A stretch of DNA of 64,000 nt, taken from positions 62,001 through 126,000 of the forward strand of contig JACRDU010000009.1 of the NCBI GenBank assembly GCA_016218495.1, written 5' to 3'. The DNA is from Elusimicrobiota bacterium. Its GTDB lineage: Bacteria; Elusimicrobiota; Elusimicrobia; UBA1565. Positions within the stretch are counted from its first letter, which is position 1; the number at the start of each line of letters is the position of its first letter. The position numbers and the translations under genes were made by a program. The notes beneath the pieces are model-generated. The model did not search any database. It was not told the DNA's origin and was given only the letters and a program-made list of their open reading frames with translations. Shown here in pieces: positions 1-64,000 of the stretch.

Positions 1-168
1 GCCCTGCTGACCCTGGCCGAGGCCGCCCCGCTCTGCCAGGACTGCCGCGGCGGGGCCGCCATCCTGGCCGCCGCCGAGAGGTTGGAGCGCATGGGACGGC
101 TGCGCCGCGTCCGACGGGCGGGACGCTACCTCTGGGACTCCGTTGACCCCCGTCAGGGGGAGGCGTGA
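1..168 (+). CDS. C-terminal end of an unknown protein (partial)
   Basis: An open frame runs in from the left edge and stops at TGA 166-168, leaving 55 residues. The visible part is rich in Ala, Arg and Leu and holds one CxxC pair near its start (residues 12 and 15 of the fragment), which could bind a metal or be a partial zinc ribbon. The 5' part lies outside the window, so I cannot name a family. It ends 57 bases before the His-Xaa-Ser repeat gene and on the same strand, so it may belong to the same transcription unit. The frame has strong GC-rich codon bias, which supports its being coding. Confidence 0.5.
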   Translation, partial: ALLTLAEAAPLCQDCRGGAAILAAAERLERMGRLRRVRRAGRYLWDSVDPRQGEA

Positions 169-201
169 CGATAGAGCTGGCAGTTCCGTCCCATCAGGCC
201 C

Positions 202-217
202 TATACTCCCAAGAAGG
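202..217 (+). promoter_or_regulatory. Possible -10 box and Shine-Dalgarno for the HxS repeat gene
   Basis: TATACT at 202-207 resembles a -10 box, and AGAAGG at 212-217 sits 8 bases before the GTG start at 226. I see no convincing -35 box 16-18 bases upstream, so the promoter may be weak or need an activator, or the gene may be read from upstream. The ribosome binding site is what decides the GTG start. Confidence 0.3.
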
Positions 218-225
218 TACCAACG

Positions 226-567
226 GTGGGAAAGAAAGGGCGTAAGCCGCGCCGCAAGGCGCCCAAGGACGGCTTCACCGAGGTCTCGCGCCAGGCGGCG
301 CGCGACGCGGCCATGTTCCTCGGCAGCGAGGAAGGGAAGATCGTCGAGGCCGACGTCGTCAAGACGGCCGTCGTCCTGGGCCTGGTGGGGACGGCCTTCC
401 TGAACGCCCCGCAGGCCCCGGCCGCCCACTACAACTACCTCCATAACTCGGGAGGCCAGGGCGGCAGTCATGTGAGCCACGGCTCCCACGGCTCCCATGG
501 ATCCCACGGCTCGCACGGCTCGCACGGCTCCCACGGTTCCCACGGTTCCCACGGCAGCGGGACCTGA
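226..567 (+). CDS. His-Xaa-Ser repeat peptide, candidate radical-SAM substrate (HxsA-like)
   Basis: This 113-residue protein starts at GTG 226. It has a Lys/Arg-rich N-terminus, a middle region with a hydrophobic segment (about residues 45-60) and a C-terminal tail of one His-Val-Ser followed by nine His-Gly-Ser units, then Gly-Thr. Tandem His-Xaa-Ser tails define the HxsA proteins, the proposed substrates of radical-SAM enzymes HxsB and HxsC. Three radical-SAM genes follow directly, which makes it a likely peptide substrate. The repeats use mixed codons for His, Gly and Ser, so the array is not a fresh slippage product. I see no double-glycine leader, and I infer the role from repeat and context only. 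The next gene starts inside the repeat region in another frame. Confidence 0.75.
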   Translation: MGKKGRKPRRKAPKDGFTEVSRQAARDAAMFLGSEEGKIVEADVVKTAVVLGLVGTAFLNAPQAPAAHYNYLHNSGGQGGSHVSHGSHGSHGSHGSHGSHGSHGSHGSHGSGT

Positions 568-1483
568 CGGCCGCCGCCGCGCGGCCAAGATAGACCTCAA
601 GCTCGGCTACGCCTGCGACCATCAGTGCCTCTTCTGCGTGCAGGGAGACCTGCGCCGGCGCTTCCCCGAGCCCCGCTCCGCCCCCGACCTGATCGCAGCG
701 ATGCGGGCGGGCCGGGCGAAGGCCGACTCCATCGTCTTCACCGGAGGGGAGCCCACCGTCTATCCCTACCTGCCCGAGCTGGTGCGCTACGCCCGGCTGC
801 TCGGCTACTCGCGCGTGCAGATCCAGTCCAACGGCCGGCGGTTCAGCGAGCGCCCGTTCGCGGCCGCGCTGGTGGAGGCGGGGGCCACCGAGTTCGCCCT
901 GTCGCTGCACGGCTCCACGCCCTCCGTCCACGACGGGCTGACCGACGTGCCCGGCAGCTTCGAGCGGACCTGGGCGGGCATCACCGGCCTGCTCGGCATG
1001 GGGCAGCGCGTGATGACCAACAGCGTGGTCACGCGCGGGAACGCCGGCGACCTCCCGGCGCTCGCCGCGCTCCTGGCCGGCGCCGGGGTGCGGCATATCC
1101 AGTTCGCCTTCGTCCATATCGTCGGCAAGGCCGCCGAGAACGCCGCCCTCATCGTGCCGCGCAAGGCCGCGGCGGTGCCCTTCATCCTGCGTGCGGTGGA
1201 TGCGGGGCGGGCCCTGGGAGCCCGGGTCATGACCGAGGCCGTCCCGCTCTGCCTGCTCAAGGGCTACGAGGACTGCGCGGCCGAGACGGAGATGCCCGTG
1301 ATGACCATCCATCACGCCGACGGCACGGTCTGCGAGGACTTCACGCGCGAGCGCCTCGAGGTCCAGAAGCGCAAGGGGCCGGCCTGCGGCGGCTGCGTGC
1401 ACGACCCGGTCTGCGAAGGGCCTTGGCACGAGTACCCCGAGCTCTTCGGCTGGGGCGAGTTCGTCCCGGTGCCCGCGCCATGA
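497..1483 (+). CDS. Radical SAM enzyme with twitch/SPASM-like C-terminus (paralog 1 of 3)
   Basis: The 328-residue product has the radical-SAM motif CxxxCxxC at C40, C44 and C47, the GGEP motif typical of the family at about residue 80, and a C-terminal C-x2-C-x5-C set (C297, C300, C306) that should bind an auxiliary iron-sulfur cluster. Such enzymes modify peptides in RiPP pathways. The only standard start is ATG 497, inside the His-Xaa-Ser repeat of the preceding gene, giving a Thr/Ala/Pro-rich N-terminal extension; by comparison with paralog 2 the conserved domain begins near position 590. Translation may therefore couple to the stop of the repeat gene with a non-standard start. It overlaps the next gene by ATGA. 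Confidence 0.85.
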   Translation: MDPTARTARTAPTVPTVPTAAGPDGRRRAAKIDLKLGYACDHQCLFCVQGDLRRRFPEPRSAPDLIAAMRAGRAKADSIVFTGGEPTVYPYLPELVRYARLLGYSRVQIQSNGRRFSERPFAAALVEAGATEFALSLHGSTPSVHDGLTDVPGSFERTWAGITGLLGMGQRVMTNSVVTRGNAGDLPALAALLAGAGVRHIQFAFVHIVGKAAENAALIVPRKAAAVPFILRAVDAGRALGARVMTEAVPLCLLKGYEDCAAETEMPVMTIHHADGTVCEDFTRERLEVQKRKGPACGGCVHDPVCEGPWHEYPELFGWGEFVPVPAP

Positions 1484-2394
1484 AGAAGTTTGTGGCCTTC
1501 ACCGGCTACGCCTGCAACAACCGCTGCGGGTTCTGCGTCCACCTGCGGCGCCGCGCGCTCCCGCAGCGCACCACCCGCGAGGTCGTCGCCGCGATGGCGA
1601 GCGCCCGCCGCGACGGCTGCGACGCCCTGGAGCTGGTGGGGGGAGAGGTCACCATCCGCCCCGACTTCCTGACCTTGGTCGGGACGGCCCGCGCGCTGGG
1701 GTTCCCACGCGTGGCGCTGGCCAGCAACGGGCGCATGTTCTCCCGGCCGGGCTTCGCGCGGGCGGCGGTGGCGGCCGGCCTGACCGACGTGATGCTGTCG
1801 CTGCACGGGGACGGGGCGGAGCTCCACGACGGGCTCACCGGAGCGGCGGGCAACTTCAAGGAGCTCATCGCGGGGCTCGCCGCGCTCAAGGCGGCGGGCG
1901 TGGGGCGCCTGTCGGTCAACAGCACTGTGGTCCGGCGCAACGTCAGGGCGCTGCCGGCCCTGGCCTACCTGCTCGTCGCCCTCGAGGTGCGCTCGGCCGA
2001 GTTCATCTTCGTGGACCCGAGCGTGGGCGGGGCGGCGGAGGACTTCGAGGAGTGGGTCCCCCGGCTGGGGGAGGCGGCCTCGGCGATGCGCCGCGCGCTG
2101 GCCATCGGGCGGGAGGCCGGCACCTCGGACTGGTGCGTGCGCTACGTTCCGCTGTGCCTGTTCCGGGACTGGCTGGGCCAGGTCAGCGAGCTGCGCGAGG
2201 CCCGGGCCTTCTCCTCGGTGCGGCATTGGGCGCCCGATTTCGTCAACGACGACGTGCAGGGCTCGCGCCGCGACGGCGCGCGGGTCCGTACCGCACGCTG
2301 CCGCGGCTGCCGCCTCGAGCCCGAGTGCGAAGGCGTCTGGCGCGGCTACGCCGAGCGGCGGGGCGATTCCGAGCTGGAGCCGGTCCATGGTTGA
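1480..2394 (+). CDS. Radical SAM enzyme with twitch/SPASM-like C-terminus (paralog 2 of 3)
   Basis: A 304-residue radical-SAM protein. CxxxCxxC lies at C12, C16 and C19 straight after the start, and the C-terminal C-x2-C-x5-C at C274, C277 and C283, followed by Glu-Gly and an aromatic residue as in paralog 1. The second half of the fold carries the Leu-His-Gly segment (LSLHG, about residue 107) that is also in paralog 1. The ATG overlaps the previous stop (ATGA at 1480-1483), so the two are translationally coupled. Presumed to act with the neighbouring paralogs on the repeat peptide; which residue each one modifies cannot be told from sequence. Confidence 0.85.
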   Translation: MKKFVAFTGYACNNRCGFCVHLRRRALPQRTTREVVAAMASARRDGCDALELVGGEVTIRPDFLTLVGTARALGFPRVALASNGRMFSRPGFARAAVAAGLTDVMLSLHGDGAELHDGLTGAAGNFKELIAGLAALKAAGVGRLSVNSTVVRRNVRALPALAYLLVALEVRSAEFIFVDPSVGGAAEDFEEWVPRLGEAASAMRRALAIGREAGTSDWCVRYVPLCLFRDWLGQVSELREARAFSSVRHWAPDFVNDDVQGSRRDGARVRTARCRGCRLEPECEGVWRGYAERRGDSELEPVHG

Positions 2395-3250
2395 CGTCCC
2401 CGTCTGGCCGGGCTGCGACGAAGCCTGCGTGTTCTGCTCGAATCCGGAGGGGGCGTTCCGGCGCCCCACCGAGGAGCACAGCCTGCCCGTGCTGGTGCGC
2501 CGCCTGGCGATGTTCAAGGCGGGGCGGGAGCGGTTCCATAAGTTCAACGACGCCCGCGACAGCGTCACCTTGACCGGGGGAGAGCCCACGCTGCACCCGC
2601 GCTTCTTCGCGCTGCTGAGCGCTGTGCGCCGCCAGTTCCCGGGCCGCTTGGTGCGGCTGCTGACCCACGGCCGGGGGCTGGAGGACCCTGCCTTCGCCGC
2701 CCGGCTGTGCGCGGCGGCCGGGTCCCCGTTCGAGACCTGCGTCAACGTGGCCGGGCCGCGGCGCGGGCTGGAGAAGGGGCTGGCGGGCACGGCGAACCTG
2801 CTGCGCCTGCGCCGCCGGGGCCAGCGCGTCGTCGTCAGGCTCGTGCTCACCCGGTCTTTGCTCGATTCTCTGCGCACGGCCGCGGACCTCTTGGCGGAAC
2901 GCCTGCCGGGCCTGGACGGCCTGGCCGTCATCTTCCCCGAATTCGAAGGCCGGGCCGCGCGCTCCGAGGAGGTGACCGGGCTGCGCATGGAAGCCTGCTC
3001 GCGCGCGTTGGAGGACGCCCTCCCCGCGCTGCGCCGGGTCGCGCGCCTGGACCTCTACCATCTGCCGCTCTGCGTGCTGGGCCCGGCCCTGCGGGAGCAC
3101 GCGCGCTCCACCCTGGACCCCGCCAAGGTGGTCAACGCCCTGGTCTGCCGGACCTGTCCGGACCTGGGCGCCTGCGTGGGGATACACAAGAGCTACGCGC
3201 GCTCCGCCGGGACGGCGGAGTTCTCCCCGCGCGCCGGACGGACGGCGTGA
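2387..3250 (+). CDS. Radical SAM enzyme with twitch/SPASM-like C-terminus (paralog 3 of 3)
   Basis: A 287-residue radical-SAM protein with CxxxCxxC at C10, C14 and C17, a GGEP motif and a C-terminal C-x2-C-x5-C at C254, C257 and C263, the same spacing as in the two preceding paralogs. It is the shortest and most diverged of the three: the LSLHG segment is absent. It starts at ATG 2387, 8 bases inside the previous gene, and its stop overlaps the GTG of the membrane protein that follows. Three tandem paralogs suggest either three distinct modifications or a hetero-oligomeric complex. Confidence 0.83.
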   Translation: MVDVPVWPGCDEACVFCSNPEGAFRRPTEEHSLPVLVRRLAMFKAGRERFHKFNDARDSVTLTGGEPTLHPRFFALLSAVRRQFPGRLVRLLTHGRGLEDPAFAARLCAAAGSPFETCVNVAGPRRGLEKGLAGTANLLRLRRRGQRVVVRLVLTRSLLDSLRTAADLLAERLPGLDGLAVIFPEFEGRAARSEEVTGLRMEACSRALEDALPALRRVARLDLYHLPLCVLGPALREHARSTLDPAKVVNALVCRTCPDLGACVGIHKSYARSAGTAEFSPRAGRTA

Positions 3251-4566
3251 GCCTGGAGCTCTGCGTCCGGGCCGGCGCCTGGGCCGTCGGCGGGGCCGCG
3301 GCCTTCGCCGTCATCCGTCAGGACAGCCTGAGGCGCCGCATCCCGAACGCCGTGCTGCGCCTGCTCGCCCTGGGCATCCTGGCCGGCTACGTCCTCCTCT
3401 CCGCGCGCTTCGTGGCGGCGTTCTACCGCGACGGGGCGCTCAGCGCCGGCGCGTCGCTGTTGGCCGGCGTCGCCCTGTGGCGCTTGGGGGTATGGCCCGC
3501 CGGGGACGCCAAGCTCTTCATCCTGCTCGCCTGGCTGGCCCCGCTGGCCGAGCCGGCTCTGGCGGCTCAGCGCTGGCGTCTTCCGCTCGTGCTGCTGCTC
3601 AACACCTTCATCCCGGCCGCCGCCGTCATCCTCGCCGCGGGCGGATTCTGGTTCTGGCACACGCGCCTGCGCCATGGGGCGGGGTTCCTCGGCCAGATGG
3701 GGCTGTGCCGCTTCCCCGAATACGCGGCCAAGCGTCACGCCGAGCTCAAGGCGCAGGGCCGACGCGCGGGGCTTCGCCTGCGGGTGGCCTTGACGCGGCG
3801 CCCCGGCCGCCTGGCCTCGTCCTTGGCCGACCAGTGCGCCATGGCAGGGGCCGGGGCGGCGTTCATGACCGCCGCTCATGGCTGGGCCGGGGGGGTGTGG
3901 GCCGCGCTCATTTTCTGCGTGTTCTGGGACGGGGCACGGCGGAGCGTCGGGGCCTGGACGGCCCGGCTGGCCGCCGGGGCCGCCGTCGCCTGCCTCTGGT
4001 CGCTGGGCGCCCCGGCGGCGGAGCTGGGCTCGCGCTTCGGCCTGTGGCTGCTGTTCTCGCTGGGGATGGCGGCCGGCCGCGGCGCCCTTTCCTTCGTCAT
4101 GGGGGCACGGGAGAAATTCATCGCGCTGGCCTGGGTCGCCGGGCCTCTGCTCGCCGCGGCCCCCTGGGCCCTGGGCGCGGCGGGCGGCTGGGAACGCTGG
4201 GCCTGGGCCGGCCTCTTCGGAGGTTTCGCCTGGGGGCTGGCCCTGCTGTTCCTGGAGGAGGACGGGTTCATCCTGCCCCCGGACCGGGTCACCCCATCGC
4301 TGGTCCCGTCGCCGGCCACCCTGGCCGCCGTGGCCGAGGACGCTGAATTCTCCGAGCGCCATTTCAGGCGCGTCTATCCCGACGGCCTGACGTCCCGCCA
4401 GGCCGCCGCGCTGCGCGGCTGGGCGGGGCGGCGGGGCCTGGCGCACCTCTCGTTCCGGCGCACCCGCCCGTTCGCGGCGTGGATCTGCCTCGGCGGAGGC
4501 TTGAGCGTGCTGCTCGGGCGCGACCTACTCAGCGCGGGGGCGGCCTTGGTGGGAGGAGGACGGTGA
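3247..4566 (+). CDS. Prepilin-peptidase-like (A24 family) membrane protein
   Basis: 439 residues with many hydrophobic segments. The N-terminal half carries the two marks of A24 aspartic peptidases: an Asp followed by RRRIPN (about residue 21) and PAGDAKLF (about residue 84), equivalent to the GxGDxK motif. These enzymes cut the leader peptide of prepilin-like substrates on the inner face of the membrane. The C-terminal half is another block of hydrophobic segments with no motif I recognise, and it lacks the cysteine-rich methylase domain of PilD. The GTG start overlaps the previous stop (GTGA), so it belongs to the radical-SAM operon; a role in leader removal or membrane handling of the modified peptide is an inference. 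Confidence 0.65.
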   Translation: MSLELCVRAGAWAVGGAAAFAVIRQDSLRRRIPNAVLRLLALGILAGYVLLSARFVAAFYRDGALSAGASLLAGVALWRLGVWPAGDAKLFILLAWLAPLAEPALAAQRWRLPLVLLLNTFIPAAAVILAAGGFWFWHTRLRHGAGFLGQMGLCRFPEYAAKRHAELKAQGRRAGLRLRVALTRRPGRLASSLADQCAMAGAGAAFMTAAHGWAGGVWAALIFCVFWDGARRSVGAWTARLAAGAAVACLWSLGAPAAELGSRFGLWLLFSLGMAAGRGALSFVMGAREKFIALAWVAGPLLAAAPWALGAAGGWERWAWAGLFGGFAWGLALLFLEEDGFILPPDRVTPSLVPSPATLAAVAEDAEFSERHFRRVYPDGLTSRQAAALRGWAGRRGLAHLSFRRTRPFAAWICLGGGLSVLLGRDLLSAGAALVGGGR

Positions 4567-5833
4567 GCGAGGCGAGGGGGCGGGACCGCCTGCTGACCAC
4601 CGGGGCCGCGCTGGACGCCGGTCCCCTCCTGGTCATCGACCGGGCGCGCGGCGCCTTCGTTTGGGACGAGGCCGGGCGCCGGTATATCGACGCGCTGTCG
4701 GGCTGCTGGTGCGTCCCGGTCGGCTACGGGCGCCCGGAGGTGGTCGGCCGGCTCGCCGCTCAGCTGAGGAGGGTCTCCTACACGCCGCTGGACTGGCGCT
4801 CCCACCGGCCCGCGTTGGAGCTGGCGGACGCGCTGGTGGAGAAGGCCCCCAAGGGGCTCGAGCGGGTCTTCTTCTGCTCGGGGGGCTCGGAGGGCGTGGC
4901 CACGGCCTTGAAGCTGGCCCGCCTGTCCGGACGCTCCCGGACCGGGGACTCGCGGACGGTCTTCATGTACCGGCGGGGCTCCTATCACGGGGCGACGCTG
5001 GGTGCGACCAGCGTGACGGGCTTCGAGGAGCTGCGCCGCGGCCTGGGACCGCTCTTGCCCGACACGCTGGAGGTGGAGCCTCCCGACTGCGCGAGCTGCC
5101 CATTCGGGGCGAGCCCGGAACGCTGCGGGCTGCAGTGCGCGGGCGCCGTCGAGGAGGCCATCAAGCGCCTGGGCCCTGGGCGCCTGGCGGCCATGGTGGC
5201 GGAGCCCGTGGCCGCGGCCGGGAGGGTCCAAGTGCCCCCCGCGGGGTATTGGCCCCGGGTGGCCGCCGCCCTGCGCGGAGCGGGCGCCTTGCTCATCCTC
5301 GACGAGGTCCTGACGGGGCTGGGACGCACGGGACGCTGGTTCGCCGCCGAGCATTGGGGGATCCAGCCGGACATCCTGGTGGTCGGGAAAGGCCTGGCCG
5401 GCGGGGTCGCCCCGTTGGGGGCGGTCCTGATGACGCGCCAGGTCTCCGAGCTGTTCCGTTCGGAGCCGTTCGCCCACGGCTTCACCTTCGGAGGGCATCC
5501 CGCCTCCTGCGCGGCGGCCCTGGCCACCCTGCAGCTGCTGGGCGGGCTCATCGGGTCGGTGGAGGCCAGGGGGTCCGCCTGCGTGAGCTGCTCGAGCGGC
5601 GTGCGGGAGCTCACGGCGAGGTGGCCGGCATCGGCCTTCTGGCCAGCGTTTCGGTGCGGCTGTCCCCTGAGCGGCGCCGGAAGCTGCGCGAGCTCACGCT
5701 GCAAGAGGGGGTGCTGTGCGGCATCGAGGCGGATGCCCTGCAATTCGCCCCGCCGCTGACCGTGACTCAGAGCCAGCTGGCCGGCATCTGCGGGGCGGTC
5801 GGTCGTGCCCTGGCCCGGTTGGCAAAAGCGTAG
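4563..5833 (+). CDS. Class III aminotransferase (PLP), with apparent -1 frameshift
   Basis: The protein matches the omega-aminotransferase / BioA family: a GGSEGVATALKLAR-type cofactor segment, SYHGATLGATS, LILDEVLTGLGRTG with the Asp that contacts the PLP ring, and the catalytic Lys in VVGKGLAGG. It starts at GTG 4563, overlapping the previous stop. The first frame loses similarity at about 5570, and the family's C-terminal part continues in the -1 frame to the stop at 5833. The switch point is a run of five G (5569-5573); six would restore one frame. It may be an assembly error, a recent mutation or a true -1 frameshift. Its substrate is unknown; the position suggests it works with the radical-SAM genes. 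Confidence 0.75.
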
Positions 5834-5867
5834 CTATACGGACATAGGCCTCCTTTATATAAGGAAA

Positions 5868-6830
5868 ATGCTTAAAGAAAACGACGATTTGAGCTGGTAT
5901 GCGCGCAAGGCGGACGGCCTGAGGCACGGGGTGGGAGTGGCCCGGGCGGCCGAAGACAAGGGCCGCGAGCAGCGCATCGTGCGTCTCCTAGGTGCTCTGG
6001 AAGCGGAGGGCATCAAGGGGAGCATCGAACGGCGCACCCTCTACACGAAGGCCTTGCCGCCGGGCTGTCGGGGTTGCCTGGGGGGGAAGGGCACGAACGC
6101 CTTCGTCACCGGCCTATGCACCCGGGACTGCTTCTTCTGCTTCAACCAGAAGCCGCGCACCGACGAACTGGTCGTGCACGGGATCAAGCTGGCGGAGCCC
6201 GAGGACGCCGGCGATGTCGTCCGGCGCTACGCGCTGCGCAGCGTCGGCGTGAGCGGGGGAGAGCCGACCCTGCGCCCCGAGCGCCTGCTCCGCCTGGTCC
6301 GGGCCCTGCGCGCCCTGCCCGATAGGGTCCGCATCGACCTCTACACCAACGGCGACAAGCTGACCGACGGCCTGCTCGCCGAGCTCAAGGGAGCCGGCCT
6401 CGACGCGCTGCGCTTCAACGCCGTGGCCCGGGACTTCGACCTCGAGCCCATCGGGCGCGCCCTGAAGTTCTTCGCCGAGACCGCCGTCGAGGTGCCTGTG
6501 GTGCCGGACCGGATGCCGGAGATGGAGGAGCTCGTGCTGCGGCTCGACGCCATGGGCGTCCCCTTCATGAACATCCACGAGCTCTTCGCCTGCCGGGAGA
6601 ACGCGGGCAGGGTCAGCGAACAAGGCTACGCCTCGGGGGGGGAGGCGTCCTCGGGCCTCCTCTGGGAGCCGGTGGCCGAGGGCGACGAAGCGGCCTTGAG
6701 CCTGCTCCTGTTCGCCCTGCGCCGCGCCGAAAGGCTTTCCGTCTACTACTGCTCGTGCCGGACCCAGCAGGACATCTCCAGCCGCGGCCTGCGCCGCCGC
6801 ATCCGTCTGGCCGGCGGCGGGGAGCGGTGA
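5868..6830 (+). CDS. Radical SAM protein (fourth in cluster)
   Basis: A 320-residue radical-SAM protein with CxxxCxxC at C84, C88 and C91, preceded by a CxxC pair (C67, C70) and a Gly-rich GGKGTNAF segment, and a GGEPTLRP motif further on. It is not a close paralog of the three enzymes upstream; the extra N-terminal cysteines and a late C-S-C (near the C-terminus) could hold a second cluster. ATG 5868 is chosen because AAGGA lies 5' of it and the earlier in-frame starts lie within the aminotransferase gene. It follows the aminotransferase by 34 bases and overlaps the flavoprotein gene by GTGA, so all are probably one operon. Confidence 0.8.
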   Translation: MLKENDDLSWYARKADGLRHGVGVARAAEDKGREQRIVRLLGALEAEGIKGSIERRTLYTKALPPGCRGCLGGKGTNAFVTGLCTRDCFFCFNQKPRTDELVVHGIKLAEPEDAGDVVRRYALRSVGVSGGEPTLRPERLLRLVRALRALPDRVRIDLYTNGDKLTDGLLAELKGAGLDALRFNAVARDFDLEPIGRALKFFAETAVEVPVVPDRMPEMEELVLRLDAMGVPFMNIHELFACRENAGRVSEQGYASGGEASSGLLWEPVAEGDEAALSLLLFALRRAERLSVYYCSCRTQQDISSRGLRRRIRLAGGGER

Positions 6831-7687
6831 CCTGGGATTGCGCCGTCATCGGCGCCGGGCCCGCGGGGTTGGCCGCGGCGTTCTACCTCTCGCGCGCCGG
6901 CCGGCGGACCGTCCTCGTCGAATCGGGGCGCGTCGGCGGCAAATGCACCGGTCTCGGCCTCATCACCAACCATCCGGGCTTCCCCGCGGGGGTGACCGGA
7001 CGGGCCCTGGCCGGACGTCTGGCGGCTCAGGCCCGGAACCACGGCGCCCGCAGCATTGCCGGGGAGGCGGAGGCCGTCCGCTCGTCGGGGAGGGGCTTCG
7101 AGGTCCGCATCGGCGGGCGGGGGCTGAGCGCCCGGACGGTCGTCGCCGCCACCGGGACGGAATTCCTGCCGCTGGGCCTCCCGTCCGAAGCCCGCTTCCG
7201 CGGGCGGGGCCTGGAGAACGCCCCGTTCGAGACGGCCCGGCGCTGGAAGGGGCGGCGTGTGGCCGTGGTCGGCGGCGGAGAGACCGCGGCCCATCAGGCG
7301 CTGCGCCTGGCCGACGCAGGCGCCCGGGTCTGCCTCGTGGTGCGGAGAGACGGTTTGAAGGCCATTGCCCCGCTGCGCTCGGCCATCCGGCGCCATCCGG
7401 GCGTCTCGGTGCGCCTGAGGACGCGGGTCACCGCGCTGCTGGGCGACGACCGCTTGAGGGGGGTACGCCTCTCAGGACGGGTCGGAGACCGCCCGGAGGC
7501 CGTGGACGCGCTCTTCGTCCTGGTCGGGCAGCGTCCGAGGCTGCCCATGATGAGCCCTGGAGCTCCCGGGCTCTTCGTCGCCGGCGACGCGGCGGGCCTC
7601 CCGCGCCAGACCGCCGTGGCGGCCGCGTCGGGGTTGGCGCAGGCCATGGCGGCGGACGCATTCTTGGAGGACCGGTGTACGGACTAG
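6827..7687 (+). CDS. Thioredoxin-reductase-like FAD/NAD(P) oxidoreductase lacking the CxxC
   Basis: A 286-residue two-dinucleotide-fold flavoprotein: GAGPAGLAAAFYL for FAD at the N-terminus, VVGGGETAAHQALRLA for NAD(P)H near residue 146, and GLFVAGDAAG near the C-terminus. The length and order match thioredoxin reductase, but the redox CxxC expected just before the second GxGxxG is replaced by an Asn-Ala-Pro-Phe-Glu segment. It therefore cannot reduce thioredoxin in the usual way. Relatives of this kind serve as ferredoxin/flavodoxin-NADP reductases, which would suit a cluster of radical-SAM enzymes needing low-potential electrons. GTG 6827 overlaps the upstream stop. Confidence 0.8.
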   Translation: MTWDCAVIGAGPAGLAAAFYLSRAGRRTVLVESGRVGGKCTGLGLITNHPGFPAGVTGRALAGRLAAQARNHGARSIAGEAEAVRSSGRGFEVRIGGRGLSARTVVAATGTEFLPLGLPSEARFRGRGLENAPFETARRWKGRRVAVVGGGETAAHQALRLADAGARVCLVVRRDGLKAIAPLRSAIRRHPGVSVRLRTRVTALLGDDRLRGVRLSGRVGDRPEAVDALFVLVGQRPRLPMMSPGAPGLFVAGDAAGLPRQTAVAAASGLAQAMAADAFLEDRCTD

Positions 7688-8643
7688 GCTTCGAATCCTG
7701 GCATCTGCGCAGCATCCCCGGCATCGCCGAGCTCTATGCGGCCGAGCGCCGGGACGACCCCACCCGCCGCCTCGAATTCATCGACGCGCTCGACCCCGGC
7801 GTCCCCCGCGGCGACAAGTGGGTCATCATGGTCTCCACGCAGTACGGCTGCTGCGTGGGCTGCGCGATGTGCGACGCGGCCGAGCGCCGCTTCCGCGGCA
7901 ACGTCCCCGCGCAGGACATCCTCGCCCAGATCCGGACCGTCCTGGCCGCCCATCCGGAGACCGACCCGCGCACGGTGAAGAAGCTCAAGGTGCACTTCGC
8001 GCGCATGGGGGAACCTACCTTCAACCAGGGCGTGCTCGAAGCGCTGGAGGCCCTGGCGGCCGAAGGCCTGCCCGGGCTCCTGCCGAGCATCTCCACCGTG
8101 GCGCCGGACTGCCCGCCTTCCGCCGCCTTCCTCGAGCGTCTGTTGGAGGTCAAGGACCGGTCGTTCCCCGGCGGCATGTTCCAACTCCAATTCTCCGTCC
8201 ATACGACGGACGCCGAGGTGCGCCGGAGCCTCATCCCCATCCGCACCTGGACGCTGGAGAGGATGGGCGAGTACGCGCGCCGCTGGCTGCGTCCGGGCGA
8301 CCGTCTCGTCACCTTGAACGTCCTCTCCGCGCCCGGCCTCCCCTTCGACCCGGCGCGCCTGCGCGAGGTCTTCGACCCGGCCGTCTGCGTCGTGAAGCTC
8401 ACCCCCGTCCATCCCACCAAGCGTGCGACGCGCAACGGCCTGCTCGACGATTGGCGGGACCCTCCCGAACGCGTGAAGGAACGGGCCTCCGTCCTGGAGT
8501 CCCTGGGCTTCAAGGTCATCATCAACTCCCCCTGGCCCGAGGAGACCGCCGGCGGCGTCAGCTGCGGCCAAGTCGCCTCATCGGTGTCAGACATTCGGAA
8601 CTTTCGAAAGTCCGGGTCAGGTTTCGAACTTTCGAATGTCTGA
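7675..8643 (+). CDS. RlmN/Cfr-like radical SAM protein
   Basis: A 322-residue protein with CxxxCxxC at C59, C63 and C66 and an HFARMGEPTFN segment in place of the usual GGEP, as in RlmN-type proteins. Near the end, C297 sits in GVSCGQV, matching the conserved Cys-Gly-Gln of RlmN whose cysteine carries the methyl intermediate. A methyl-transfer reaction is therefore plausible, on RNA or on a peptide. It starts at GTG 7675, inside the end of the flavoprotein gene, after TTGGAGG. The last 15 or so residues are encoded by a palindromic repeat (8583-8647) that seems to have inserted at the end of the gene. Confidence 0.75.
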   Translation: MYGLGFESWHLRSIPGIAELYAAERRDDPTRRLEFIDALDPGVPRGDKWVIMVSTQYGCCVGCAMCDAAERRFRGNVPAQDILAQIRTVLAAHPETDPRTVKKLKVHFARMGEPTFNQGVLEALEALAAEGLPGLLPSISTVAPDCPPSAAFLERLLEVKDRSFPGGMFQLQFSVHTTDAEVRRSLIPIRTWTLERMGEYARRWLRPGDRLVTLNVLSAPGLPFDPARLREVFDPAVCVVKLTPVHPTKRATRNGLLDDWRDPPERVKERASVLESLGFKVIINSPWPEETAGGVSCGQVASSVSDIRNFRKSGSGFELSNV

Positions 8644-8647
8644 CACC
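8583..8647. repeat. Palindromic element with 15-bp perfect arms
   Basis: GGTGTCAGACATTCG (8583-8597) is the exact reverse complement of 8633-8647, and the interior (TTTCGAAAG and TTTCGAAC stretches) is partly self-complementary too. The element supplies the stop of the radical-SAM gene and an ATG for the next gene. Its outer ends, GGTGTCAG and CTGACACC, are nearly the same as those of the palindrome at 22869-22961, so the two look like members of one family of small mobile or REP-like elements. Confidence 0.7.
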
Positions 8648-9160
8648 GTTGGCACCGTTGGAGAGGCATTGCTGCTGGTGGACTGCCAGCGGCTGTTCTT
8701 AGACCCGGCGAGCCCCGCCGTCCTGCCCGGGGCGCGGCGCGCAGGCGAGCGCGCGGCCTCGCTCCTCGCTGATTTCCGCAAGGCCGGACGCCCGGTCTTC
8801 CACGCCCGCTTCGAGACCCGGGCGGCCTCGCCGATGGCACGGCGTTGGCGCCCGGTGAAGGGGCGTTGGGCGGAGGTCTGGCCGACGCTGGCCCCCTCGG
8901 GGCGGGAGCCGGCGCTGGTCAAGCATTCGTACAGCGCCTTCAAGGGGACCGGCCTGGCGGGGCGTCTGCGCCGGGCGAAGGTGCGCCGCCTGCGCTTGGC
9001 CGGGTTCATGACCGACCTGTGCGTGCTGGCCACCGCGCTGGACGCCTTCGACCTCGGGCTTTCGGTCCGGGTCGACGGGAAGGCCTGCGCCGCCCGCACG
9101 CGCGGGCTGCACGCGGCGGCGCTGCGGGCCATAGCCAGGGGTTTCGGGGACGTCGTCTGA
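8636..9160 (+). CDS. Isochorismatase-like cysteine hydrolase
   Basis: About 174 residues of the isochorismatase-like fold: LLLVDCQ with the catalytic Asp, VKHSYSAF with the catalytic Lys, and GFMTDLCVLATALDAF with the nucleophilic Cys in the usual position. The family hydrolyses amides and related bonds (nicotinamide, carbamoyl groups, isochorismate); the substrate here is unknown. The first ATG (8636) lies inside the palindromic element; TTG 8669 or GTG 8678 close behind GGAGAGG (8660-8666) may be the real start. It is the last + strand gene of the cluster. Confidence 0.75.
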   Translation: MSDTVGTVGEALLLVDCQRLFLDPASPAVLPGARRAGERAASLLADFRKAGRPVFHARFETRAASPMARRWRPVKGRWAEVWPTLAPSGREPALVKHSYSAFKGTGLAGRLRRAKVRRLRLAGFMTDLCVLATALDAFDLGLSVRVDGKACAARTRGLHAAALRAIARGFGDVV

Positions 9161-9179
9161 TCGGCCGCCCTGGCCTAGC

Positions 9180-11441
9180 CTACTGCCGCAGCAGCCGGCG
9201 CTTGACGGCGGGGTCGACGGAGGGGTCCATCAGCACGGAGAGCCCGGCGTCGAATCCGGCGCGCCGGTCGGCGAGGGCCCAGTCCCACTGGTAGGAGGCC
9301 TGCACACCCTCCAGATACCCCAAGGTCGGCTCCCAGCGCCGCCATTCGGACCCGGAGTACTGCCCGCGCAGCTGCTCCAGGGTCTGCCCTCCCTGCAGTT
9401 CGGCGCGCAGCCAATTCTCGCGCAGAGCGCGCTCCCAGTAGGCACGCTCCGAAGCGTTCCCGGCGCCCTCCGCCGCGGCCAGGCGCTCGACAGCCAGGCG
9501 CGTGCCCCGGGCCCAAGAGAGGTCCGCCTCGAGCTCGCGGCGCAGGCCCTGGCGCTCGGTGACCAGGGCGTCGCGCCGGCGGGAGAGCCGGGCGTCGGCG
9601 GCCGCCGCCCTGCGCCAGGCGTCGCTGCCCTCGGGGAGGCGGGCCAGCAGAGCCTTGCTTTCGCCGACCCGTGCGGCGAGGGCGTCGAACTCCGGGGCGG
9701 TGGCCTGCAGGCGTTCCATGCGCCGCGTATAGTCGAGGGCCGCGCGCCCCGGCCCGGAGAGCGCCGCGTCGGCCCCGCCGTCCTGACGCAACCGACGCAA
9801 CTCGGCCAGGCGTTCGCCGACGCCGCTGCGGTCGGAGAGTGCGCGCAGCGCGCCGTCCAGGCCCTCCACCTTCTCTCCGGCGCGGTTGCGCCGGTCGGCG
9901 GCGCGCAGCAGCGCGTCACCGTCGGTCCCGCCGGCCTTGAGCGCGTCGTACTCGTCGCGCAGCCGCTCGTATTCGGCACGGTAGCGTCCGCGCACGGCCT
10001 CCAGCTCCGAGCGGCGGGGGGCGAGAGCGTCGAGGCTCCCCTGCGAGAGGCTGCGCAGCTGTTCCGGAAGATGCCGGGCCAGGTCGGCGTCCTTCACGAT
10101 GGGGAACTTCTCGGCGAAACGGGCGTCGAGCGCCTTCTCCGCCTGGGCCAGGGCCAGCTTCTTGAGCAGGCGCTCTGTCACGCTGCCCTCCGGCATCGCC
10201 TTCACCGCGGACAGCTTGTCGAGCTGCTTGAGGGTGGCCGTCTCGGCGGCGTCGAAAAAGGGGCGCGGGGCCCCGCCCTTGGAGCCCGGCTCATAGAGGG
10301 TGCCGTCCAGCGCGCGGTACAGCGTCCCCGCAGGCGCCAGCACGCGCGTCTGCGTCTTGCCGTCGTGGTCGACCACCGAACGGGCCCGCACGGCCTCGTA
10401 GTCTCCCAGCCGCTGGCCGGCGGTGGAATAGACCAACCAGGGCGAGCCGCCGTCCGCCCCGCTCCGGTTCTCGCCATAGTAGAACACCACCGTTTCGTCC
10501 CCGTAGCGCGCATCCTTGGGCACGAAGCCGACCTTGCTGCCGTCCGGGGCCAGCAGCTTGCCGCCCTCGAGCCGGAAGCGCAGCTCGGGCGAACCGGAGA
10601 AGAGGTCCTTGGGCGCGCCCCGGCCGGCGGCGCGCTCGGTCACTTCCTCATACCGCCCCAGCCTGCGGCCGTCCAGGGAGTAGTCCTGCCAGGGCGCGCC
10701 GTCGGCGCGGCCGCCCGCGTTCCCGGCGTGCACGAAGAGCAGCTTGCGGCCGGCCAGCTCGAAGCGGTGGCCGACCTCCTTGCCGGAGGCGTCCTTCACC
10801 TTCGTGCCGTCGACGCGCCAGCCGGCGAGGGCGAGGTCGGCGGCCGGCGGGGCGGCAGGTTTGGGCGCGGCCGGCGCCGGGGGGAGGGCGACGGGGGACA
10901 GGGCGGCGGGGACGTCGCGCAGGCCCGCCCCGCCGTCGAAGGCGGCGCCGGAGGCCAGCGCCCCCTTCAGGCGCGCGGCGCCGCGGGCCGCTTCCGGGCC
11001 GGAGCCCGGCGCGGCGGCGGGGCGTACGGGACGCAGGCCTCCGTCTTCGGCGACTTTCAAGGGCGTCAAGGAGCCGTCCGTCCCGCGGGCGAAGAGTCCC
11101 GCCATCTGCTCCTTTCCGAAGCCGGGACGATAGAGCACCTGGGTCGGCCGGCCGGCCACCGGGACGCGCAGCGAGACCACCCCGTCCCAGCCGGGACCCT
11201 CCGGCGCCTGCGCGGGGTCCAGTTCGGTCGCGTCGCGGTCGAGTTTTGCCAGGCGCGCCAGCACGTCGGCCCCGTCGGGGTCGGCGCCGCGCTCGGCCAT
11301 GCGCCGGCGGTAGTCCTCCAGGTCCAGGCGGCGCGGCTCGGCGTTCGTGACGGCAGGAGACCCCGGCTGCGGCTCATCCTCGGCGGCCAGGGGGGCCGCC
11401 CAGGAAAGGACGAGCGCCAGCGCGGCGACGGAGGCCGTCAT
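9180..11441 (-). CDS. Large exported protein of unknown function
   Basis: 753 residues from ATG 11441 (GTG 11450 is also possible). It begins with a clear signal peptide ending ...APLAAEDE. The middle (residues about 190-430) contains two related stretches with a 'PW(Q/L)(D/V)YS..G(R/Q)RLG.YE' pattern about 90 residues apart, which suggests a duplicated beta-rich module. The C-terminal 300 residues are rich in Ala, Arg, Glu and Leu and should form long helices or coiled coils. I know no family. It ends 19 bases from the converging hydrolase gene and stands alone on the minus strand; the upstream neighbour is divergent. Confidence 0.75.
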   Translation of the reverse strand: MTASVAALALVLSWAAPLAAEDEPQPGSPAVTNAEPRRLDLEDYRRRMAERGADPDGADVLARLAKLDRDATELDPAQAPEGPGWDGVVSLRVPVAGRPTQVLYRPGFGKEQMAGLFARGTDGSLTPLKVAEDGGLRPVRPAAAPGSGPEAARGAARLKGALASGAAFDGGAGLRDVPAALSPVALPPAPAAPKPAAPPAADLALAGWRVDGTKVKDASGKEVGHRFELAGRKLLFVHAGNAGGRADGAPWQDYSLDGRRLGRYEEVTERAAGRGAPKDLFSGSPELRFRLEGGKLLAPDGSKVGFVPKDARYGDETVVFYYGENRSGADGGSPWLVYSTAGQRLGDYEAVRARSVVDHDGKTQTRVLAPAGTLYRALDGTLYEPGSKGGAPRPFFDAAETATLKQLDKLSAVKAMPEGSVTERLLKKLALAQAEKALDARFAEKFPIVKDADLARHLPEQLRSLSQGSLDALAPRRSELEAVRGRYRAEYERLRDEYDALKAGGTDGDALLRAADRRNRAGEKVEGLDGALRALSDRSGVGERLAELRRLRQDGGADAALSGPGRAALDYTRRMERLQATAPEFDALAARVGESKALLARLPEGSDAWRRAAAADARLSRRRDALVTERQGLRRELEADLSWARGTRLAVERLAAAEGAGNASERAYWERALRENWLRAELQGGQTLEQLRGQYSGSEWRRWEPTLGYLEGVQASYQWDWALADRRAGFDAGLSVLMDPSVDPAVKRRLLRQ

Positions 11442-11553
11442 CAGGTTCACGGTAGGCCTGCCGCCTCGGGCCGTCCAGGGGCCGGCCGCCTGCCCCTCGG
11501 GGGATGGCCGCCGCTGCAATCGGTTTGCAATGCGGGGGTGGACCCGGCGGGGC

Positions 11554-11582
11554 TTGATATTCCCCGGCGGGGCCTCTATCCT
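11554..11582 (+). promoter_or_regulatory. Sigma70-type promoter of the Pro-rich membrane protein gene
   Basis: TTGATA (11554-11559), a 17-base spacer and TATCCT (11577-11582). The start codon at 11592 is 9 bases beyond the -10 box, so the 5' leader can only be a few bases long. Confidence 0.45.
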
Positions 11583-11591
11583 CTGGGGTAG

Positions 11592-12359
11592 ATGGCCAGC
11601 GGCAGCAACGACCCGGTGCGCGATTTCATCCGGGAGCACGGCGGCATGATCCTCAGCGTGGGGGCCATCGCCCTGTGCATCCTGGTCGCCTGGCTGATGC
11701 AGCCCGGCCGCGGGGGCGGCGCGCGCTCCGTGCCGATGTCGATTGGAGGCGCGGAGCGCCAGGCCAGCCGGTCCGCCGACTATCGGCCGGCGGGGCGGTC
11801 CTCGATGGATTTCGCGCCCAAGTGGGGGGAGCTGCCCCTCAGCCCCGAAATCGCCCCGCCCGCGCCGCAGCCCCAGGCGGACCCGGCGCCGGAGCCCGAG
11901 CCGGAGGCCCCGCCGATACCGCAGACGCCCGAGCCCGAGGCGCCGCCGCCCCCGAAGGCCGAAGGGCTGGTCAAGAAGGCCGCCGGAGGCGGCGGCGCCG
12001 CCGGCCCGGCCCCGGTGATGACGGCCGTCCCGACCTTCGAGAAGCGCGAGGCCCGGGAGCGGGGAGAGGCCGCGGAGCCCGGGGCGCCCGCCGCCGCGGC
12101 GGGTTCGGTCGAGGCCAGGCGGGCCCGCACGATGCGCGCCATCATCATGGCCGGACAGGACGGTTCGCTGCAGCGCTACGGGCTCGACAAGGAGACGCTC
12201 TACCGCCTGGAGAAGCTGGGCGCCGAGCTTTCCCAGTACGTGCAGCCGGACGGCACCTTCAAGATCAGCGAGAAGGACGCCAAGATCCTGAACAACCAGC
12301 TGGGCGTCATCCGCGGCAAGGACGACAAGCTGCCCGGCCCCAGCGGCTTCGGCTACTAG
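11592..12359 (+). CDS. Single-pass membrane protein with Pro-rich linker, unknown function
   Basis: 255 residues. One membrane segment lies at about residues 20-36, followed by a long linker rich in Pro, Glu and Ala (about residues 85-145) and a charged C-terminal domain (about 180-255). This TonB/TolA-like layout, a membrane anchor plus extended linker plus small domain, suggests that the C-terminal domain reaches across the periplasm, but I see no TonB-type motif. It has its own promoter and no partner on the same strand. It overlaps the stop of the converging OsmC gene by 4 bases. Confidence 0.7.
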   Translation: MASGSNDPVRDFIREHGGMILSVGAIALCILVAWLMQPGRGGGARSVPMSIGGAERQASRSADYRPAGRSSMDFAPKWGELPLSPEIAPPAPQPQADPAPEPEPEAPPIPQTPEPEAPPPPKAEGLVKKAAGGGGAAGPAPVMTAVPTFEKREARERGEAAEPGAPAAAAGSVEARRARTMRAIIMAGQDGSLQRYGLDKETLYRLEKLGAELSQYVQPDGTFKISEKDAKILNNQLGVIRGKDDKLPGPSGFGY

Positions 12360-12790
12360 GCCGTCACCACCTCGACCTCGAGCTCCGGCGGGGTCTTCAG
12401 CGCGTTGGAGACGATACAGTGCTTCTTCGCCTTCTTGAGCAGCTCGGCGCCGCGCTCGGCGTCGGCGGGGGCGAGGGCGAGCCGCACGCGCTGCACGACG
12501 CGGGTGAAGGCCAGCCCGTCGGCGGTCTTATCGAGGGTCCCTTCCGAGGCGGACTGGTAGCCCGGGACCTCGAGCCTCGCGCGTTCGGCCAGGGCCAGGA
12601 AGGTCGTCATCAGGCAGAGCTCCGCCGCGCTGAGGAGCAGGGCCTCCGGGCTCCAGGCCCCGTCGGGCCCGTCGAACTGGGGCGGCGGCGCCCCGTCGAG
12701 CGGGCGCGCCTCGCCGTATTTCAGGACGGCCCGCCGGCCCTCCGTGCGGTGCAGGGAGGTCTCGTAGCGGTGGGGGAAGGGGTGCGGCAT
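12356..12790 (-). CDS. OsmC/Ohr family protein
   Basis: 144 residues. The pattern SPEALLLSAAELCLMTTFLALA followed about 55 residues later by KKAKKHCIVSNAL matches the OsmC fold with its two redox-active cysteines. OsmC and Ohr proteins reduce organic hydroperoxides; other members act on persulfides. It is the last gene of the minus-strand pump operon, 1 base after the YgaP-like gene. The YgaP-like membrane protein and OsmC together hint at sulfur or thiol chemistry, an inference. Confidence 0.85.
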   Translation of the reverse strand: MPHPFPHRYETSLHRTEGRRAVLKYGEARPLDGAPPPQFDGPDGAWSPEALLLSAAELCLMTTFLALAERARLEVPGYQSASEGTLDKTADGLAFTRVVQRVRLALAPADAERGAELLKKAKKHCIVSNALKTPPELEVEVVTA

Positions 12791-12791
12791 G

Positions 12792-12992
12792 TCAGCCTCC
12801 GCAGCAGCCGTTCTTGGACCCGTCCTTGAGCAGGCGGGTCGCCGGGCAGAAGCCCGTGAAGGCCGATTGTATCAGGTTGGCCCCGACGAAGGCGGTGAAC
12901 CAGAGCCATTTCGGGCTGTGGTAATGCGCCAGCAGCAGGCTGGCCAGGATGTTCGACCCGGCCAGGACGCGGACCTTGTTCTCGACGGTCAT
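12792..12992 (-). CDS. YgaP-like transmembrane protein (DUF2892)
   Basis: 66 residues with two hydrophobic segments and a typical DUF2892 pattern (early VRVLAGSNIL, later FTGFCPATRLLK). The tail ends in a Cys-Cys-Gly-Gly sequence that could bind a metal or carry sulfur. DUF2892 is the membrane part of the rhodanese YgaP; here the rhodanese domain is missing. Its start overlaps the stop of the RND pump gene (ATGA), so it is translationally coupled to it. Confidence 0.8.
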   Translation of the reverse strand: MTVENKVRVLAGSNILASLLLAHYHSPKWLWFTAFVGANLIQSAFTGFCPATRLLKDGSKNGCCGG

Positions 12993-15900
12993 GAAGCCTC
13001 CGGGAAACGGCTCTTGAGCATGAAGTAGAGGACGGGGACGGCCGTGCGCGACAGCAGGGTGGACGCCACCTCGCCGGAGATGAGGGCCACGGCCAGCCCC
13101 TGGAAGATGGGGTCGAAGAGGATGACCACGGCGCCGACGACGACGGCGGCGGCCGTCAGCAGCATGGGCCTGAAGCGGACCACGCCGGCGTCGACCACCG
13201 CGTCGCGCAGGGACATGCCTTCGGACATGCGCAGCTCGGCGAAGTCGATGAGGATGATGGAGTTGCGCACCACGATGCCCGCCCCGGCGATGAAGCCTAT
13301 CATCGAGGTTGCGGTGAAGAACGCGCCCAGCCCCCAGTGGGCCGGCAGGATGCCCACCAGGGTCAGCGGGATGGGGACCATGATGACGAGCGGAACCGTG
13401 AACGAGCGGAACCACGCCACGACGAGGACGTACATCAGCACCAATACCAGGGCGAAGGCCGCGCCCAAGTCGCGGAAGACCTCGTAGGTGATCTGCCATT
13501 CGCCGTCCCACTTCAGCGCGGTCTGCGAAGGGTCCGAGGGCTGCTCGGCGAAATATTGGACCAGGTCGATGCCCATGGATTCGGCCAGGTCCTGGATAGG
13601 GCCTTTGAGCTCGAGCAGTGCGTAGACGGGGCTCTCCGCCTGCCCGGCCACATCGGCGATGACGTAGCTGACCTCCCTCTGGTTCTTGCGGTAGACGGGT
13701 TCGTCGGCCAGGAGGGTCCGCCGCTGCACGAGGTCGGAAAGCCTCAGCAAAGTGCCGTTCGGCGAGACGAGGGGCATGCGCAGGACGCCGTCCAGGCCCT
13801 GGCGCGAGACGGGCGGGAGCCTCAGGCGTATGGCGGTGGGTTCGAACTCCCCTGTGTCGTGGGCTGAGCCGGCTTCCATGCCGGAGAGCGCCAAGGCCGC
13901 CGTCTGGGCGACCTGGACGGGCGGGATGCCGTTGAGGGTGGCTTTCGCCCTGTCCACAACCAGCCTTTCCAGGGGTTGGGCGTCGGGCAGATAGGTGTCC
14001 ACATCCACGATGCCGGGAGACTCGCCGAGCAGGGCCATGAGCGCCTCGGAGAACGCCCGGCGCTTCGCGGCGTCCGGGGCGTAGACCTCGAACACCAAAG
14101 TCGAGAGCACGGGAGGGCCGGGAGGGACCTCGGCCACCTGGACGCGGGCCCCGTAGCGCGCGGCGGCCGCGGCGACCGCCGGGCGCACGGCTTTGGCTAT
14201 GGCATGGCTCTGCCGCGAGCGGTGGTGCCGTCCCGCCAGGTTCACCACGATGTCGGCCTGATTGGGGCGCAGGCGCAGGAAGTAATGCCGGACCAGGCCG
14301 TTGAAGTTGTACGGGGCCGCGGCGCCGGCATATTCGGTCACCGCCGCCGCTTCGGGGACCTTGCGCAGGACCGCGCCCACCTCGGAGGCGGCCTGGACCG
14401 TGCGCTCCAGCGACGTGCCCTCGGGCAGGGTCAAGACGACTTCGAACTCGTCCTTGTCGTCGAACGGGAGCATCTTGACCGTCACCATCTTGAGCGGCAC
14501 GAGCGCGGCGGCCGCCGCCAGCAGGAGCAGCATCCCGCCGAGGTAGGCCGCCCGGGTCGGGGCGTGGTCGAGGATGCGGCCCATCATCGACCGGTACATG
14601 CGGTCGAGCCGGCCGTCCTGATGCTCGGCGTGGGCGTGCTTGGGGGGGAACAGCCTGAGGAGCCCCGCGAAGGCCCACGGGGAGACGATGAAGGCCACGG
14701 CCAGGGAGAACAGCATGGCCATGGACGCTCCCACCGGGATGGGGCGCATGTAGGGGCCCATCAGCCCGCTGACGAAGGCCCTCGGCAGGATGGCGGCGAT
14801 GACGGTCCAGGTGGCCAGCAAGGTGGGATTGCCGACCTCGTCGACGGCGTCCACCGCGACCCGGCTGACGTCGCGGCCGTCTCCCATCATGTAGTGGCGG
14901 TGGATGTTCTCTATGACGACTATGGCGTCGTCGACCAGGATGCCGATGGAGAAGATCAGGGCGAACAGGGTGATGCGGTTGAGGGTGTAGCCGGAGAGGT
15001 GGTAGATGAGCAGGGTCAGGGCCAGCGTGACGGGGATGGCCACGAGGACGACGACGGCCTCCCTCCAGCCCAGGGTCAGCCAGATGAGGAAGGTGACCGA
15101 GCCGGTGGCCAGCAGCATGTGATAGAGCAGCTCGTCGGACTTCTGCTTGGCGGTCTCCCCGTAGTCGCGCGTCACGGTCCATTCCACGTCCTCCAGGACC
15201 CCCGCGGCCTTGCGGGCCGCCAGGCGCTCGAGGACGGTCCGGGTGACCAGGGTGGCGTTGGCCCCCCGCCGCTTGGAGACCGAGAGGGTGACGGCGGCGG
15301 CCCGGCCCTCCTTGCCGCGGCTGGTGATGACGGAGACCTCGTCCTCGTCGGGCCCGTCCACGACCTGCGCCACATCGCCCAGACGGACCGGTCGTCCGTC
15401 CGAGATGCCCAGCACCAGGGCGCGCAGGTCGTCGGCCGTGCGCACCAGGGCGTCGGTCTCGACGAGGACGGAGCGTCCGGGCGCGGCGGCGGCGCCGGCC
15501 GGCAGCCTGACGTCGGAGGCCGACACCCGGCCGAGGACCTCGAGGGCGGTGAGGCGGCGGCGGGCCAGCGCATCGGGGTCCAGGTGGACCAGGAACTGGC
15601 GCCGGCGGCCGCCGATGAGGGAGGTCTCGGCCACATCCGCGACCGAGGCGGCCTCGGCGCGGAAGCCGGCGACGCGGCGGCGGAGCTCCAGCGGGTCGAG
15701 GCTCGGGCTCCAGAAGGTGACGGCGAGAACGGGCACATCGTCGATGAGGCGCGGCTTGATCAGAGGCTGCAGGGCCCCGGGGGCCAGCTGGTCGAGGTTG
15801 GCGAAGGCCTTGGTGTACACGCGCGTCATCGCCTCTTCCGGGTTCGTGCCCACCTTGAAGCGCACGATGAACAGCGCCATGCCGGGCTCCGACGTCGAAT

Positions 15901-16168
15901 AGATGTACTCGACGCCGGGGACCTCCCAGAGCCGGCGCTCTCCGACGGCCGTCACGCGCTCGGCCACCTCGGACGCGGAGGCGCCGGGGAAAGGCACGAA
16001 GACGTCGAACATCGGCACGTCGATCTGGGGCTCCTCCTCGCGGGGGAGCCCCAGCAGGGCGAAGCCGCCGATGAGCAGCGAACCCAGCACGATGAGGGGG
16101 GTGAGCTTGGAGCGCACGAAGGCGGCCGCCAGGGAACCCGCCAGCCCCGTCTTCTCATCCGTGCTCAT
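12989..16168 (-). CDS. RND-family efflux pump subunit (AcrB-like)
   Basis: 1059 residues, the usual length of AcrB-type pumps. The first membrane segment (about residues 20-40) is followed by a large periplasmic loop with FPGASASEVAERVT, the central block has the typical multi-helix run including GILVDDAIVVIENI (about residue 410), and the duplicated second half repeats the pattern with GAGIVVRNSIILIDF near the end. The charged residues Asp-Asp in GILVDDAIVV fit a proton relay. It overlaps the TolC-like gene (ATGA) but no membrane-fusion protein gene is present in the operon, which is unusual. Substrate unknown. Confidence 0.9.
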   Translation of the reverse strand: MSTDEKTGLAGSLAAAFVRSKLTPLIVLGSLLIGGFALLGLPREEEPQIDVPMFDVFVPFPGASASEVAERVTAVGERRLWEVPGVEYIYSTSEPGMALFIVRFKVGTNPEEAMTRVYTKAFANLDQLAPGALQPLIKPRLIDDVPVLAVTFWSPSLDPLELRRRVAGFRAEAASVADVAETSLIGGRRRQFLVHLDPDALARRRLTALEVLGRVSASDVRLPAGAAAAPGRSVLVETDALVRTADDLRALVLGISDGRPVRLGDVAQVVDGPDEDEVSVITSRGKEGRAAAVTLSVSKRRGANATLVTRTVLERLAARKAAGVLEDVEWTVTRDYGETAKQKSDELLYHMLLATGSVTFLIWLTLGWREAVVVLVAIPVTLALTLLIYHLSGYTLNRITLFALIFSIGILVDDAIVVIENIHRHYMMGDGRDVSRVAVDAVDEVGNPTLLATWTVIAAILPRAFVSGLMGPYMRPIPVGASMAMLFSLAVAFIVSPWAFAGLLRLFPPKHAHAEHQDGRLDRMYRSMMGRILDHAPTRAAYLGGMLLLLAAAAALVPLKMVTVKMLPFDDKDEFEVVLTLPEGTSLERTVQAASEVGAVLRKVPEAAAVTEYAGAAAPYNFNGLVRHYFLRLRPNQADIVVNLAGRHHRSRQSHAIAKAVRPAVAAAAARYGARVQVAEVPPGPPVLSTLVFEVYAPDAAKRRAFSEALMALLGESPGIVDVDTYLPDAQPLERLVVDRAKATLNGIPPVQVAQTAALALSGMEAGSAHDTGEFEPTAIRLRLPPVSRQGLDGVLRMPLVSPNGTLLRLSDLVQRRTLLADEPVYRKNQREVSYVIADVAGQAESPVYALLELKGPIQDLAESMGIDLVQYFAEQPSDPSQTALKWDGEWQITYEVFRDLGAAFALVLVLMYVLVVAWFRSFTVPLVIMVPIPLTLVGILPAHWGLGAFFTATSMIGFIAGAGIVVRNSIILIDFAELRMSEGMSLRDAVVDAGVVRFRPMLLTAAAVVVGAVVILFDPIFQGLAVALISGEVASTLLSRTAVPVLYFMLKSRFPEAS

Positions 16169-17505
16169 CGGTCCTCCAAGGCGCGCTCGAGGTCTTTGAC
16201 GGCCTCGGGGCCGAAGGTCCCCGCGGCCTGCCGCAGTCCGGCCCAGCCGGCGTAGAGGCCCCGGCGCGCGGCGATGACGGCCAGCTCAGCCTGGGTCAGG
16301 GCGTCCTCCGCGCGCAGGACCTCCATGACGCTCTGGCGTCCCTGACGGTACAGGGGGCGGAAGAGCTCGAGGGAATGCGCCGCGTGGTCGCGGGCCGAGA
16401 GCAGCTCGGGGAAGGCGTCCAGCGCTCCGGCATAAGCCGCCCGCGCGGAGGCGATGTCGGCGGCGGCGGCTTCCCGCCCCGCCCGGACGGCTTCTCGGCT
16501 GCGCCGGGCCGCGGCCTCGAGGCGTCCGCGGCGCGACGGGTAGCCGGGGTCTCCGAAGGGGAGTTCGGCGCGCAGGCCGACGAGGCGGCTCGTGCCGCCG
16601 TCCAGGAACCCGCGTCCCGACTCCTGGACCTGCCCGAAGGCTTCCACGCTGGGCAGCAGGCTCCGGCGGGCCGCCGCCGCGCCTTCCAGGGAGGATTGCG
16701 CGCCCAGCTCGGCCGCGCGCAGGTCTCCCCGCCGCGCCGACGCATCGGCGCTCAGCGCTTCGGCGCCCGCCAGGCCGGGCGGCGGGGCGGCCAAGGAGCC
16801 GGAGGGCGCGGCGTCCGGAACCCCGGAGAGGATGCTCAGCCGCGCGCGGACGCCCTCGAGCGCCCGGCGCTCCATCGCCGCCTGGCCGCGCAGCTTCGCG
16901 AGGAGGGCCTCCGCGGCGTAGAATTCGGAGCCGAGGACCACTCCGCTCTTGGTCAGCCGCCGGGCATCCTCGACCATCGCCGAGGCGGAGGAGAGCCTGA
17001 CCTCGAGGACGGACAGGCGGGCCTGCGAGGCCAAGACGTCCAGGGCGGCGTCGACGGCCGCGCGGCGGCGTTCCTCCTCGACGGCGCGCGAGCCGGATTC
17101 CGCGGCCTCGGCCCCGAGGGCGGCCCGGCGCCGCGCGGAAGAGAGCTGGAACCCTGTGAAGAGCGGAACCCCCGCCTCCAGCGCGCCCCGGACCTGGGTC
17201 CGGTAGCCGGGGCCGCGCAGGAAGCCCAGCCCGAAATGGGACGCCTCGACGGCGCGTTCCTGCAGGATGGAGCCGAACACGAAGAGCGGGTCGTCGCCGC
17301 GCATATAGGAGAGCTTGGCCGACAGACGGGGCAGGCTCTGCGCCAGGACCTCGGAGCGCGCGCGGCGGACTTCGTCGACGCCGGCCCGGGCGGAGGCGGC
17401 GGCCGGGTCGCGCGCCAGGACCCTGTCGACGAGGGAGCTCAAGGGGAGCGTCTCGGCGGCGGCGGGCGCGGCGACGAACGCGAACAGGGCGAGAAGGGTC
17501 TTCAT
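16165..17505 (-). CDS. Outer-membrane efflux protein (TolC family)
   Basis: 446 residues from ATG 17505, chosen because GGAGGAGG lies 5-6 bases upstream; an ATG directly before it is also possible. A signal peptide ends ...APAAAETLP. The rest is Ala/Leu/Arg-rich helix with the duplicated pattern of TolC proteins; LFTGFQLSSARRRA and LYRQGRQSVMEVLRAEDALTQAEL are typical of the two repeats. It forms the outer-membrane duct of the pump encoded by the next gene, with which it overlaps by 4 bases. Confidence 0.87.
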   Translation of the reverse strand: MKTLLALFAFVAAPAAAETLPLSSLVDRVLARDPAAASARAGVDEVRRARSEVLAQSLPRLSAKLSYMRGDDPLFVFGSILQERAVEASHFGLGFLRGPGYRTQVRGALEAGVPLFTGFQLSSARRRAALGAEAAESGSRAVEEERRRAAVDAALDVLASQARLSVLEVRLSSASAMVEDARRLTKSGVVLGSEFYAAEALLAKLRGQAAMERRALEGVRARLSILSGVPDAAPSGSLAAPPPGLAGAEALSADASARRGDLRAAELGAQSSLEGAAAARRSLLPSVEAFGQVQESGRGFLDGGTSRLVGLRAELPFGDPGYPSRRGRLEAAARRSREAVRAGREAAAADIASARAAYAGALDAFPELLSARDHAAHSLELFRPLYRQGRQSVMEVLRAEDALTQAELAVIAARRGLYAGWAGLRQAAGTFGPEAVKDLERALEDR

Positions 17506-17546
17506 CATGTCCTCCTCCATTTAGATGCCGCTGGGGCGGAAAGGAT

Positions 17547-18518
17547 TCAGGCCGCGACAGGCGGGGTTGCGGCGAGGCGCGGCGGCGGGGGAGGACGACG
17601 TCGGGCGCCGATGGCGCTCAAAGTCTCCCTGACCCGGGACGGACGGCCCCAGTCGTTCCAGACTATGCCATTCATCGGAACGACGAGGCACTTCTCAGGG
17701 GCGACGGCGAGGAGGTCTCGCGAGAAATCCCCCTCCGGCATGCCGGCGTAGAGCAGGCGGGCGGCCAGCTTCACATGGCGGCGTCCGCGCGGCGAAGCGG
17801 CCAGCCGGCGCAGGGCCTCGAAGCGCGGCATGAGGCCGGGCATCTTCTGCCAGGCCAGGTCCCAGAGGGCGGCGCCCCGGACGGCGACGATCATCGTGTT
17901 CCAGAGCAGCCCGCGCGCGAGGAACTGGCGTGCGCGCCCGGCGGGAGGCTTCTCCTCGAAGGCCTCCGCCGCGTAGGCCGGGCAGGTCCCGCGGTGCCGC
18001 ACGGCTGGACCGGGGGCGACCCAGCCGTAGTCGGTCTCGGCCCGGTCGGCATCGGCGCCGAGCAGGACCAGGCGGTCGGGGCAGTCCTCGGCCAGCTGCA
18101 GCGCCTCGGAGGCGCGTTCGAGGAACGCGCCGGTCGGGAAGATGAAATGGTCGGAGGGGAGGATGAGCAGGGTGGCGTCCGGGTTCTGGGCCAGGATGAG
18201 CGCCGCCGGGAGCAGGACGCCGGGGGCGGTCCCGCGGCCGGCGGGCTGCTCGAAGGTGAGGGCGGGATTGGCCAGGGCGGCGTCGGCCGCGGCCCAGCGC
18301 ATGTGGCCGCGCCCCACGACGGCGGATATGCGTTCGCGCCCGACCAGGTGTGAGGCGCGTTCTAGGGTGTGGCGGAACATGGAGCGGGTCCCGGAGAACA
18401 CGCAGTACTGCTTCGGGACGTCGCTGCCCAGCCAGCGCCGGATGAAGGGCTTCATCCGCTCCCCTTCGCCCCCGGCCAGGACGACGGCCCAGCGCTTGGA
18501 GCGGGGATGGGGCTGCAT
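17547..18518 (-). CDS. Mannose-1-phosphate guanylyltransferase-like nucleotidyltransferase
   Basis: 323 residues. The N-terminus has WAVVLAGGEGERMKPF and, later, KQYC, LLILPSDHFIFP and GDFSRDLL, which match GDP-mannose / nucleotide-sugar pyrophosphorylases: the Gly-rich loop binds the nucleotide and the Asp of PSDH binds the metal. The C-terminal isomerase domain of the bifunctional ManC/AlgA form is missing. It lies 42 bases upstream of the efflux operon on the same strand and may be co-transcribed, although the function is unrelated. The C-terminus is Pro/Arg-rich. Confidence 0.8.
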   Translation of the reverse strand: MQPHPRSKRWAVVLAGGEGERMKPFIRRWLGSDVPKQYCVFSGTRSMFRHTLERASHLVGRERISAVVGRGHMRWAAADAALANPALTFEQPAGRGTAPGVLLPAALILAQNPDATLLILPSDHFIFPTGAFLERASEALQLAEDCPDRLVLLGADADRAETDYGWVAPGPAVRHRGTCPAYAAEAFEEKPPAGRARQFLARGLLWNTMIVAVRGAALWDLAWQKMPGLMPRFEALRRLAASPRGRRHVKLAARLLYAGMPEGDFSRDLLAVAPEKCLVVPMNGIVWNDWGRPSRVRETLSAIGARRRPPPPPRLAATPPVAA

Positions 18519-18548
18519 ACAGATGTGCCACGCAACGAATGGACCAAT

Positions 18549-18562
18549 GGACCTGCAGGTCC
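18549..18562. repeat. 14-bp perfect palindrome between genes
   Basis: GGACCTGCAGGTCC in the 61-base gap between the anti-sigma gene and the nucleotidyltransferase gene. It could be an operator for the downstream minus-strand gene or chance; nothing else stands out in this gap. Confidence 0.3.
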
Positions 18563-18579
18563 GATGGGGTTTGGGACGA

Positions 18580-18843
18580 TTATCGGGGTTTACGCTTCTT
18601 GAGGGCGGCCGTGCAGGAACGCAGCGCGTCGCGGAGTTCCGCTTTGGCCAGCGGAGGGGGGGAGGGGGCGCGGCCTTGGGCCCTGTGGAGGGCCATCGCG
18701 CGCCTGAGGGAGGCGACGAAATCCCTGCAGGGGCGGCAATCGTCCATGTGGGCGCGGATTCTACGGCACATCGCCGCGGGGAGCCCGCCGTCGATGAACT
18801 CCGAGACCTTCGCCAGGTCCTTGCCGCAGCCTCGGTGCTTCAT
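18580..18843 (-). CDS. Zinc-finger anti-sigma factor
   Basis: 87 residues. The pattern His-x3-Cys-x2-Cys (HMDDCRPC, about residue 31) preceded by a Cys is the ZAS/zf-HC2 motif of anti-sigma factors that hold ECF sigma factors inactive. No membrane segment follows, so it should be a soluble sensor. Its ATG overlaps the stop of the sigma gene (18840-18843), the normal arrangement for a cognate pair. Confidence 0.8.
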   Translation of the reverse strand: MKHRGCGKDLAKVSEFIDGGLPAAMCRRIRAHMDDCRPCRDFVASLRRAMALHRAQGRAPSPPPLAKAELRDALRSCTAALKKRKPR

Positions 18844-19415
18844 GCGGCCCCCTCCGACAGGGCGGCGAGGCGCTCGCGCATGAAGAGCCTCCCCCGGTGC
18901 AGGCGGGACTTCACGGCGGCCACGGAGACCTTGAGCACCTTGGCCGTCTCCTCGTTGGAGAGCCCCTCGACGTCGCGCAGGGTCAGCACCAGGCGGTAGT
19001 CGACGGGGAGGAGTTTGAGGGCGCGCGCGACGGCTTCCGCGAGCTCCCGCTTGCCGGCGGCCTGCTCGGGGGTCGGGATGGAATCGGCGGGCAGGCGCAG
19101 GCCTTCGCCGCTGGGCAGGTCGAGGGCGGCCACGAAGGGGCGGCGTTTGTTCGAGCGCAGGCGCATGAAGCAGAGGTTGGAGGCGATGCGGTAGAGCCAG
19201 GTCCCCAGCCCGGAGCCGCCGCGGAAGGTCCTGAGCTTCTTGAAGGCCGTGAGGAACGTCTCCTGGTAGACGTCGTCGGCCTCGGCGGGGGCCCCGGCGC
19301 AGACGTTCTTGGCTAGCCGGTAGATGCGGTCCTCGTAGCGGCGCACCAGGGACTCGAACGCGGCGGGGTCCCCTTCTCTGCTCCGGGAAATCAGGGCGGA
19401 TTCGGATTCGGGCAC
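18840..19415 (-). CDS. ECF sigma factor (RpoE-like), first of two
   Basis: 191 residues with region 2 (YRLAKNVC...AEADDVYQETFL, and GTWLYRIASNLC) and region 4 (LPVDYRLVLTLRDVEGLSNEETAKVL, VKSRLHRGR). It starts at GTG 19415, six bases after a -10 box, so its mRNA may be leaderless. It is coupled to a soluble zinc-finger anti-sigma. I did not find a repeated promoter motif in the window that I could assign to it. Confidence 0.9.
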   Translation of the reverse strand: MPESESALISRSREGDPAAFESLVRRYEDRIYRLAKNVCAGAPAEADDVYQETFLTAFKKLRTFRGGSGLGTWLYRIASNLCFMRLRSNKRRPFVAALDLPSGEGLRLPADSIPTPEQAAGKRELAEAVARALKLLPVDYRLVLTLRDVEGLSNEETAKVLKVSVAAVKSRLHRGRLFMRERLAALSEGAA

Positions 19416-19421
19416 GGCCCT

Positions 19422-19450
19422 ATTCTAGCGCGTGCGGGGCACGCGCTCAA
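19422..19450 (-). promoter_or_regulatory. Promoter of the first ECF sigma gene
   Basis: On the minus strand: TTGAGC (19450-19445), 17-base spacer, TAGAAT (19427-19422). The GTG start at 19415 follows after exactly six bases, so transcription should begin at or next to the start codon. The -35 box overlaps the 3' end of the kinase gene. Confidence 0.6.
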
Positions 19451-20154
19451 GCATGGGCGGGCGTGCGCGTCCGCATCAGGACGAGCCCGGCCACCGCCTC
19501 AGCGATCTCGTCGGGCGCGAGCAGGTCGGTGTTGCAGGTCATGTCGTAGAGAAGCGGGTCGGCGGCGGAGGCCCCGAAGTATTCCTTCAGGAGCTTGGTC
19601 CGGGCCTTGTCCTGTTCGTCGACCCAGCACTCGGCTTCGGCCCTGCCCCTTCCCCTGCGCAGCGCGGCGCGCTCGATGCGGGCCGAGCGGGAGCCGACCA
19701 GGCGGACATGGATCCCGCCGCTGAAGCCCCGGGTGGCGCAGACGCCGCCGCGGCCGATCAGGACGACGCGTCCCACCGCCGCCAGCGAGCGCATGGTCGA
19801 GAACAGGGCCCGGTGCACCTGGATCTGGGGGGCCGAGCCGCTCAAGGCATGGCTGAGGAAGTCCTCGAGCCGGCCGCGGAAACGCTCATCGAGCAGGGAC
19901 TCCATCGAGACCCCCAGCCGCGGATCGGCCGCCAGGTTCTCGCACAGCTCCCTGTCCATCCAATGCCAGCCGGAGAGCTCGGGCACCTGGCGGGCGGCGA
20001 AGTGTCTCAACAACGCTTCGGCCAGGGAGCGTCCCCCCGCCCCGGCCTGGCGCGAGATGGTCACGAAGGGGCGGGCCCCGGGAGCCGGCAGCTCCGGGTG
20101 CGTTTCGAACGCTTCGCTCTTCAAGAAACGCAGGACGCTCTCGGGATTGTTCAT
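19447..20154 (-). CDS. Cytidylate-kinase-like protein
   Basis: 235 residues. FVTISRQAGAGGRSLAEAL (about residue 30) is the modified P-loop of the cytidylate-kinase-like family (AAA/NMP kinase type), and WMDRELCENLA and VLIGRGGVCATRG follow as in that family. The real substrate is unknown for these proteins. ATG 20154 is preceded by GGAGGG. The gene is divergent from a Usp gene, with a long inverted repeat between them that may regulate both. Confidence 0.75.
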   Translation of the reverse strand: MNNPESVLRFLKSEAFETHPELPAPGARPFVTISRQAGAGGRSLAEALLRHFAARQVPELSGWHWMDRELCENLAADPRLGVSMESLLDERFRGRLEDFLSHALSGSAPQIQVHRALFSTMRSLAAVGRVVLIGRGGVCATRGFSGGIHVRLVGSRSARIERAALRRGRGRAEAECWVDEQDKARTKLLKEYFGASAADPLLYDMTCNTDLLAPDEIAEAVAGLVLMRTRTPAHA

Positions 20155-20176
20155 GCTCCCTCCATGGTCCCTACTG

Positions 20177-20226
20177 TTTACAATCGTACAACAGCCTTTT
20201 CGGCGCAATTGTTGTTTAATTGTAAA
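20177..20226. promoter_or_regulatory. Divergent operator/promoter with 17-bp inverted repeats
   Basis: TTTACAATcgtACAACA (20177-20193) is the inverted copy of TGTTGTttaATTGTAAA (20210-20226); only the three central bases differ, and 16 bases separate the copies. The repeats point one toward each divergent gene and end 1 base before the Usp ATG (20228) and 23 bases before the kinase start. This symmetry suggests a shared regulator binding twice, or a matched pair of promoters. The AT-richness stands out against the surroundings. Confidence 0.6.
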
Positions 20227-20227
20227 T

Positions 20228-21076
20228 ATGGAGATTCGGCCGAACCGCATCCTCTGTCCTGTCGACCTCTCCGAGCCTGCGCGCACCGCGCTGGAGGCCG
20301 CCAAGGTCCTCGCCGCCGAGTGGGGCTCCGTCCTCGAGGTGGTGTACGTCTTCGAATTCCCTCCCACCGCGCTGATGTCCGGCGAGGAATCCGGCCTCGT
20401 CGAGCGGCAATGGAAGGACTACCGGCGCTGGGTGGTCGGCGAGCTCGAGCGCATGGTCGCGGACCTGCCCAAGGCGCGGGCGCGCACGCGGGTCTACGAG
20501 GGCGTCCCCGCTGCCGTGCTGGGCCGCATCCTGCGCAAGGGGGAGCACGGCCTGGTGGTCATGGGCACGCACGGCTACACCGGCCTGAAGCATGTGGTCT
20601 TCGGCTCCGTCGCCGAGTCCGTCGTGCGCTCTTCGAAGGTCCCGGTCCTCACCATCCCCCTCAAAGGGCGCCTGGACCGGCCCAAGCGCGTGCTGGTCCC
20701 GTACAACATGACGGCCTACGCCGACGCCGCCCTCAGGCGCGGCCTGGCTTTCGCCGACCGCTTCGGCGGCTCCGTCACGGCGGTGTTCGTCGCCGACGAC
20801 CCTGAAGAGGCGGCGGTGGCGGTGGAGCGCCTCAAAGGCCGGCTCGTCGAGGCGCTGGGCCCCGATGAGGCGCGCCGGGTCACGGCCGTGGTGCGCGAGG
20901 ACAGCCCCGACCGGGGAATCCTGGAGGAGGCCGTCTCGGGCCGCCACGACCTCGTCGTCCTCTCGGCGCACCGCAAGGCCTTCTGGAAGGACATGGTGCT
21001 CGGGATGACCGCCGAGCGTGTCCTGCGCCACAGCCCGATCCCGGTGCTGAGCATCCCGTCCGAAGCCAGGAAATAG
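20228..21076 (+). CDS. Universal stress protein with two Usp domains
   Basis: 282 residues. Domain 1 (about 1-145) has RILCPVDLSEPA and GLVVMGTHGYTGLKHVVFGSVAE, the ATP-binding G-x2-G-x9-G(S/T) pattern. Domain 2 (about 150-282) has RVLVPYNMTAYA and HDLVVLSAHRKAFWKDMVLGMTAERVL, where the glycines of the ATP motif are degraded. Usp proteins respond to starvation, oxygen or energy stress. ATG 20228 directly follows an AT-rich inverted repeat, so a very short or absent leader is likely. The response regulator gene follows 1 base downstream. Confidence 0.85.
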   Translation: MEIRPNRILCPVDLSEPARTALEAAKVLAAEWGSVLEVVYVFEFPPTALMSGEESGLVERQWKDYRRWVVGELERMVADLPKARARTRVYEGVPAAVLGRILRKGEHGLVVMGTHGYTGLKHVVFGSVAESVVRSSKVPVLTIPLKGRLDRPKRVLVPYNMTAYADAALRRGLAFADRFGGSVTAVFVADDPEEAAVAVERLKGRLVEALGPDEARRVTAVVREDSPDRGILEEAVSGRHDLVVLSAHRKAFWKDMVLGMTAERVLRHSPIPVLSIPSEARK

Positions 21077-21077
21077 C

Positions 21078-21794
21078 GTGAGACCCGCCGGGAAGACCGT
21101 GGTGGCCGTGGTCGAGGACGACGGGCCGCTGCGCGCGCTGCTTTTGGACTTCCTCGCTCTGCGGGGCTACGACGCGCGCGGGGCGGCCACGGGGACCGAA
21201 GGCGTGGCCCTGGTCACGCGCCTGCGCCCCAGCCTGGTCATCCTGGACGTGATGATGCCTGACCTCGACGGCCTTTCGGTCTGCCGCATCCTGAAGGCCG
21301 ACCGGCGCACGCGGGGCATCCCCGTCCTCATCCTCACCTCGCACGCGACTACCGAGACCCGGCTCAAGGCCCTGGAGTTCGCGGCCGACCATTTCCTCGC
21401 CAAGCCCATCCTGGACCTCGAAGAGTTCGGGCGTTGGGTGGCCGCGCTGCTGGCGCGCTCGCCGTCTTCGGTTCCCGGTCAGACCGTGGTGGGGGGAGTC
21501 CTGACCCTCGACGCGGAGGAGTCCACCGTTTCGATACAGGGCGGCGCGCCGCGCCCGCTGCCGCCGAAGCTGTTCACCTTGCTCTGTGAGCTGGCGCGCC
21601 GTTCCGGCGAGCCGCTGAGCCGCGAATACCTAGTCGACCGTCTCTGGAGCAACGCCGTCAAGGACCGCGAAGTGGACGTGGTCGTGAGCCGCCTGCGCCA
21701 GGCGTTGGGCCCGGGCGGGGATGCCGCCATCGTGGCCGTTCCGGGCCGCGGATATCGGCTGGATGTTGCAGCGCTGTTGCAGCCTAAGAAATAA
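21078..21794 (+). CDS. OmpR-family response regulator
   Basis: 238 residues. A receiver domain with acidic pair VVEDD and phospho-acceptor D57 in ILDVMMPD, and Lys in LAKPI, is followed by a winged-helix DNA-binding domain (about 130-235; REVDVVVSRLRQAL and GRGYRL). It starts at GTG 21078, 1 base after the Usp gene, so the two are likely co-transcribed. No histidine kinase is adjacent. Confidence 0.87.
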   Translation: MRPAGKTVVAVVEDDGPLRALLLDFLALRGYDARGAATGTEGVALVTRLRPSLVILDVMMPDLDGLSVCRILKADRRTRGIPVLILTSHATTETRLKALEFAADHFLAKPILDLEEFGRWVAALLARSPSSVPGQTVVGGVLTLDAEESTVSIQGGAPRPLPPKLFTLLCELARRSGEPLSREYLVDRLWSNAVKDREVDVVVSRLRQALGPGGDAAIVAVPGRGYRLDVAALLQPKK

Positions 21795-21828
21795 ACCCAT
21801 AAATCCGAAGGATAATTTTTGGACTCCT

Positions 21829-21857
21829 TTGCCTGGATTCCAGCCCAGGGGTATGGT
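21829..21857 (+). promoter_or_regulatory. Promoter with -10 box six bases before ATG
   Basis: TTGCCT (21829-21834), 17-base spacer, TATGGT (21852-21857), then TGGGGC and ATG 21864. The spacing predicts a leaderless transcript, as at five other genes in this window. Confidence 0.5.
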
Positions 21858-21863
21858 TGGGGC

Positions 21864-22145
21864 ATGAGGAACTTCCACCCTTTTCGCCTCCTGCGCGAAG
21901 CCCTGACGGTGATGTTCTGGAACCCGCTGGGCATGGCGGCTTTGGGCGCCGCCCTCATCGGCGTGGCCTATGTGGCGAAGGATTCCCACGAGAAGTCGCT
22001 GCAGGCCCAGCTCATCGCGTCGTGGGGGATGGAAGCGGAGCTCCGTGACTCCCCGGCCCCCCTGGCCAAGGACGATGCGGCCCAGGAGAAGGAGCTCATC
22101 GCGCGGGTCGGCACGGCATTGAAGGAGGCGTTCCCCGAGCGCTGA
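21864..22145 (+). CDS. Small single-pass membrane protein, unknown
   Basis: 93 residues with one membrane segment (about residues 21-38, Met/Ala/Gly/Leu-rich) followed by a charged helical tail with KDDAAQEKELI. No family recognised. ATG 21864 is preferred over the in-frame TTG at 21819 because a promoter lies directly upstream. It is followed by a strong hairpin shared with the converging gene. Confidence 0.6.
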   Translation: MRNFHPFRLLREALTVMFWNPLGMAALGAALIGVAYVAKDSHEKSLQAQLIASWGMEAELRDSPAPLAKDDAAQEKELIARVGTALKEAFPER

Positions 22146-22166
22146 GGCGCCGCAGACACAGATTCG

Positions 22167-22202
22167 GGGGCCGTCGTCTCTGAGGGGGGGGGCGACGGCC
22201 CC
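22167..22202. terminator. Bidirectional terminator-like hairpin
   Basis: GGGGCCGTCG (22167-22176) pairs with CGACGGCCCC (22193-22202) around a 16-base loop, in the gap between converging genes. The + strand read continues TAACTATTT, a weak T-rich tail. Confidence 0.6.
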
Positions 22203-22205
22203 TAA

Positions 22206-22868
22206 CTATTTGCGCGAGCGGGAGAGCTGCGCCAAGGCGGCCTGGGTCCGGAGCGCGCGCGATGTGCCCTGCACTTCGGCCAGCATCCGCACCAGCGCCG
22301 GGGCGTCATCGATGTCCTCGAGCGGGTCGAGGAGGTGCACCGGCCAGCGCAGCTCGGCGGCGCGCGCCGTGGTGGCCTCGAGCACCTTGGGCCCGGACCA
22401 GGGGATGTCGTCGAAGAGGGTCGGCGCGGGCTCCCTCAGGCCTATCAGGTAGTACCCGCCGTCCCGGGCCGGGCCCAGCACGACGGGGCCGGCGGCCAGG
22501 CGCGAGAACGCCTCCTCGATGCGCTCCGGAGGCAGGTGGGGCGAGTCGGTGCCGATGACCACGACGCGGTCCGCCCCGTCGATGAAGGCCTTCCCGGTCG
22601 CCGCCGCCAGCCGGCGGCCGAGGTCGGCCCCTTCCTGGGGGAACCAGTCCGCAGCCGCCGTCCCCAGCCAGGACGGGTCGGGCCAATCCTCGTGGGCCGC
22701 GTAGGCCACCACGGCCTGCGCCCCCTGCGCGGCCTGCGCCGCGGCCAGGGAATCCGCCGCGAAGGCCCGGTACAGCGCGGCCGCCTGCTCCGCGCTGAAC
22801 GGCGGCGTCAGCCGCGTCTTCACCCCCCCCGGCACCGGCGCCTTCGCGAACACAATGACCACTTTCAT
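22206..22868 (-). CDS. DUF2064 / TIGR04282-type transferase (rSAM/selenodomain-associated transferase 1)
   Basis: 220 residues starting VVIVFAKAPVPGGVKTRL, with VIGTDSPHLP and GPARDGGYYLIGL further on: the CofC-like nucleotidyltransferase fold called 'rSAM/selenodomain-associated transferase 1'. The family is found next to radical-SAM proteins of the arsenic/selenium type, as is the case here. ATG 22868 is the last codon before a large palindromic element that separates it from its upstream operon partner. Confidence 0.85.
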   Translation of the reverse strand: MKVVIVFAKAPVPGGVKTRLTPPFSAEQAAALYRAFAADSLAAAQAAQGAQAVVAYAAHEDWPDPSWLGTAAADWFPQEGADLGRRLAAATGKAFIDGADRVVVIGTDSPHLPPERIEEAFSRLAAGPVVLGPARDGGYYLIGLREPAPTLFDDIPWSGPKVLEATTARAAELRWPVHLLDPLEDIDDAPALVRMLAEVQGTSRALRTQAALAQLSRSRK

Positions 22869-22961
22869 GGTGTCAGGGGACAACTCTCGCAACTCCCGCA
22901 ACTGTCGGGGATAACTTATCCCCAGGAATTGCGACAGTTGCGAGAGTTGTGCCCTGGCACC
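22869..22961. repeat. Large palindromic element (26-bp arms, two mismatches)
   Basis: 22869-22894 is inversely repeated at 22936-22961 with two mismatches; inside lie further CAACTGTCG / CGACAGTTG and GGGATAAcTTATCCC pairings. The element fills the whole gap between the two transferase genes and touches the start codon of the downstream one. It shares its outer GGTGTCAG / CTGGCACC ends with the element at 8583-8647. In the mRNA it would form a long hairpin just before a start codon and so may lower or tune translation. Confidence 0.75.
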
Positions 22962-22964
22962 GAG

Positions 22965-23639
22965 TCATCGGTACCACCGGGTTAGGCGGGCGGGGGGGAC
23001 GCCTAGGTGCCAGAGCGCGATAAGGGCGTTGTTGCGGAGGGCGCCCTTTATGGCGCCGGAGGTCTGGTAGCGGCGAGGAGAGGTGATGGCTTGCTGGGGA
23101 AGGCAGACCAGTCGGCCTTGGGGGCGGATGCGGCGGGCCAGCTCGTATTCCTCCATGAGCGGGACGTCGGGGAAGCCTCCGCAGGCCAGATAGGCGGTGC
23201 GCAGCACGGCGATGCCCTGGTCCCCGTGCGGCACTCCGGTCAGTCGCTGCCGCCAAGCCGCGCCTCGCTCGAGCCAGCGGAAGACCGGTTGCGCGCTGTC
23301 GAAGCGCAGGGAGAAGGAGACGGCGGCGGGGCTGGGAAGGCTGGAGAAGGCCTGCAGCAGCATGGCCGGCCAGCCGTCGGGCAGGCGGGTGTCGGCGTGG
23401 AGGAAGACCACGACCTTGCCCGAAGACGCCTTGAGCCCTTCATCCATCTGGAAGGCGCGTCCCTTCCTCCGGCAGCGGACGAGGACATGGGCGGCGGCGC
23501 GTGCGGCGGAGAGGGTCAGCCCTCCCGAGCCCCCGTCGGAGACGACGAGCTCGGCCTCCGGCGCCTGCTCTTTGAGCAGCGTCAGAGTCCGCGCCAGGGT
23601 CTCGGGCTCGTCGAGCGTCGGTATGACCACGCTGAGCAT
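22965..23639 (-). CDS. Glycosyltransferase family 2, TIGR04283-type (rSAM/selenodomain-associated transferase 2)
   Basis: 224 residues beginning LSVVIPTLDEPETLARTL with VVSDGGSGG (the donor-binding Asp) and VVFLHADTRLPDGW, and GDQGIAVLR and FPDVPLMEEYEL later: a short GT2 fold of the 'rSAM/selenodomain-associated transferase 2' type. It pairs with the preceding transferase gene downstream and is divergent from the radical-SAM/ArsM fusion gene. The sugar and acceptor are unknown; in arsenosugar clusters such a transferase could add the sugar or build a linked lipid. Confidence 0.85.
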   Translation of the reverse strand: MLSVVIPTLDEPETLARTLTLLKEQAPEAELVVSDGGSGGLTLSAARAAAHVLVRCRRKGRAFQMDEGLKASSGKVVVFLHADTRLPDGWPAMLLQAFSSLPSPAAVSFSLRFDSAQPVFRWLERGAAWRQRLTGVPHGDQGIAVLRTAYLACGGFPDVPLMEEYELARRIRPQGRLVCLPQQAITSPRRYQTSGAIKGALRNNALIALWHLGVPPARLTRWYR

Positions 23640-23648
23640 GCGGGTTAG

Positions 23649-23679
23649 TGTAACAAAGGGAGGGATTGATACACTCATG
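23649..23679 (+). promoter_or_regulatory. Putative ECF promoter of the radical-SAM/ArsM gene
   Basis: TGTAAC (23649-23654), 18-base spacer, ACTCATG (23673-23679). It matches the motif found in front of the second ECF sigma gene and four other genes, with identical spacing; only the last base differs. The ATG at 23696 follows 16 bases later after a good Shine-Dalgarno. Confidence 0.6.
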
Positions 23680-23695
23680 TCGGAGCGGAGGGAAG

Positions 23696-26203
23696 ATGAT
23701 CGAATTGAAGCCGGAGCTCGTGCTGCATGCCCCGCGCTGGAGCTCGTTCCAGCGCGGCGAGCTGCAAATGTTCCTCGACCCGGAGCGGCCGCATTGGGCG
23801 GCGGTGGACGAGCGCGGCGCGTTCCTGCTGGCGCGGCTCGACGGCCGGACCACGGCCGGACGTCTCATGGACGACTATCGCTCCCGCTTCGCCCGCCCCA
23901 CGGGCCAGGCGTGGGTGGAGGTCCACGACTTCCTGCGCGACGCGCTGCGCCACGGCCTCGTCTCGACGAAGCCCTTCAGTCCGGCGCCCTACCCCGGCCG
24001 CGCGGACCTGCTCAAGCCCACGGTCCTGCGCGAGCTCTGGCTGCATCTGCTGCAGGCCTGCAACCTCTCCTGCACCCACTGCCTCGTCTCCTCGGGTCCA
24101 AAGGGGGAGAAGGGCGAGGACACCGCCTTCTTCAAATCGGTCATGGCGCAGGGGGCGAAGCTGGGGGTGCACCGGTTCTACTTCACCGGCGGCGAGCCGA
24201 TGGTGCGTCCCGACTTCGCCGAACTGGCGGCCTATGCGGTCAAGGACCTGGGCGCCGAGCTCATCGTCCTGACCAACGCCACCTTGGTGTCGGGCGAGCG
24301 CCTCAAGGCCCTGGAGGGTCTGGACCGGGAGAAGGTGCGCTTCCAGGTCAGCCTCGACGGGGCCAGCGCCCCCGTCAACGACGCCATCCGCGGCGCCGGA
24401 GTGTTCGCCTCGGCCTGTGCGGGCCTCCGGACGCTGGCCGGCCTGGGCTTCAGCACCTCCCTGACCGCCGCCGTGACCCGGGAGAACCTGGCCGACCTGG
24501 AGGGCCTGCCCGCCCTGGCAAAGGAGCTGGGGGCAGGTTCCCTGCACCTCATGTGGCTGCATAAGCGCGGCCGGGCCGTCCAGGAAGCCGGCTTCCCGAG
24601 CACGGCCGAGTTGACCGCCCTATATAGGAAAGTGCGTGACGGCAGCGCGGCCGCGGGGGTGCGATTCGACAACGACGAGGCGTTCCGGCAGCGTCTGCGC
24701 GGCACGCCCGGCGTGAAGTACGACCTGTCGAACGCCTGCTGGGAGAGCCTGTGCGTGTACCAGGACGGCGGCGTCTACCCCACGGCGGCTACGGCCGGGC
24801 ACGAGGAGCTCCTCCTGGGGTCCGCCAAGGACGCCACCCTGGAGAACCTATGGAAGGACAGCCCGGCGGCGCAGGCCTGGCGGCGCCGGAGCCTGGTTGA
24901 GATGGCCTCCGCCGCCGACTCTTTCCGGTTCCTGACCGGGGGCGGAGACGCCGAGCATGCCTACTTCTTCTCCGGCGGGAAGTCCGACCCGTATCACCCC
25001 GTCTATGTCGAAGCGCTCAAGGACGCAATGGAGGCGCTGGGCCGCTCCCGCTCCCAGGGGTTCAACGCGCGCACCGGCTATGCCGGAGCCGTGGTCGGGT
25101 ACGCCATGGGCGAGGAACAGCTGGCCTGCGAGGCGCCCGGTAAGACCAAGGAGTGGCTCTCCGTCGCCGACCCGGTGCGGACCCTGCACTCCAACTGCGT
25201 GCTCTCCTTCGACGTCCACAAGCCCTATCGGGTCATCTCGGATTTCTACGGCGACGCCGCCGAGGAGCCGCAGGCCGACCTGTGCTGCCCGGTGAAGTAC
25301 GACGCCGCCGACACATCCCACATCCCCAAGGAGGTGCTGGAGCGCTTCTACGGCTGCGGCTCGCCAGTGGGCTCGGCGGGCCTGCGCCCCGGGGAGACCT
25401 TCGCCGACCTGGGTTCGGGCGGCGGCATCGACTGCTTCATCGCCGCCAAGAAGGTCGGCCCGCAGGGCAAGGTCGTCGGCGTCGACATGACCGACCGCAT
25501 GCTGGCCGTGGCGAACCGCAACCGGCCCCTCGTGGCCGAAAGCCTCGGCTACGCGAACGTGGAATTCAGGAAGGGGACGATGGAGGCCTGCCCCATCGAC
25601 GATAAGGCGGTGGACTGCCTGAGCTCGAACTGCGTGCTGAACCTATCGCCCGACAAGCGCAAGGTCTTCGCCGAGATGTGGCGGGTGCTCAAGGACCATG
25701 GGCGCATCTGCGTGGCCGACATCGTCTCCGAGGTCAAGGTCCCGGCGGCCCCGCAGGCCGACGAGCGGCTATGGGGGGAGTGCATCACCGGGGCGCTCTC
25801 GGAGGAGGAGTTCCTCTCGGAGCTCGAGCGCGCCGGCTTCTACGGCCTGCGCATCCTGAAGAAGACCTTCTGGAAGACGGTGCAGGGCTTCGCCTTCCAC
25901 TCCGTCACCGTGACCGGGCATAAGTTCCTCAAGAAGGACGGCTGCCGGCACATCGGGCACAAGGCGGTCTATCTCGGCCCCTGGAAGTCCGTCATCGACG
26001 AGGAGGGCCACCTCTTCCCGCGCAATGAAGAGGTGGAGGTCTGCACCGACACGGCGGCCAAGCTCGCCAACGGCCCGTATGCCGGACAGTTCCGCCTCCT
26101 GCAGCCCTCCGGAGCGGCGATGCCCACAGGGCTAACCACCATGTCATTGACGACGTCAGAGAGCGGCGGGGCCTGCTGCGACCCGTCCAAGGGCTGCTGC
26201 TAG
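23696..26203 (+). CDS. Radical SAM protein fused to an ArsM-like arsenite methyltransferase
   Basis: 835 residues. Residues 1-105 resemble a PqqD-type domain. The radical-SAM domain has C122, C126, C129 (CNLSCTHC), then GGEP. A degenerate SPASM region follows to about 400. From about 525 comes a methyltransferase with the ArsM signature: FYGCG, the SAM site DLGSGGG (about 571), SNCVLNL and ECITGAL, whose cysteines correspond to the three that bind As(III). The tail is Cys-rich and ends GACCDPSKGCC. Separate ArsM and radical-SAM genes act in arsenosugar and arsinothricin synthesis; a single fused chain is new to me. ATG 23696 follows GGAGGGAAG. Selenium or another thiophilic element is an alternative substrate. 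Confidence 0.8.
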   Translation: MIELKPELVLHAPRWSSFQRGELQMFLDPERPHWAAVDERGAFLLARLDGRTTAGRLMDDYRSRFARPTGQAWVEVHDFLRDALRHGLVSTKPFSPAPYPGRADLLKPTVLRELWLHLLQACNLSCTHCLVSSGPKGEKGEDTAFFKSVMAQGAKLGVHRFYFTGGEPMVRPDFAELAAYAVKDLGAELIVLTNATLVSGERLKALEGLDREKVRFQVSLDGASAPVNDAIRGAGVFASACAGLRTLAGLGFSTSLTAAVTRENLADLEGLPALAKELGAGSLHLMWLHKRGRAVQEAGFPSTAELTALYRKVRDGSAAAGVRFDNDEAFRQRLRGTPGVKYDLSNACWESLCVYQDGGVYPTAATAGHEELLLGSAKDATLENLWKDSPAAQAWRRRSLVEMASAADSFRFLTGGGDAEHAYFFSGGKSDPYHPVYVEALKDAMEALGRSRSQGFNARTGYAGAVVGYAMGEEQLACEAPGKTKEWLSVADPVRTLHSNCVLSFDVHKPYRVISDFYGDAAEEPQADLCCPVKYDAADTSHIPKEVLERFYGCGSPVGSAGLRPGETFADLGSGGGIDCFIAAKKVGPQGKVVGVDMTDRMLAVANRNRPLVAESLGYANVEFRKGTMEACPIDDKAVDCLSSNCVLNLSPDKRKVFAEMWRVLKDHGRICVADIVSEVKVPAAPQADERLWGECITGALSEEEFLSELERAGFYGLRILKKTFWKTVQGFAFHSVTVTGHKFLKKDGCRHIGHKAVYLGPWKSVIDEEGHLFPRNEEVEVCTDTAAKLANGPYAGQFRLLQPSGAAMPTGLTTMSLTTSESGGACCDPSKGCC

Positions 26204-26207
26204 GACC

Positions 26208-26816
26208 ATGAAGGCCGCTCTAGCCGCCGCGCTGGCCTGGACGGCCGGATTGGGCCTGGCCGGACAGGCGGCCTTCGTCCTCATCTATATCGTCGCCTGC
26301 GTGGCCTTCCTTCCCGGCTCGGTGCTGACCTTGGGCGCCGGCGCGGCCTTCGGGCTGTGGCGGGGCTTCGTCCTGGTCTCCATCGCCTCCACGCTGGGGG
26401 CCTGCGCGGCGATGCTGGTGGGCCGGTACTTCTTGCGCGACTGGGTGGCGGGGAAGATGGGACGATTCCCTGTGTTCGCCGCGGTCCGGAGCGCCGTGGC
26501 CTCCGAGGGCTGGAAGGTCGTGGGCCTGACGCGTCTCTCCCCGGTCCTGCCCTTCAGCCTGCTCAACTACGCCTACGGGCTGACCGATGTCCCCATGGGC
26601 GAGTACGCGTTGGCGTCCTGGGTCGGCATGATGCCGGGGACCTTCCTCTTCGTCTACCTGGGCGCGGCCGCGGGCGAGGCCGCACGGGGAGGGGCTCACG
26701 CGCGCAGCCCGCTTGAATGGGCGCTCTACGCCGCCGGGCTGGCGGCTACCGCCTTGGCCGCCTGGCTGGTGGGACGAAAGGCCAAGGAAGCGCTGAACAA
26801 GCGCGTGGAGGCGTGA
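26208..26816 (+). CDS. TVP38/TMEM64 (DedA-like) membrane protein
   Basis: 202 residues with about six hydrophobic segments and the family patterns FLPGSVLTLGAGAAFG and, after a loop, LTRLSPVLPFSLLNYAYG and MMPGTFLFVYLG. TVP38/TMEM64 proteins are membrane proteins of uncertain role (lipid scrambling or metalloid handling) that often sit beside arsenic/selenium radical-SAM genes. It starts 4 bases after the fusion gene and overlaps the next gene by 1 base (TGATG). Confidence 0.87.
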   Translation: MKAALAAALAWTAGLGLAGQAAFVLIYIVACVAFLPGSVLTLGAGAAFGLWRGFVLVSIASTLGACAAMLVGRYFLRDWVAGKMGRFPVFAAVRSAVASEGWKVVGLTRLSPVLPFSLLNYAYGLTDVPMGEYALASWVGMMPGTFLFVYLGAAAGEAARGGAHARSPLEWALYAAGLAATALAAWLVGRKAKEALNKRVEA

Positions 26817-28321
26817 TGGCCGAAGTCCTGCCGCTCGACGAACACAACAAGCTCCTCCTTTCCCGGGTGCATCCGGCCGGCTGGGTGAGCCCTGAGCCGG
26901 CCCAGCGCTATAACCTCGTCGTGCTGGGCGCGGGCACCGCAGGGCTCGTCACGGCCATCGGAGCGGCCGGGATCGGGGCCAAGGTGGCGCTGGTGGAACG
27001 GCATCTCATGGGCGGCGACTGTTTGAACGTCGGCTGCGTGCCCTCGAAGGCCCTCATCCGGGCCTCGCGCGCCGCTCACTCCGTCCGGACGGCGGGGAGG
27101 TTCGGCGTGAAGGCGGAGGGCGTCGCGGTGGATTTCGCGGCGGTCATGGAACGCCTCCGGCGCCTGCGCGCCGAAATCAGCGTCAACGATTCGGCGGCGC
27201 GTTACAAAGAGAAGGGCGTCGACGTCTTCCTCGGCGAGGCCCGTTTTTCAGGCCCGGACACGGTCTCCGTGGGAGGCCGGACCCTGCGCTTCGCCAAGGC
27301 CGTCATCGCCACCGGCGCGCGCGCCGTGGAGCTGCCCATCCCCGGGCTCAAGGAGACGGGATTCCTCACCAACGAGACCGTGTTCAACCTGACCGAACTG
27401 CCCAGACGCCTGGCCGTCATAGGGGCGGGCCCCATCGGCTGCGAGCTGGCCCAGGCCTTCCGGCGCCTGGGCTCCGAGGTGCACCTGCTGGAGGCCATGG
27501 GGCAGATCCTCATCCGCGAGGACAGGGACGCCGCCAAGGTGGTCGAAGAGTCCTTCAGGCGCGAAGGGGTGATGTTCTCCTGCGACCACGACGTGACCCG
27601 TGTGGAGAAGCGGGGGACGGAGAAGGTCGTCTTCACCAAGTGCGACTGTCACCCGGACGGCCTCGCCGTCGACGAGATATTGATAGGCGTCGGCCGCGCC
27701 CCCAATGTGGAAGGCCTGAACCTCGAGGGCGTGGGCGTGGAGTATTCCAAGTCCGGCGTGAAGGTGGACGACTTCCTGCGCACCACGAACCAGCGGGTCT
27801 ACGCGGCCGGCGACATCTGCTTGGGCCCCAAGTTCACCCACACGGCCGACTTCTCGGCCCGCATCGTCATCCAGAACGCGCTCTTCCACGGCTGCAAGCG
27901 CCTGAGCGCCTTGACCGTGCCCTGGTGCACCTACACAGACCCGGAGATCGCCCACGTCGGCCTCTATGAGAAGGACGCGGCAGCCAAGGGCCTGAAGGTG
28001 AGGACCTTCGTCCAGGAGATGAAGGACGTGGACCGGGCCGTCTTGGACGGCGAGACCGAGGGCTTCGTGAAGGTCCATGTGGAGGAGGGCAGCGACCGCA
28101 TCTTGGGAGCCACCGTCGTCGCGGGGCATGCCGGAGACCTCATCAGCGAATTCTCCGTGGCCATGGCGGCGCAGATGGGCCTGGGCTCCATCGCCTCCGT
28201 CATCCATCCCTATCCCACCCAGGCCGAGGGCATCCGCCGCGCCGGCGACGCCTACAACCGCACGCGCCTGACGCCCTTCGTGAAGGGCCTGCTGTCCTCC
28301 TGGCTGCGCTGGAGCCTCTAG
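26816..28321 (+). CDS. Mercuric-reductase-like pyridine nucleotide-disulfide oxidoreductase
   Basis: 501 residues. The FAD site LVVLGAGTAGLVTAIGAAG, the redox pair C69/C74 in GGDCLNVGCVPSKAL, the NAD(P)H site VIGAGPIGCELAQ and the C-terminal HPYPTQAEG with the catalytic His are all present, as in dihydrolipoamide dehydrogenase, glutathione reductase and MerA. The N-terminal NmerA domain and the C-terminal Cys-Cys of true MerA are missing, so mercury reduction is unlikely. In this operon it may reduce a thiol or metalloid intermediate. It is the third gene behind the ECF-type promoter. Confidence 0.85.
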   Translation: MAEVLPLDEHNKLLLSRVHPAGWVSPEPAQRYNLVVLGAGTAGLVTAIGAAGIGAKVALVERHLMGGDCLNVGCVPSKALIRASRAAHSVRTAGRFGVKAEGVAVDFAAVMERLRRLRAEISVNDSAARYKEKGVDVFLGEARFSGPDTVSVGGRTLRFAKAVIATGARAVELPIPGLKETGFLTNETVFNLTELPRRLAVIGAGPIGCELAQAFRRLGSEVHLLEAMGQILIREDRDAAKVVEESFRREGVMFSCDHDVTRVEKRGTEKVVFTKCDCHPDGLAVDEILIGVGRAPNVEGLNLEGVGVEYSKSGVKVDDFLRTTNQRVYAAGDICLGPKFTHTADFSARIVIQNALFHGCKRLSALTVPWCTYTDPEIAHVGLYEKDAAAKGLKVRTFVQEMKDVDRAVLDGETEGFVKVHVEEGSDRILGATVVAGHAGDLISEFSVAMAAQMGLGSIASVIHPYPTQAEGIRRAGDAYNRTRLTPFVKGLLSSWLRWSL

Positions 28322-28327
28322 TTTCCC

Positions 28328-28356
28328 TTGACACCATCCGAAGGCCTGTCTAAACT
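28328..28356 (+). promoter_or_regulatory. Promoter with -10 box six bases before ATG
   Basis: TTGACA (28328-28333), 17-base spacer, TAAACT (28351-28356), CTCGGC, ATG 28363. This is a near-consensus promoter with no room for a 5' leader, so translation of the zinc-ribbon gene probably starts on a leaderless mRNA. Confidence 0.7.
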
Positions 28357-28362
28357 CTCGGC

Positions 28363-28764
28363 ATGAGCGAAGAAACCCGCTGCCCGAAGTGCGCCTGCCT
28401 GATGGAAGCCAAGACCCACGGGGGGGTCGCCTACGACCTCTGCTCCGGGTGCCGCGGGCTTTGGTTCGGCGAGTTCCAGGCCGAGGACATGAAGAAGCTC
28501 AAAGACGCCAAGAAGATCGACCTCGGCGGGCTGCCGGGAGTCGCACTCGACAAGCACCGCGACTACACCTGCCCGAAGTGCCAGGGCGTCATGGTGAAGA
28601 TGGCGGTGGCGGACCAGCCGCACATCCGTTACGAAGCCTGCGCGCGCTGCTACGGCACCTTCTTCGACGCCGGCGAGTTCAAGGACTTCGCCGTGAAGGA
28701 CGTGCTCGACGGGCTGAAGTCCCTGTTCGCCGTCACGAAGAACCGCCTGCGCGACAAGAAGTAG
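28363..28764 (+). CDS. Two-domain zinc-ribbon protein (zf-TFIIB type)
   Basis: 133 residues with two copies of the zf-TFIIB ribbon: CPKC...DLCSGCRGLWF (residues 8-38) and CPKCQGVMV...EACARCYGTFFDAGE (about 70-105). Each has two CxxC pairs for one zinc and the conserved aromatic/acidic end. The function of the family is unknown. No Shine-Dalgarno is seen; a promoter lies directly upstream. The DAHP synthase gene follows after 22 bases. Confidence 0.85.
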   Translation: MSEETRCPKCACLMEAKTHGGVAYDLCSGCRGLWFGEFQAEDMKKLKDAKKIDLGGLPGVALDKHRDYTCPKCQGVMVKMAVADQPHIRYEACARCYGTFFDAGEFKDFAVKDVLDGLKSLFAVTKNRLRDKK

Positions 28765-28786
28765 GACCAGTCCCGCCGGAATCCGC

Positions 28787-29854
28787 GTGCACAAGCCGCG
28801 CCTGAACAACGTCCACATCTCGGGCCATACCCTCCTGCCCACCCCGGCGGAGGTGCGGGCCCTCTTGCCCGCTTCCGCGGCCAGCCTGGCGACGGTGGCT
28901 GGCGGGCGGCGCGCCATCGAGGCCATCGTCCGAGGGGGCGACGAGCGCCTGCTCCTGGTCGTGGGCCCCTGCTCCATCCACGACCCCAAGTCGGCGCTGG
29001 AGTACGCGCGCCGCCTGCGCGTCCTGGCCGAGCGGGTGTCGGACCGCTTCCTCGTCGTGATGCGGGTCTATTTCGAGAAGCCGCGCACGACGGTGGGCTG
29101 GAAGGGCCTGATCAACGACCCGTCGATGGACGACTCCTTCCGCATCGAGGAGGGCCTCACCCTGGCGCGGCGGCTGCTGCTCAGCGTCACCGCGCTGGGC
29201 CTGCCCACGGCCACCGAGGCGCTGGACCCCATCACCCCCCAGTACCTCTCGGAGCTGGTCTGCTGGCATGCCATCGGGGCGCGCACCATCGAGTCGCAGA
29301 CCCACCGCGAGCTGGCCAGCGGGCTCTCCTCCCCGGTGGGCTTCAAGAACGGCACCGACGGCAACGTCCAGGTGGCCATCGACGCGATGAAGGCGGCGCT
29401 GCGGCCGCACAGCTTCCTCGGCGTGGACCCCGGGGGCCGCATCTCGGTCTACCGCACGCGCGGCAACCGCTGCGGACATGTCGTGCTGCGCGGGGGCAAG
29501 AAGCCCAATTACGACGCGGCCAGCGTGGCGGAGTGCGCGAAGGCGCTCAAGGCGGCGGGGCTGCCGCACCGGGTGATGGTCGACTGCTCGCACGGGAATT
29601 CGTCCAAGGACTACAGGCGCCAACCCGAGGTCTTCAACGCCTGCCTGGAGCAGTGGGGCAAGCGCGGTTCGGCCGTCATGGGGATGATGGTGGAGAGCAA
29701 CCTCTTCGAGGGGAATCAGCCCATCTCCAAGGGTCCGGCGCCGCTCAAGAGGCTGGCGTACGGGGTCTCGGTCACCGACGCCTGCCTGGGCTGGGAGGCG
29801 ACGGAGAAGCTGGTCCTGGCCGCCTACGGCCGCCGCGCTACTTCCAGGGCTTGA
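28787..29854 (+). CDS. 3-deoxy-7-phosphoheptulonate (DAHP) synthase, AroFGH type
   Basis: 355 residues. LLLVVGPCSIHDP, MRVYFEKPRTTVGWKGLINDP, GARTIESQTHRELASG, GFKNGTDG, VDCSHGNSSKD and GNQPISKG are the conserved blocks of type I DAHP synthases of the AroF/G/H kind, which condense phosphoenolpyruvate and erythrose-4-phosphate in the first step of aromatic synthesis. The metal-binding Cys and His residues are present. It starts at GTG 28787. It converges on the Phe/Tyr operon and overlaps the last gene of it by 17 bases. Which aromatic amino acid inhibits it is not evident. Confidence 0.93.
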   Translation: MHKPRLNNVHISGHTLLPTPAEVRALLPASAASLATVAGGRRAIEAIVRGGDERLLLVVGPCSIHDPKSALEYARRLRVLAERVSDRFLVVMRVYFEKPRTTVGWKGLINDPSMDDSFRIEEGLTLARRLLLSVTALGLPTATEALDPITPQYLSELVCWHAIGARTIESQTHRELASGLSSPVGFKNGTDGNVQVAIDAMKAALRPHSFLGVDPGGRISVYRTRGNRCGHVVLRGGKKPNYDAASVAECAKALKAAGLPHRVMVDCSHGNSSKDYRRQPEVFNACLEQWGKRGSAVMGMMVESNLFEGNQPISKGPAPLKRLAYGVSVTDACLGWEATEKLVLAAYGRRATSRA

Positions 29855-30557
29855 GTTCCAGCCTGGCGCGGTCCTTGTCCCACACGAGTTCGCCGCTCTT
29901 GTCCCCTGCGGGGTCGCGCTTGCCCCCGATGAACCGCCATTGCGAGTAGGACAGCCGCTCCACGGGGTCGCCTTCGTCCCCGGAGGAGGGCTCGAACCAG
30001 CCCAGCCTCATGGGCTCTTCCTTGACGGGGGTCTCGCTGCCGCCCAGGTCGGCATGCATCCGTTCCAGCTCCAGGACGCGGTTGAACCCGTCGGAGGCGT
30101 CGAAGAACTGCAGACGGCGCTCGTGGATGGTCGGGGTGTCCACGCAGCCGGGCTTGTTGTCGACGAGCTCGAGCACCAAGAGCCTCTTGCCGGAGTGGGC
30201 TATGAGGCGATGCTCGCCGAAGCGGGTATCGGCCGCTCCGCAGCCGGTCTGGAACGCCCCGGAGTCGTAAATCACCTTGCGCGGCCGCGCGTCGAGGAAG
30301 GCGAGCGTCCGGAAGCCGGAGAAGCCTTCTTTCTTGAAGGTCCCCCGCACCTTGACCTTCACAAGCTCCGGCAGGTCGTCGGCCAGCCACGCCCTGTCCA
30401 ACGAAACGACCTGGGGCTTCCCTTCCATGTCGGTGAAGAGGGGGGCGAGGAGCGCTTCGAACCGCCCGGCCTCGCCGGCGGCGGCCCGCGCCGGCACAGC
30501 GGCGGCCAGGCAGAGCGCGGCGAACAGGGTCATGCAGTGGGTCATCGGGGGCCTCAT
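29838..30557 (-). CDS. Exported protein of unknown function at end of aromatic operon
   Basis: 239 residues. ATG 30557 overlaps the stop of the prephenate dehydratase gene (ATGA), so I use it; ATG 30545 or 30533 would give a tighter signal peptide. The N-terminus is hydrophobic and ends ...VPARAAAG. The mature part has two isolated Cys residues (GAFQTGC and KPGCVD) that may form a disulfide. No family recognised and no obvious tie to aromatic synthesis. Confidence 0.65.
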   Translation of the reverse strand: MRPPMTHCMTLFAALCLAAAVPARAAAGEAGRFEALLAPLFTDMEGKPQVVSLDRAWLADDLPELVKVKVRGTFKKEGFSGFRTLAFLDARPRKVIYDSGAFQTGCGAADTRFGEHRLIAHSGKRLLVLELVDNKPGCVDTPTIHERRLQFFDASDGFNRVLELERMHADLGGSETPVKEEPMRLGWFEPSSGDEGDPVERLSYSQWRFIGGKRDPAGDKSGELVWDKDRARLELKPWK

Positions 30558-31378
30558 CGATTTCGGGGCGGCCGCTCGGCCAACGGATAGCTTCCCAGCA
30601 CCTTCACCAGGCCCGCGTCCGCCTCCAGCGCGGCCAAGGCCTTCTTCACCGGCGCGGACTCCGCTCCGCCCAGGAGGTCCACCAGGAAAAAATAACTGAA
30701 CGGGTCCTCGGGGATGGGGCGCGACTCGAGGCGGGTGAGGTTGAGCCCCTGTTCGGCGAAGCGCTTCAGGCAGTCCAGCAGGGCGCCCGGGCGGTGTTTG
30801 GCCGTGAAGGCCAGCGAAGTCTTCTCCATCAGGAGGCCGGCCGGCACCCTGTCCCTGCGGTGGAACACCACGAAGCGCGTGAAGTTGTCCTTCGCGCTCT
30901 GGATGCCCTCGGCCAGGACGCTCAAGCCGTAGGCTTCGGCGCAGCGCTTGGAGGCGATGGCCGCCTCCGCCGGGTCCCGGCGCGAGGCCACGAGCTCGGC
31001 CGAGCCCGCCGTGTCGAACTCGGGCACCGCTTTGAGGGCGTGCGATTCGATGTAGGAGCGGCACTGCGCCAGCGCCACCGGATGGGAGAAGACGGTCCTC
31101 GGAGCCGCCCCGGGCAGGCCCAGCAGGCAATGCTCGATGCGCAGGTAGGATTCCCCTGTGATGAAGACGTCGTGCTTGAGGAAGAGGTCGGCGTTCACCG
31201 CCACCGGCCCGGCGATGCTGTTCTCGACGGGCAGCACCCCGCAGTCCACCGCTCCGGACAATACGGCCTCGAAGACCTGCTCGCTGAAGGCGGAGCCCAC
31301 GGCCTCGGCTCCCGGAAAACGTTCCAGGGCCGCCTCTTCGCTGTAGGCCCCGCGCAGGCCCTGGTAGCCGGCCTTCAC
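30554..31378 (-). CDS. pheA: Prephenate dehydratase
   Basis: 274 residues from GTG 31378. GYQGLRGAYSEEAA, LPVENSIAG, FSHPVALAQC, TAGSAELVA and NFTRFVVF are the catalytic-domain blocks, and a C-terminal ACT domain (about 190-274) carries the ESRP motif (LESRPIP) that binds phenylalanine. The reaction makes phenylpyruvate from prephenate, with feedback inhibition by Phe expected. No chorismate-mutase domain is fused; that enzyme is separate in this operon. The start overlaps the TyrA stop (GTGA). Confidence 0.93.
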   Translation of the reverse strand: MKAGYQGLRGAYSEEAALERFPGAEAVGSAFSEQVFEAVLSGAVDCGVLPVENSIAGPVAVNADLFLKHDVFITGESYLRIEHCLLGLPGAAPRTVFSHPVALAQCRSYIESHALKAVPEFDTAGSAELVASRRDPAEAAIASKRCAEAYGLSVLAEGIQSAKDNFTRFVVFHRRDRVPAGLLMEKTSLAFTAKHRPGALLDCLKRFAEQGLNLTRLESRPIPEDPFSYFFLVDLLGGAESAPVKKALAALEADAGLVKVLGSYPLAERPPRNR

Positions 31379-32103
31379 CGCCTGGCCTTGCGTTCGACGG
31401 AGGCCATGGAGGCCATGAAGCGGCGGCGCATCGCCGGGGCGAAGGCGTTGTAGCGGTTCATGTCGGCGAAGAGCTGCCAGGAGTCGTTCTGCACCGTGGC
31501 CAGGATGCGCAGCAGGCGCTTGTAGCCCTCCGTGTCCATGCCCGTGGGGCGCGCGCCGTAGGCGATGAGGGAGCGGCCGATGAAGTGGGTGAGGAGCAGG
31601 GACCCCGCCATGTTCCGGTCGTGGTCCTTGGGGGAGAGCTCTTCTACCGAGAGCCCCTTCGCGCGCAGGAACCGGGTCACGGCCTTGTAGCGCGCCAGCC
31701 TGATGCGCACCGGCCAGACGGCGATCTGACGGTCCTTGAGGGACTCCGCCGCGCTGTCGGGGCCGAAATTGGGGTGCGTGGCCAGGAGCTCGACGCCGCG
31801 GGGGAGCAAGCGCTTCATCGCGCGGACGGGATGCTCCTTCACCGAACAGACGTCGGCGACCAAGGTCCCGGGCCGGAGGTGGGGGGCCATCCACCTCAGG
31901 GCCGCTTCGAACTCGGCGATGGGGACGGCCGGCACCACCACCTCCTGGGCGCAGGCGTCGGCCAGAGTGCCGGGGCGGGCGCCCAGGGCCACGACGCGCG
32001 CGGGCCGCGGGGCCTTGTCGTAAACGACGATGCGGCAGTCCTTGGCGAGGTGGCGGGTCAGGAGCTCGCCGAGGCGGCCGAAGCCGATGACGCCTAGGGA
32101 CAT
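31375..32103 (-). CDS. tyrA: Prephenate/arogenate dehydrogenase
   Basis: 242 residues, starting with the NAD(P) loop GVIGFGRLGELL. Later blocks VADVCSVKEHPV, ATHPNFGPDS and the Asp/His-rich HDRNMAGSLLLTHFIGR fit the TyrA fold, although it is short and like the plant/cyanobacterial arogenate type. It oxidatively decarboxylates prephenate or arogenate to make tyrosine. The start overlaps the 3' end of the aminotransferase gene by 10 bases. Confidence 0.9.
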   Translation of the reverse strand: MSLGVIGFGRLGELLTRHLAKDCRIVVYDKAPRPARVVALGARPGTLADACAQEVVVPAVPIAEFEAALRWMAPHLRPGTLVADVCSVKEHPVRAMKRLLPRGVELLATHPNFGPDSAAESLKDRQIAVWPVRIRLARYKAVTRFLRAKGLSVEELSPKDHDRNMAGSLLLTHFIGRSLIAYGARPTGMDTEGYKRLLRILATVQNDSWQLFADMNRYNAFAPAMRRRFMASMASVERKARR

Positions 32104-33200
32104 AGGACCCTCCGCATCCGGGCGAAGCCCTCTTCGAGGACTGCCTCCTTTTGGCAGAAGCTGATGCGCAGGAACCCCTCGCCTCCGAAGTCCGCGCCTG
32201 GCATCACGGCCACGCCTCCGGCCAGCAGGGCCTCGGCCAGGGCCGCCGAGTCCTTGAACCGCCGCCCGAGGTGGCGCCGCGCGTCCGCCCAGAGGAAGAA
32301 GGAGCCGGAGGGCTGCTCGAAGCCGAAGAGGGGGAGGGCCAACGCGCAGGCCAGGTCCCGGCGGCGCTCGAATTCGGCGCGGCGCCGTTCGAGCGGGGAG
32401 GCCGGAAGGGCCAGCGCCGCCAGCGCCGCGCGCTGGGCCGGCGTGCAGACATTGCCGGTGAGATGGCTGTGGATGCGGGCGGCGGCCGCGATGAAGTCCT
32501 TGGGGCCGGCCAGCGCTCCCACGCGCAGGCCGGTCATGGACCAGGTCTTGGAGAAGGTGCGCAGTGTGACCGTGCGTTTGGCCGCGGAGGCCGAAAGGGA
32601 GGCCGGTGGGCAGACCGCGACTCCGTCGTAGACGAAGGCGTCGTAGGCTTCGTCGGAAAGGACGGCGAATCCTTTCTCGGCCGCCAGGCGGTCGAGGGCC
32701 TGGAGCGCCGACTTCGGATATACGGCCCCGGAGGGGTTGTTCGGGCTGTTCACGATGACGGCCCGGGTCCGCCGGGTGACGGCACGGGCAACGCGCGCCG
32801 CATCCAAGGGGCCCTCCACGAAGACCGGCTCCGCGCCGGCCAGCCTCACGGCCTCGGGGTAGGTCACCCAGTAGGGCCTGAGGACGATGACCTCGTCGCC
32901 CGGGCCGGCCAGGACCTGCAGGGCCTCGTAGAGGGCCTGCTTGGCGCCGTTGGCGACGAGGGCGTCTTCGCCGTGCATGGCGGCGGCCAGCGCCTTGCGA
33001 AGCTCGGGGAGGCCGGCCGAGGCGGAATAGCGGGTCTCTCCCCGGTCGAGCGCCGCCTTCATGGCGCGCAGGACGGCGGGAGGGGGCGCCAGGTCGGGCT
33101 CGCCGGCCAGCAGGTCGATGACGCCGGGGCGCTTAGCGGCGGCGGAGAGCCTTAGGGTGGCCGACTCGGCGGCTGCGGCCGCCCGCGCGGAGATCTTCAT
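32094..33200 (-). CDS. Class I/II aminotransferase (aspartate/aromatic/prephenate type)
   Basis: 368 residues. LAGEPDLAPPP, GETRYSASAGLPELRKA, VNSPNNPSGAVY, SDEAYDAFVYDG, and FSKTWSMTGLRVGALAGP with the PLP Lys are standard for the aspartate aminotransferase family (I-alpha). Within an operon for Phe and Tyr it most probably transaminates phenylpyruvate, hydroxyphenylpyruvate or prephenate. The start codon lies 68 bases inside the chorismate mutase gene, a long overlap that suggests strong coupling. Confidence 0.9.
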   Translation of the reverse strand: MKISARAAAAAESATLRLSAAAKRPGVIDLLAGEPDLAPPPAVLRAMKAALDRGETRYSASAGLPELRKALAAAMHGEDALVANGAKQALYEALQVLAGPGDEVIVLRPYWVTYPEAVRLAGAEPVFVEGPLDAARVARAVTRRTRAVIVNSPNNPSGAVYPKSALQALDRLAAEKGFAVLSDEAYDAFVYDGVAVCPPASLSASAAKRTVTLRTFSKTWSMTGLRVGALAGPKDFIAAAARIHSHLTGNVCTPAQRAALAALALPASPLERRRAEFERRRDLACALALPLFGFEQPSGSFFLWADARRHLGRRFKDSAALAEALLAGGVAVMPGADFGGEGFLRISFCQKEAVLEEGFARMRRVLCP

Positions 33201-33462
33201 GGTATTGGACTTCCTTGGAGTTCATCACGATGAGGCGGAAGAGGACTTCGACGAACTCCTCGTCGAGGCCGTGGCGCACGCCCCAGGCCTTGACCCTGCC
33301 GAAGAGGGCGCGTTCCCGTACGCGGTCGTAGATGGGCAGGTCCACCGCGCGCTTGACCCTGGCCAAGCGCACCGACAGGGCGCGGCGGCGGGCCAAGAGG
33401 CGCACCAGGGCGTTGTCGACGGCGTCGATGCCGCGGCGAATGGCGGAGAGCTCTCGCTCCAT
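33133..33462 (-). CDS. Chorismate mutase, AroQ type
   Basis: 109 residues. RRGIDAVDNALVRLLARRRALSVRLARVK is the first helix of AroQ enzymes with the active-site Arg, and the later YDRVRERALFGRVKAWG and EFVEVLFRLIVMNSKEVQ complete the three-helix fold. It converts chorismate to prephenate and is the first gene of the Phe/Tyr operon. The last 23 residues, which overlap the aminotransferase gene, go beyond the usual AroQ length and may be dispensable. Confidence 0.88.
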   Translation of the reverse strand: MERELSAIRRGIDAVDNALVRLLARRRALSVRLARVKRAVDLPIYDRVRERALFGRVKAWGVRHGLDEEFVEVLFRLIVMNSKEVQYHEDLRAGGRSRRVGHPKALRRR

Positions 33463-33734
33463 GGGCTGTGATGATACAACGGATGGACCCCTGTCGGCAC
33501 GCCGGAACTCCTGTTAAACTCCGGGCGGGCGATTCTTGGCGGTCCTGGCGGCGACGACGATGTTGACCGCCGGCCTCGTCCTGGCCGATTCGCCGGGCTG
33601 TCCGTCATGATCTACCTGGTCTGGATGCGCTAGGTCCTGCCCGACGACCGGCATGGACCGCCGCTTCGTCCATGCGGAGTCGGTCCTGAAGCTCGCCGGC
33701 CGGCCCCGGGGTCGGCCCGGCGTCCGCCCCCGGG
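33463..33734. other. Intergenic region with possible decayed membrane-protein ORF
   Basis: No intact gene. Between about 33530 and 33635 two short frames encode hydrophobic stretches (one reads like a signal or membrane segment ending SPGCPS, the other ends MIYLVWMR), which may be the remains of a small membrane protein broken by stops or frameshifts. The rest is GC-rich with nothing I recognise. The region separates the aromatic operon from the divergent DUF547 gene, so it should contain the promoter of the former. Confidence 0.3.
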
Positions 33735-33765
33735 TGTAACGGGGCGCGCGGCGGAGGGACTCATC
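33735..33765 (+). promoter_or_regulatory. Putative ECF promoter of the DUF547 gene
   Basis: TGTAAC (33735-33740), 18-base spacer, ACTCATC (33759-33765), and ATG 33770 four bases later. It is an exact match to the shared motif of the proposed ECF regulon and leaves essentially no 5' leader. Confidence 0.7.
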
Positions 33766-33769
33766 TGGG

Positions 33770-34597
33770 ATGAAGACCCAGGCCCTCAAGACCTTCGCTC
33801 TGCTCGTCTGCTTCGCGGCCCCCTCTTGGGCCGCGCCGTTCGACAGGACCTTCGCCCGCTACGACAGCCTCCTAAAGGAGCATGTTTCGAAGGGGCGGGT
33901 CGATTACGCGGCCCTGAAGAAGGCCCCCGGCGGCCTCGACGCTGTCCTGGCCGAACTGGCCGGAGCGGCGCCGGAGGAATACGGCGCGTGGAAGGAACCC
34001 GACCGCATCGCCTTCTGGCTCAACGCCTACAACGCCCAGACCCTGAAGGCGATCGTCGACAACTACCCCATCGAGGCGCGGGGGCTGGCGGCGCTGCGCT
34101 TCCCCAAGAACAGCATCCGGCAGATCCCCGGGGTCTGGGACAAGCGAGGCTTCGTGGTGATGGGACGGACCATGACTTTGGACGGCATCGAACATTCCGT
34201 CCTGCGCAAGGAGTTCAAGGAGCCCCGCGCCCACATGGCCTTGGTCTGCGCCTCCATCGGCTGCCCGCCGCTGCGGGCCGAGGCGTACCGGGGCGACCGT
34301 CTGGAGGCTCAGTTGGAGGACCAGGCCCGGACCTTCCTGTCGGACAAGGCCAAGTTCCGCATCGACCAGGCGGCCGCGCGCGTCGGGCTCTCGCCCATCT
34401 TCAAGTGGTTCGGGGGGGACTTCGTGGGACGCTGGGGCGGGGCGCCGGCCTACGGCACGCGGACTCCGGAGCAGAGCGCCGTCCTGCGCTTCATCTCCGA
34501 GCGCGTAGGCCCCCAGCAAAGGGAATTCCTCGCGGCGGGCGTCTTCACCGTCGAATTCCTCGATTACGACTGGTCGCTCAACGAAAAGGGCCGCTAG
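33770..34597 (+). CDS. Exported DUF547 protein
   Basis: 275 residues. A signal peptide ends ...APSWAAPFD. The mature part matches DUF547: YDSLLKEHVSKGRVDYAAL near the start, FWLNAYNAQTLKAIVDNYP, GRTMTLDGIEHSVLRKEF, HMALVCASIGCPPLRAEAY and a final FLDYDWSLN. The domain has a papain-like look with conserved Cys, His and Asn but its function is unknown. It carries a motif-perfect ECF promoter and is followed by a small zinc-ribbon gene. Confidence 0.88.
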   Translation: MKTQALKTFALLVCFAAPSWAAPFDRTFARYDSLLKEHVSKGRVDYAALKKAPGGLDAVLAELAGAAPEEYGAWKEPDRIAFWLNAYNAQTLKAIVDNYPIEARGLAALRFPKNSIRQIPGVWDKRGFVVMGRTMTLDGIEHSVLRKEFKEPRAHMALVCASIGCPPLRAEAYRGDRLEAQLEDQARTFLSDKAKFRIDQAAARVGLSPIFKWFGGDFVGRWGGAPAYGTRTPEQSAVLRFISERVGPQQREFLAAGVFTVEFLDYDWSLNEKGR

Positions 34598-34605
34598 GAG
34601 GCGTC

Positions 34606-34770
34606 ATGGAAGGGAATGCGCTGGAATGCCGAGCCTGCAACGCCGTCGCCGACGGGCCGTCCTCGGCTTGGCAGCGCTGCCGCAAATGCGGCATCCTATG
34701 GTGTCCGAAATGCGCTCCCGTCGAAGGGCGCTGTTCGAACTGCGTGGGCGGCGAGTTGGGCCCCGCCTAG
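34606..34770 (+). CDS. Small zinc-ribbon protein
   Basis: 54 residues with five CxxC-like elements (CRAC, CRKC, CPKC, CSNC): at least two four-Cys sites, so one or two zinc ions. It starts at ATG 34606 behind TAGGAGG and lies 8 bases after the DUF547 gene, so it is in the same transcript. It has no recognised function; similar mini-ribbons act in protein-protein or nucleic acid contacts. Confidence 0.65.
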   Translation: MEGNALECRACNAVADGPSSAWQRCRKCGILWCPKCAPVEGRCSNCVGGELGPA

Positions 34771-34836
34771 CGGGGCGGAGCCCCGCTGTGCCGGGCTTCG
34801 CGGGGGTTATGAGGATGCCCGGCCTGAGGAGGACGC

Positions 34837-35397
34837 ATGGCGTGGATACGGGTCGTCGAGCCGCAAGAGGCGCGCGGAACGCTCAAGGACGTCTACGAAC
34901 AGACCGCCGGCAAGCGCGGGAAGCTGGCCGCCATCCATAAGATACACAGCCTGCATCCGGAGAGCCTGAGCGCGCACATGGGGCTGTACATGACCCTGAT
35001 GTTCGGGCGCTCGCCGCTCTCGCGGCGCGAACGCGAGGCGCTCGGGGTGGCGGTCTCGCGCGCCAACGGCTGCGCCTACTGCGTGGCCCACCACAGCGAC
35101 GCCCTGCGCCGTTACGAGAAGGACGAGGCCGTCCTGGCCGCCGTCCAGAACGGCGCCTGGGAGCGGCTCAACGCGCGGGAGGCGGCCTTGTGCCGCTACG
35201 GCGACAAGCTGACCCGGCGTCCCGCGGAGTGCTCGCAGGCCGACGTGAAGGCCTTGCACGAGGCCGGCTTCGGGGACGCCGAGGTGCTCGACGCGGCCCA
35301 GATAACCGGCTACTTCAACTTCGTGAACCGCCTGGTATTGGGCTTGGGCGTAGCGCTGGAGGACGCGGCGGGCCGGCAGGGCTACAAATATGACTGA
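34837..35397 (+). CDS. AhpD-like carboxymuconolactone decarboxylase family protein (peroxidase-related)
   Basis: 186 residues. The AhpD motif, CAYCVAHH with the preceding Asn-Gly (about residue 84-91), is flanked by helices as in 'uncharacterised peroxidase-related' proteins; the two cysteines and His form the redox centre for thiol-dependent peroxide removal. ATG 34837 follows GAGGAGG. It lies 66 bases after the zinc-ribbon gene and could be the third gene of the ECF-controlled transcript. Confidence 0.87.
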   Translation: MAWIRVVEPQEARGTLKDVYEQTAGKRGKLAAIHKIHSLHPESLSAHMGLYMTLMFGRSPLSRREREALGVAVSRANGCAYCVAHHSDALRRYEKDEAVLAAVQNGAWERLNAREAALCRYGDKLTRRPAECSQADVKALHEAGFGDAEVLDAAQITGYFNFVNRLVLGLGVALEDAAGRQGYKYD

Positions 35398-35411
35398 GGC
35401 TACCCGAAGGA

Positions 35412-35444
35412 ATGGTCGACCTTGGATCCGCAGGAGTCGACCAT
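35412..35444. repeat. Hairpin with 9-bp perfect arms
   Basis: ATGGTCGAC (35412-35420) and GTCGACCAT (35436-35444) around a 15-base loop. There is no T-run, so a terminator is doubtful; it may be an operator, a recombination site or a processing signal between the AhpD-like gene and the ATPase gene. Confidence 0.4.
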
Positions 35445-35517
35445 GACAGAGGATACCTGGGAGGGGGTGAAGATGCGTCCCCCCCACCCTTAAAATAGCG
35501 CATTAAAGTTGTTTGGC

Positions 35518-35546
35518 TTGACTAAATAACAATTACATGTTATTTA
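35518..35546 (+). promoter_or_regulatory. Promoter with palindromic operator before the DUF4143 gene
   Basis: TTGACT (35518-35523), 17-base spacer, TATTTA (35541-35546), TGTGAT, ATG 35553. An inverted repeat AAATAAC-N8-GTTATTT (35524-35545) covers the whole spacer, so a repressor bound there would block RNA polymerase. The region is far more AT-rich than the rest, and the spacing predicts a leaderless mRNA. Confidence 0.65.
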
Positions 35547-35552
35547 TGTGAT

Positions 35553-36701
35553 ATGCTTTTTCAACGCTCCATCGACCTCTCCGGCCTGAAGCGTTCCGCC
35601 TTCTTGTTCGGCCCCCGCATGACGGGAAAGACCTCGCTGTTGCGGGAGCTGAATGCCGGCCTCCGCCTCGACCTCATGGACCCGGAACTGGAACTCCGGC
35701 TCAAGCGCTCGCCGGGGCTCTTCTGGGAGCAGCTCTCTGCCCTGGCGCCAAGGTCCCTGGTCGTGGTCGACGAGGTCCAGCGCGTCCCCGCCCTGCTCGA
35801 CTATGTCCAAAAGGGCATTGAGGAGAAAGGGCTGCTCTTCGTCCTCTCCGGCTCCAGCGCGCGCAAGCTCAAGCGCGGCGGGGCGAACCTCTTGGGCGGC
35901 CGGGCGAAGGACCTGAAGCTGCACCCCTTGACCCGGGGGGAGTTGGGAGGCCGCTTCGACGCCGGGACCGCCTGCCGGTTCGGGACGCTCCCCGGGGTGG
36001 CCCGGTTCCTGGCGCAAGGGGATGAAGGCGAGGCCCGCTCCGTCCTGCGCTCCTACGCCACGACCTACGTCAAAGAAGAGATCCAGGCCGAGGCCCTGAC
36101 GCGCAATATCGGGGCCTTCCAGCGCTTCCTCGAGGTCGCCGTCCAAGGCAACGCCCAGGTGCTGGAATTCGCGAACATCTCCCGAGAGTGTGCTGTGCCT
36201 TCAAGCACCGTGAAGGAATACTACTCCATCGTCGAGGACACGCTCTTGGGGGGCTTCCTGTGGCCGTGGGACCGCAGCGAGAGGAAGAAGGCCCGGCCGA
36301 AGTTCTACTTCTTCGATTGCGGCGTGGTGCGCGCGCTCCAGAACCGTCTGAACGACCCGCCCACGCCGGCCGAGCTGGGCTTCCTGTTCGAGACCTGGTT
36401 CGTGGGGGAGCTCCGTCGCCTGCGCGACTACGCCGAGAAAGACCATGAGTTCTCCTTCTGGCGCGAGGGCGGCCACGAGGTCGACCTCCTGGTCACGGGC
36501 GGGCGCGGGCCGCTCCTCGCCATCGAGCTCAAGACCGGGAACGCCCCCGTTCCGGTCCATTCACTGCGGGCGTTCAAGGCGCGCTTCCCCAAGGTTCCGC
36601 TGGTCGTGGCGTCCCTGGGCGACCGGGTTCCCCGCCGGCTCGCGGCCGGGGTCGACCTGCTGCCGTGGGCGCAGGCCCTGGAGCGCGTCCAGGGGCTGTA
36701 G
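35553..36701 (+). CDS. AAA ATPase with DUF4143 domain
   Basis: 382 residues. A P-loop FGPRMTGKTSLL (about residue 18) and Walker B LVVVDEVQRVPALLD lead the AAA_14 domain, followed by SGSSARKLKRGGANLLGGRA (sensor region) and the DUF4143 domain with a nuclease-like DLLVTGGRGPLLAIELKTG near residue 310. The Asp...Glu-x-Lys pattern there resembles PD-(D/E)xK nucleases. Such proteins are common, often patchily spread, and of unknown role. AT-rich flank and isolated promoter suggest gain by transfer. Confidence 0.88.
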   Translation: MLFQRSIDLSGLKRSAFLFGPRMTGKTSLLRELNAGLRLDLMDPELELRLKRSPGLFWEQLSALAPRSLVVVDEVQRVPALLDYVQKGIEEKGLLFVLSGSSARKLKRGGANLLGGRAKDLKLHPLTRGELGGRFDAGTACRFGTLPGVARFLAQGDEGEARSVLRSYATTYVKEEIQAEALTRNIGAFQRFLEVAVQGNAQVLEFANISRECAVPSSTVKEYYSIVEDTLLGGFLWPWDRSERKKARPKFYFFDCGVVRALQNRLNDPPTPAELGFLFETWFVGELRRLRDYAEKDHEFSFWREGGHEVDLLVTGGRGPLLAIELKTGNAPVPVHSLRAFKARFPKVPLVVASLGDRVPRRLAAGVDLLPWAQALERVQGL

Positions 36702-36746
36702 GCGGCCGGGCCGGCGGGGGTCGCTGCTCCCCCGCCGGCGAAGTCC

Positions 36747-37085
36747 TCAGCCCGCGGCCTTCGGCGCGGAGCCGATGCGGTGCAGGTTCGGGTCGTCGGG
36801 CGCCGGACCCGAGCCGTCCGGGAACGCCACGGCCGAGACGATGCCCTCGGCCGGGATGAAGAGGTGGGCGTGGCAGACGGCTTGCCCCCGCGAGTCGAGG
36901 ACCTTGGGGCCGTCGGCCGGGCAGACGCCGAAGGCGGGCGCGTCCAACCACAGCCCGGAGCGCTCCACGCCGTGCACCGCGCCCAGGAGGGGAGAACCGC
37001 CGACCCCGAGCGGACGCAGGCGCTCTACCAGCGCGTCGGCCAGCACGAGGATGACCTGTCTGCCTTTGAGCTCGTAGTCGAACAT
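36747..37085 (-). CDS. Small conserved-looking protein, unknown, behind ECF-type promoter
   Basis: 112 residues from ATG 37085, with GGAGG upstream. It has no signal peptide or membrane segment, and two Cys residues (FGVCPAD, AVCHAHLF). The fold looks like a small mixed alpha/beta domain: FDYELKGRQVILVLADALVERL at the start, then LLGAVHGVERSGLWLD. Its promoter matches the shared ECF motif exactly, so it is probably a stress-response protein. No family recognised. Confidence 0.6.
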   Translation of the reverse strand: MFDYELKGRQVILVLADALVERLRPLGVGGSPLLGAVHGVERSGLWLDAPAFGVCPADGPKVLDSRGQAVCHAHLFIPAEGIVSAVAFPDGSGPAPDDPNLHRIGSAPKAAG

Positions 37086-37102
37086 GAAGCCTCCGCCGCG
37101 AT

Positions 37103-37133
37103 GATGAGTCCTTTGAAGGCTTGAAGCGTTACA
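37103..37133 (-). promoter_or_regulatory. Putative ECF promoter of the 36747-37085 gene
   Basis: On the minus strand TGTAAC (37133-37128), 18-base spacer, ACTCATC (37109-37103), then 17 bases to ATG 37085. The -35 box forms half of a GTTAC-N6-GTAAC palindrome (37128-37143), as in the divergent pair at 39223-39238, but on the + side no ACTCATC follows. Confidence 0.7.
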
Positions 37134-37171
37134 CCCCCGTAACGATCGCCGCCGGGGATGGACGCCACACT

Positions 37172-38089
37172 CTACCCGGCCGGGCCGTAGCGCCGTTCGA
37201 AGAGGAGGCCCTTGTGCGGCTCCCCGTCGAGCTCTGCGTAGGGGCGGCTCAGGAAGTTGAGCGGGGCGCCCTTCTGCCTGGGAGAGAGTTCGAGCTCCCT
37301 GCCGGTGCTGACCATGACCCGGTCGGGGTCGAGGCGCCCGAAGTAGAAGTCGCGCCGCCCCGGGTCCTTCCAGGCCTCGGAGATGTCGACGGGCACCCAG
37401 CCGGCGGCGCCGGCGTGGAACTCCGCCCAGCAATGGTAGCCGCCGCCCAGGCTGCCGCTGGCCGCCGCGGGCAGGGAATAGCCCATCCGGAAGCGCGCGG
37501 GCAGGCCCGCCGCGTGGGCCAGGGCCATGAAGAGGGCGTGGAAATCGGTGCAGTTTCCCTTGCCGACCCGGCAGGCGCGGGCCGAGTCGCCCTCGCCCCA
37601 GCCTTCGGCCGACTTGTCGTAGGCCATGCGGGCCAGGACCGCCCGGTAGAGCGCGCGGCCCTTGGCCAGAGGGTCCTCCAGCCCCAAGGTGGCCCTCTGC
37701 GCGATGTCGCGGACCTCGGCGTCGACGACCTCCCTGCCCCTGGGCCGACGGTCGCGCTCGGCGGCTGGGCCCGGCAGGGGGGCCTCCAGGGAACGGCGCG
37801 TGACCCGGTAGCGCACGGACACGGCCGCGTCCCCGGCGGCGCCGGCGCGGCCCTCGAAAAAGAAGGTCTCGTTGCCGAATTCGGCGTCCCGGGTCACGCG
37901 GTGGGACCAGGGCGCCTTGACCTCGAGGAGGTCGACGGTCTGCCCCGCGTCGGAAGGGGGCTTGGGCAGCCACAGACGGACCCGGGTGCCGGCCTTCTCG
38001 ACCGGCACCCGGACCGTCTCGGTGACCTCGACCGTGCGCGAAGGGGCGGCGGTGGCGGCCCCCACGAGCAGGGCGAGGAGCAGGGTCAT
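37172..38089 (-). CDS. Exported transglutaminase-like protein
   Basis: 305 residues with a short signal peptide (MTLLLALLVGAATAAP). The catalytic triad of transglutaminase-like cysteine proteases can be read as Cys in GNCTDFHALFMAL, His in YHCWAEFH and Asp in VPVDISEAW, in the right order and spacing. The N-terminal 130 residues form a beta-rich domain as in many bacterial members. The start overlaps the stop of the repeat protein gene (ATGA), so the two are coupled and likely work together in the periplasm. Confidence 0.82.
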   Translation of the reverse strand: MTLLLALLVGAATAAPSRTVEVTETVRVPVEKAGTRVRLWLPKPPSDAGQTVDLLEVKAPWSHRVTRDAEFGNETFFFEGRAGAAGDAAVSVRYRVTRRSLEAPLPGPAAERDRRPRGREVVDAEVRDIAQRATLGLEDPLAKGRALYRAVLARMAYDKSAEGWGEGDSARACRVGKGNCTDFHALFMALAHAAGLPARFRMGYSLPAAASGSLGGGYHCWAEFHAGAAGWVPVDISEAWKDPGRRDFYFGRLDPDRVMVSTGRELELSPRQKGAPLNFLSRPYAELDGEPHKGLLFERRYGPAG

Positions 38090-38592
38090 TGCGCCGGGAC
38101 CCGCTCGTTCTTGTCGTTGTAGGTGTAGCGCGCCTGGCCGTTCACCTTGTGGATGATGGCCGGCTCGACCTTCCATTCCGCCCCGTCCTTGGAGGCGTAG
38201 AAGTCCAGGTCGAGCTTGTCCTTGGAGTCCAGGCTCTTGAAGTCGGCGCAGGCGAAGAAGCGCTTCTCTCCGAGGTGGACGACGCGCTTCTTGTGCACGC
38301 CGAGGAGCTTGAGGCTCCAGTCCTTCCCGAGCTTCTCGTCATGGACCTTGAGGCCGTCCGGGGACTTCGCTACGTAGTCCTCCACGGCCTTGGTGTACTC
38401 CTTGGTCATCTGCTTGGTCCAGTGCTTGGACCCGACCGGGTGCTCGTGCCCGGCGGGGTGCTCCTTGCCCTGGGGGTGCTCCGCTCCCGCGGCGGGATGC
38501 TCCTTCCCGGCGGGATGCTCTTTCCCGGCCGGATGCTCCCCGGCCCGGGCGGCGGCGGCGAACAGCGCTACGGCGAGGACGGCGTATTTCAT
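38086..38592 (-). CDS. Exported protein with Glu-His-Pro-Ala-Gly-Lys repeats
   Basis: 168 residues. The signal peptide (MKYAVLAVALFAAAARA) is followed directly by six units of the type EHPAGK / EHPAAGA / EHPQGK / EHPAGH / EHPVGS (residues about 19-55), rich in His and able to bind metals such as Zn, Cu or Ni. The rest (about 56-168) is a charged domain ending in a Tyr/Asn/Lys-rich segment; no family recognised. Adjacent Lys and Glu residues could even be transglutaminase-like substrates. It lies between the AhpD-like gene and the transglutaminase-like gene and is probably on the ECF-driven transcript. Confidence 0.7.
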   Translation of the reverse strand: MKYAVLAVALFAAAARAGEHPAGKEHPAGKEHPAAGAEHPQGKEHPAGHEHPVGSKHWTKQMTKEYTKAVEDYVAKSPDGLKVHDEKLGKDWSLKLLGVHKKRVVHLGEKRFFACADFKSLDSKDKLDLDFYASKDGAEWKVEPAIIHKVNGQARYTYNDKNERVPAQ

Positions 38593-38627
38593 CGTGGTGT
38601 CTCCTTGCGGTGCGGCGGCGGACATTA

Positions 38628-39176
38628 TCACAAATCGGCGCGCGCCGGAATCTCCAGCTCGGCGCCGAGGTTCTTGCCGATGCGCTGGATGAAGCCCCCG
38701 GCCGCGGCCACGAAGGCCAACTCCGCGACTTCCTTGACAGAGAAGTGCTTCTTGAGCGAGTCGATGGCCGCGTCCGAGGCGGCCACCTGTTTGGTGGTCT
38801 CGTAGGCGAAGCGCACCACGGCGCGCTCGGCCTCGGTGAGGAGGGGGGACTGGAAGCCTTCGGGCCCCAGGGCGGCGATCTGGCCGTCGCCCAGGCCCGT
38901 CTGCTTGGCTATCGGCACATGGTGGCCCTGGCAGTAGGCGCAGCCGTTGGCCCGGGCCACGGTCAAGTAGGCGACCTCGCGGATGCGGGGCGTCAGGGAA
39001 AGCCCCTTGAAGTAGGCGTCGAGGACGGCGCCCAGGGCCCGGGTGGCCGGACCGCTGTGGCCCAGGAGCTTGACGACGTTGGGGACCATCCCGAAGCCTG
39101 CTTTGAGGCTTTTGTAGACGGCCGTAGCTTCGGCGGACTCCAACCCTTCGTGGGCGTATGGTATCTTTGGCATCAT
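38628..39176 (-). CDS. AhpD-like carboxymuconolactone decarboxylase family protein (second)
   Basis: 182 residues with the AhpD motif CAYCQGHH after Asn-Gly (about residue 78-85) and preceding helix AYLTVARA. It resembles alkylhydroperoxidase-like proteins that remove peroxides via the two Cys residues. It is divergent from the ECF sigma gene and has a promoter that mirrors the one of the sigma gene, a layout well known for CMD genes and ECF41 sigma factors, although this sigma factor is not of that type. The start follows AAGGAG. Confidence 0.88.
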   Translation of the reverse strand: MMPKIPYAHEGLESAEATAVYKSLKAGFGMVPNVVKLLGHSGPATRALGAVLDAYFKGLSLTPRIREVAYLTVARANGCAYCQGHHVPIAKQTGLGDGQIAALGPEGFQSPLLTEAERAVVRFAYETTKQVAASDAAIDSLKKHFSVKEVAELAFVAAAGGFIQRIGKNLGAELEIPARADL

Positions 39177-39197
39177 CGTCTCCTTGCGGCGGTGTAG

Positions 39198-39228
39198 GAT
39201 GAGTCCTTCCAGAAGGCGAGGTGTTACA
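39198..39228 (-). promoter_or_regulatory. Putative ECF promoter of the AhpD-like operon
   Basis: On the minus strand TGTAAC (39228-39223), 18-base spacer, ACTCATC (39204-39198), ATG 39176 after 21 bases. It is back to back with the promoter of the ECF gene: GTTAC-N6-GTAAC supplies the -35 box to each side. Confidence 0.75.
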
Positions 39229-39232
39229 TGGG

Positions 39233-39263
39233 CGTAACGAATCGGCGTTCAACGGCACTCATC
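39233..39263 (+). promoter_or_regulatory. Putative autoregulated promoter of the second ECF sigma gene
   Basis: CGTAAC (39233-39238), 18-base spacer, ACTCATC (39257-39263), ATG 39281 after 17 bases. Same motif and spacing as at five other genes; its place before the sigma gene itself is what ties the motif to this sigma factor. Confidence 0.75.
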
Positions 39264-39280
39264 CCCATGCGGGGACCCCG

Positions 39281-39853
39281 ATGAGCGAACCGTCCCTGGC
39301 CGCCCTCAAGGCGCGCGACCCGGAGGCCTTGGCCGCCCTGGTCGACGACAACATGCCGCGACTGCTCAACGGCGCCCTGGGGGCCGGCCTGTCCCGGGCC
39401 GACGCGGAGGACGCCGTGGCGGAGACCTTCGCCGCCTTCTTCGGCCAGCTCGAGCGCTTCGAGGGCCGCTCCAGCCTGCGCACCTACCTGTTCGGCATCC
39501 TCTACCACAAGGCCCACCACATCCGCGCCAAGGCCGCCCGCGAGCAGGGCCATGACGACATCGAGGCGGTCTTCGAGGCCCGGTTCAAGGAGGACGGCAC
39601 CTGGGGCCGGCCGCCGAAGGGGCCCGAGGGGGAGGCGCTCGACGCGGAGGCCCGGCGCCTCATCGCGGACTGCTCCGAGAAGCTGCCGGAGGCGCAGAAG
39701 TCGGCCTTCTTCCTCAAAGAGTCGGAGCGGCTGGAGACGGAGGAGGTGTGTAACATCCTCGGCGTCTCCGGGACCAATCTACGGGTCATGCTGCACCGCG
39801 CGCGCCTGAGGCTGCGCGAGTGCCTGGAGCGGGCCTGGGAGGCCGGGTCGTGA
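39281..39853 (+). CDS. ECF sigma factor (second), proposed master of the TGTAAC-N18-ACTCATC regulon
   Basis: 190 residues. Region 2 is seen in LSRADAEDAVAETFAAFFGQL and RTYLFGILYHKAHHIR, region 4 in LPEAQKSAFFLKESERLETEEVCNILGVSGTNLRVMLHRARLRL. There is no C-terminal SnoaL domain, so it is not an ECF41 sigma factor. It is followed by its zinc-finger anti-sigma gene (overlap TGATG) and preceded by a promoter of the type it is proposed to read. The AhpD-like, DUF547, PiT and radical-SAM/ArsM genes share the promoter motif, so peroxide, metal or phosphate/arsenate stress is a fair guess for the signal. Confidence 0.88.
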   Translation: MSEPSLAALKARDPEALAALVDDNMPRLLNGALGAGLSRADAEDAVAETFAAFFGQLERFEGRSSLRTYLFGILYHKAHHIRAKAAREQGHDDIEAVFEARFKEDGTWGRPPKGPEGEALDAEARRLIADCSEKLPEAQKSAFFLKESERLETEEVCNILGVSGTNLRVMLHRARLRLRECLERAWEAGS

Positions 39854-40089
39854 TGGGGATGCCGTCGTGCCGCGAGGTATACGGGCTGCGCACCTCCGGG
39901 GAGCTGGAGCGCTGCTCCTGGTGGCTGCGCATGGGCGCCTCCCTCCACATGGCCATGTGCGCGCACTGCCGACGCCTCGCCCGGCAGTTGGAGGCCGTGG
40001 GAGCGGCCCTGCGCGGGCACCTCGCCAAGCCGCGCGGCGACCTCTCGGCCCTGCGCCGCCGCATCCTGGACCGCTTGAGCCGGGGCTAG
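39853..40089 (+). CDS. Zinc-finger anti-sigma factor of the second ECF
   Basis: 78 residues. HMAMCAHC (His-x3-Cys-x2-Cys, about residue 34-41) with an earlier Cys forms the ZAS zinc site; the C-terminal helices are Arg/Leu-rich and no membrane segment follows. ATG 39853 overlaps the sigma stop codon; GTG 39850 is an alternative. In known pairs oxidation or metal loss at the zinc site frees the sigma factor. Confidence 0.75.
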   Translation: MGMPSCREVYGLRTSGELERCSWWLRMGASLHMAMCAHCRRLARQLEAVGAALRGHLAKPRGDLSALRRRILDRLSRG

Positions 40090-40184
40090 CATCAATGCCG
40101 GTTAGTTAAGGAACCGCGTCACCTCAACCCTGTACCCGAAAGCAGACCATAACGCCTCGAACGGACGCGATAGAGTGCACCGAC

Positions 40185-40202
40185 ACTCCCCCTGGGGGGA
40201 GT
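40185..40202. terminator. Stable hairpin downstream of the sigma/anti-sigma genes
   Basis: ACTCCCCC (40185-40192) pairs with GGGGGAGT (40195-40202) around a 2-base loop. It has no T-run, so termination would be weak or Rho-assisted. It lies in the 340-base gap between the anti-sigma and merR genes; the rest of that gap holds the 98-bp repeat and the mer promoter. Confidence 0.4.
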
Positions 40203-40239
40203 CACGATGCCTTCAAGCGCGTTTCTTTCCCCTGCGTCC

Positions 40240-40337
40240 TCCCGGTGGTTACAGCGGCGTCTTGAGGATAGCGCTGTCATGACCCCGGCGGAAGCGGCCT
40301 TGGGCACTGAGCATCCCGGGTCCTTCGTTGCATGCGG
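40240..40337. repeat. 98-bp dispersed repeat, copy 1
   Basis: The stretch aligns without gaps to 47928-48025, with about 15 mismatches by my count. It begins with CCCGGTGGTTACAGCGGCG and ends near ATCCCGGGTCCTTCGT. Both copies are open in one frame, but most of the differences change the encoded residue, so a conserved peptide is unlikely. Its two copies lie on either side of a 7.6-kb accessory stretch in the same orientation. Confidence 0.7.
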
Positions 40338-40378
40338 GGCCCTGCGAAGCGAGGGCCGTAGTCTTGTAACAACCTCCC

Positions 40379-40410
40379 TTGACTCTATACTTAGGTATAG
40401 GGTCTACACT
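40379..40410 (+). promoter_or_regulatory. MerR-type promoter and operator
   Basis: TTGACT (40379-40384), an extended 20-base spacer, TACACT (40405-40410). The spacer contains the dyad CTATAC-TTAG-GTATAG (40385-40400). Overlong spacers with a dyad are the mark of promoters that MerR proteins untwist when they bind metal. It drives merR and the genes behind it. Confidence 0.8.
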
Positions 40411-40429
40411 GCTGGCAGCGGAGGAGCCT

Positions 40430-40846
40430 ATGGCGGGCTTTTTGACGGCGGGCAAGGTGGCCGGGCGGGCCGGCGTGAACATCCAGACGGTGCGCTACTA
40501 CGAGCGCCGGGGGCTTCTGCTTCCCGACAGCCGCAAGGACTCAGGCTACCGGCTCTATTCCGAAGAGGCCGTCCAGAAGCTGCTGTTTATAAGGAACGCG
40601 CAGGGACTCGGATTTTCCCTGGCGGAGATCGCCCGGCTGCTGCGGCTGCGCGTCGGCCATAAGGTCCAATGCGGCACGGTCAAGAAACAGGCTCAGGCCC
40701 GGCTGGGCGTCGTCCAAGAGAAAATCGCGGGACTCCGCGGCATGGAGAAGGCCTTGCGGCGCCTCATTCGGACGTGCTCGGCCAAGGCGACGACCAACCG
40801 CTGCCCGATCCTGGAAAGTCTTGAAGACGGGAGGAAATCGCCATGA
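40430..40846 (+). CDS. merR: MerR-family mercury-responsive regulator
   Basis: 138 residues. The N-terminal winged helix has VNIQTVRYYERRGLL and SGYRLYSEE; the coiled-coil dimer helix follows. Cysteines C81, C116 and C125 correspond, shifted by one, to the three Hg(II) ligands C82, C117 and C126 of Tn501 MerR, so it should sense mercury. It is transcribed in the same direction as the transport genes from its own MerR-type promoter. ATG 40430 follows GGAGGAG. Confidence 0.88.
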   Translation: MAGFLTAGKVAGRAGVNIQTVRYYERRGLLLPDSRKDSGYRLYSEEAVQKLLFIRNAQGLGFSLAEIARLLRLRVGHKVQCGTVKKQAQARLGVVQEKIAGLRGMEKALRRLIRTCSAKATTNRCPILESLEDGRKSP

Positions 40847-41445
40847 ACAACAAGGTCGTCGTAGGGGCCGCAGCCCTGGCTTCGGCAGGCCTGGCCTCGA
40901 TTTGCTGCATCGGCCCGGTCGTCTTGACGGGCCTTGGCCTCGGCAGCCTGGGCTTGGCCGCCGGACTGACCCGGTACCGCCCGCTGTTTCTCGGCCTGAC
41001 CGGGCTGGTCCTGGCGGCGGGTTTCTATCTGGCCTACAGGAAGCGGACCGCCGTCTGCGCGGACGGCAGCTGCGAACTGCGCTCCGGCAGCCGGACGATG
41101 AAGGCGGGGCTCTGGGCCATAACGGCCCTAGCAATGGCCGCGGCGACCTTTCCCAGTTGGTCCGCGCGGGTGCTCAACGGCGGTTCTGCCGCGGCGCCGG
41201 CAGACGCGCTGCTGATCAGCCTGAAGGTTTCCGGCATGGACTGCGCGGCCTGCACGGCCGTGATCAGGAAGTCCGTGGAGAAAGTCCCGGGAGTCTATTC
41301 GGCCAGCGTGGATTTCGACGGCCAGAGGGCTCTGGTGTCCACGGACGGCAAAGCCGATCCCCAGGCGGTGCTCACGGCCGTCGCCGCCGCCGGCTATAAG
41401 GCGGAGATCCTGGACGGAGGGAGCCATGGAAAGCCGCGCTCCTAG
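40843..41445 (+). CDS. MerT-MerP fusion, mercuric ion transport protein
   Basis: 200 residues. The N-terminal part is MerT-like: membrane helices with C21-C22 in the first (ICCIGPVV) and an exposed Cys pair near residue 75. The C-terminal part is a MerP-like heavy-metal-associated domain with GMDCAAC (C134, C137). In the usual system periplasmic MerP hands Hg(II) to MerT; here both are one chain. It overlaps the merR stop by ATGA. Import only makes sense with a reductase, which is not in this operon. Confidence 0.85.
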   Translation: MNNKVVVGAAALASAGLASICCIGPVVLTGLGLGSLGLAAGLTRYRPLFLGLTGLVLAAGFYLAYRKRTAVCADGSCELRSGSRTMKAGLWAITALAMAAATFPSWSARVLNGGSAAAPADALLISLKVSGMDCAACTAVIRKSVEKVPGVYSASVDFDGQRALVSTDGKADPQAVLTAVAAAGYKAEILDGGSHGKPRS

Positions 41446-41941
41446 CCACGAGGCCTGCTGCCAGGTCAAGACGACGACCTGCCCCTGCCCGCTGTGCGGC
41501 AGCGCCGGGCGCAAGGTGACGGCTATGACCCTGGATCACCACGTCCCTGAGCCCTTGAGGGCGGCGATCGGAGACGACGCCGCCTTCTGCCTCAACTCCG
41601 CCTGCGAAGTGGTCTACTGCAACCCCGGCGGTTTCGTCGTTCGGAAGGGCCAGACGGCGCTGCCTGTGACGATCAAGGACCAAGGCGACCAGGTGCCGAT
41701 CTGCTACTGCTTCGACCTCACGCGCGGCGACCTCCGAAAAGACCTGGCGGAGCGGGGCAAGACCGATATCCCGGACCGGATCCGGCAGGGCGTCGCCGAG
41801 GGCCGCTGCGCCTGCGAGACCAAGAACCCGCAGGGAGCGTGCTGCCTGGGCAATGTGGCCGGAGCGATCAAGAAGATGCAGGAACTTTCGGGCGCGGGGG
41901 GGCGGGGGGTTGACGAAAATCCAAAGTCATGGCATAATTAG
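41426..41941 (+). CDS. CopZ-like iron-sulfur metallochaperone
   Basis: 171 residues with many cysteines. An N-terminal zinc/iron-sulfur ribbon (CPCPLCG, with DHHVPEPLR) and a later VPICYCFDLTRGDL...CACETKNPQGACCLGNV, which is the BFD-like [2Fe-2S] pattern, match the N-terminal domain of Archaeoglobus CopZ and 'putative iron-sulfur metallochaperone' proteins found in mer operons. It probably handles Hg or Cu in the cytosol. It overlaps the transport gene by 20 bases. The gene ends in a G-rich stretch just before the TetR promoter. Confidence 0.8.
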   Translation: MESRAPSHEACCQVKTTTCPCPLCGSAGRKVTAMTLDHHVPEPLRAAIGDDAAFCLNSACEVVYCNPGGFVVRKGQTALPVTIKDQGDQVPICYCFDLTRGDLRKDLAERGKTDIPDRIRQGVAEGRCACETKNPQGACCLGNVAGAIKKMQELSGAGGRGVDENPKSWHN

Positions 41942-41954
41942 ACCAAGCGGTCTA
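41910..41954 (+). promoter_or_regulatory. TetR gene promoter with operator
   Basis: TTGACG (41910-41915), 17-base spacer, CATAAT (41933-41938), directly followed by the palindrome TAGACC-AAGC-GGTCTA (41939-41954) and ATG 41957. The -35 box lies inside the 3' end of the metallochaperone gene. A similar palindrome before the VOC gene indicates that the TetR protein controls both. Confidence 0.75.
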
Positions 41955-41956
41955 CT

Positions 41957-42556
41957 ATGCGCATCGCCGACCCCGACTCACCGACAAAAGCGAGGATCCT
42001 CGACGCGGCCATGGAGCTGATGCTCGCGGAGGGCTTCATCGCCACCTCCGTCGACGACATTTGCCGCAAAGCCGGGGTGACGAAGGGCAGTTTCTTCCAT
42101 TTCTTCGCCAGCAAGGACGAACTCGGAAAGGCGGTCGTCGAACATTTTCACTGCGCCCAGCAGGCGCGCTTCTCGCGGGCGCCGTTCGCATCGGAGCGGG
42201 ACCCTCTGAGGCGGGCGCTGGGGATGCTGGATGCCGTCGCCGCGGCTATGGCAGACCCGTCCCTGCCTAAGAGCTGCATTATCGGCAACTTCTCGCAGGA
42301 ATTGGCGCCGACGCGAGCGGAATTCCGAGCCCTCTGCGCCGGGAAGTTCGACCATTGGATCGGCGGATTTTCCGCGGACCTCGCCGCCGCCGCGCAGGCC
42401 CGGCGAATGAAGGTCGATGCGGCCGGCCTGGGCGCGCTCTTCGTCTCCATCGTCCAGGGTTCGCTCATCCTCATAAAGGCCAAGGGCGACCCGGCGCTGG
42501 GTGCCGCCAACTTGGCCCACTTCAAGCGCTATGTGGAGGCGCAGTTCCGAGGATGA
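41957..42556 (+). CDS. TetR-family transcriptional regulator
   Basis: 199 residues. The N-terminal helix-turn-helix reads TKARILDAAMELMLAEGF and VDDICRKAGVTKGSFFHFFASKDEL, typical of TetR/AcrR proteins; the C-terminal 140 residues form the ligand domain with CIIGNFSQEL, like YxaF/LmrA and related members. It is preceded by an operator palindrome and followed by a second one in front of the VOC gene, so it should repress itself and the dehalogenase operon. Confidence 0.9.
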   Translation: MRIADPDSPTKARILDAAMELMLAEGFIATSVDDICRKAGVTKGSFFHFFASKDELGKAVVEHFHCAQQARFSRAPFASERDPLRRALGMLDAVAAAMADPSLPKSCIIGNFSQELAPTRAEFRALCAGKFDHWIGGFSADLAAAAQARRMKVDAAGLGALFVSIVQGSLILIKAKGDPALGAANLAHFKRYVEAQFRG

Positions 42557-42574
42557 TTTTTTTTGGAGCTAAAT

Positions 42575-42590
42575 TAGACCGCTAGGTCCA
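42575..42590 (+). promoter_or_regulatory. Second TetR operator, upstream of the VOC gene
   Basis: TAGACC-GCTA-GGTCCA matches the operator at 41939-41954 in 11 of the 12 arm positions and has the same 4-base centre length. It lies 14 bases before ATG 42605. Confidence 0.65.
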
Positions 42591-42604
42591 GGAAAGGGGG
42601 GCCC

Positions 42605-42976
42605 ATGAAGGACAACGTGGTCGTGTGGTTCGACATCCCGGTGAAGAAGCTGGAGCGAGCGATGAAGTTCTACGGCAGGGTGCTGGGGCTGGAGATCAAA
42701 GAGGTGCCTGGAGCTCCGAAGCGGACGGCTTTCTTCCCGCACGCACCGGGAACCGCTTCAGGCTGCCTCGTCGAAGGAGGGGTTCCGAGTCGGGATGGGT
42801 CGATGATCTATCTGTCGGGAGGCAAGGACCTCTCGGGCCCCTTGTCCAGGATTGCGCCGGCGGGGGGGGGGGGGGGGAAGGTCAACCTTGCGAAGACCCC
42901 CATCGGCGAGCATGGGTTCATCGCCCACTTCGAAGACACCGAGGGCAACCGGGTGGCCCTCCACAGCGTCGCCTAG
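42605..42976 (+). CDS. VOC (glyoxalase/bleomycin-resistance) family protein
   Basis: 123 residues. WFDIPVKKLERAMKFYGRVLGLEI and the final GFIAHFEDTEGNRVALHS are the two beta-alpha-beta-beta-beta modules of the vicinal-oxygen-chelate fold, with metal ligands in the usual places (Glu of DTEGN). The substrate is unknown. A run of 16 G (42862-42877) encodes a poly-Gly loop and could slip, which would shift the frame. It is the first gene of the TetR-controlled pair. Confidence 0.82.
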   Translation: MKDNVVVWFDIPVKKLERAMKFYGRVLGLEIKEVPGAPKRTAFFPHAPGTASGCLVEGGVPSRDGSMIYLSGGKDLSGPLSRIAPAGGGGGKVNLAKTPIGEHGFIAHFEDTEGNRVALHSVA

Positions 42977-42986
42977 GAGGCTCCCC

Positions 42987-43901
42987 ATGCCGACTCCCGT
43001 CACGCTCAAGTCCCCGGACGCCGCGTACCCGTTCGAGAGCCGGACCGTGGATGTCCTCGGACACCGGATTCACTATATAGAGGAGGGGCGAGGGAAACCG
43101 GTTCTCTTCGTCCATGGGAACCCCACGTCATCCTACCTGTGGCGGAACGTGCTGCCCCATGTCGCGAAGGAGACCGGGCGGCGGGCCATCGCCCTCGACC
43201 TGCTCGGATTCGGGTCGTCCGACAAGCCCGCGGATGTGCGCTACACCCTGGAATTGCACGCCTCGGTCCTGCGGGGCTTCGTCGATGCGCTTAGTCTGGA
43301 GGAATTGCTCTTGGTCGCCGACGATTGGGGGGGCCCTCTCAGCGCCCACCTCGCCGTATCTCGGCCGCAGAGGGTCACCGGCCTGCTCCTGATGGAGTCG
43401 TTCCTCTGGACCATGACATGGGAGGAGGACTTCTCCCCGGAGTTCCGGACGCCGTTCCGTCTGATCCGCTCGCCGTTGGGCTTCGTCATGGTGCAGGTCC
43501 TCAACATGATGATCAAGAAGCTCATCCCGCAGCATTGTCCCATCTCGCCCGCGGCGCTGCAGCGTTACATCGGGGCGTTCCCGACGATATCTTCGCGAAA
43601 GGCGATGCGGGAGTTCCCTAGGCTGCTCCCCGTCTCGGGGGAGCCGGCCGAGAGCGTCGAATTCTTCGAATGGATGCGGGAGGGGCTGCGGCGCAGTCCC
43701 ATCCCGATAGGCTGGATAAAGGCCTCGCCCGGCGTCGTCCCGAGCGACGACTATCCGCCGTCGCTCAAGCGGTTCCAGGACCTGCGCAGGGACATCCCGC
43801 GTCTCAAGGTCATTGAGTTCGGGCCGGGGCACCACTTCCTGGCCGAGGAGAACCCGGAGCGGGTCGCAGAGCTCGTGTCCTTATGGGTGAAGGGGGGGTG
43901 A
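42987..43901 (+). CDS. Haloalkane dehalogenase-like alpha/beta hydrolase
   Basis: 304 residues. VLFVHGNPTSSYLWRN (oxyanion HGN with the halide-binding Asn), VADDWGGPLSAHLA with nucleophile D113 and halide-binding W114, and a C-terminal GPGHHFLAEENPE with the catalytic His are the marks of haloalkane dehalogenases of the DhaA/LinB type. These replace a halogen by hydroxyl. It follows the VOC gene by 10 bases behind TAGGAGG. Fluoroacetate dehalogenases and epoxide hydrolases are relatives, but the Asn-Trp pair favours a dehalogenase. Confidence 0.87.
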   Translation: MPTPVTLKSPDAAYPFESRTVDVLGHRIHYIEEGRGKPVLFVHGNPTSSYLWRNVLPHVAKETGRRAIALDLLGFGSSDKPADVRYTLELHASVLRGFVDALSLEELLLVADDWGGPLSAHLAVSRPQRVTGLLLMESFLWTMTWEEDFSPEFRTPFRLIRSPLGFVMVQVLNMMIKKLIPQHCPISPAALQRYIGAFPTISSRKAMREFPRLLPVSGEPAESVEFFEWMREGLRRSPIPIGWIKASPGVVPSDDYPPSLKRFQDLRRDIPRLKVIEFGPGHHFLAEENPERVAELVSLWVKGG

Positions 43902-43908
43902 CGCCGCC

Positions 43909-45486
43909 TCAGGCCTTGGTCGGGTGCTTGGACAGCTTGACGGCGGGGTTCTTCTCCTCGAAGTAAGAGCGGTCCCAGTCCTTCGAGAAGAGCAGCACCA
44001 GCCGCCCCAGCGGGTCGCGCGCCGCGGCGGCGTCTCCGAGGAGCCGGGCGTCTCCCAGGCCGGGAGGCTCCTCCACCCAGCGCACGATCTTCCAGGAGCA
44101 CTCCTCGAGGCGCGAGCGCGCGCCGAACTCCGTTTCGAGGCGGTGCTGCAGCACTTCGAATTGGAGCGGCCCGACGGCGGCCAAGAGCGGCTGGCGGGGG
44201 TTGCTGAGCAAGGTGAAGGACTGCACGACGCCCTCCTGAAGGAGATGGTCGAGGCCGGTGCGGAAGCGCTTGTACTCCAGGGTGCTCTCCCCGTGCAGGT
44301 AGGCGAAGTGCTCGGGGGTGAAGCGCGGGATGTCCGGATAGGAGACGGAGGGGTCCTGGGTCAGGGTGTCTCCGATGCGCAGCTCGGGATGGCCGACGAT
44401 GCCGATGACGTCGCCGGCGTAGGCCTCGTCCACCGTCTCGCGGTCGCGCCCGAAGAGCTTGTGCGAGCTCGACAGCCGGATGCTGGCGCCGGTGCGATGG
44501 TGCAGGACCTTCATCTCGCGCTCGAAGCGCCCCGAGCAGACGCGCACGAAGGCCAGCTGGTCGCGGTGGCGCGGGTCCATGTTGGACTGGATCTTGAACA
44601 CGAAGCCGGAGAAGTTGGGCGCTCCCGGGTCCACCGGGCCGGACACGGACGGCTGGGCGCGCGGCGCGGGGGCGTGCTCGAGGAAGCCGTCGAGCAGGAG
44701 CTGGACGCCGAAGTTGTTGACCGCGCTGCCGAAGAACACGGGGGTCATGTCGCCGGCCGCCAGCGCCGCGGGGTCGAAGGCTGCGCCGGCCGCGTCGAGG
44801 ACGGCGATGTCCTCGAGCACGCGCTGGGCCGCCCGGGGGTCCATCAGGCCGGAGACCGTGCCGTCCACGCGGTCGATGACCGTGACCGGGGCGCGGAAGG
44901 CCCCGCCGGGGACGCGCTCGAAGAGGTGCAGGCGCTTGGGCGCCCGCTCGTAGACGCCCTTGAAGTCGGCGCCGGCGCCCAGCGGGAAGTTCATCGCGTA
45001 GGTGTGCAGCTGCAGGGTGGACTCGACCTCGTCGAGCAGCTCGAGGGGCTCCTTGGCGGGCCGGTCGAGCTTGTTGATGAAGGTGAAGATGGGGATGCCC
45101 CGCATCCTGCAGATTTCGAAGAGCTTGAGGGTCTGGCTCTCTATGCCCTTGGCGGCGTCGAGCACCATGACCACCGAGTCGACGGCCATCAGCACGCGGT
45201 AGGTGTCCTCGGAGAAGTCCTTGTGGCCGGGGGTGTCGAGCAGGTTGACCTGGTAGCCGCCGTAGGGGAACTGGAGCAAGGTGGAGTTGACCGAGATGCC
45301 GCGCTTGCGCTCGAGCTCCATCCAGTCCGAGGAGGACTCGCGCTGGTTCTTGCGCGCGGTGACCGACCCGGCCTCCTGCACGGCCCCGCCGTAGAGCAGG
45401 AACTTCTCCGTGAGGGTGGTCTTGCCCGCGTCGGGGTGGGAGATGATGGCGAAGGTGCGCCGGCGGGCGATCTCGGGCTCGTACAT
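43909..45486 (-). CDS. prfC: Peptide chain release factor 3
   Basis: 525 residues from ATG 45486. The GTPase motifs are plain: ISHPDAGKTTLTEKF (G1), LLDTPGHKDFSEDT (G3) and FINKLDR (G4); RGISVNST is the switch I region. Length and the C-terminal domain (PLQFEVLQHRLETEFG) fit RF3, which releases RF1 and RF2 from the ribosome after termination. It is a housekeeping type of gene between accessory ones; neighbours give no hint of a special role. Confidence 0.95.
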   Translation of the reverse strand: MYEPEIARRRTFAIISHPDAGKTTLTEKFLLYGGAVQEAGSVTARKNQRESSSDWMELERKRGISVNSTLLQFPYGGYQVNLLDTPGHKDFSEDTYRVLMAVDSVVMVLDAAKGIESQTLKLFEICRMRGIPIFTFINKLDRPAKEPLELLDEVESTLQLHTYAMNFPLGAGADFKGVYERAPKRLHLFERVPGGAFRAPVTVIDRVDGTVSGLMDPRAAQRVLEDIAVLDAAGAAFDPAALAAGDMTPVFFGSAVNNFGVQLLLDGFLEHAPAPRAQPSVSGPVDPGAPNFSGFVFKIQSNMDPRHRDQLAFVRVCSGRFEREMKVLHHRTGASIRLSSSHKLFGRDRETVDEAYAGDVIGIVGHPELRIGDTLTQDPSVSYPDIPRFTPEHFAYLHGESTLEYKRFRTGLDHLLQEGVVQSFTLLSNPRQPLLAAVGPLQFEVLQHRLETEFGARSRLEECSWKIVRWVEEPPGLGDARLLGDAAAARDPLGRLVLLFSKDWDRSYFEEKNPAVKLSKHPTKA

Positions 45487-45556
45487 CGTCGGGGGATAGT
45501 TTAACACTTCGCCGCGGCCAAGAGGGGCTAGGCGAGGGACCGGGTCGGCGGTCCGA

Positions 45557-47065
45557 TCAGCGGCGCACGGGGCCGCAGCGGTGGCCGCCACCCAAACAGG
45601 GTTCTGAAACGGGGGGCTTTGGGCCGACGAGGTCCGAGTCGTCTCCCGGCGGAGGGGGCCGGCGTTGAGGTGGGGGAGTGGGAGGAGGTGTGGGCCTCGC
45701 CGTCTGTCCCTCGGCGGGAGCCGCAATGGCTCGGCCGGGGCCAGCCGCGGCCCGGCGACGGCCTTCTCGCAGGCGGTCGGCCGCCCACCATGCGTCCATG
45801 CGCATGCGATGGTCGTCATCCAACCGGCCGGGCTCATGGATGATGGATTCGCGCAGATAGTCGGCGCAGGTCGGCTGCGGGGACACGGAGCGGGCGTCGA
45901 CGCGGCCGTCGGACGGGCCGGTATGGGGGACATGTTGGTCGCGGAGGCGATACCACTCTCCCGCCATGGGGGCATCGACGGCGCCGTCCCACAGGGCGCA
46001 GGCGCGGCGGGCCCAGGCGTCGATCGCCGCGTAGGCGGCGTCATCGGCCTTCTCAGAGGCACGGCGGGACCGGCGCTCACCCTCCTCGCGCCTGAATTCG
46101 GCCGCCCGCTCGGCGTTCTCGGTCCTGACTCCCTTGCGCAGACGCCGGGCCTCTTCGCGGATTTCCTTGAGCGCGTCGGGCTTGAGCGAATAGCCGGCAG
46201 CCATGGAATAGCCGGGGTTCTCTTTGACCGGAGGCAGTCCCCGCCATTCCTTGAGCCGGTCCGAGAGGCGGTCCAGCCAGGTACGCTCGCGTTCGTGTTG
46301 GTTCTTTTCTAGCGAGACTGCGATCCCGTACTTGACGGCAATCCCCTCGATTCTCTCCTCGACCGCCTTTTGCTCTTTAGGCGGGAGCCCCAGGTTGGCG
46401 GCGATGTCCTTGGTGCGCTTGTAGGCCTCCTCCTCGCGCTCGGCCCAGGTCTTGTCCGCGAAGAGCTGGTAGTGGATGAGCTCGTGGTAGAGGACCTCGG
46501 GGAGGCGCAGTGGGTTTTCCCAGAAGCCAGGGCCCCAGACGAGCGTAGTGCCATCGGGGCTCGTCATGCCGTCATGCTCGTCTATGAAGTCGCGAAATTC
46601 TTGTCCCCGAAGGACTTTGCCATGATATGTGACTTCACCCTCCTTAGGCTGGCGGAAGGCAACGGTCCAAGGGAGGCGCTGGCCCTTGAACTCCCAGCCC
46701 TGCATCTGTATTTCGGGATAGCTCGCATTGCCGTCGGAGTCCACGCTTAGAATCCCGAACGCGACGAGGTTCTTCTCGATAGCGGCGATTGATGCCGTGC
46801 CAAACCGGAATCGGGCGCGTTCGAGTTGCCTGCGTTGGTCAGGGGTTAAAAGTGCTTCCCAATCCGGATCCTTTGGAGTCCCGGGAAGCGTTAGAAACGA
46901 TTGCTCCAAGAGGTCCAACTTCACGGCTTCAGAGTACATGTCTACGACCGCGGCCGATGCGTCGAGGAGGTCGAAGGAATCGGCGGAGGCGTTCCCTAGC
47001 AGTTCCGCTGACGCATTCGCTGCGCAGAGACAAGCAACAACCAAGGCGAGGGCGAGAAGTCTCAT
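45557..47065 (-). CDS. Exported HExxH protein (putative zinc metallopeptidase)
   Basis: 502 residues. ATG 47065 starts a signal peptide (...CAANASAELL). HELIH, at about residue 193, with a nearby Glu-rich helix (AEREEEA) would serve as a gluzincin-like zinc site. The C-terminal third is highly charged (Arg/Glu coiled coil) and ends in a Pro-rich tail with TPPPTPPPQ. I know no exact family. Its start overlaps the stop of the upstream exported protein (ATGA), so the pair probably functions together outside the cytoplasm. Confidence 0.68.
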   Translation of the reverse strand: MRLLALALVVACLCAANASAELLGNASADSFDLLDASAAVVDMYSEAVKLDLLEQSFLTLPGTPKDPDWEALLTPDQRRQLERARFRFGTASIAAIEKNLVAFGILSVDSDGNASYPEIQMQGWEFKGQRLPWTVAFRQPKEGEVTYHGKVLRGQEFRDFIDEHDGMTSPDGTTLVWGPGFWENPLRLPEVLYHELIHYQLFADKTWAEREEEAYKRTKDIAANLGLPPKEQKAVEERIEGIAVKYGIAVSLEKNQHERERTWLDRLSDRLKEWRGLPPVKENPGYSMAAGYSLKPDALKEIREEARRLRKGVRTENAERAAEFRREEGERRSRRASEKADDAAYAAIDAWARRACALWDGAVDAPMAGEWYRLRDQHVPHTGPSDGRVDARSVSPQPTCADYLRESIIHEPGRLDDDHRMRMDAWWAADRLREGRRRAAAGPGRAIAAPAEGQTARPTPPPTPPPQRRPPPPGDDSDLVGPKPPVSEPCLGGGHRCGPVRR

Positions 47066-47847
47066 TGCTCGACTTCCATCGTTACCCATTCCGTGGCCAT
47101 ATCGAAGAATTCGACCGAGTACCGGCCATTCGGTTTCTGTGCGCCGACGCGCATGCCGCCAAAGAGGCGGGCTCGGACCCGATTCTTGCCGACATCCCAG
47201 GTCAGAAGGGTGATTTCCCCGTAAGGGGGGATGTTGGAGCGCCTTGAGCGCCCCATACAACTTACCTCTATCCCTGATACATCGGCATCCGCCGGCGTGG
47301 AGATGGAAGCGCCGGGGGGGAGCAGCTTGGGCAAAGCTCGGGCGTCGTATTCGGGGTCCGGCACTTCGGGGCAAAAGGAAGGGCGCATCCCGAAGTTGGG
47401 CGGCATACGGACAATGATGCCCCCGGCAGGATCTCGGAACTCCAGGCGGAGTGTATTGTTCCGGAGGAGGTCCTTATGCCATTGGAAGGAGGGGTCCGTG
47501 AGCGTAATCGTGCTCTTCCCGACATTCGTCAAGGTGACGGCGAACCACAGGCTTTCGTCCTTCTTGATGCGGGTCTTGGCCACCGAGAAGCTCAGGCGCA
47601 GGGACCCGGCCTGGGTCGAGACCGTCACCGGGTCGACGATCTTCCCGGGATGGGACGGATACGTCTTGTAAATCATGTCGCGGAACTTCTCCACAGCCGC
47701 GTCGTCGTCCTGCGGGGAGGAGGGGACGGGGCGTTCGGGCTTGGGGAGGCCGCCGGGCTCGGGCGGCGCCTTCGCCCCGGCCGCGAGGGCGCAGAGGAGC
47801 AGCAGCGTGGCCAAGGACTGCGGCAGGGCTCTGCGGTCAAACGCCAT
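47062..47847 (-). CDS. Exported beta-rich protein, partner of the HExxH protein
   Basis: 261 residues. The signal peptide ends ...LAAGAKAPPEPG, a Pro-rich linker follows, and the mature part (about 75-261) has alternating beta-strand pattern with LWFAVTLTNVGKSTITLTD, resembling an immunoglobulin-like or DUF-type domain. Two Cys (SFCPEV, EVSCMG) may pair. No enzymatic motif. It is the first gene of a two-gene unit with the putative peptidase and could be an inhibitor, anchor or substrate-binding partner. Confidence 0.6.
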   Translation of the reverse strand: MAFDRRALPQSLATLLLLCALAAGAKAPPEPGGLPKPERPVPSSPQDDDAAVEKFRDMIYKTYPSHPGKIVDPVTVSTQAGSLRLSFSVAKTRIKKDESLWFAVTLTNVGKSTITLTDPSFQWHKDLLRNNTLRLEFRDPAGGIIVRMPPNFGMRPSFCPEVPDPEYDARALPKLLPPGASISTPADADVSGIEVSCMGRSRRSNIPPYGEITLLTWDVGKNRVRARLFGGMRVGAQKPNGRYSVEFFDMATEWVTMEVEQ

Positions 47848-47927
47848 GGCGGCCTCCGGGAGCGCGGGCTCCGAGTCTGCCGTGGTGACGCCCGATTGCG
47901 GTCGGACGGTGGGTGCCCACCGGCCGA

Positions 47928-48025
47928 TCCCGGTGGTTACAGCGGCGCTCTCAGGATAACGCCCTCATGACCCTGGCGGAAGGGGCCTTGGGCCCGGCAC
48001 ATCCCGGGTCCTTCGTCCCATGCGG
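47928..48025. repeat. 98-bp dispersed repeat, copy 2
   Basis: Same length and orientation as 40240-40337, ungapped, about 85% identical by hand alignment. It lies in the 199-base gap between the exported-protein gene and the toxin-antitoxin pair, which contains nothing else I recognise. Confidence 0.7.
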
Positions 48026-48046
48026 CGCAATCAGCGACGATGCGGC

Positions 48047-48292
48047 TCAGGCCGGCGGTCTGCGACGGCAGTCCCGGATGTAGGCGACCTCGACCCTCAC
48101 GTCGGTGATTCGATAGACGATGCGGAAGAAGTCGACGACCGTGCTCCGCAGGCCGGCGAACGGCCCGGGGATCGCGGCCCCGATCTCCGGGAAATCCCCC
48201 AAGGCCGCGAGCCGGCTCACGACGCGGCTGTACAAGGGTTCGCGTATGGCGTCGAGGTCCTGCAGGGCCTGAGGGGTGAGGACGACCCTCAC
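48047..48292 (-). CDS. RelE/ParE-type toxin
   Basis: 81 residues: VVLTPQALQDLDAIREPLYSRV near the start and VVDFFRIVYRITDVRVEVAYIRDCR near the end, the usual pattern of ParE/RelE toxins, with basic residues at the C-terminus. ParE members poison gyrase and RelE members cut mRNA on the ribosome; I cannot separate them here. The ATG overlaps the antitoxin stop (ATGA). Confidence 0.82.
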   Translation of the reverse strand: MRVVLTPQALQDLDAIREPLYSRVVSRLAALGDFPEIGAAIPGPFAGLRSTVVDFFRIVYRITDVRVEVAYIRDCRRRPPA

Positions 48293-48576
48293 GCGCGCTT
48301 GGCGCGCTTGCGCATGTAGTCCTCGAGAGCGACGGCTCGGCCGGAGCGGAACTCCTTTTCGGCGCGTTCCAACCGCTTCCGCCAGTCTGGAAACGACATC
48401 TCGTCTTGCATCGCCAGAAGACCCTCGTAGGTGGCGTAGTCGAGGAGCACCGCCGCGGCCCGGCCGCGGCGCGTTATCACCATCGGGACCTCGGTCCTCT
48501 GCACCTGATCGACGATCTGGCGCGCCTTGGATTGCAGATCGGAGATCGGCACTATTTTTTCTAGTAGTTTAGCCAT
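48289..48576 (-). CDS. Phd/YefM-type antitoxin
   Basis: 95 residues. IVPISDLQSKARQIVDQVQRTEVPMVITRRGRAAAVLLDYATYEGL is the Phd/YefM DNA-binding domain; the C-terminal tail (about 65-95) is charged and should wrap the toxin. It is encoded first and overlaps the toxin gene, as is standard. An AT-rich near-palindrome lies at its start codon and may be the operator for autoregulation. Confidence 0.85.
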   Translation of the reverse strand: MAKLLEKIVPISDLQSKARQIVDQVQRTEVPMVITRRGRAAAVLLDYATYEGLLAMQDEMSFPDWRKRLERAEKEFRSGRAVALEDYMRKRAKRA

Positions 48577-48592
48577 ATATAGAATTATATAT
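48577..48592 (-). promoter_or_regulatory. AT-rich near-palindrome at the antitoxin start
   Basis: ATATA-GAA-TTATATAT lies directly upstream of the antitoxin ATG (48576) and, read on the minus strand, contains TATAAT. It can act both as -10 box and as operator of the toxin-antitoxin pair, with little or no 5' leader. Confidence 0.5.
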
Positions 48593-48626
48593 CGCAAGTT
48601 CCTGGAATCAAGGGTCAGGGAAACGC

Positions 48627-48654
48627 TTGACATCTCCGGCCGGACATGTAAATT
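48627..48654 (+). promoter_or_regulatory. Promoter with -10 box six bases before ATG
   Basis: TTGACA (48627-48632), 16-base spacer, TAAATT (48649-48654), GGAGGG, ATG 48661. The GGAGGG looks like a Shine-Dalgarno but would lie upstream of the predicted transcription start, so the mRNA is probably leaderless. Confidence 0.65.
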
Positions 48655-48660
48655 GGAGGG

Positions 48661-49437
48661 ATGGACGAGCGCTCCCTGCGGGCCGGCGGCTTCTTCGGGG
48701 TCTTCGCCGTCATGGCGGCCTGGGAGGCGGCCCTCCCGCGCAGGATTTCGGCCGTCCCGCGGGCGGAGCGCTGGCTGGGCAACCTCTCCCTGACCCTCTT
48801 CAACACCGCCGCCGTCCATGTCCTGCTGCCGGTGTCGGCCGTGGGGACGGCGGCCTGGGCGCAGGAAGCGGGGTGGGGAGTCCTGGCCGGGCTGCCCGGC
48901 TGGGCCGTCTGGGCTCTGTCCCTGCTGGCCCTGGACCTGGCCGTCTACCTGCAGCACTGGGCCTGCCACGGCGTGCCGCTGTTGTGGCGCCTGCACAAGG
49001 TCCACCACGCCGACCAGGACATCGACGTGACGACGGGCCTGCGCTTCCACCCCGTCGAAATCCTGCTCTCGATGCTATACAAGTGCGCCGTGGTCGCCGT
49101 CCTGGGCGCGCCGCCCGGGGCCGTCGTCGTCTTCGAGGTCGTCCTCAACGCCACCGCCCTCTTCAACCATGCCAACGCGCGCATCCCCCTCGCCTTCGAT
49201 GGATTGCTCCGGCTCGTCGTCGTCACCCCGGACATGCACCGCGTCCACCATTCCGTAGTCCCCGCCGAGACTAACAGCAACTACGGCTTCAACCTGCCCT
49301 GGTGGGACCGCCTTTTCGGCACCTACCGCGCCCAGCCGGCCGCGGGGCATGCCGGGGTGGTCATCGGGCTGCCCGCCTACCGTGAAGCGGGCCCGGCGGG
49401 GCTGGGCTGGATGCTGGCCCTACCGTGGCGCGGCTAG
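48661..49437 (+). CDS. Sterol desaturase / fatty acid hydroxylase family membrane protein
   Basis: 258 residues with about four membrane helices and the His clusters of the di-iron family: QHWACH, HKVHHAD, FNHAN and HRVHHSV, ending with NYGFNLPWWDRLFGTY. Members hydroxylate or desaturate lipids, carotenoids or sterols using oxygen. Substrate unknown. It has its own promoter and overlaps the converging PiT gene by 18 bases at the 3' end. Confidence 0.9.
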   Translation: MDERSLRAGGFFGVFAVMAAWEAALPRRISAVPRAERWLGNLSLTLFNTAAVHVLLPVSAVGTAAWAQEAGWGVLAGLPGWAVWALSLLALDLAVYLQHWACHGVPLLWRLHKVHHADQDIDVTTGLRFHPVEILLSMLYKCAVVAVLGAPPGAVVVFEVVLNATALFNHANARIPLAFDGLLRLVVVTPDMHRVHHSVVPAETNSNYGFNLPWWDRLFGTYRAQPAAGHAGVVIGLPAYREAGPAGLGWMLALPWRG

Positions 49438-50496
49438 CCGGAGGGCGCAGGCGGCGAAGAGGGCCGCGGCGGGCAGAGTCACGACCCAGGCCGCCAGCAT
49501 CGTCTTGACCGTGTCCCGGTTCAGCGCGCCGGAACCCCGCCTAAGGCCCAGACCGATGACGGCGCCCGAGGCCACGTGGGTCGTCGATACCGGCAGGCCC
49601 CAGCGCGAGGCGAAGGCGACGAGGAAGGCAGTCACGGCGTTGGCGGCCAGGCCCTGCTCCGGTTCCATGGGCGTCACGCGGCGGCCCAGCGTCTCGGTGA
49701 CCCGCCGCCCGGCCCAGAGCCCGCCGGCCCCCATCGCCAACGCCCCCAGCGCGAAGGCCGGCGCGCCGAGGCCGCCTCCGCCTGCCGCCAGCGCCAGGAC
49801 CTTCGGGGCGTCGTTCATGCCGCGAGCGAAGCAGGTCAGTCCCGCCGCCAGCCAATGGGCCGACTCGGCCAGGTCCGGCGCCAGCCAGACTCGGCCGGCG
49901 CAGTCTCTGCGCCGTGCGGCCGAGTACGCATCGAGCAGCGCCACGGGGGCGAAGCCGGAGGCCAGGGCGAGCGACGGCTCGGTCACGCAGAGGCAGCGCC
50001 CTCGGAGGAAGCCGGCCGCACGGGAGGCCAGGGGCCACGCCAGCCAGAGCAGGGCCGCTGCGACGAACGGGCCGGCGGCCAGGGAAACCAGGACTTTGCG
50101 CGCCATCGCCTCCCATAGGACGGCGTGGGGTCCGGCCGAGGCCCAGCCCGCCCCGCAGAGCGCTCCGACCAGGGCATGGGTGGTGGAGACCGGCCAGCCG
50201 CGCCAGGAGGCGAGGAGGACCCAGAGCGACGCGCCGGCCCCGACCGCGGCGAGCATCTCCGGGCCGAGGGCGTCGGCCGACAGGATTCCGCTTCCGGAGA
50301 AGGTCTTCAGCAGTCCCGTCGACACCCCGGCGGCGGCCACGGCTCCCGCCGCCGTCCAGGCCGTCCCCCAGAGGGCGGCCCGGCGCGGCGAGGCCGCGCC
50401 GGAGCCGACCAAAGTGGCGATGCCTTTGGATAGGTCGTTGGCGCCGTTGGCGGCGGCCAGAGCGACGGCCAGCGGGAGCAATGGGGACGCGGGCAT
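49420..50496 (-). CDS. PiT-family inorganic phosphate transporter
   Basis: 358 residues, strongly hydrophobic. The two signature repeats of the family are present: ANGANDLSKGIATLVGS (about residue 16) and ARGMNDAPKVLALA (about residue 220), each followed later by a G-PVSTTHA/V segment (WPVSTTHALVGAL, LPVSTTHVASGAVIG). It should take up phosphate or metal-phosphate, and such carriers also let arsenate in. It has an ECF-type promoter with the start codon 3 bases after the -10 element. Confidence 0.92.
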   Translation of the reverse strand: MPASPLLPLAVALAAANGANDLSKGIATLVGSGAASPRRAALWGTAWTAAGAVAAAGVSTGLLKTFSGSGILSADALGPEMLAAVGAGASLWVLLASWRGWPVSTTHALVGALCGAGWASAGPHAVLWEAMARKVLVSLAAGPFVAAALLWLAWPLASRAAGFLRGRCLCVTEPSLALASGFAPVALLDAYSAARRRDCAGRVWLAPDLAESAHWLAAGLTCFARGMNDAPKVLALAAGGGGLGAPAFALGALAMGAGGLWAGRRVTETLGRRVTPMEPEQGLAANAVTAFLVAFASRWGLPVSTTHVASGAVIGLGLRRGSGALNRDTVKTMLAAWVVTLPAAALFAACALRLAAPR

Positions 50497-50499
50497 GCG

Positions 50500-50530
50500 G
50501 ATGAGTGCGCGGCGCCGGCAGGATGTTACA
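50500..50530 (-). promoter_or_regulatory. Putative ECF promoter of the PiT gene
   Basis: On the minus strand TGTAAC (50530-50525), 18-base spacer, ACTCATC (50506-50500), CGC, ATG 50496. Exact match to the regulon motif. The same bases include TACAAT (50527-50532), a possible -10 box for the divergent gene at 50548. Confidence 0.7.
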
Positions 50531-50547
50531 ATACGCGGGGAGGCCCC

Positions 50548-51090
50548 ATGACCCATAAACCGACCCGCCTCGAGCGCTTCGCCAAGGTCTTCCCGTTCCT
50601 CGTCGTCGGCACGGCCCTGGGAGTGGGGGCCCTCTACGCGGAATACCGCTTCAACGGCACCATCCTGCTGCGCGCCGCCTACCTCTACACCACGGCGCCC
50701 ATCCGGGGCGGCCTGCTGCACGGGCCGGCCGGGGACTACTCGATTTCCTTCGCGAACACGCGCTTCGACTGGCGCCTGGTCAGCCGCGGGGTCGGCGAGG
50801 TCGGGCCGGCCCTGACGGTGATTGGCCACCCGGGCTGGCGCCTGGAGGTCTATGAGGCGGCCGCCGGGGCTGCGAGCGCGCCCCTGGGCGACGAACTCCC
50901 AGACTCCGGCGGGATGCGCGTGGGGCCCGACGGGTCCGCGCAGGCTTTGGTCCGCGCGGGGGGGAAGGAACTGGCTCTGCGCTTCATCCCGGCCCCCGCG
51001 CGCGCCGACGCCTTCTCCGACCCGCGCATCCGGGCCGACATGCGCGACATCCGGGCGTCGGTAAAGACCGCCGCCGTCCAGGCCCAGTGA
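50548..51090 (+). CDS. Single-pass membrane protein, unknown
   Basis: 180 residues. One membrane segment at about residues 15-30 (VFPFLVVGTALGVGALYA), then a periplasmic-looking domain of about 145 residues with no motif I know. ATG 50548 follows GGGGAGG. A possible -10 box, TACAAT, lies 16 bases upstream and overlaps the ECF-type promoter of the divergent PiT gene. It overlaps the thioesterase gene by 4 bases. Confidence 0.65.
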   Translation: MTHKPTRLERFAKVFPFLVVGTALGVGALYAEYRFNGTILLRAAYLYTTAPIRGGLLHGPAGDYSISFANTRFDWRLVSRGVGEVGPALTVIGHPGWRLEVYEAAAGAASAPLGDELPDSGGMRVGPDGSAQALVRAGGKELALRFIPAPARADAFSDPRIRADMRDIRASVKTAAVQAQ

Positions 51091-51536
51091 GCCTGCTCGA
51101 GGTCCGTCCCTTCCCGCATTCCGCGGCGCGCAAGACCTTCACCGGCGATTTGCTCGAGCACGACCGCATCAAGCTCAAATACTACCGCCGCGGCGAAGAC
51201 GGCCCACTGGTCGCCCATGTCGCCTTCGGACGGCGTGCGGAAGGGGCGCCTGGGCGCGCCCACGGCGGCGCCGTGCTGACCGTGCTCGACGAGGCGATGG
51301 GGGCGGCCTGCTGGATAAAGGGCTGGCCGGTCTTCACCGCCCGGATTTCGGCCGCCTTCCGCCGCGGGGTCCCGCTGGAACGCCACCTGGTGGTGGAGAC
51401 GCACATCACCCGCATGACCTCGCGCCTGGCTTTCGTCTCCGGGCGCCTGGTGGACGACGAGGGCCTGCTCTACGCCGAGGCCACCGGCTCCTTCGCCCGC
51501 CTGCGCCCCGAACAGGTCCGCGCGGCCTTCGGCTGA
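51087..51536 (+). CDS. PaaI-type hotdog-fold thioesterase
   Basis: 149 residues from GTG 51087. APGRAHGGAVLTVLDEAMGAACW is the hotdog-fold helix with the HGG and catalytic acid of PaaI-type thioesterases, and TARISAAFRRGVPLERHLVVETHI is the following strand pair. It hydrolyses an acyl-CoA or acyl-thioester of unknown identity. It is coupled to the membrane protein gene upstream (GTGA). Confidence 0.85.
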   Translation: MSLLEVRPFPHSAARKTFTGDLLEHDRIKLKYYRRGEDGPLVAHVAFGRRAEGAPGRAHGGAVLTVLDEAMGAACWIKGWPVFTARISAAFRRGVPLERHLVVETHITRMTSRLAFVSGRLVDDEGLLYAEATGSFARLRPEQVRAAFG

Positions 51537-51543
51537 CAGGGTC

Positions 51544-51572
51544 TTGACATTGGGCCCTGCTGGGGTCATAAT
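51544..51572 (+). promoter_or_regulatory. Sigma70-type promoter of the second response regulator
   Basis: TTGACA (51544-51549), 17-base spacer, CATAAT (51567-51572). A Shine-Dalgarno AGGAGG and TTG 51597 follow, so this transcript has a normal short leader, unlike several others in the window. Confidence 0.75.
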
Positions 51573-51596
51573 GAGTCAGAGCTGTCAGGAGGCGTC

Positions 51597-52292
51597 TTGG
51601 CCCGCATCCTCTCCATCGAAGACGACGCGTCGATTCAGCAGGTCATCTCCGTGGCCCTGAACCTGGAAGGGCATGACGTCCATTACGCCTTCTCGGGCGA
51701 CGAAGGCTATCAGAAGGTCTTCTCGGTCCGTCCCGACCTCGTGATGCTCGACATGATGCTGCCGGGCATGAGCGGGGCCGAGGTCCTCAAGGCCCTCCAT
51801 ACCCATCCCGACCTCAAGGGAATCCCCGTGCTGGTCATGACGGCCTTCGGCGACAACAAGCGCGGCGGGGTGCTCGAGCAGACCGTGCGCGCCCTGGGCG
51901 CCGTCGAGTTCCTGGCCAAGCCGTTCCGCATCAACGAGCTGACCCGCCGCGTGCGCGCCTGCCTGGCGGCCCGCCCGGCCCGGGCCGAGACGGGCCGCGA
52001 GGTCCGCCGGGGGGACGTGAGGCTGGACACGCGCCTGCGCACCGTCCTCATCCACGACCGCCTGGTGGCGACCCTGCCGCACAACCGCTTCGAGCTGCTG
52101 GCCTTCCTGGCCTCGGCCGACGGGCCGGTGGCCCGCGAAGCGCTCGTCGAGCGCTTCTGGAAGAAGCCTGAGGGCCGCTCGGCGCTGGAGAAGGCCGTCT
52201 CCCGCCTGCGCAGCGACCTGGGCGCGCAGGCCTTCCGCCTGAAGACCACCCCTGGCGGCTACGAGTTCGTCACCACCGCTGACCCGGCCTGA
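51597..52292 (+). CDS. OmpR-family response regulator
   Basis: 231 residues from TTG 51597, chosen for the AGGAGG upstream. Receiver domain with SIEDD, phospho-acceptor D52 (VMLDMMLPG), Thr in MTAFGD and Lys in LAKPF; winged-helix domain at about 135-228 (NRFELLAFLAS, ALEKAVSRLRSDL, GGYEFV). A histidine kinase gene follows after 174 bases with its own promoter; the two are probably partners. Confidence 0.9.
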   Translation: MARILSIEDDASIQQVISVALNLEGHDVHYAFSGDEGYQKVFSVRPDLVMLDMMLPGMSGAEVLKALHTHPDLKGIPVLVMTAFGDNKRGGVLEQTVRALGAVEFLAKPFRINELTRRVRACLAARPARAETGREVRRGDVRLDTRLRTVLIHDRLVATLPHNRFELLAFLASADGPVAREALVERFWKKPEGRSALEKAVSRLRSDLGAQAFRLKTTPGGYEFVTTADPA

Positions 52293-52342
52293 CCTTGGCG
52301 CCGTTGTGCGGGGGGCGGCCGTCGGTTAGGCTATCATCGAAG

Positions 52343-52385
52343 GCCGTCGGGGCGGCCGGACTCGGCGCCCGGCCGTTCCGACGGC
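52343..52385. terminator. Large GC-rich hairpin between regulator and kinase genes
   Basis: GCCGTCGG (52343-52350) pairs with CCGACGGC (52378-52385), with an inner CGGCCGG/CGGCCG pairing. The T-tail is weak (GACTTTAGA). It would end or slow transcripts of the response regulator gene. Confidence 0.5.
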
Positions 52386-52431
52386 GACTTTAGACTCTGA
52401 CGCGCGTCAAGGCTGGGCCGCTCTTGCGACA

Positions 52432-52460
52432 TTGCGGGGGTCCCCCGGCCTAGTCATAGT
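52432..52460 (+). promoter_or_regulatory. Promoter with -10 box six bases before ATG
   Basis: TTGCGG (52432-52437), 17-base spacer, CATAGT (52455-52460), GGTGCC, ATG 52467. Predicted leaderless start for the histidine kinase gene. Confidence 0.45.
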
Positions 52461-52466
52461 GGTGCC

Positions 52467-53639
52467 ATGAGTCCGGCTCGCAAGAAGGGCTGTCCTGGTT
52501 CCAAACGCCGCTCGGCGCTGAGGCCCTGTGCGGCCTTCGTCGAGCGCCTCGCCGCGCCGGCCTGCGTGGTCGGACCGCGGGGGACCGTGCTGCACGCGAA
52601 CGCGGCGGCGACGGACATCCTGGCGGCGAATTCCGACGGGCTGAAGGGGGCTTCCCTCTGCCGCTTGCTCTGCGGGCGCATCGACTGCGGGGAGGAGACG
52701 GCCGAGCAGGCCTGCCCCCTGCACAAGACCGGGTGCACGGCCAGCCGCGTTGTCCTGCGCGGGACCTACCAGCTCCCGCCGCACTACCGCTGGGAGGATT
52801 CGGAGGTCAGGCCGGTCGAAGGCCGCGTCCCGATGACCGTCGTCTGCTCCAGCCTGGGGGCCAGGGCGGCGCGGCGCGGCTCCGCCTGCAGGCATCTGGT
52901 CATGTTCGTCCCAGCTCCGAGGTTGGAAGGGGCGGACCAGGAGGAGGACTGGCGCAGTATGTTCGTGCACGACATCCGCAACTCGCTCTCGAACGTGCTG
53001 GCCACCATCAGCCTGGTCTCGGAGGACCCGGCCTCCTGCGCCGAAGACCCGGCCTTCCTGCACCTGGCCCTGCGCTCCAAAGAGGCCTGCCACCGGATTT
53101 CCGAGCTGCTGCGCACCTATCTGACCTTGGCCAGCCTTGACGCGGGGGCCCACAGCCTGTCGGTGGAGCGCCTGGACCTGGCTGCCTTGGTCGAGGCCAC
53201 GGCCGACGAGTTCCGCCTGGCCTCCGAGGAGGCCGGCGTCGAGATCGACGTGGAGGTCGAGCGCGGGCTGATGGTCCGGGCCGACTCCGATCTGCTGCCC
53301 CGCGTGCTGCAGAACCTGGTGGGCAACGCCGTCAAGCACAGCAAGGCCGGGGGTCGGGTGCTGGTCGCCGCCGAATCCTTGGGCGAGGGCTTCGTCAGGT
53401 TCCGGGTGGCCGACTGCGGGACGGGGATTCCTCCGGGGGACCGTTCCCGCATCTTCGAGCGCTATTACCAGGTCAAGGACGCGCAGGGCGAGCATTCCCA
53501 TGGGTTCGGGCTCGGGCTGGCGTTCTGCAAGCAGGCCGTGGAGGCGATGGGCGGCGCCATCAGCCTCGTCCCCGCCGATTCCGGGGGGGCCGAGTTCAGG
53601 GTGGACTTGGTGAGCCAGGCCGGCTCGGTGGCCGCCTAG
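52467..53639 (+). CDS. Soluble PAS-histidine kinase with Cys-rich PAS insert
   Basis: 390 residues with no membrane segment. A PAS-like domain (about 25-150) contains an unusual group of cysteines (CRLLC, DC, ACPLHKTGC, residues about 66-91) that could bind an iron-sulfur cluster, zinc or heme, or sense redox state. The kinase core has the H box with H168 (MFVHDIRNSLS), N box NLVGNAVKHS, G1 DCGTGIP, F box IFERYYQ and G2 GFGLGLAF. It should phosphorylate the response regulator encoded just upstream. Confidence 0.9.
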   Translation: MSPARKKGCPGSKRRSALRPCAAFVERLAAPACVVGPRGTVLHANAAATDILAANSDGLKGASLCRLLCGRIDCGEETAEQACPLHKTGCTASRVVLRGTYQLPPHYRWEDSEVRPVEGRVPMTVVCSSLGARAARRGSACRHLVMFVPAPRLEGADQEEDWRSMFVHDIRNSLSNVLATISLVSEDPASCAEDPAFLHLALRSKEACHRISELLRTYLTLASLDAGAHSLSVERLDLAALVEATADEFRLASEEAGVEIDVEVERGLMVRADSDLLPRVLQNLVGNAVKHSKAGGRVLVAAESLGEGFVRFRVADCGTGIPPGDRSRIFERYYQVKDAQGEHSHGFGLGLAFCKQAVEAMGGAISLVPADSGGAEFRVDLVSQAGSVAA

Positions 53640-53648
53640 CGGGGCCCT

Positions 53649-54476
53649 TCAGCGGGCCAGGGCTTCTTCGAGGATGGAGCGCAGCCGGGCGTAGTTCGCC
53701 TCGGGGTCGGAGCCCGAGACCTCGGGCGTGAGGACGCCCCGGCCGTCGCGGAACCTCTCGAGGACCGGGACGGTCCGCTTGCGGTAGACCTCCATCCGGT
53801 TGGCGAAGACCTCGTCGGTGTCGTCGGCGCGTCCGCGGGCGTGGATGCGGCGGAGCAGCTCGGATTGCGGCACTTCGAGGTGGACGACGGCGTCGAGGCC
53901 GATGTCGGCGAGCCAGCCCTCGAGCGGGACGGCCTCTTCGAGGCGCCGCGGGAATCCGTCGAGCACATAGCCGCGCTCCCTGATGTCGGGCTTGGAGAGC
54001 CGGTCGCGCACCAGGCCGAGGACCAGGGCGCTGTCGACCAGGTCCCCTTGGGACATGACGGCGGCCACCTCGGGCCTGTCCTTAGCGTAGTCGCGCAGGA
54101 GCTGCCCGACCGAAAGGTGGACCATCCCGTACTCCGAGGCAAGGCGCTTCCCGTAGGTCGTCTTCCCCGAGCCCGGCGGCCCCATGAGGATGAGGCGCAT
54201 CGGGCGCGGCGCGGAGGCGGAGGCGGCCGCGGGGCCGGGCGTGGGAGAAGCCGGAGCCGGCATCGCGGCCGTGGGCAGCGCCGAGGGGCTGAGCAAGGCG
54301 CGGGGCAGGGCCAGGGAGGAGGCGGAGGGCAGGGAGGGCAGGGCCGGGCGGACGGTGCCGACCGCCGCCGTCATCCCCAACGGCACCGGGGCGACCCGCA
54401 CCCTCGGGGCGGCGACCTGCTGGGCCGAGAGCGGGGCCGCGCAGAGCAGCAGGGCTAGGAGCGTGGTGAGGCGCAT
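53649..54476 (-). CDS. Adenylate kinase with signal peptide and Ala/Pro-rich leader
   Basis: 275 residues. The adenylate kinase domain starts at M93: P-loop [28 protein letters not shown], the NMP-binding GYVLDGFPR and the later [16 protein letters not shown]; it is the short form without a large LID. Residues 1-92 do not belong to the enzyme: a signal peptide ([15 protein letters not shown]) and a low-complexity Ala/Pro/Ser/Leu stretch. The enzyme may therefore act outside the cytoplasm, or be a specialised paralog; the housekeeping adk should lie elsewhere. Confidence 0.88.
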
Positions 54477-54602
54477 CGATATGAGGATGCCGGCGCCCCG
54501 GGCGGCGCGCGAGGGCCGGTAGGCCCCCCGGGGCCTGGGTCTTCCGCTGGGGGGGGACACAGTGGTAGATTCTCCCCAGGGCCTCGGGGCCCGGGAGGCA
54601 GC

Positions 54603-54884
54603 ATGGCGACGGCGCACGCGCGGCACATCCTCGTTAAGACGGTCGAGGCTTGCCAGGACCTGAAGAAGCAGATCGAAGGCGGTGTGGATTTCGCCGATAT
54701 GGCCAAGAAGCACTCCCTGTGCCCGTCGGGCAAGCAGGGCGGCGACCTGGGCTCCTTCGGAAAGGGCCAGATGGTCCCTGAGTTCGACAAGGTGGTCTTC
54801 TCGGCGGCCCCGATGACGGTCCAGGGCCCGGTGAAGACCCAGTTCGGCTACCACCTCATCCAGGTCATCAGCCGCACGGCCTGA
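54603..54884 (+). CDS. Parvulin-type peptidyl-prolyl isomerase
   Basis: 93 residues, a single stand-alone parvulin domain: [57 protein letters not shown] and [10 protein letters not shown] with the two conserved His residues. It lacks a signal peptide, so it is cytosolic like PpiC. ATG 54603 follows GGGAGG. Confidence 0.92.
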
Positions 54885-54913
54885 GTCCCCCGGCCTTTTC
54901 ACGCCCGTCCGTC

Positions 54914-56584
54914 TCAGGCGTACTTGGGATAGTCCGGCTTGAACTGCTTGGCCTTCACGGCCGCCAGGATGTTCTTGGGCTCGGGCTCGGTGGCCAGCTT
55001 CCTCTTGTAGATGAGCTTCGCCACGGCCGCGGCGACCTTGGCGGAGTCCTCGTTGATGCGCGAGAGCGGCGGCATCAGGCAGCCGCTGGCGAGGTCATCC
55101 TCGCTGACCAGGGCCGCCAGCGCGCGCGCCGCCTCGGAGAACATCTCGTCGGTGATGCGCTTCGCGCCGGTGGCGACGGCGGCCATGCCCACGCCCGGGA
55201 AGATGTAGGCGTTGTTGCACTGCCCCGTCACATGGGTCTTGCCCTCGTAGACGAAGTCGTCGAACGGGCTGCCCGTGGCGAAAAGGGCCTTGCCCTTGGA
55301 CCAGGTGTAGGCCTGCTCGGCCGTGCACTCGGAGTTCGCGGTGGGGTTCGACAGCGCGAAGATGATCGGCCGGGCGTTGAGCCGCGACATCTCCTCGATG
55401 ATCTCCTTGGTGAACTGCTGGGCCTGGCCCGAGGCGCCGATCAGGGCGGTGGGCTTGATGGCGCGCACGGCGTCGGCCAGCTCGCGGATGGGCTTGTGCG
55501 GGTGGGCGTAGGGGACCTTGTGCTCCTGCAGCTCGGTGCGGGTGCTCTCGACCAGGCCCTTCGAGTCCACGAACCAGCACTTCGCCATCGCGTCCTTCTT
55601 GCTCGTACCTTCGGCCGTCATCGCGTTGACCACCAGGTCGGCGATGCCGATGGCGGCCTCGCCGGCCCCGTGGAACAGGATGGTCTCGTCGGAGAGGCGC
55701 CGCTTGAGGATGCGTCCCGCCGAGAGCATCCCGGCCAGGGTGACGGAGGCCGTGCCCTGGATGTCGTCGTTGAAGGTGCAGGCCCTGTCCTGGTACTTCT
55801 TGAGCAGGCGGAACGCGTTGTGGTTGGCGAAGTCCTCGAACTGGAGGAGGGCCTTGGGGAAGACGGCCTGGACGGCCTTCACGAACTCCTCGATCAACGC
55901 GTCGTATTCGGCTCCCTTCACGCGGTTCTCGCGCACGCCCAGATAGAGCGGGTCGTCGAGCAGCTTCTGGTTGTTGGTGCCCACGTCCAGCGTGATGGGC
56001 AGGGTCTGCGACGGCGGCACGCCGCCGCAGGCGGTGTAGAGCGCGAGCTTCCCGACCGGGATGCCCATGCCGTTGGCGCCCAGGTCGCCCAGGCCGAGGA
56101 TGCGCTCGCCGTCGGTGACGACGATGACCCGGATGTCCTTCTCGGGCCAGTTGCGCAAGACCTCCTTCATCATGCCCTTCTCATGGCGGGTGATGAAGAG
56201 GCCGCGCGCGCGGCGGAAGATGTGGGCGTAGAGCTGGCAGCCCTGCCCGACCGTGGGGGTGTAGATGATGGGCATCAGCTCTTGGACGTTCGCCATCACG
56301 ACCTTGTAGTAGAGGTGCTCGTTGCGGTCCATCAGCGAGAGCAGGTCGATGTACTTCTCCAGGGCCGTGGCGCGCTTGCGGATGTTGGTGAGCACGCGCT
56401 GGGCCTGGGTCTCGGGGTCGGAGACCGCCGGCGGCAGGAGGCCGAGGAGGCCCAGCTTGATGCGCTCTTCCCGGGAGAAAGCCGTGCCCTTGTTGAGGAG
56501 GGGGGTGTGGAGAAGGTCGGCGCCCCTCTTGGGGGGAAGGGTCTTGCGGGATGAGTGCTTTCTGCGCAGATTGGCGACGGGCAT
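54914..56584 (-). CDS. NAD-dependent malic enzyme
   Basis: 556 residues. PIIYTPTVGQGCQ, VVTDGERILGLGDLGANGMGIPVGKLALY, FEDFANHNAFRLL, FNDDIQGTASVTLAG and FHGAGEAAIGIADL are the conserved blocks of large-type malic enzymes (MaeA/SfcA), with the metal ligands Glu-Asp and Asp and the NAD loop. It oxidatively decarboxylates malate to pyruvate. It is divergent from secA, and the conserved intergenic element at 56662-56734 lies on its 5' side. Confidence 0.94.
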   Translation of the reverse strand: MPVANLRRKHSSRKTLPPKRGADLLHTPLLNKGTAFSREERIKLGLLGLLPPAVSDPETQAQRVLTNIRKRATALEKYIDLLSLMDRNEHLYYKVVMANVQELMPIIYTPTVGQGCQLYAHIFRRARGLFITRHEKGMMKEVLRNWPEKDIRVIVVTDGERILGLGDLGANGMGIPVGKLALYTACGGVPPSQTLPITLDVGTNNQKLLDDPLYLGVRENRVKGAEYDALIEEFVKAVQAVFPKALLQFEDFANHNAFRLLKKYQDRACTFNDDIQGTASVTLAGMLSAGRILKRRLSDETILFHGAGEAAIGIADLVVNAMTAEGTSKKDAMAKCWFVDSKGLVESTRTELQEHKVPYAHPHKPIRELADAVRAIKPTALIGASGQAQQFTKEIIEEMSRLNARPIIFALSNPTANSECTAEQAYTWSKGKALFATGSPFDDFVYEGKTHVTGQCNNAYIFPGVGMAAVATGAKRITDEMFSEAARALAALVSEDDLASGCLMPPLSRINEDSAKVAAAVAKLIYKRKLATEPEPKNILAAVKAKQFKPDYPKYA

Positions 56585-56661
56585 TGGGCGGCCTCCTTAA
56601 ATAGATGTCCGACGCCTAGAGAGTAGCAACAAAACTGCCGAAACGGGAACCGGAGGGCCTA

Positions 56662-56734
56662 TAAACACGAAACCCGAGGGGTTACCCTCGGGTCGGTCCC
56701 GCTATTTCTGGTTACGGGTTCGAAGCGTTAAATC
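56662..56734 (-). ncRNA. Structured intergenic element, copy A (candidate regulatory RNA)
   Basis: Shares with 63791-63860 the block TAAACACGAAACCCG, a GC hairpin (here CCCGAGGG/CCCTCGGG, 56673-56692), CGGTCC, and a second stem CCCG/CGGG (56698-56701 with 56715-56718) closing a 13-base loop with ATTTCT, then GGTTCGA. In the other copy the second stem is CCTG/CAGG, a compensatory change. Read on the minus strand the first hairpin is followed by TTTCGTGTTTA, like an intrinsic terminator, so an attenuator upstream of the malic enzyme gene is the best guess; strand is not certain. Confidence 0.55.
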
Positions 56735-56857
56735 TTGTGCGACAAGAAAAACTCTAGCAAATCGTCCCGGGTCTGTCAAGCACATCCTTCTAGGCCGTAT
56801 TCCTCCGCCCCTTTGGGACCTATGACCCAACCGCTCGGAGCGCAATCCCGGGACACT

Positions 56858-59800
56858 ATGAAGAAGACCATGCGCCCGTTGCGACTGCTGCTATGCGCCG
56901 CCCTGCTGCCTTGGGCCGAGGTCTGCCGCGCCGGCGCCTTCGTGGCGAAGCCCGCCCCGGTCGCTCACCGGTTCTCCTCGGGCCTGGCGCTGCCCATCTC
57001 CGCCCCGACGCCTTCCCTCGCCCTTCCCTCGCTCCCGGCCCCGCTGGCGGCTCCTTCTCTCAGCCCCGCCATCCCGGTCCCGGCCGTTCCGACGGCGCGC
57101 GCCGCGGCCGCCGCGCAGGCCGTCGCGGCCCCCTCGGCGGCTCCGGCGAAGGCGGCCTTGGCGTCCTTGACCGCCCTTTCCGAACAGAGCCGCCCTTCCG
57201 GCGACGGCCGGGCCGCGTCGCCGGCCTCGATGGGAAGGATGTTCTTCGACCGCGCCGCCAAGCCTGCCAACGCCGTCGCCGCGCCGGGCGCTTCCTTCGG
57301 CTTCTCCTCGGCGCTGGTCTCCCTGTTCGGCTCCTACAACTCTCGGACCCTGAAGGCCTTCCAGCCCCTGGTCGACCGCAGCAGCGCGCTGGAAGCCCCC
57401 ACGCAGGCCCTGAGCGACGCGGCCCTGCGCTCCAAGACCGCCGAGTTCCGCGCCCGTTTGGCCAAGGGCGAGAGCCTCGACGACATCCTGCCCGAGGCGT
57501 TCGCCACGGTCCGCGAGGCCGCCGGCCGGGTCCTCAAGCAGCGCCACCGCGACGTGCAGACCATGGCGGCCGTGGCGATGCACAAGGGCATGATCGCCGA
57601 GATGGCCACCGGGGAGGGGAAGACCCTGGCCGCCACCATGGCGGTCTACCTCAACGCCCTCAAGGGCGACGGGGTCCATGTCTTCACCGTGAACGACTAC
57701 CTGGCCAAGCGCGACAGCCAATGGATGGGCTCGGTCTACCGCTTCCTCGGGCTCAGCGTGGGGCTGGTGCAGAACGGCATGCTCCCGGCCGCGCGCCGCG
57801 AGGCCTACGCCGCCGACATCACATACGGCACGGCGACCGAGTTCGGCTTCGACTATCTGCGCGACAACCTGGCCAAGACCCCCGGGGAGCTCGTGCAGCG
57901 GGGGCATGCCTTCGCCGTCGTCGACGAGGTCGACTCCATCCTCATCGACCAGGCCCGCACGCCCCTCATCATCTCGGGCGCCGCCGACGAGGACCTCTCG
58001 CCCTACGCCCGGGCGGACGCCGTGGCCCGGGGACTCAAGGTGAAGGTGCTCTCGGCCCGGGAGAAGCGCAGCGCCGAGGCGCGCGAGGCCGACCCCGGCG
58101 ACGGCTACGACGCCGTGGTGGATGAGAAGGACCACACGGCCTGGCTGACGGATTCCGGCTTCGACAAGGCCGCCGCCGCTCTGGGCGTACCCGACATCTA
58201 CACGGGGGAGAACGCCGCCTGGATGCATTACATGAACCAGGCCCTCAAAGCGCAGAACCTCTACGCCCGGGACGCGCAGTACATCGTCAAGGACGGGGAA
58301 GTCCTCATCGTCGACGAGTTCACCGGCCGCATCATGGAGGGGCGCCGCTGGTCGGACGGCCTGCACCAGGCCGTGGAGGCGAAGGAGGCCGTGGAGGTCA
58401 AGCAGGAGAACCGCACCCTGGCCACCGTCACCCTGCAGAACTTCATCCTGCTCTACGCCAAACGCGCCGGGATGACCGGCACGGCCGCCACCTCGGCCGC
58501 CGAGTTCGGGAAGATCTACAAGCTCGACGTGCTGAGCATCCCGACCCACGCGCCCCTCATCCGGGAAGACCTGCCCGACATCGTCTACCGGACCGAGGCG
58601 GAGAAGGAAGCCGCCGTGGTGGCCGAGATCGCCCGGCTGCATGCGGCCGGGCGTCCCGTCCTGGTCGGCACCGTCTCGCCGGACAAGTCCGAGCGCCTCG
58701 CCGAGCTCTTGGGCGGCCTGGGCATCCCGCACGCCGTGCTCAACGCCAAGCACAACGAGGAGGAGGCCGAAATCGTCGCTTCGGCCGGGCGGCACAAGGC
58801 CGTCACCATCGCCACCAACATGGCCGGGCGCGGCACCGACATCATCCTGGGCGGCAGCCCCCACCAGATAGCCCGGCGGATGTACGACGAGGGGCGGGTC
58901 CCCGCCGAGGTCCCGGCCGGGCGCCTGGGCCCCGCGCGGGCGGAGACGGCCGAGTTGGTCCGCTATGGGCGCCTGGGCGCCGAGGTGGACGCCGAGGCCT
59001 ATGCCCTGTGCCTGGCGGCGGCGCGGGCCGTAACCGACGAGGAACGCCGCCTGGTCCTGGCCGCGGGAGGCCTGGCCGTCATCGGCACGGAGCGCCACGA
59101 ATCGCGCCGCATCGACGACCAGCTCCGGGGCCGCGCCGGACGCCAGGGCGACCCCGGCTCCTCGCGCTTCTTCTTGTCCCTCCAGGACAGGCTGATGCGC
59201 ATGTTCGGGGCCGACAACATCCTGCGCCTGCTCGACGCCATGGGCTGGCCGCAAGGGGAGGCCATCGAGAGCCGGATGGTGGAACGCGGCGTCGAATCGG
59301 CTCAAGGGAAGGTCGAGGGACGCGACTTCGAAATCCGCGAGAATGTCCTCAAATACGACGATGTGGTCGACCACCAGCGGCGCAGCATCTACGCCCGGCG
59401 CCGCTCGCTGCTGGACGGCTCCGGTTCCAGGGACCCCGGGCGGGGGGACTCCTACAAGGAGGTCTGGCTGGACGCTCCCGGCGGCACGCGCGAGGTCGTC
59501 TTGTCCATGGCCGAGGAGACGGCGCGCGCGGCGGCCAAGGCCTATTCGGACGACCGGCGCCGCCCGGAGGCCTTCGCGGCCCTGGAGAAGACCCTGGCAG
59601 AGCGTTTCCACATCGCCCCGAACTTCTCGGCACAGGAGGCCTACACCCTAAAGGCCTCGGCGTTGGAGGCCATCCTCGTCTCGCAGGTCCGGGCCGCCTA
59701 CGAAGAGGCTGAGCGCGCCTTCGGCGCGGAGCGCCTGCGCGCCTTCGAGCGCCGGCTCCTGGTGGACGCCATCGACGAGCACTGGCGCGAGCAGGTGCTG

Positions 59801-60064
59801 GCCCTCGAGGACTTGAAGCAGGCCGTGAACCTGCGGGTCTATGCTCAGCTCGACCCCTTCGTCGAGTACAAGAAGGATTCCTACGCCATGTTCGCCGAGA
59901 TGCTCGCCCGCATCCGGGAGCAGGCCGTGGCGGGGGCCTTCGCGCTCAGGCCCGGCGCCTTGTCCGGAGAGGCCGGCCCCGTCGAGGACGCGCGCTCGGT
60001 GGCCCTGGGCAAGGCCCTTCTCGAGCTGCGCTTCGAAGACCTCTACCCCGCCGCGCAGAAATGA
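56858..60064 (+). CDS. secA: SecA-type translocation ATPase with signal peptide and Ala/Pro-rich leader
   Basis: 1068 residues from ATG 56858. SecA proper begins near residue 147 (SLFGSYNSRTLKAF): Walker A MATGEGKTLAATM, VDEVDSILIDQARTPLIISG, the cross-linking and scaffold regions, MAGRGTDIILGG, RRIDDQLRGRAGRQGDPGSSRFFLSLQD and LKYDDVVDHQR are intact. The zinc-binding C-terminus is missing. The first 146 residues form a signal-like helix (LRLLLCAALLPWAEVCRAG) and an Ala/Pro/Ser-rich stretch, strange for a cytosolic motor. It may be a second SecA for special substrates or a membrane-tethered form. Its stop overlaps the rsmH start. Confidence 0.9.
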   Translation: MKKTMRPLRLLLCAALLPWAEVCRAGAFVAKPAPVAHRFSSGLALPISAPTPSLALPSLPAPLAAPSLSPAIPVPAVPTARAAAAAQAVAAPSAAPAKAALASLTALSEQSRPSGDGRAASPASMGRMFFDRAAKPANAVAAPGASFGFSSALVSLFGSYNSRTLKAFQPLVDRSSALEAPTQALSDAALRSKTAEFRARLAKGESLDDILPEAFATVREAAGRVLKQRHRDVQTMAAVAMHKGMIAEMATGEGKTLAATMAVYLNALKGDGVHVFTVNDYLAKRDSQWMGSVYRFLGLSVGLVQNGMLPAARREAYAADITYGTATEFGFDYLRDNLAKTPGELVQRGHAFAVVDEVDSILIDQARTPLIISGAADEDLSPYARADAVARGLKVKVLSAREKRSAEAREADPGDGYDAVVDEKDHTAWLTDSGFDKAAAALGVPDIYTGENAAWMHYMNQALKAQNLYARDAQYIVKDGEVLIVDEFTGRIMEGRRWSDGLHQAVEAKEAVEVKQENRTLATVTLQNFILLYAKRAGMTGTAATSAAEFGKIYKLDVLSIPTHAPLIREDLPDIVYRTEAEKEAAVVAEIARLHAAGRPVLVGTVSPDKSERLAELLGGLGIPHAVLNAKHNEEEAEIVASAGRHKAVTIATNMAGRGTDIILGGSPHQIARRMYDEGRVPAEVPAGRLGPARAETAELVRYGRLGAEVDAEAYALCLAAARAVTDEERRLVLAAGGLAVIGTERHESRRIDDQLRGRAGRQGDPGSSRFFLSLQDRLMRMFGADNILRLLDAMGWPQGEAIESRMVERGVESAQGKVEGRDFEIRENVLKYDDVVDHQRRSIYARRRSLLDGSGSRDPGRGDSYKEVWLDAPGGTREVVLSMAEETARAAAKAYSDDRRRPEAFAALEKTLAERFHIAPNFSAQEAYTLKASALEAILVSQVRAAYEEAERAFGAERLRAFERRLLVDAIDEHWREQVLALEDLKQAVNLRVYAQLDPFVEYKKDSYAMFAEMLARIREQAVAGAFALRPGALSGEAGPVEDARSVALGKALLELRFEDLYPAAQK

Positions 60065-61089
60065 CGGAGGAGGCCCCCGTCCCGCACCGTCGGCGCAAGC
60101 GCTACGCCGGCACCCATCCCCGGCGCTTCGACGAGAAGTATAAGGAGCTCGGGGCCGACCCCGAGGCCGTGGCCAAGGCCAAGGCGCGCGGCTCCACGCC
60201 CGCCGGGACGCACATCCCCATCATGCTGCCCGAGGTGCTCGAGGCGCTGGGGCCGCTCGAGGGGGCGGTGGCGCTCGACTGCACCTTGGGTTGGGGCGGC
60301 CATGCCGAGGCCCTGGCCGGGCGCGGGGCCTCCGTCATCGGGCTGGACCGCGACGCGTCCGAATTGCAGCGCACGGGCGCCCGCTTGAAAGCGGCCGCCG
60401 TCGAGGTCCGGACCTTCCACGCCAATTATGCCGGAGCGGCCAAGGTCCTGCGCGAATGCGGCTTGGACGGGGTGGACGCCCTGCTGGCCGACCTGGGCGT
60501 CTCGTCGATGCAGCTGGACCGCCCGGAGCGCGGGATGTCGTTTAAAGCCGACGGGCCGCTCGACATGCGCATGGACGCTTCCCGCGGGGACACGGCCGCG
60601 CAGTGGCTGCGCAAGGCGGATGAATCAGAGATCGCCGAGGCCCTGGCCCGCTACGGCGACGAGCCCGACGCCGCGGCCATCGCCGCCGCCATCAAGGCGC
60701 GGCCGCCGAAGACGACCTGGGGCCTGGTGGAGGCGGTGCGCTCGGCCAAGGCGCTGGCGGCCGGCAGCCTCAAGAAGAAGACCGCCTTCTCGTCGCATCC
60801 CGCGGCGCGGACCTTCCAGGCCCTGCGCATCGCCGTCAACGGCGAGCTTCAGGCGTTGGGCCAGCTCCTGCGCGACCTGCCCTGGTTGATGCGGCCGGGG
60901 GGCAGGGTCGCCCTGCTGACCTTCCACTCCGGCGAGGAAAGCCTGGTCCGCCAGTCCTTGGGCGAGCAGGCCGCGCTCGGCCTTTGGACCGAGGCTCCGG
61001 CGCAGCCGCGCAAAGCCTCGGGCGCCGAGGTCCGGGAGAACCCGCGGGCGCGCTCGGCGCGGCTCTGGCGCGTGGTGCGGGCGGCCTGA
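60061..61089 (+). CDS. rsmH: 16S rRNA m4C1402 methyltransferase
   Basis: 342 residues. TPAGTHIPIMLPEVLEAL (the HxPVM-type motif), CTLGWGGHAEALA (SAM loop), LLADLGVSSMQLDRPERGMSF, DMRMD and the late FQALRIAVNGELQAL and TFHSGEESLVR are the conserved RsmH blocks. The product N4-methylates C1402 in the ribosomal P site. RsmH normally leads the cell-division (dcw) cluster; here it is coupled to secA by an ATGA overlap and no mraZ, ftsL or mur gene follows. The N-terminal 45 residues are an extra basic extension. Confidence 0.92.
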   Translation: MTEEAPVPHRRRKRYAGTHPRRFDEKYKELGADPEAVAKAKARGSTPAGTHIPIMLPEVLEALGPLEGAVALDCTLGWGGHAEALAGRGASVIGLDRDASELQRTGARLKAAAVEVRTFHANYAGAAKVLRECGLDGVDALLADLGVSSMQLDRPERGMSFKADGPLDMRMDASRGDTAAQWLRKADESEIAEALARYGDEPDAAAIAAAIKARPPKTTWGLVEAVRSAKALAAGSLKKKTAFSSHPAARTFQALRIAVNGELQALGQLLRDLPWLMRPGGRVALLTFHSGEESLVRQSLGEQAALGLWTEAPAQPRKASGAEVRENPRARSARLWRVVRAA

Positions 61090-61091
61090 GC

Positions 61092-62318
61092 CTAGAAATC
61101 CGGAGTGGCCGCCGTTACCGGCAGCGCGTGGCGGTGCCCCATCAGCGCCTCGAGCCGCCACACGGCCAGCGGGACGCCAAGCCCGAGCAGGGCGGCGGTC
61201 AGGGCCAGCGCGGGCATCCCGACGAGCATCCCCGACGGGCCGACGGTTAGGAAAGCCGCCGAGGCGAAGGCCGCCGCGGCGCTGGCGCCATGGGCGAAGG
61301 CGTTCTGGGCGGAGAGGAAGCGCGCCCGCGCCGAGGGCGGGGGGACGCGGCTGGCCAGCGCGTTGACGGCCACCCAGCGCGCGGCGTTGCAGCCCATGAA
61401 GGCCCCGAAGAAGACGACGGGGGGCAGCAGGGGCGGCTGCACGAGGACTCCGAGGGCCAAGGTGCCGGAGACGAGGACGGTGGCCGCCAACGCCGGCCAC
61501 AGCGCCCGGGAGCGGTCGGTCCACACCCCGGCCAGGCGCATCGTGGCGAGGCTGGCCAGGCCGCCGAAGCAGTAGAGCAGGCCGAGGTGTTCGCGAGGGA
61601 AGCCCATGTTGAACTGGAGATAGGCGGGGAGGTTCGGAACCAGCAGGAAGTTCCCGAGGATGGCGCAGCCGAAGGCCGCGAAGGTATAGCCCATGCGGGC
61701 GTCGGGGGAGAGGGGGGCGCCGGCCTCCTCCCGGTCGAGGTGGGCGCGCAGCACCGGGAGGCTCAGCCGCGCGCCAGCCGCCAAGGCCAGAGCGAGCAGG
61801 CCCACCACCACGAACGGCGCGCGCCAGCCGCCGCGGCGGGCCAGCTCGAGGCCGGCCGGGACGCCGACGATAGAGGCCAGCGAGAAACCGGATGCCACCA
61901 CGGCCGTGGCGCGGCCGCGGCGGCCCTCGGGGACGAGGTCGGCGACGATGGAGAAGCAGATGGTGCCGGCGATGCCGCCGAAAGAGCCTGCGGCTAGGCG
62001 AGCCGCGACCAGGCTGGCCGCCCCGGTGGCCAGCGCCCCGCTCATCGTGGCCAGCCCCAGGCCGCAGACCGAGACGATGAGCGCCCGGCGGCGTTCCCAG
62101 CGGTCGAGCAGCAGCGAGCCCAGGACGCCGACGACGGTGGCCGCGGCGGTGTAGGAGCCTCCGACGATGCCCAGCCGGGACATCGGGATGCCCAGCGCGG
62201 CGGCGAAGTCGGGCCCCATCGGCATGACCATCATGAAGTCGAGCAGGTTGACGAAGTGGACGGCCGCCAGGATGAAGAGCACGGCCCTCTCGGAACGGGG
62301 GAGCCTGGCGCTGCTCAT
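61092..62318 (-). CDS. MFS transporter
   Basis: 408 residues with about twelve hydrophobic segments. The loop between helices 2 and 3 has DRWERRRALI, a version of the family motif DRxGRR, and the layout matches drug:H+ antiporter-like MFS proteins such as the arabinose-efflux group. Substrate unknown. It converges with rsmH and lies 7 bases downstream of the DEAD-box helicase gene on the same strand, so it may be co-transcribed with it. Confidence 0.88.
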   Translation of the reverse strand: MSSARLPRSERAVLFILAAVHFVNLLDFMMVMPMGPDFAAALGIPMSRLGIVGGSYTAAATVVGVLGSLLLDRWERRRALIVSVCGLGLATMSGALATGAASLVAARLAAGSFGGIAGTICFSIVADLVPEGRRGRATAVVASGFSLASIVGVPAGLELARRGGWRAPFVVVGLLALALAAGARLSLPVLRAHLDREEAGAPLSPDARMGYTFAAFGCAILGNFLLVPNLPAYLQFNMGFPREHLGLLYCFGGLASLATMRLAGVWTDRSRALWPALAATVLVSGTLALGVLVQPPLLPPVVFFGAFMGCNAARWVAVNALASRVPPPSARARFLSAQNAFAHGASAAAAFASAAFLTVGPSGMLVGMPALALTAALLGLGVPLAVWRLEALMGHRHALPVTAATPDF

Positions 62319-62325
62319 CGGCGGA

Positions 62326-63771
62326 TCAGTGGCCGGCCTTCCGGTGCGGATGCGCGGGTTTGTGGGGGTGTGCGGGTATCGCGCGATGCCCCGCGGTCGC
62401 GTGCGGTGCCGGCCGGCGGTTCTGCGTGAGGGGCCGTTCGTAGTGCGGCCGCATGAGGGGGGTCTCTGCCTGATGTTGCTCGAAGACCTCGGGGAGCAGG
62501 ACCATGAGGAAGCGGCCGATGACCTCGCCCAAGGTCATGTCCCCGGCCACGCGCTCCCAGTCCGCGCCGAGCATGTCGACGGCGCGCTGGTAGTCCTTCT
62601 GCGCCTCGAAGCGTGAGAGGACCTTCGCCACCTTCTTGGCGGCCACCTCGCGCCGGCCGGGGATCTTGCCTTCGGTGAGGCGGACCTTGGTCAGGTATTC
62701 GACGCGGTTGACCAGGCCCCGCGTGGCGGGGGTGACCAGGCTGATGGCGATGCCCGCCTTGCCGCTGCGCGCCGTGCGGCCGATGCGATGGACGTAGAGC
62801 TCGAGCTCGCGCGGGAGGGAGTAGTTGATCACATGGGTCAGGTCCTTGACGTCGAGGCCGCGCGAAGCGACGTCGGTGCAGACCGGCAGGCGCGTCTTCT
62901 TGTCGCGGAAGGCCCGCATCGTGCGCTCACGCTCGTCTTGCGTCTTGTCGCCGTGCAGGGAATCGACCTTGTACCCCTTTGAAGACAGGTGCTGGGCCAG
63001 GTCCACGACCAGCGCCTTGGTCTGGCAGAAGACCAGGCCGTAGAAGTCGTCGGCGAGCTCCAGGATGTTGCAGAGGACCCCGGGTTTCTCCGACTCGCGG
63101 ACGTTGTAATAGAGCTGCTCGACGGTGGCGGACAGCATCTCGGTCTTGTTGACCTGGGCCGTCTTGGGATGGCGCAGGTAGGCGTCGGCCACGCGGCGCA
63201 CCTGGGCGCTCATCGTGGCGGAGAACAGCCAGATGCTGCAGTGCTCTCGGGGGGTGGCGCCCAGGATCTTCTCCAGGTCCTCCTTGAACCCCATGGAGAT
63301 CATCTCGTCGGCTTCGTCGAGGACGACGACCTTCGCGTCCTTCAGGCGCAGCGACCTGCGCCCGATGTGGTCGATGACGCGGCCGGGGGTGCCAACTACG
63401 ATGTGCGCCCCGCGCTTGAGCCCGTCGAGCTGCTCCTTGTAGCCCGTGCCGCCGTATATGGGCAGCGCTTTGATGCCCATGTGCTTGCCGAGCAGGTTCA
63501 GCTGTCCGGAGACCTGGAGCGCCAGCTCCCGCGTCGGGCAAAGGACGATGGCCTGGACGCCCTTGTCGGCCGGGTCGAGCTTCTGCAGCAGGGGAATCCC
63601 GAAGGCGGCCGTCTTGCCGGTGCCGGTGGCCGCCAGGCCGATGAAGTCCACGGGACCGGCCAGGAGCAGAGGCAGGGCGGCCTGCTGGATGGGGGTGGGC
63701 GTCGTCAGGCCCTGTTCGGCCAGGGCGCGGGAGAGGGGTTCGGAGAGCTTGTAGTCGGCGAAGGTCTTCAA
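62326..63771 (-). CDS. DEAD-box ATP-dependent RNA helicase
   Basis: 481 residues from TTG 63771 (GGAGG upstream). Q motif FADYKLSEPLSRALAEQGLTTPTPIQ, Walker A AATGTGKTAAF, PTRELALQ, TPGRVID, VLDEADEM, SATMS, then the second domain with the conserved ARG.D and HRIGRTAR (here ASRGLDVKDL and HRIGRTARSGKAG). The C-terminus is rich in His, Pro and Arg and probably binds RNA. It resembles RhlE/CsdA enzymes of cold shock and ribosome assembly. The conserved element at 63791-63860 lies in its 5' region. Confidence 0.93.
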   Translation of the reverse strand: MKTFADYKLSEPLSRALAEQGLTTPTPIQQAALPLLLAGPVDFIGLAATGTGKTAAFGIPLLQKLDPADKGVQAIVLCPTRELALQVSGQLNLLGKHMGIKALPIYGGTGYKEQLDGLKRGAHIVVGTPGRVIDHIGRRSLRLKDAKVVVLDEADEMISMGFKEDLEKILGATPREHCSIWLFSATMSAQVRRVADAYLRHPKTAQVNKTEMLSATVEQLYYNVRESEKPGVLCNILELADDFYGLVFCQTKALVVDLAQHLSSKGYKVDSLHGDKTQDERERTMRAFRDKKTRLPVCTDVASRGLDVKDLTHVINYSLPRELELYVHRIGRTARSGKAGIAISLVTPATRGLVNRVEYLTKVRLTEGKIPGRREVAAKKVAKVLSRFEAQKDYQRAVDMLGADWERVAGDMTLGEVIGRFLMVLLPEVFEQHQAETPLMRPHYERPLTQNRRPAPHATAGHRAIPAHPHKPAHPHRKAGH

Positions 63772-63790
63772 GGCGGGGGAATCCTCCCTT

Positions 63791-63860
63791 TAAACACGAA
63801 ACCCGCCTTTCGGCGGGCCGGTCCTGACATTTCTTGTCTCAGGTTCGAGAACGTCGAATC
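63791..63860 (-). ncRNA. Structured intergenic element, copy B (candidate regulatory RNA)
   Basis: Same layout as 56662-56734: TAAACACGAAACCCG, first hairpin CCCGCC/GGCGGG (63802-63817), CGGTCC, second stem CCTG/CAGG (63823-63826 with 63840-63843) with a 13-base loop and ATTTCT, then GGTTCGA. On the minus strand the first hairpin is followed by TTTCGTGTTTA and lies only 20 bases before the helicase start, which suits an attenuator. Confidence 0.55.
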
Positions 63861-63927
63861 GGGTACATCGACTGGTTACAGTATATCAAATATAATCTGA
63901 CGGTAGCGGGCCGCAACGGGGGAGTGT

Positions 63928-64000
63928 GTGGAAGATTCAGCCGAGGACTTTTCCAAGCTGTTGGGCGCGTTGCTTGAGGCCGGGGAGAAGACATACGCTC
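63928..64000 (+). CDS. Start of an unidentified gene (partial)
   Basis: From GTG 63928 an open frame runs off the right edge (24 residues visible, starting V-E-D-S-A-E-D-F and rich in Glu and Leu). GGGGGAG lies just upstream. The acidic start is like that of S1-domain and related RNA-binding proteins, but too little is seen to name it. It is divergent from the DEAD-box helicase gene. Confidence 0.4.
   Translation, partial: MEDSAEDFSKLLGALLEAGEKTYA

Follow-up and report, generated by a model that had tools for sequence, protein, structure and literature searches.

Although arsenosugars and arsenolipids occur widely in nature, few organisms are known to make them. There are several described systems with which the locus reported here can be compared. 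In the pathway to arsenosugars, the first steps are carried out by two proteins: ArsM and the radical-SAM enzyme ArsS (TIGR04167), which adenosylates arsenic (as reported in PMC12159101 and PMC8552651). In the arsinothricin system (arsQML), as described in PMC8552651, an ArsM is found beside ArsL, a radical-SAM enzyme that also has a CX3CX2C motif and forms a carbon–arsenic bond. The RRE/SPASM radical-SAM peptide maturases MftC, PqqE, SuiB and SkfB combine a PqqD-like domain, a radical-SAM core and a SPASM-like region, either in one chain or in partner proteins.

The window analysed here is the whole of a stretch of 64,000 nucleotides from an Elusimicrobiota bacterium (contig JACRDU010000009.1, positions 62,001 to 126,000, forward strand). 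It contains a gene in which a radical-SAM protein is joined to an ArsM-type methyltransferase. Thus, whereas ArsM and ArsS are encoded by two genes, this is one chain, with another lineage of radical-SAM domain and an additional PqqD-like domain. We put the probability at roughly two in three that the fusion is a one-chain organoarsenical synthase, standing in for ArsM and ArsS in an arsenosugar-type pathway. The architecture and the radical-SAM lineage appear to be new; the kind of pathway is known already.

The fusion gene, its cysteines and its spread

The gene and its parts are as follows.

23687..23692, + strand: likely ribosome-binding site GGAGGG, read from the sequence, 3 bases 5′ of the ATG
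23696..26203, + strand: fusion gene, 835 amino acids (PqqD-like, radical SAM, decayed SPASM, linker, ArsM-type methyltransferase)
23774..23962, + strand: PqqD-like (RRE-type) winged-helix domain, amino acids 27–89 (Pfam PF05402, 25.4 bits, cut-off 23.4)
24053..24502, + strand: radical-SAM core, amino acids 120–269, with TGGEP at 164–168 (Pfam PF04055, 68.9 bits)
24059..24082, + strand: [4Fe-4S] motif C122-X3-C126-X2-C129, unvarying in 75/75 homologues
24716..25006, + strand: SPASM-like region, amino acids 341–437
25196..25198, + strand: linker C501, in the motif HSNCVLSFDV, invariant in 75 homologues
25223..26104, + strand: ArsM-type arsenite methyltransferase region, amino acids 510–803 (PDB 4kw7, E 1.2e-36; Foldseek 6cx6, E 1.9e-22; NF008823, 230.5 bits)
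25283..25288, + strand: C530-C531, invariant in 75, presumed position of ArsM C44
25355..25357, + strand: C554, corresponding to ArsM C72 (FYGCG) in alignment with ArsM crystal structures, invariant in 75
25631..25633, + strand: C646, corresponding to ArsM C174 (SNC) in the same alignment, invariant in 75
25781..25783, + strand: C696, corresponding to ArsM C224 (GEC) in the same alignment, invariant in 75
26195..26200, + strand: C-terminal C834-C835, invariant in 75

The reading frame is uninterrupted from its ATG at 23696 to its stop at 26203, and the Pfam matches for the PqqD, radical-SAM and methyltransferase domains (the last being Methyltransf_31 at amino acids 564–714, 103.8 bits) are each above their own cut-off. 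Thus, the three domains that the sequence-only reading had placed on a single chain are indeed found there. The AlphaFold2 model, calculated from a 75-row alignment, has a mean pLDDT of 90.1 and a pTM of 0.90, so the domain arrangement is a confident prediction. The strands and helices of the model agree with the assignment of the PqqD-like domain, and the final 22 residues are disordered. When the model was compared with the PDB using Foldseek, As(III) methyltransferases were the top matches (6cx6 with a TM-score by target of 0.62), followed by RRE/SPASM radical-SAM enzymes (SkfB, SuiB, anSME, PqqE). No model in NCBIfam or Pfam spans the fusion. A literature search, most of it outside subscription journals, found neither a description of the fusion nor one of a PqqD domain with an arsenite methyltransferase or of an arsenic methyltransferase fused to a radical-SAM protein.

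Eleven cysteines are constant across 75 aligned fusion proteins: 122, 126, 129, 501, 530, 531, 554, 646, 696, 834 and 835. The first three are the radical-SAM cysteines, at the residues originally proposed and in the spacing CX3CX2C. The three ArsM-type sites recognised from the sequence are likewise present, as C554, C646 and C696, the residues having been counted by hand on the alignment with the ArsM crystal structures. C530 and C531 lie in the region expected for C44; as the alignment of the fusion with the PDB chain begins only at residue 541, their equivalence with C44 is a presumption. In comparison with the ArsM/PRK11873 arsenite methyltransferases (PDB 4fr0, 4fs8, 6cx6), the fusion shares the fold and the three arsenic-binding cysteines, but scores below every curated ArsM cut-off (NF008823, 230.5 against 263 bits; NF040538, 207.6 against 500; NF038099, 150.9 against 400), forms the C-terminal end of a larger chain and has the additional linker cysteine C501.

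The SPASM-like region has been less well conserved. The auxiliary-cluster cysteines (positions 406, 408, 414 and 434) are absent from the window's protein and from its clade; all four have been kept in 29/75 homologues, including Scalindua and many Acidobacteria (among these 29 are loci L058, L061 and L073), and the set is incomplete in 46/75. The decay of these cysteines in many members would fit a fusion that is only a detoxifying methyltransferase, with a radical-SAM half that is inactive or has another job. However, CX3CX2C and TGGEP are invariant in 75/75 fusion proteins from about 15 phyla, which is not expected of a dead domain, and this explanation is extremely improbable.

Looking for the same fusion in other genomes was the check originally proposed. 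Within the window's class, 16 near-full-length copies (including that of the window) were aligned, the others being 52–58% identical to the window's; full-length homologues in relatives and across phyla have about 45–59% identity. A tblastn scan of genomes, one for each species, found 379 relatives. This is an upper figure for fusions, since ArsM alone could be matched by one of the two patterns used. The best 80 of the 379 were fetched, and the fusion is a single open reading frame in 77 of these 80 contigs. Together with the 16 copies from the class, this rules out an assembly artefact or a chance joining. In one Gemmatimonadetes locus (L065:7614-10418) there are two open reading frames with the break between the radical-SAM and ArsM parts, due either to a sequencing error or to a true split.

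Judged by record title, the best 80 belong to about 15 phylum-level groups, and nearly all are metagenome-assembled genomes. The groups that hold the fusion are Elusimicrobia, Nitrospirae, Nitrospinota, Acidobacteria, Omnitrophota, Gemmatimonadetes, Planctomycetes (with Scalindua), Chloroflexi, Zixibacteria, Dadabacteria, Latescibacterota, Calditrichaeota, Myxococcales and other deltaproteobacteria, Armatimonadetes and Hydrogenedentota. The fusion was not found in phage records, where there were only weak radical-SAM matches, and no plasmid record covers 80% of the fusion query in one place.

Gene neighbourhoods of the fusion and of separate arsM and arsS genes

The genes in the window that belong to the neighbourhood, or that are neighbours in other genomes, are as follows.

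22206..22901, − strand: TIGR04282 (CofC-like) arsenosugar-biosynthesis glycosyltransferase (196 bits, cut-off 134)
22965..23678, − strand: TIGR04283 (GT2-type) arsenosugar-biosynthesis glycosyltransferase (219 bits, cut-off 182)
26208..26816, + strand: VTT/TVP38-type membrane protein (PF09335, 88.6 bits)
26717..28321, + strand: FAD-containing pyridine-nucleotide disulphide oxidoreductase (NF004991, 800 bits, cut-off 620)
33770..34597, + strand: DUF547 protein, a cluster partner in other copies, here 7.6 kb from the fusion
49453..50448, − strand: PHO4/PiT-type transporter domain, in many other genomes a direct neighbour of the fusion but 23 kb from it in the window

These scores bear out the transferases, TVP38 protein and flavoprotein that had been described around the fusion. 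The start of the longest TIGR04283 reading frame (23678, −) and that of the fusion (23696, +) are divergent with 17 bases between them (window 23639-23696). The second Met is probably where the transferase begins, and the true start of the FAD oxidoreductase is probably downstream of the VTT gene. Two more radical-SAM proteins are encoded in the window (568-2388 and 5766-6824), outside the fusion cluster.

In 81 fusion loci, the most frequent neighbours are PiT (37), VTT (35), the FAD oxidoreductase (23), TIGR04282 (23), TIGR04283 (22) and DUF547 (16), and all six are near the fusion in locus L057. At least one of the two transferases is seen in 35/80 fusion loci, many of the sequence stretches being short. 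Among 97 genomes of relatives, TIGR04283 is present in 16/17 genomes with the fusion and in 14/80 others (P=3e-9), and TIGR04282 in 15/17 and 21/80 (P=3e-6); these P values are optimistic, as the genomes are related. A 466-amino-acid protein without a Pfam or NCBIfam match (L061:6413-7810) lies upstream of the fusion in 16 loci, mostly on the same strand.

The same set of partners (PiT, FAD, VTT, TIGR04283, TIGR04282, DUF547) accompanies separate arsM and arsS genes. On plasmid p1 of Cupriavidus sp. KK10 all six are in one row, in the order DoxX, unknown, PiT, ArsM, ArsS, FAD, VTT, TIGR04283, TIGR04282, MTA phosphorylase (MTAP), radical SAM, DUF547; this complete arsenosugar-type operon (L140:5989-18440) is unannotated in its record. 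Three ArsS loci of Elusimicrobia (L127, L128, L137) have the partner set in part, and in Burkholderia glumae ArsS occurs with TIGR04282, TIGR04283, MTA phosphorylase and DUF547. In the plasmid cluster of B. glumae (L144:2162-3043 and 12117-13514), the MTA phosphorylase is annotated as such and, as in the Cupriavidus operon, there is another radical-SAM gene. Adenosyl-arsenicals resemble methylthioadenosine, so the presence of MTA phosphorylase in ArsS clusters fits, and it is likely to be the adenine-removing step there. Of 80 fusion loci, just 2 have a strongly scoring MTAP close by; in the window's genome it is encoded, above the cut-off, on another contig.

Apart from the split copy, none of the 80 fusion loci has a separate ArsM or ArsS, and the window's own genome contains no ArsS and no other ArsM-like match above 30 bits. 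ArsS is present in 2/67 fusion genomes checked (0/17 relatives and 2/50 further genomes). Mutual exclusion of ArsS and the fusion was considered as proof of their equivalence and rejected: among the relatives it is 0/17 against 7/80, which is not significant (P=0.35). The fusion takes the place that two separate arsenosugar genes occupy in other bacteria. Organic arsenic compounds are therefore its probable products, and its membership of an ArsS-type pathway is judged to be probable, with good confidence.

TIGR04282 and TIGR04283 take their names from their association with ArsS; NCBI now calls them, and TIGR04167, arsenosugar biosynthesis families. Their older naming was of the ‘selenodomain’ type, and with these two transferases flanking the fusion, the cluster is of the kind first so called, as the sequence-only reading had stated. 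The old name suggests that the substrate is not arsenic but selenium (or a different metalloid), and TIGR04167 still keeps the model name rSAM_SeCys. Nothing specific to selenium was found, which leaves the suggested role for it unsupported. The ArsM-type cysteines are invariant in the 75 proteins, NCBI places these families in arsenosugar biosynthesis, and the most frequent neighbour, a PiT-type transporter, would suit the uptake of arsenate; a selenium substrate is thus very improbable. The PHO4/PiT-type transporter is also found beside arsM+arsS (L140:7744-8883; L128:3323-4309), and deliberate uptake of arsenate is an idea that could be tested.

Descent of the two halves

The methyltransferase half is related to the ArsM of ArsS clusters. 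In a tree of 38 sequences of the METHYLTRANSFERASE half, the fusion copies cluster together (98/94). They are united by a 100/100 branch with two ArsM from ArsS clusters (L128, L140) and a staphylococcal plasmid ArsM; this branch sets all of them apart from the ArsM of a further group of loci (class X, see below) and from the ArsM of another ArsS locus, L127. The L127 ArsM groups with class X rather than with the fusion. Compared directly over almost the full length of ArsM, the C-terminal part included, the fusion's methyltransferase is 44% identical to L128 and 38% identical to L140. The staphylococcal sequence (Staphylococcus aureus plasmid pSA159, L143:4998-6053) is in the clade of ArsS partners, is annotated only as a methyltransferase, and adjoins genes for an ArsR-family regulator and a permease.

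The radical-SAM half has a different origin. The ArsS model TIGR04167 gives only 69.8 bits (cut-off 300), and in a tree of 53 radical-SAM domains a 100/100 branch parts the fusion from ArsS and from two groups of Elusimicrobia proteins, classes X and Y. This rules out that the half is an ArsS. ArsS sequences have TGGAPE or TGGSPE, whereas the fusion has the canonical TGGEP. The fusion copies cluster together (92/87) and fall on the same side as MftC, PqqE and further radical-SAM proteins of the genome. Among NCBIfam models, those scoring highest are mycofactocin MftC (130 bits against a cut-off of 265) and Rv1681 (114 bits against 380). From these sequence comparisons, the radical-SAM half derives from the SPASM/RiPP-maturase side; its exact sister is unsure because of several long rows in the tree.

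Classes X and Y are both on the ArsS side of that tree and, unlike the fusion, are stand-alone proteins, although they too adjoin TIGR04283/TIGR04282 (e.g. L120 and L132 for class X, L124 for class Y). Class X is paired with ArsM (L120:7174-9094, L121, L122, L123, L131, L132, L133), sometimes together with PiT, TIGR04283 and TIGR04282, and seems to be another variant of this pathway. Class Y (L124, L125, L126) adjoins the transferases, and no ArsM was seen alongside.

The relationship to peptide maturases raises the question of whether the fusion combines an arsenic methyltransferase with a radical-SAM peptide maturase, its PqqD-like domain binding a peptide and its product being either a modified peptide or an arsenical linked to a peptide. 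The PqqD domain is above its cut-off, the radical-SAM part resembles SuiB, SkfB, PqqE and anSME, and its best NCBIfam model is a mycofactocin maturase. However, within 1.2 kb of the fusion in 80 loci, no family of same-strand open reading frames of 18–90 codons recurs across phyla. Among the groups listed, the larger recurrent ones are on the opposite strand, consistent with shadows of coding genes, and the small same-strand ones are confined to Scalindua-type loci. Thus, the peptide carrier at which the PqqD-like part had been taken to hint is not supported. Furthermore, the auxiliary cysteines typical of maturases are absent or incomplete as described above. The fusion differs from MftC, PqqE, SuiB and SkfB on both counts, as well as in being joined to an ArsM, and a maturase function is quite unlikely. 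A peptide carrier and a relic of a RiPP-maturase-like ancestor would account equally well for the PqqD-like domain, and the partly kept auxiliary cysteines and the position in the tree fit a peptide-maturase-like ancestor for the radical-SAM half.

A further explanation concerns the bond that is made. The methyltransferase part could act on arsenic while the radical-SAM part makes another C–As bond, e.g. by transferring a 3-amino-3-carboxypropyl group, as happens for arsinothricin, so that the product would be a new organoarsenical. The difference in lineage from ArsS would be in keeping with this, as would the CX3CX2C motif shared with ArsL (PMC8552651); the arsQML system differs from the fusion in having separate genes and in including ArsQ. 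The methyltransferase half also scores higher with the arsinothricin ArsM model (207.6 bits) than with the arsenosugar ArsM model (150.9 bits), but the former does not discriminate, because the L128 ArsM, from an ArsS locus, scores even higher (300 bits). Sugar-type transferases, moreover, accompany the fusion. A bond of this other kind is accordingly given a low probability.

Proposed pathway and its significance

As a stand-in for ArsM and ArsS, the fusion would act as follows. The PiT transporter may take up arsenate. In the ArsM part, As(III) would be held by the conserved cysteines and then methylated, as its fold and residues suggest; that the fusion methylates arsenic is highly probable. 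The arsenic chemistry and the organoarsenical pathway anticipated by the sequence-only reading are in agreement with the invariant ArsM cysteines, the As(III) methyltransferases as best PDB matches and the flanking TIGR04282 and TIGR04283. The radical-SAM part would cleave SAM and form the next C–As bond, most likely by adding 5′-deoxyadenosyl to the methylated arsenic as ArsS does. This step is proposed by analogy of gene context, since the radical-SAM half is not an ArsS, and is held with moderate confidence. The TIGR04283 and TIGR04282 transferases would then build the sugar product, and the FAD enzyme may supply reducing power.

It is plausible that the methylated intermediate is handed from one domain of the fusion to the other. 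A more specific proposal, in which methyl transfer is followed by radical addition by the non-ArsS radical-SAM domain, with hand-over via conserved cysteines (C501 included) and a C–As product other than that of ArsS, is tentative and rather unlikely. For the question of how a methylated arsenical reaches a radical-SAM site, the fusion would offer a single-gene target.

If the fusion is a one-chain counterpart of ArsM and ArsS, one easily recognised gene would mark a second, independently recruited route to arsenosugars or arsenolipids. This route would span about 15 phyla from groundwater, soil and sea, the anammox bacterium Scalindua included; many of the phyla are uncultured and have so far not been examined for the production of organic arsenic. 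It would also mean that a radical-SAM enzyme resembling the RiPP maturases has been reused for metalloid chemistry, and that some members of the family do so without the auxiliary cluster. The natural series of fusion proteins with and without the SPASM auxiliary cysteines provides a route to the function of that cluster.
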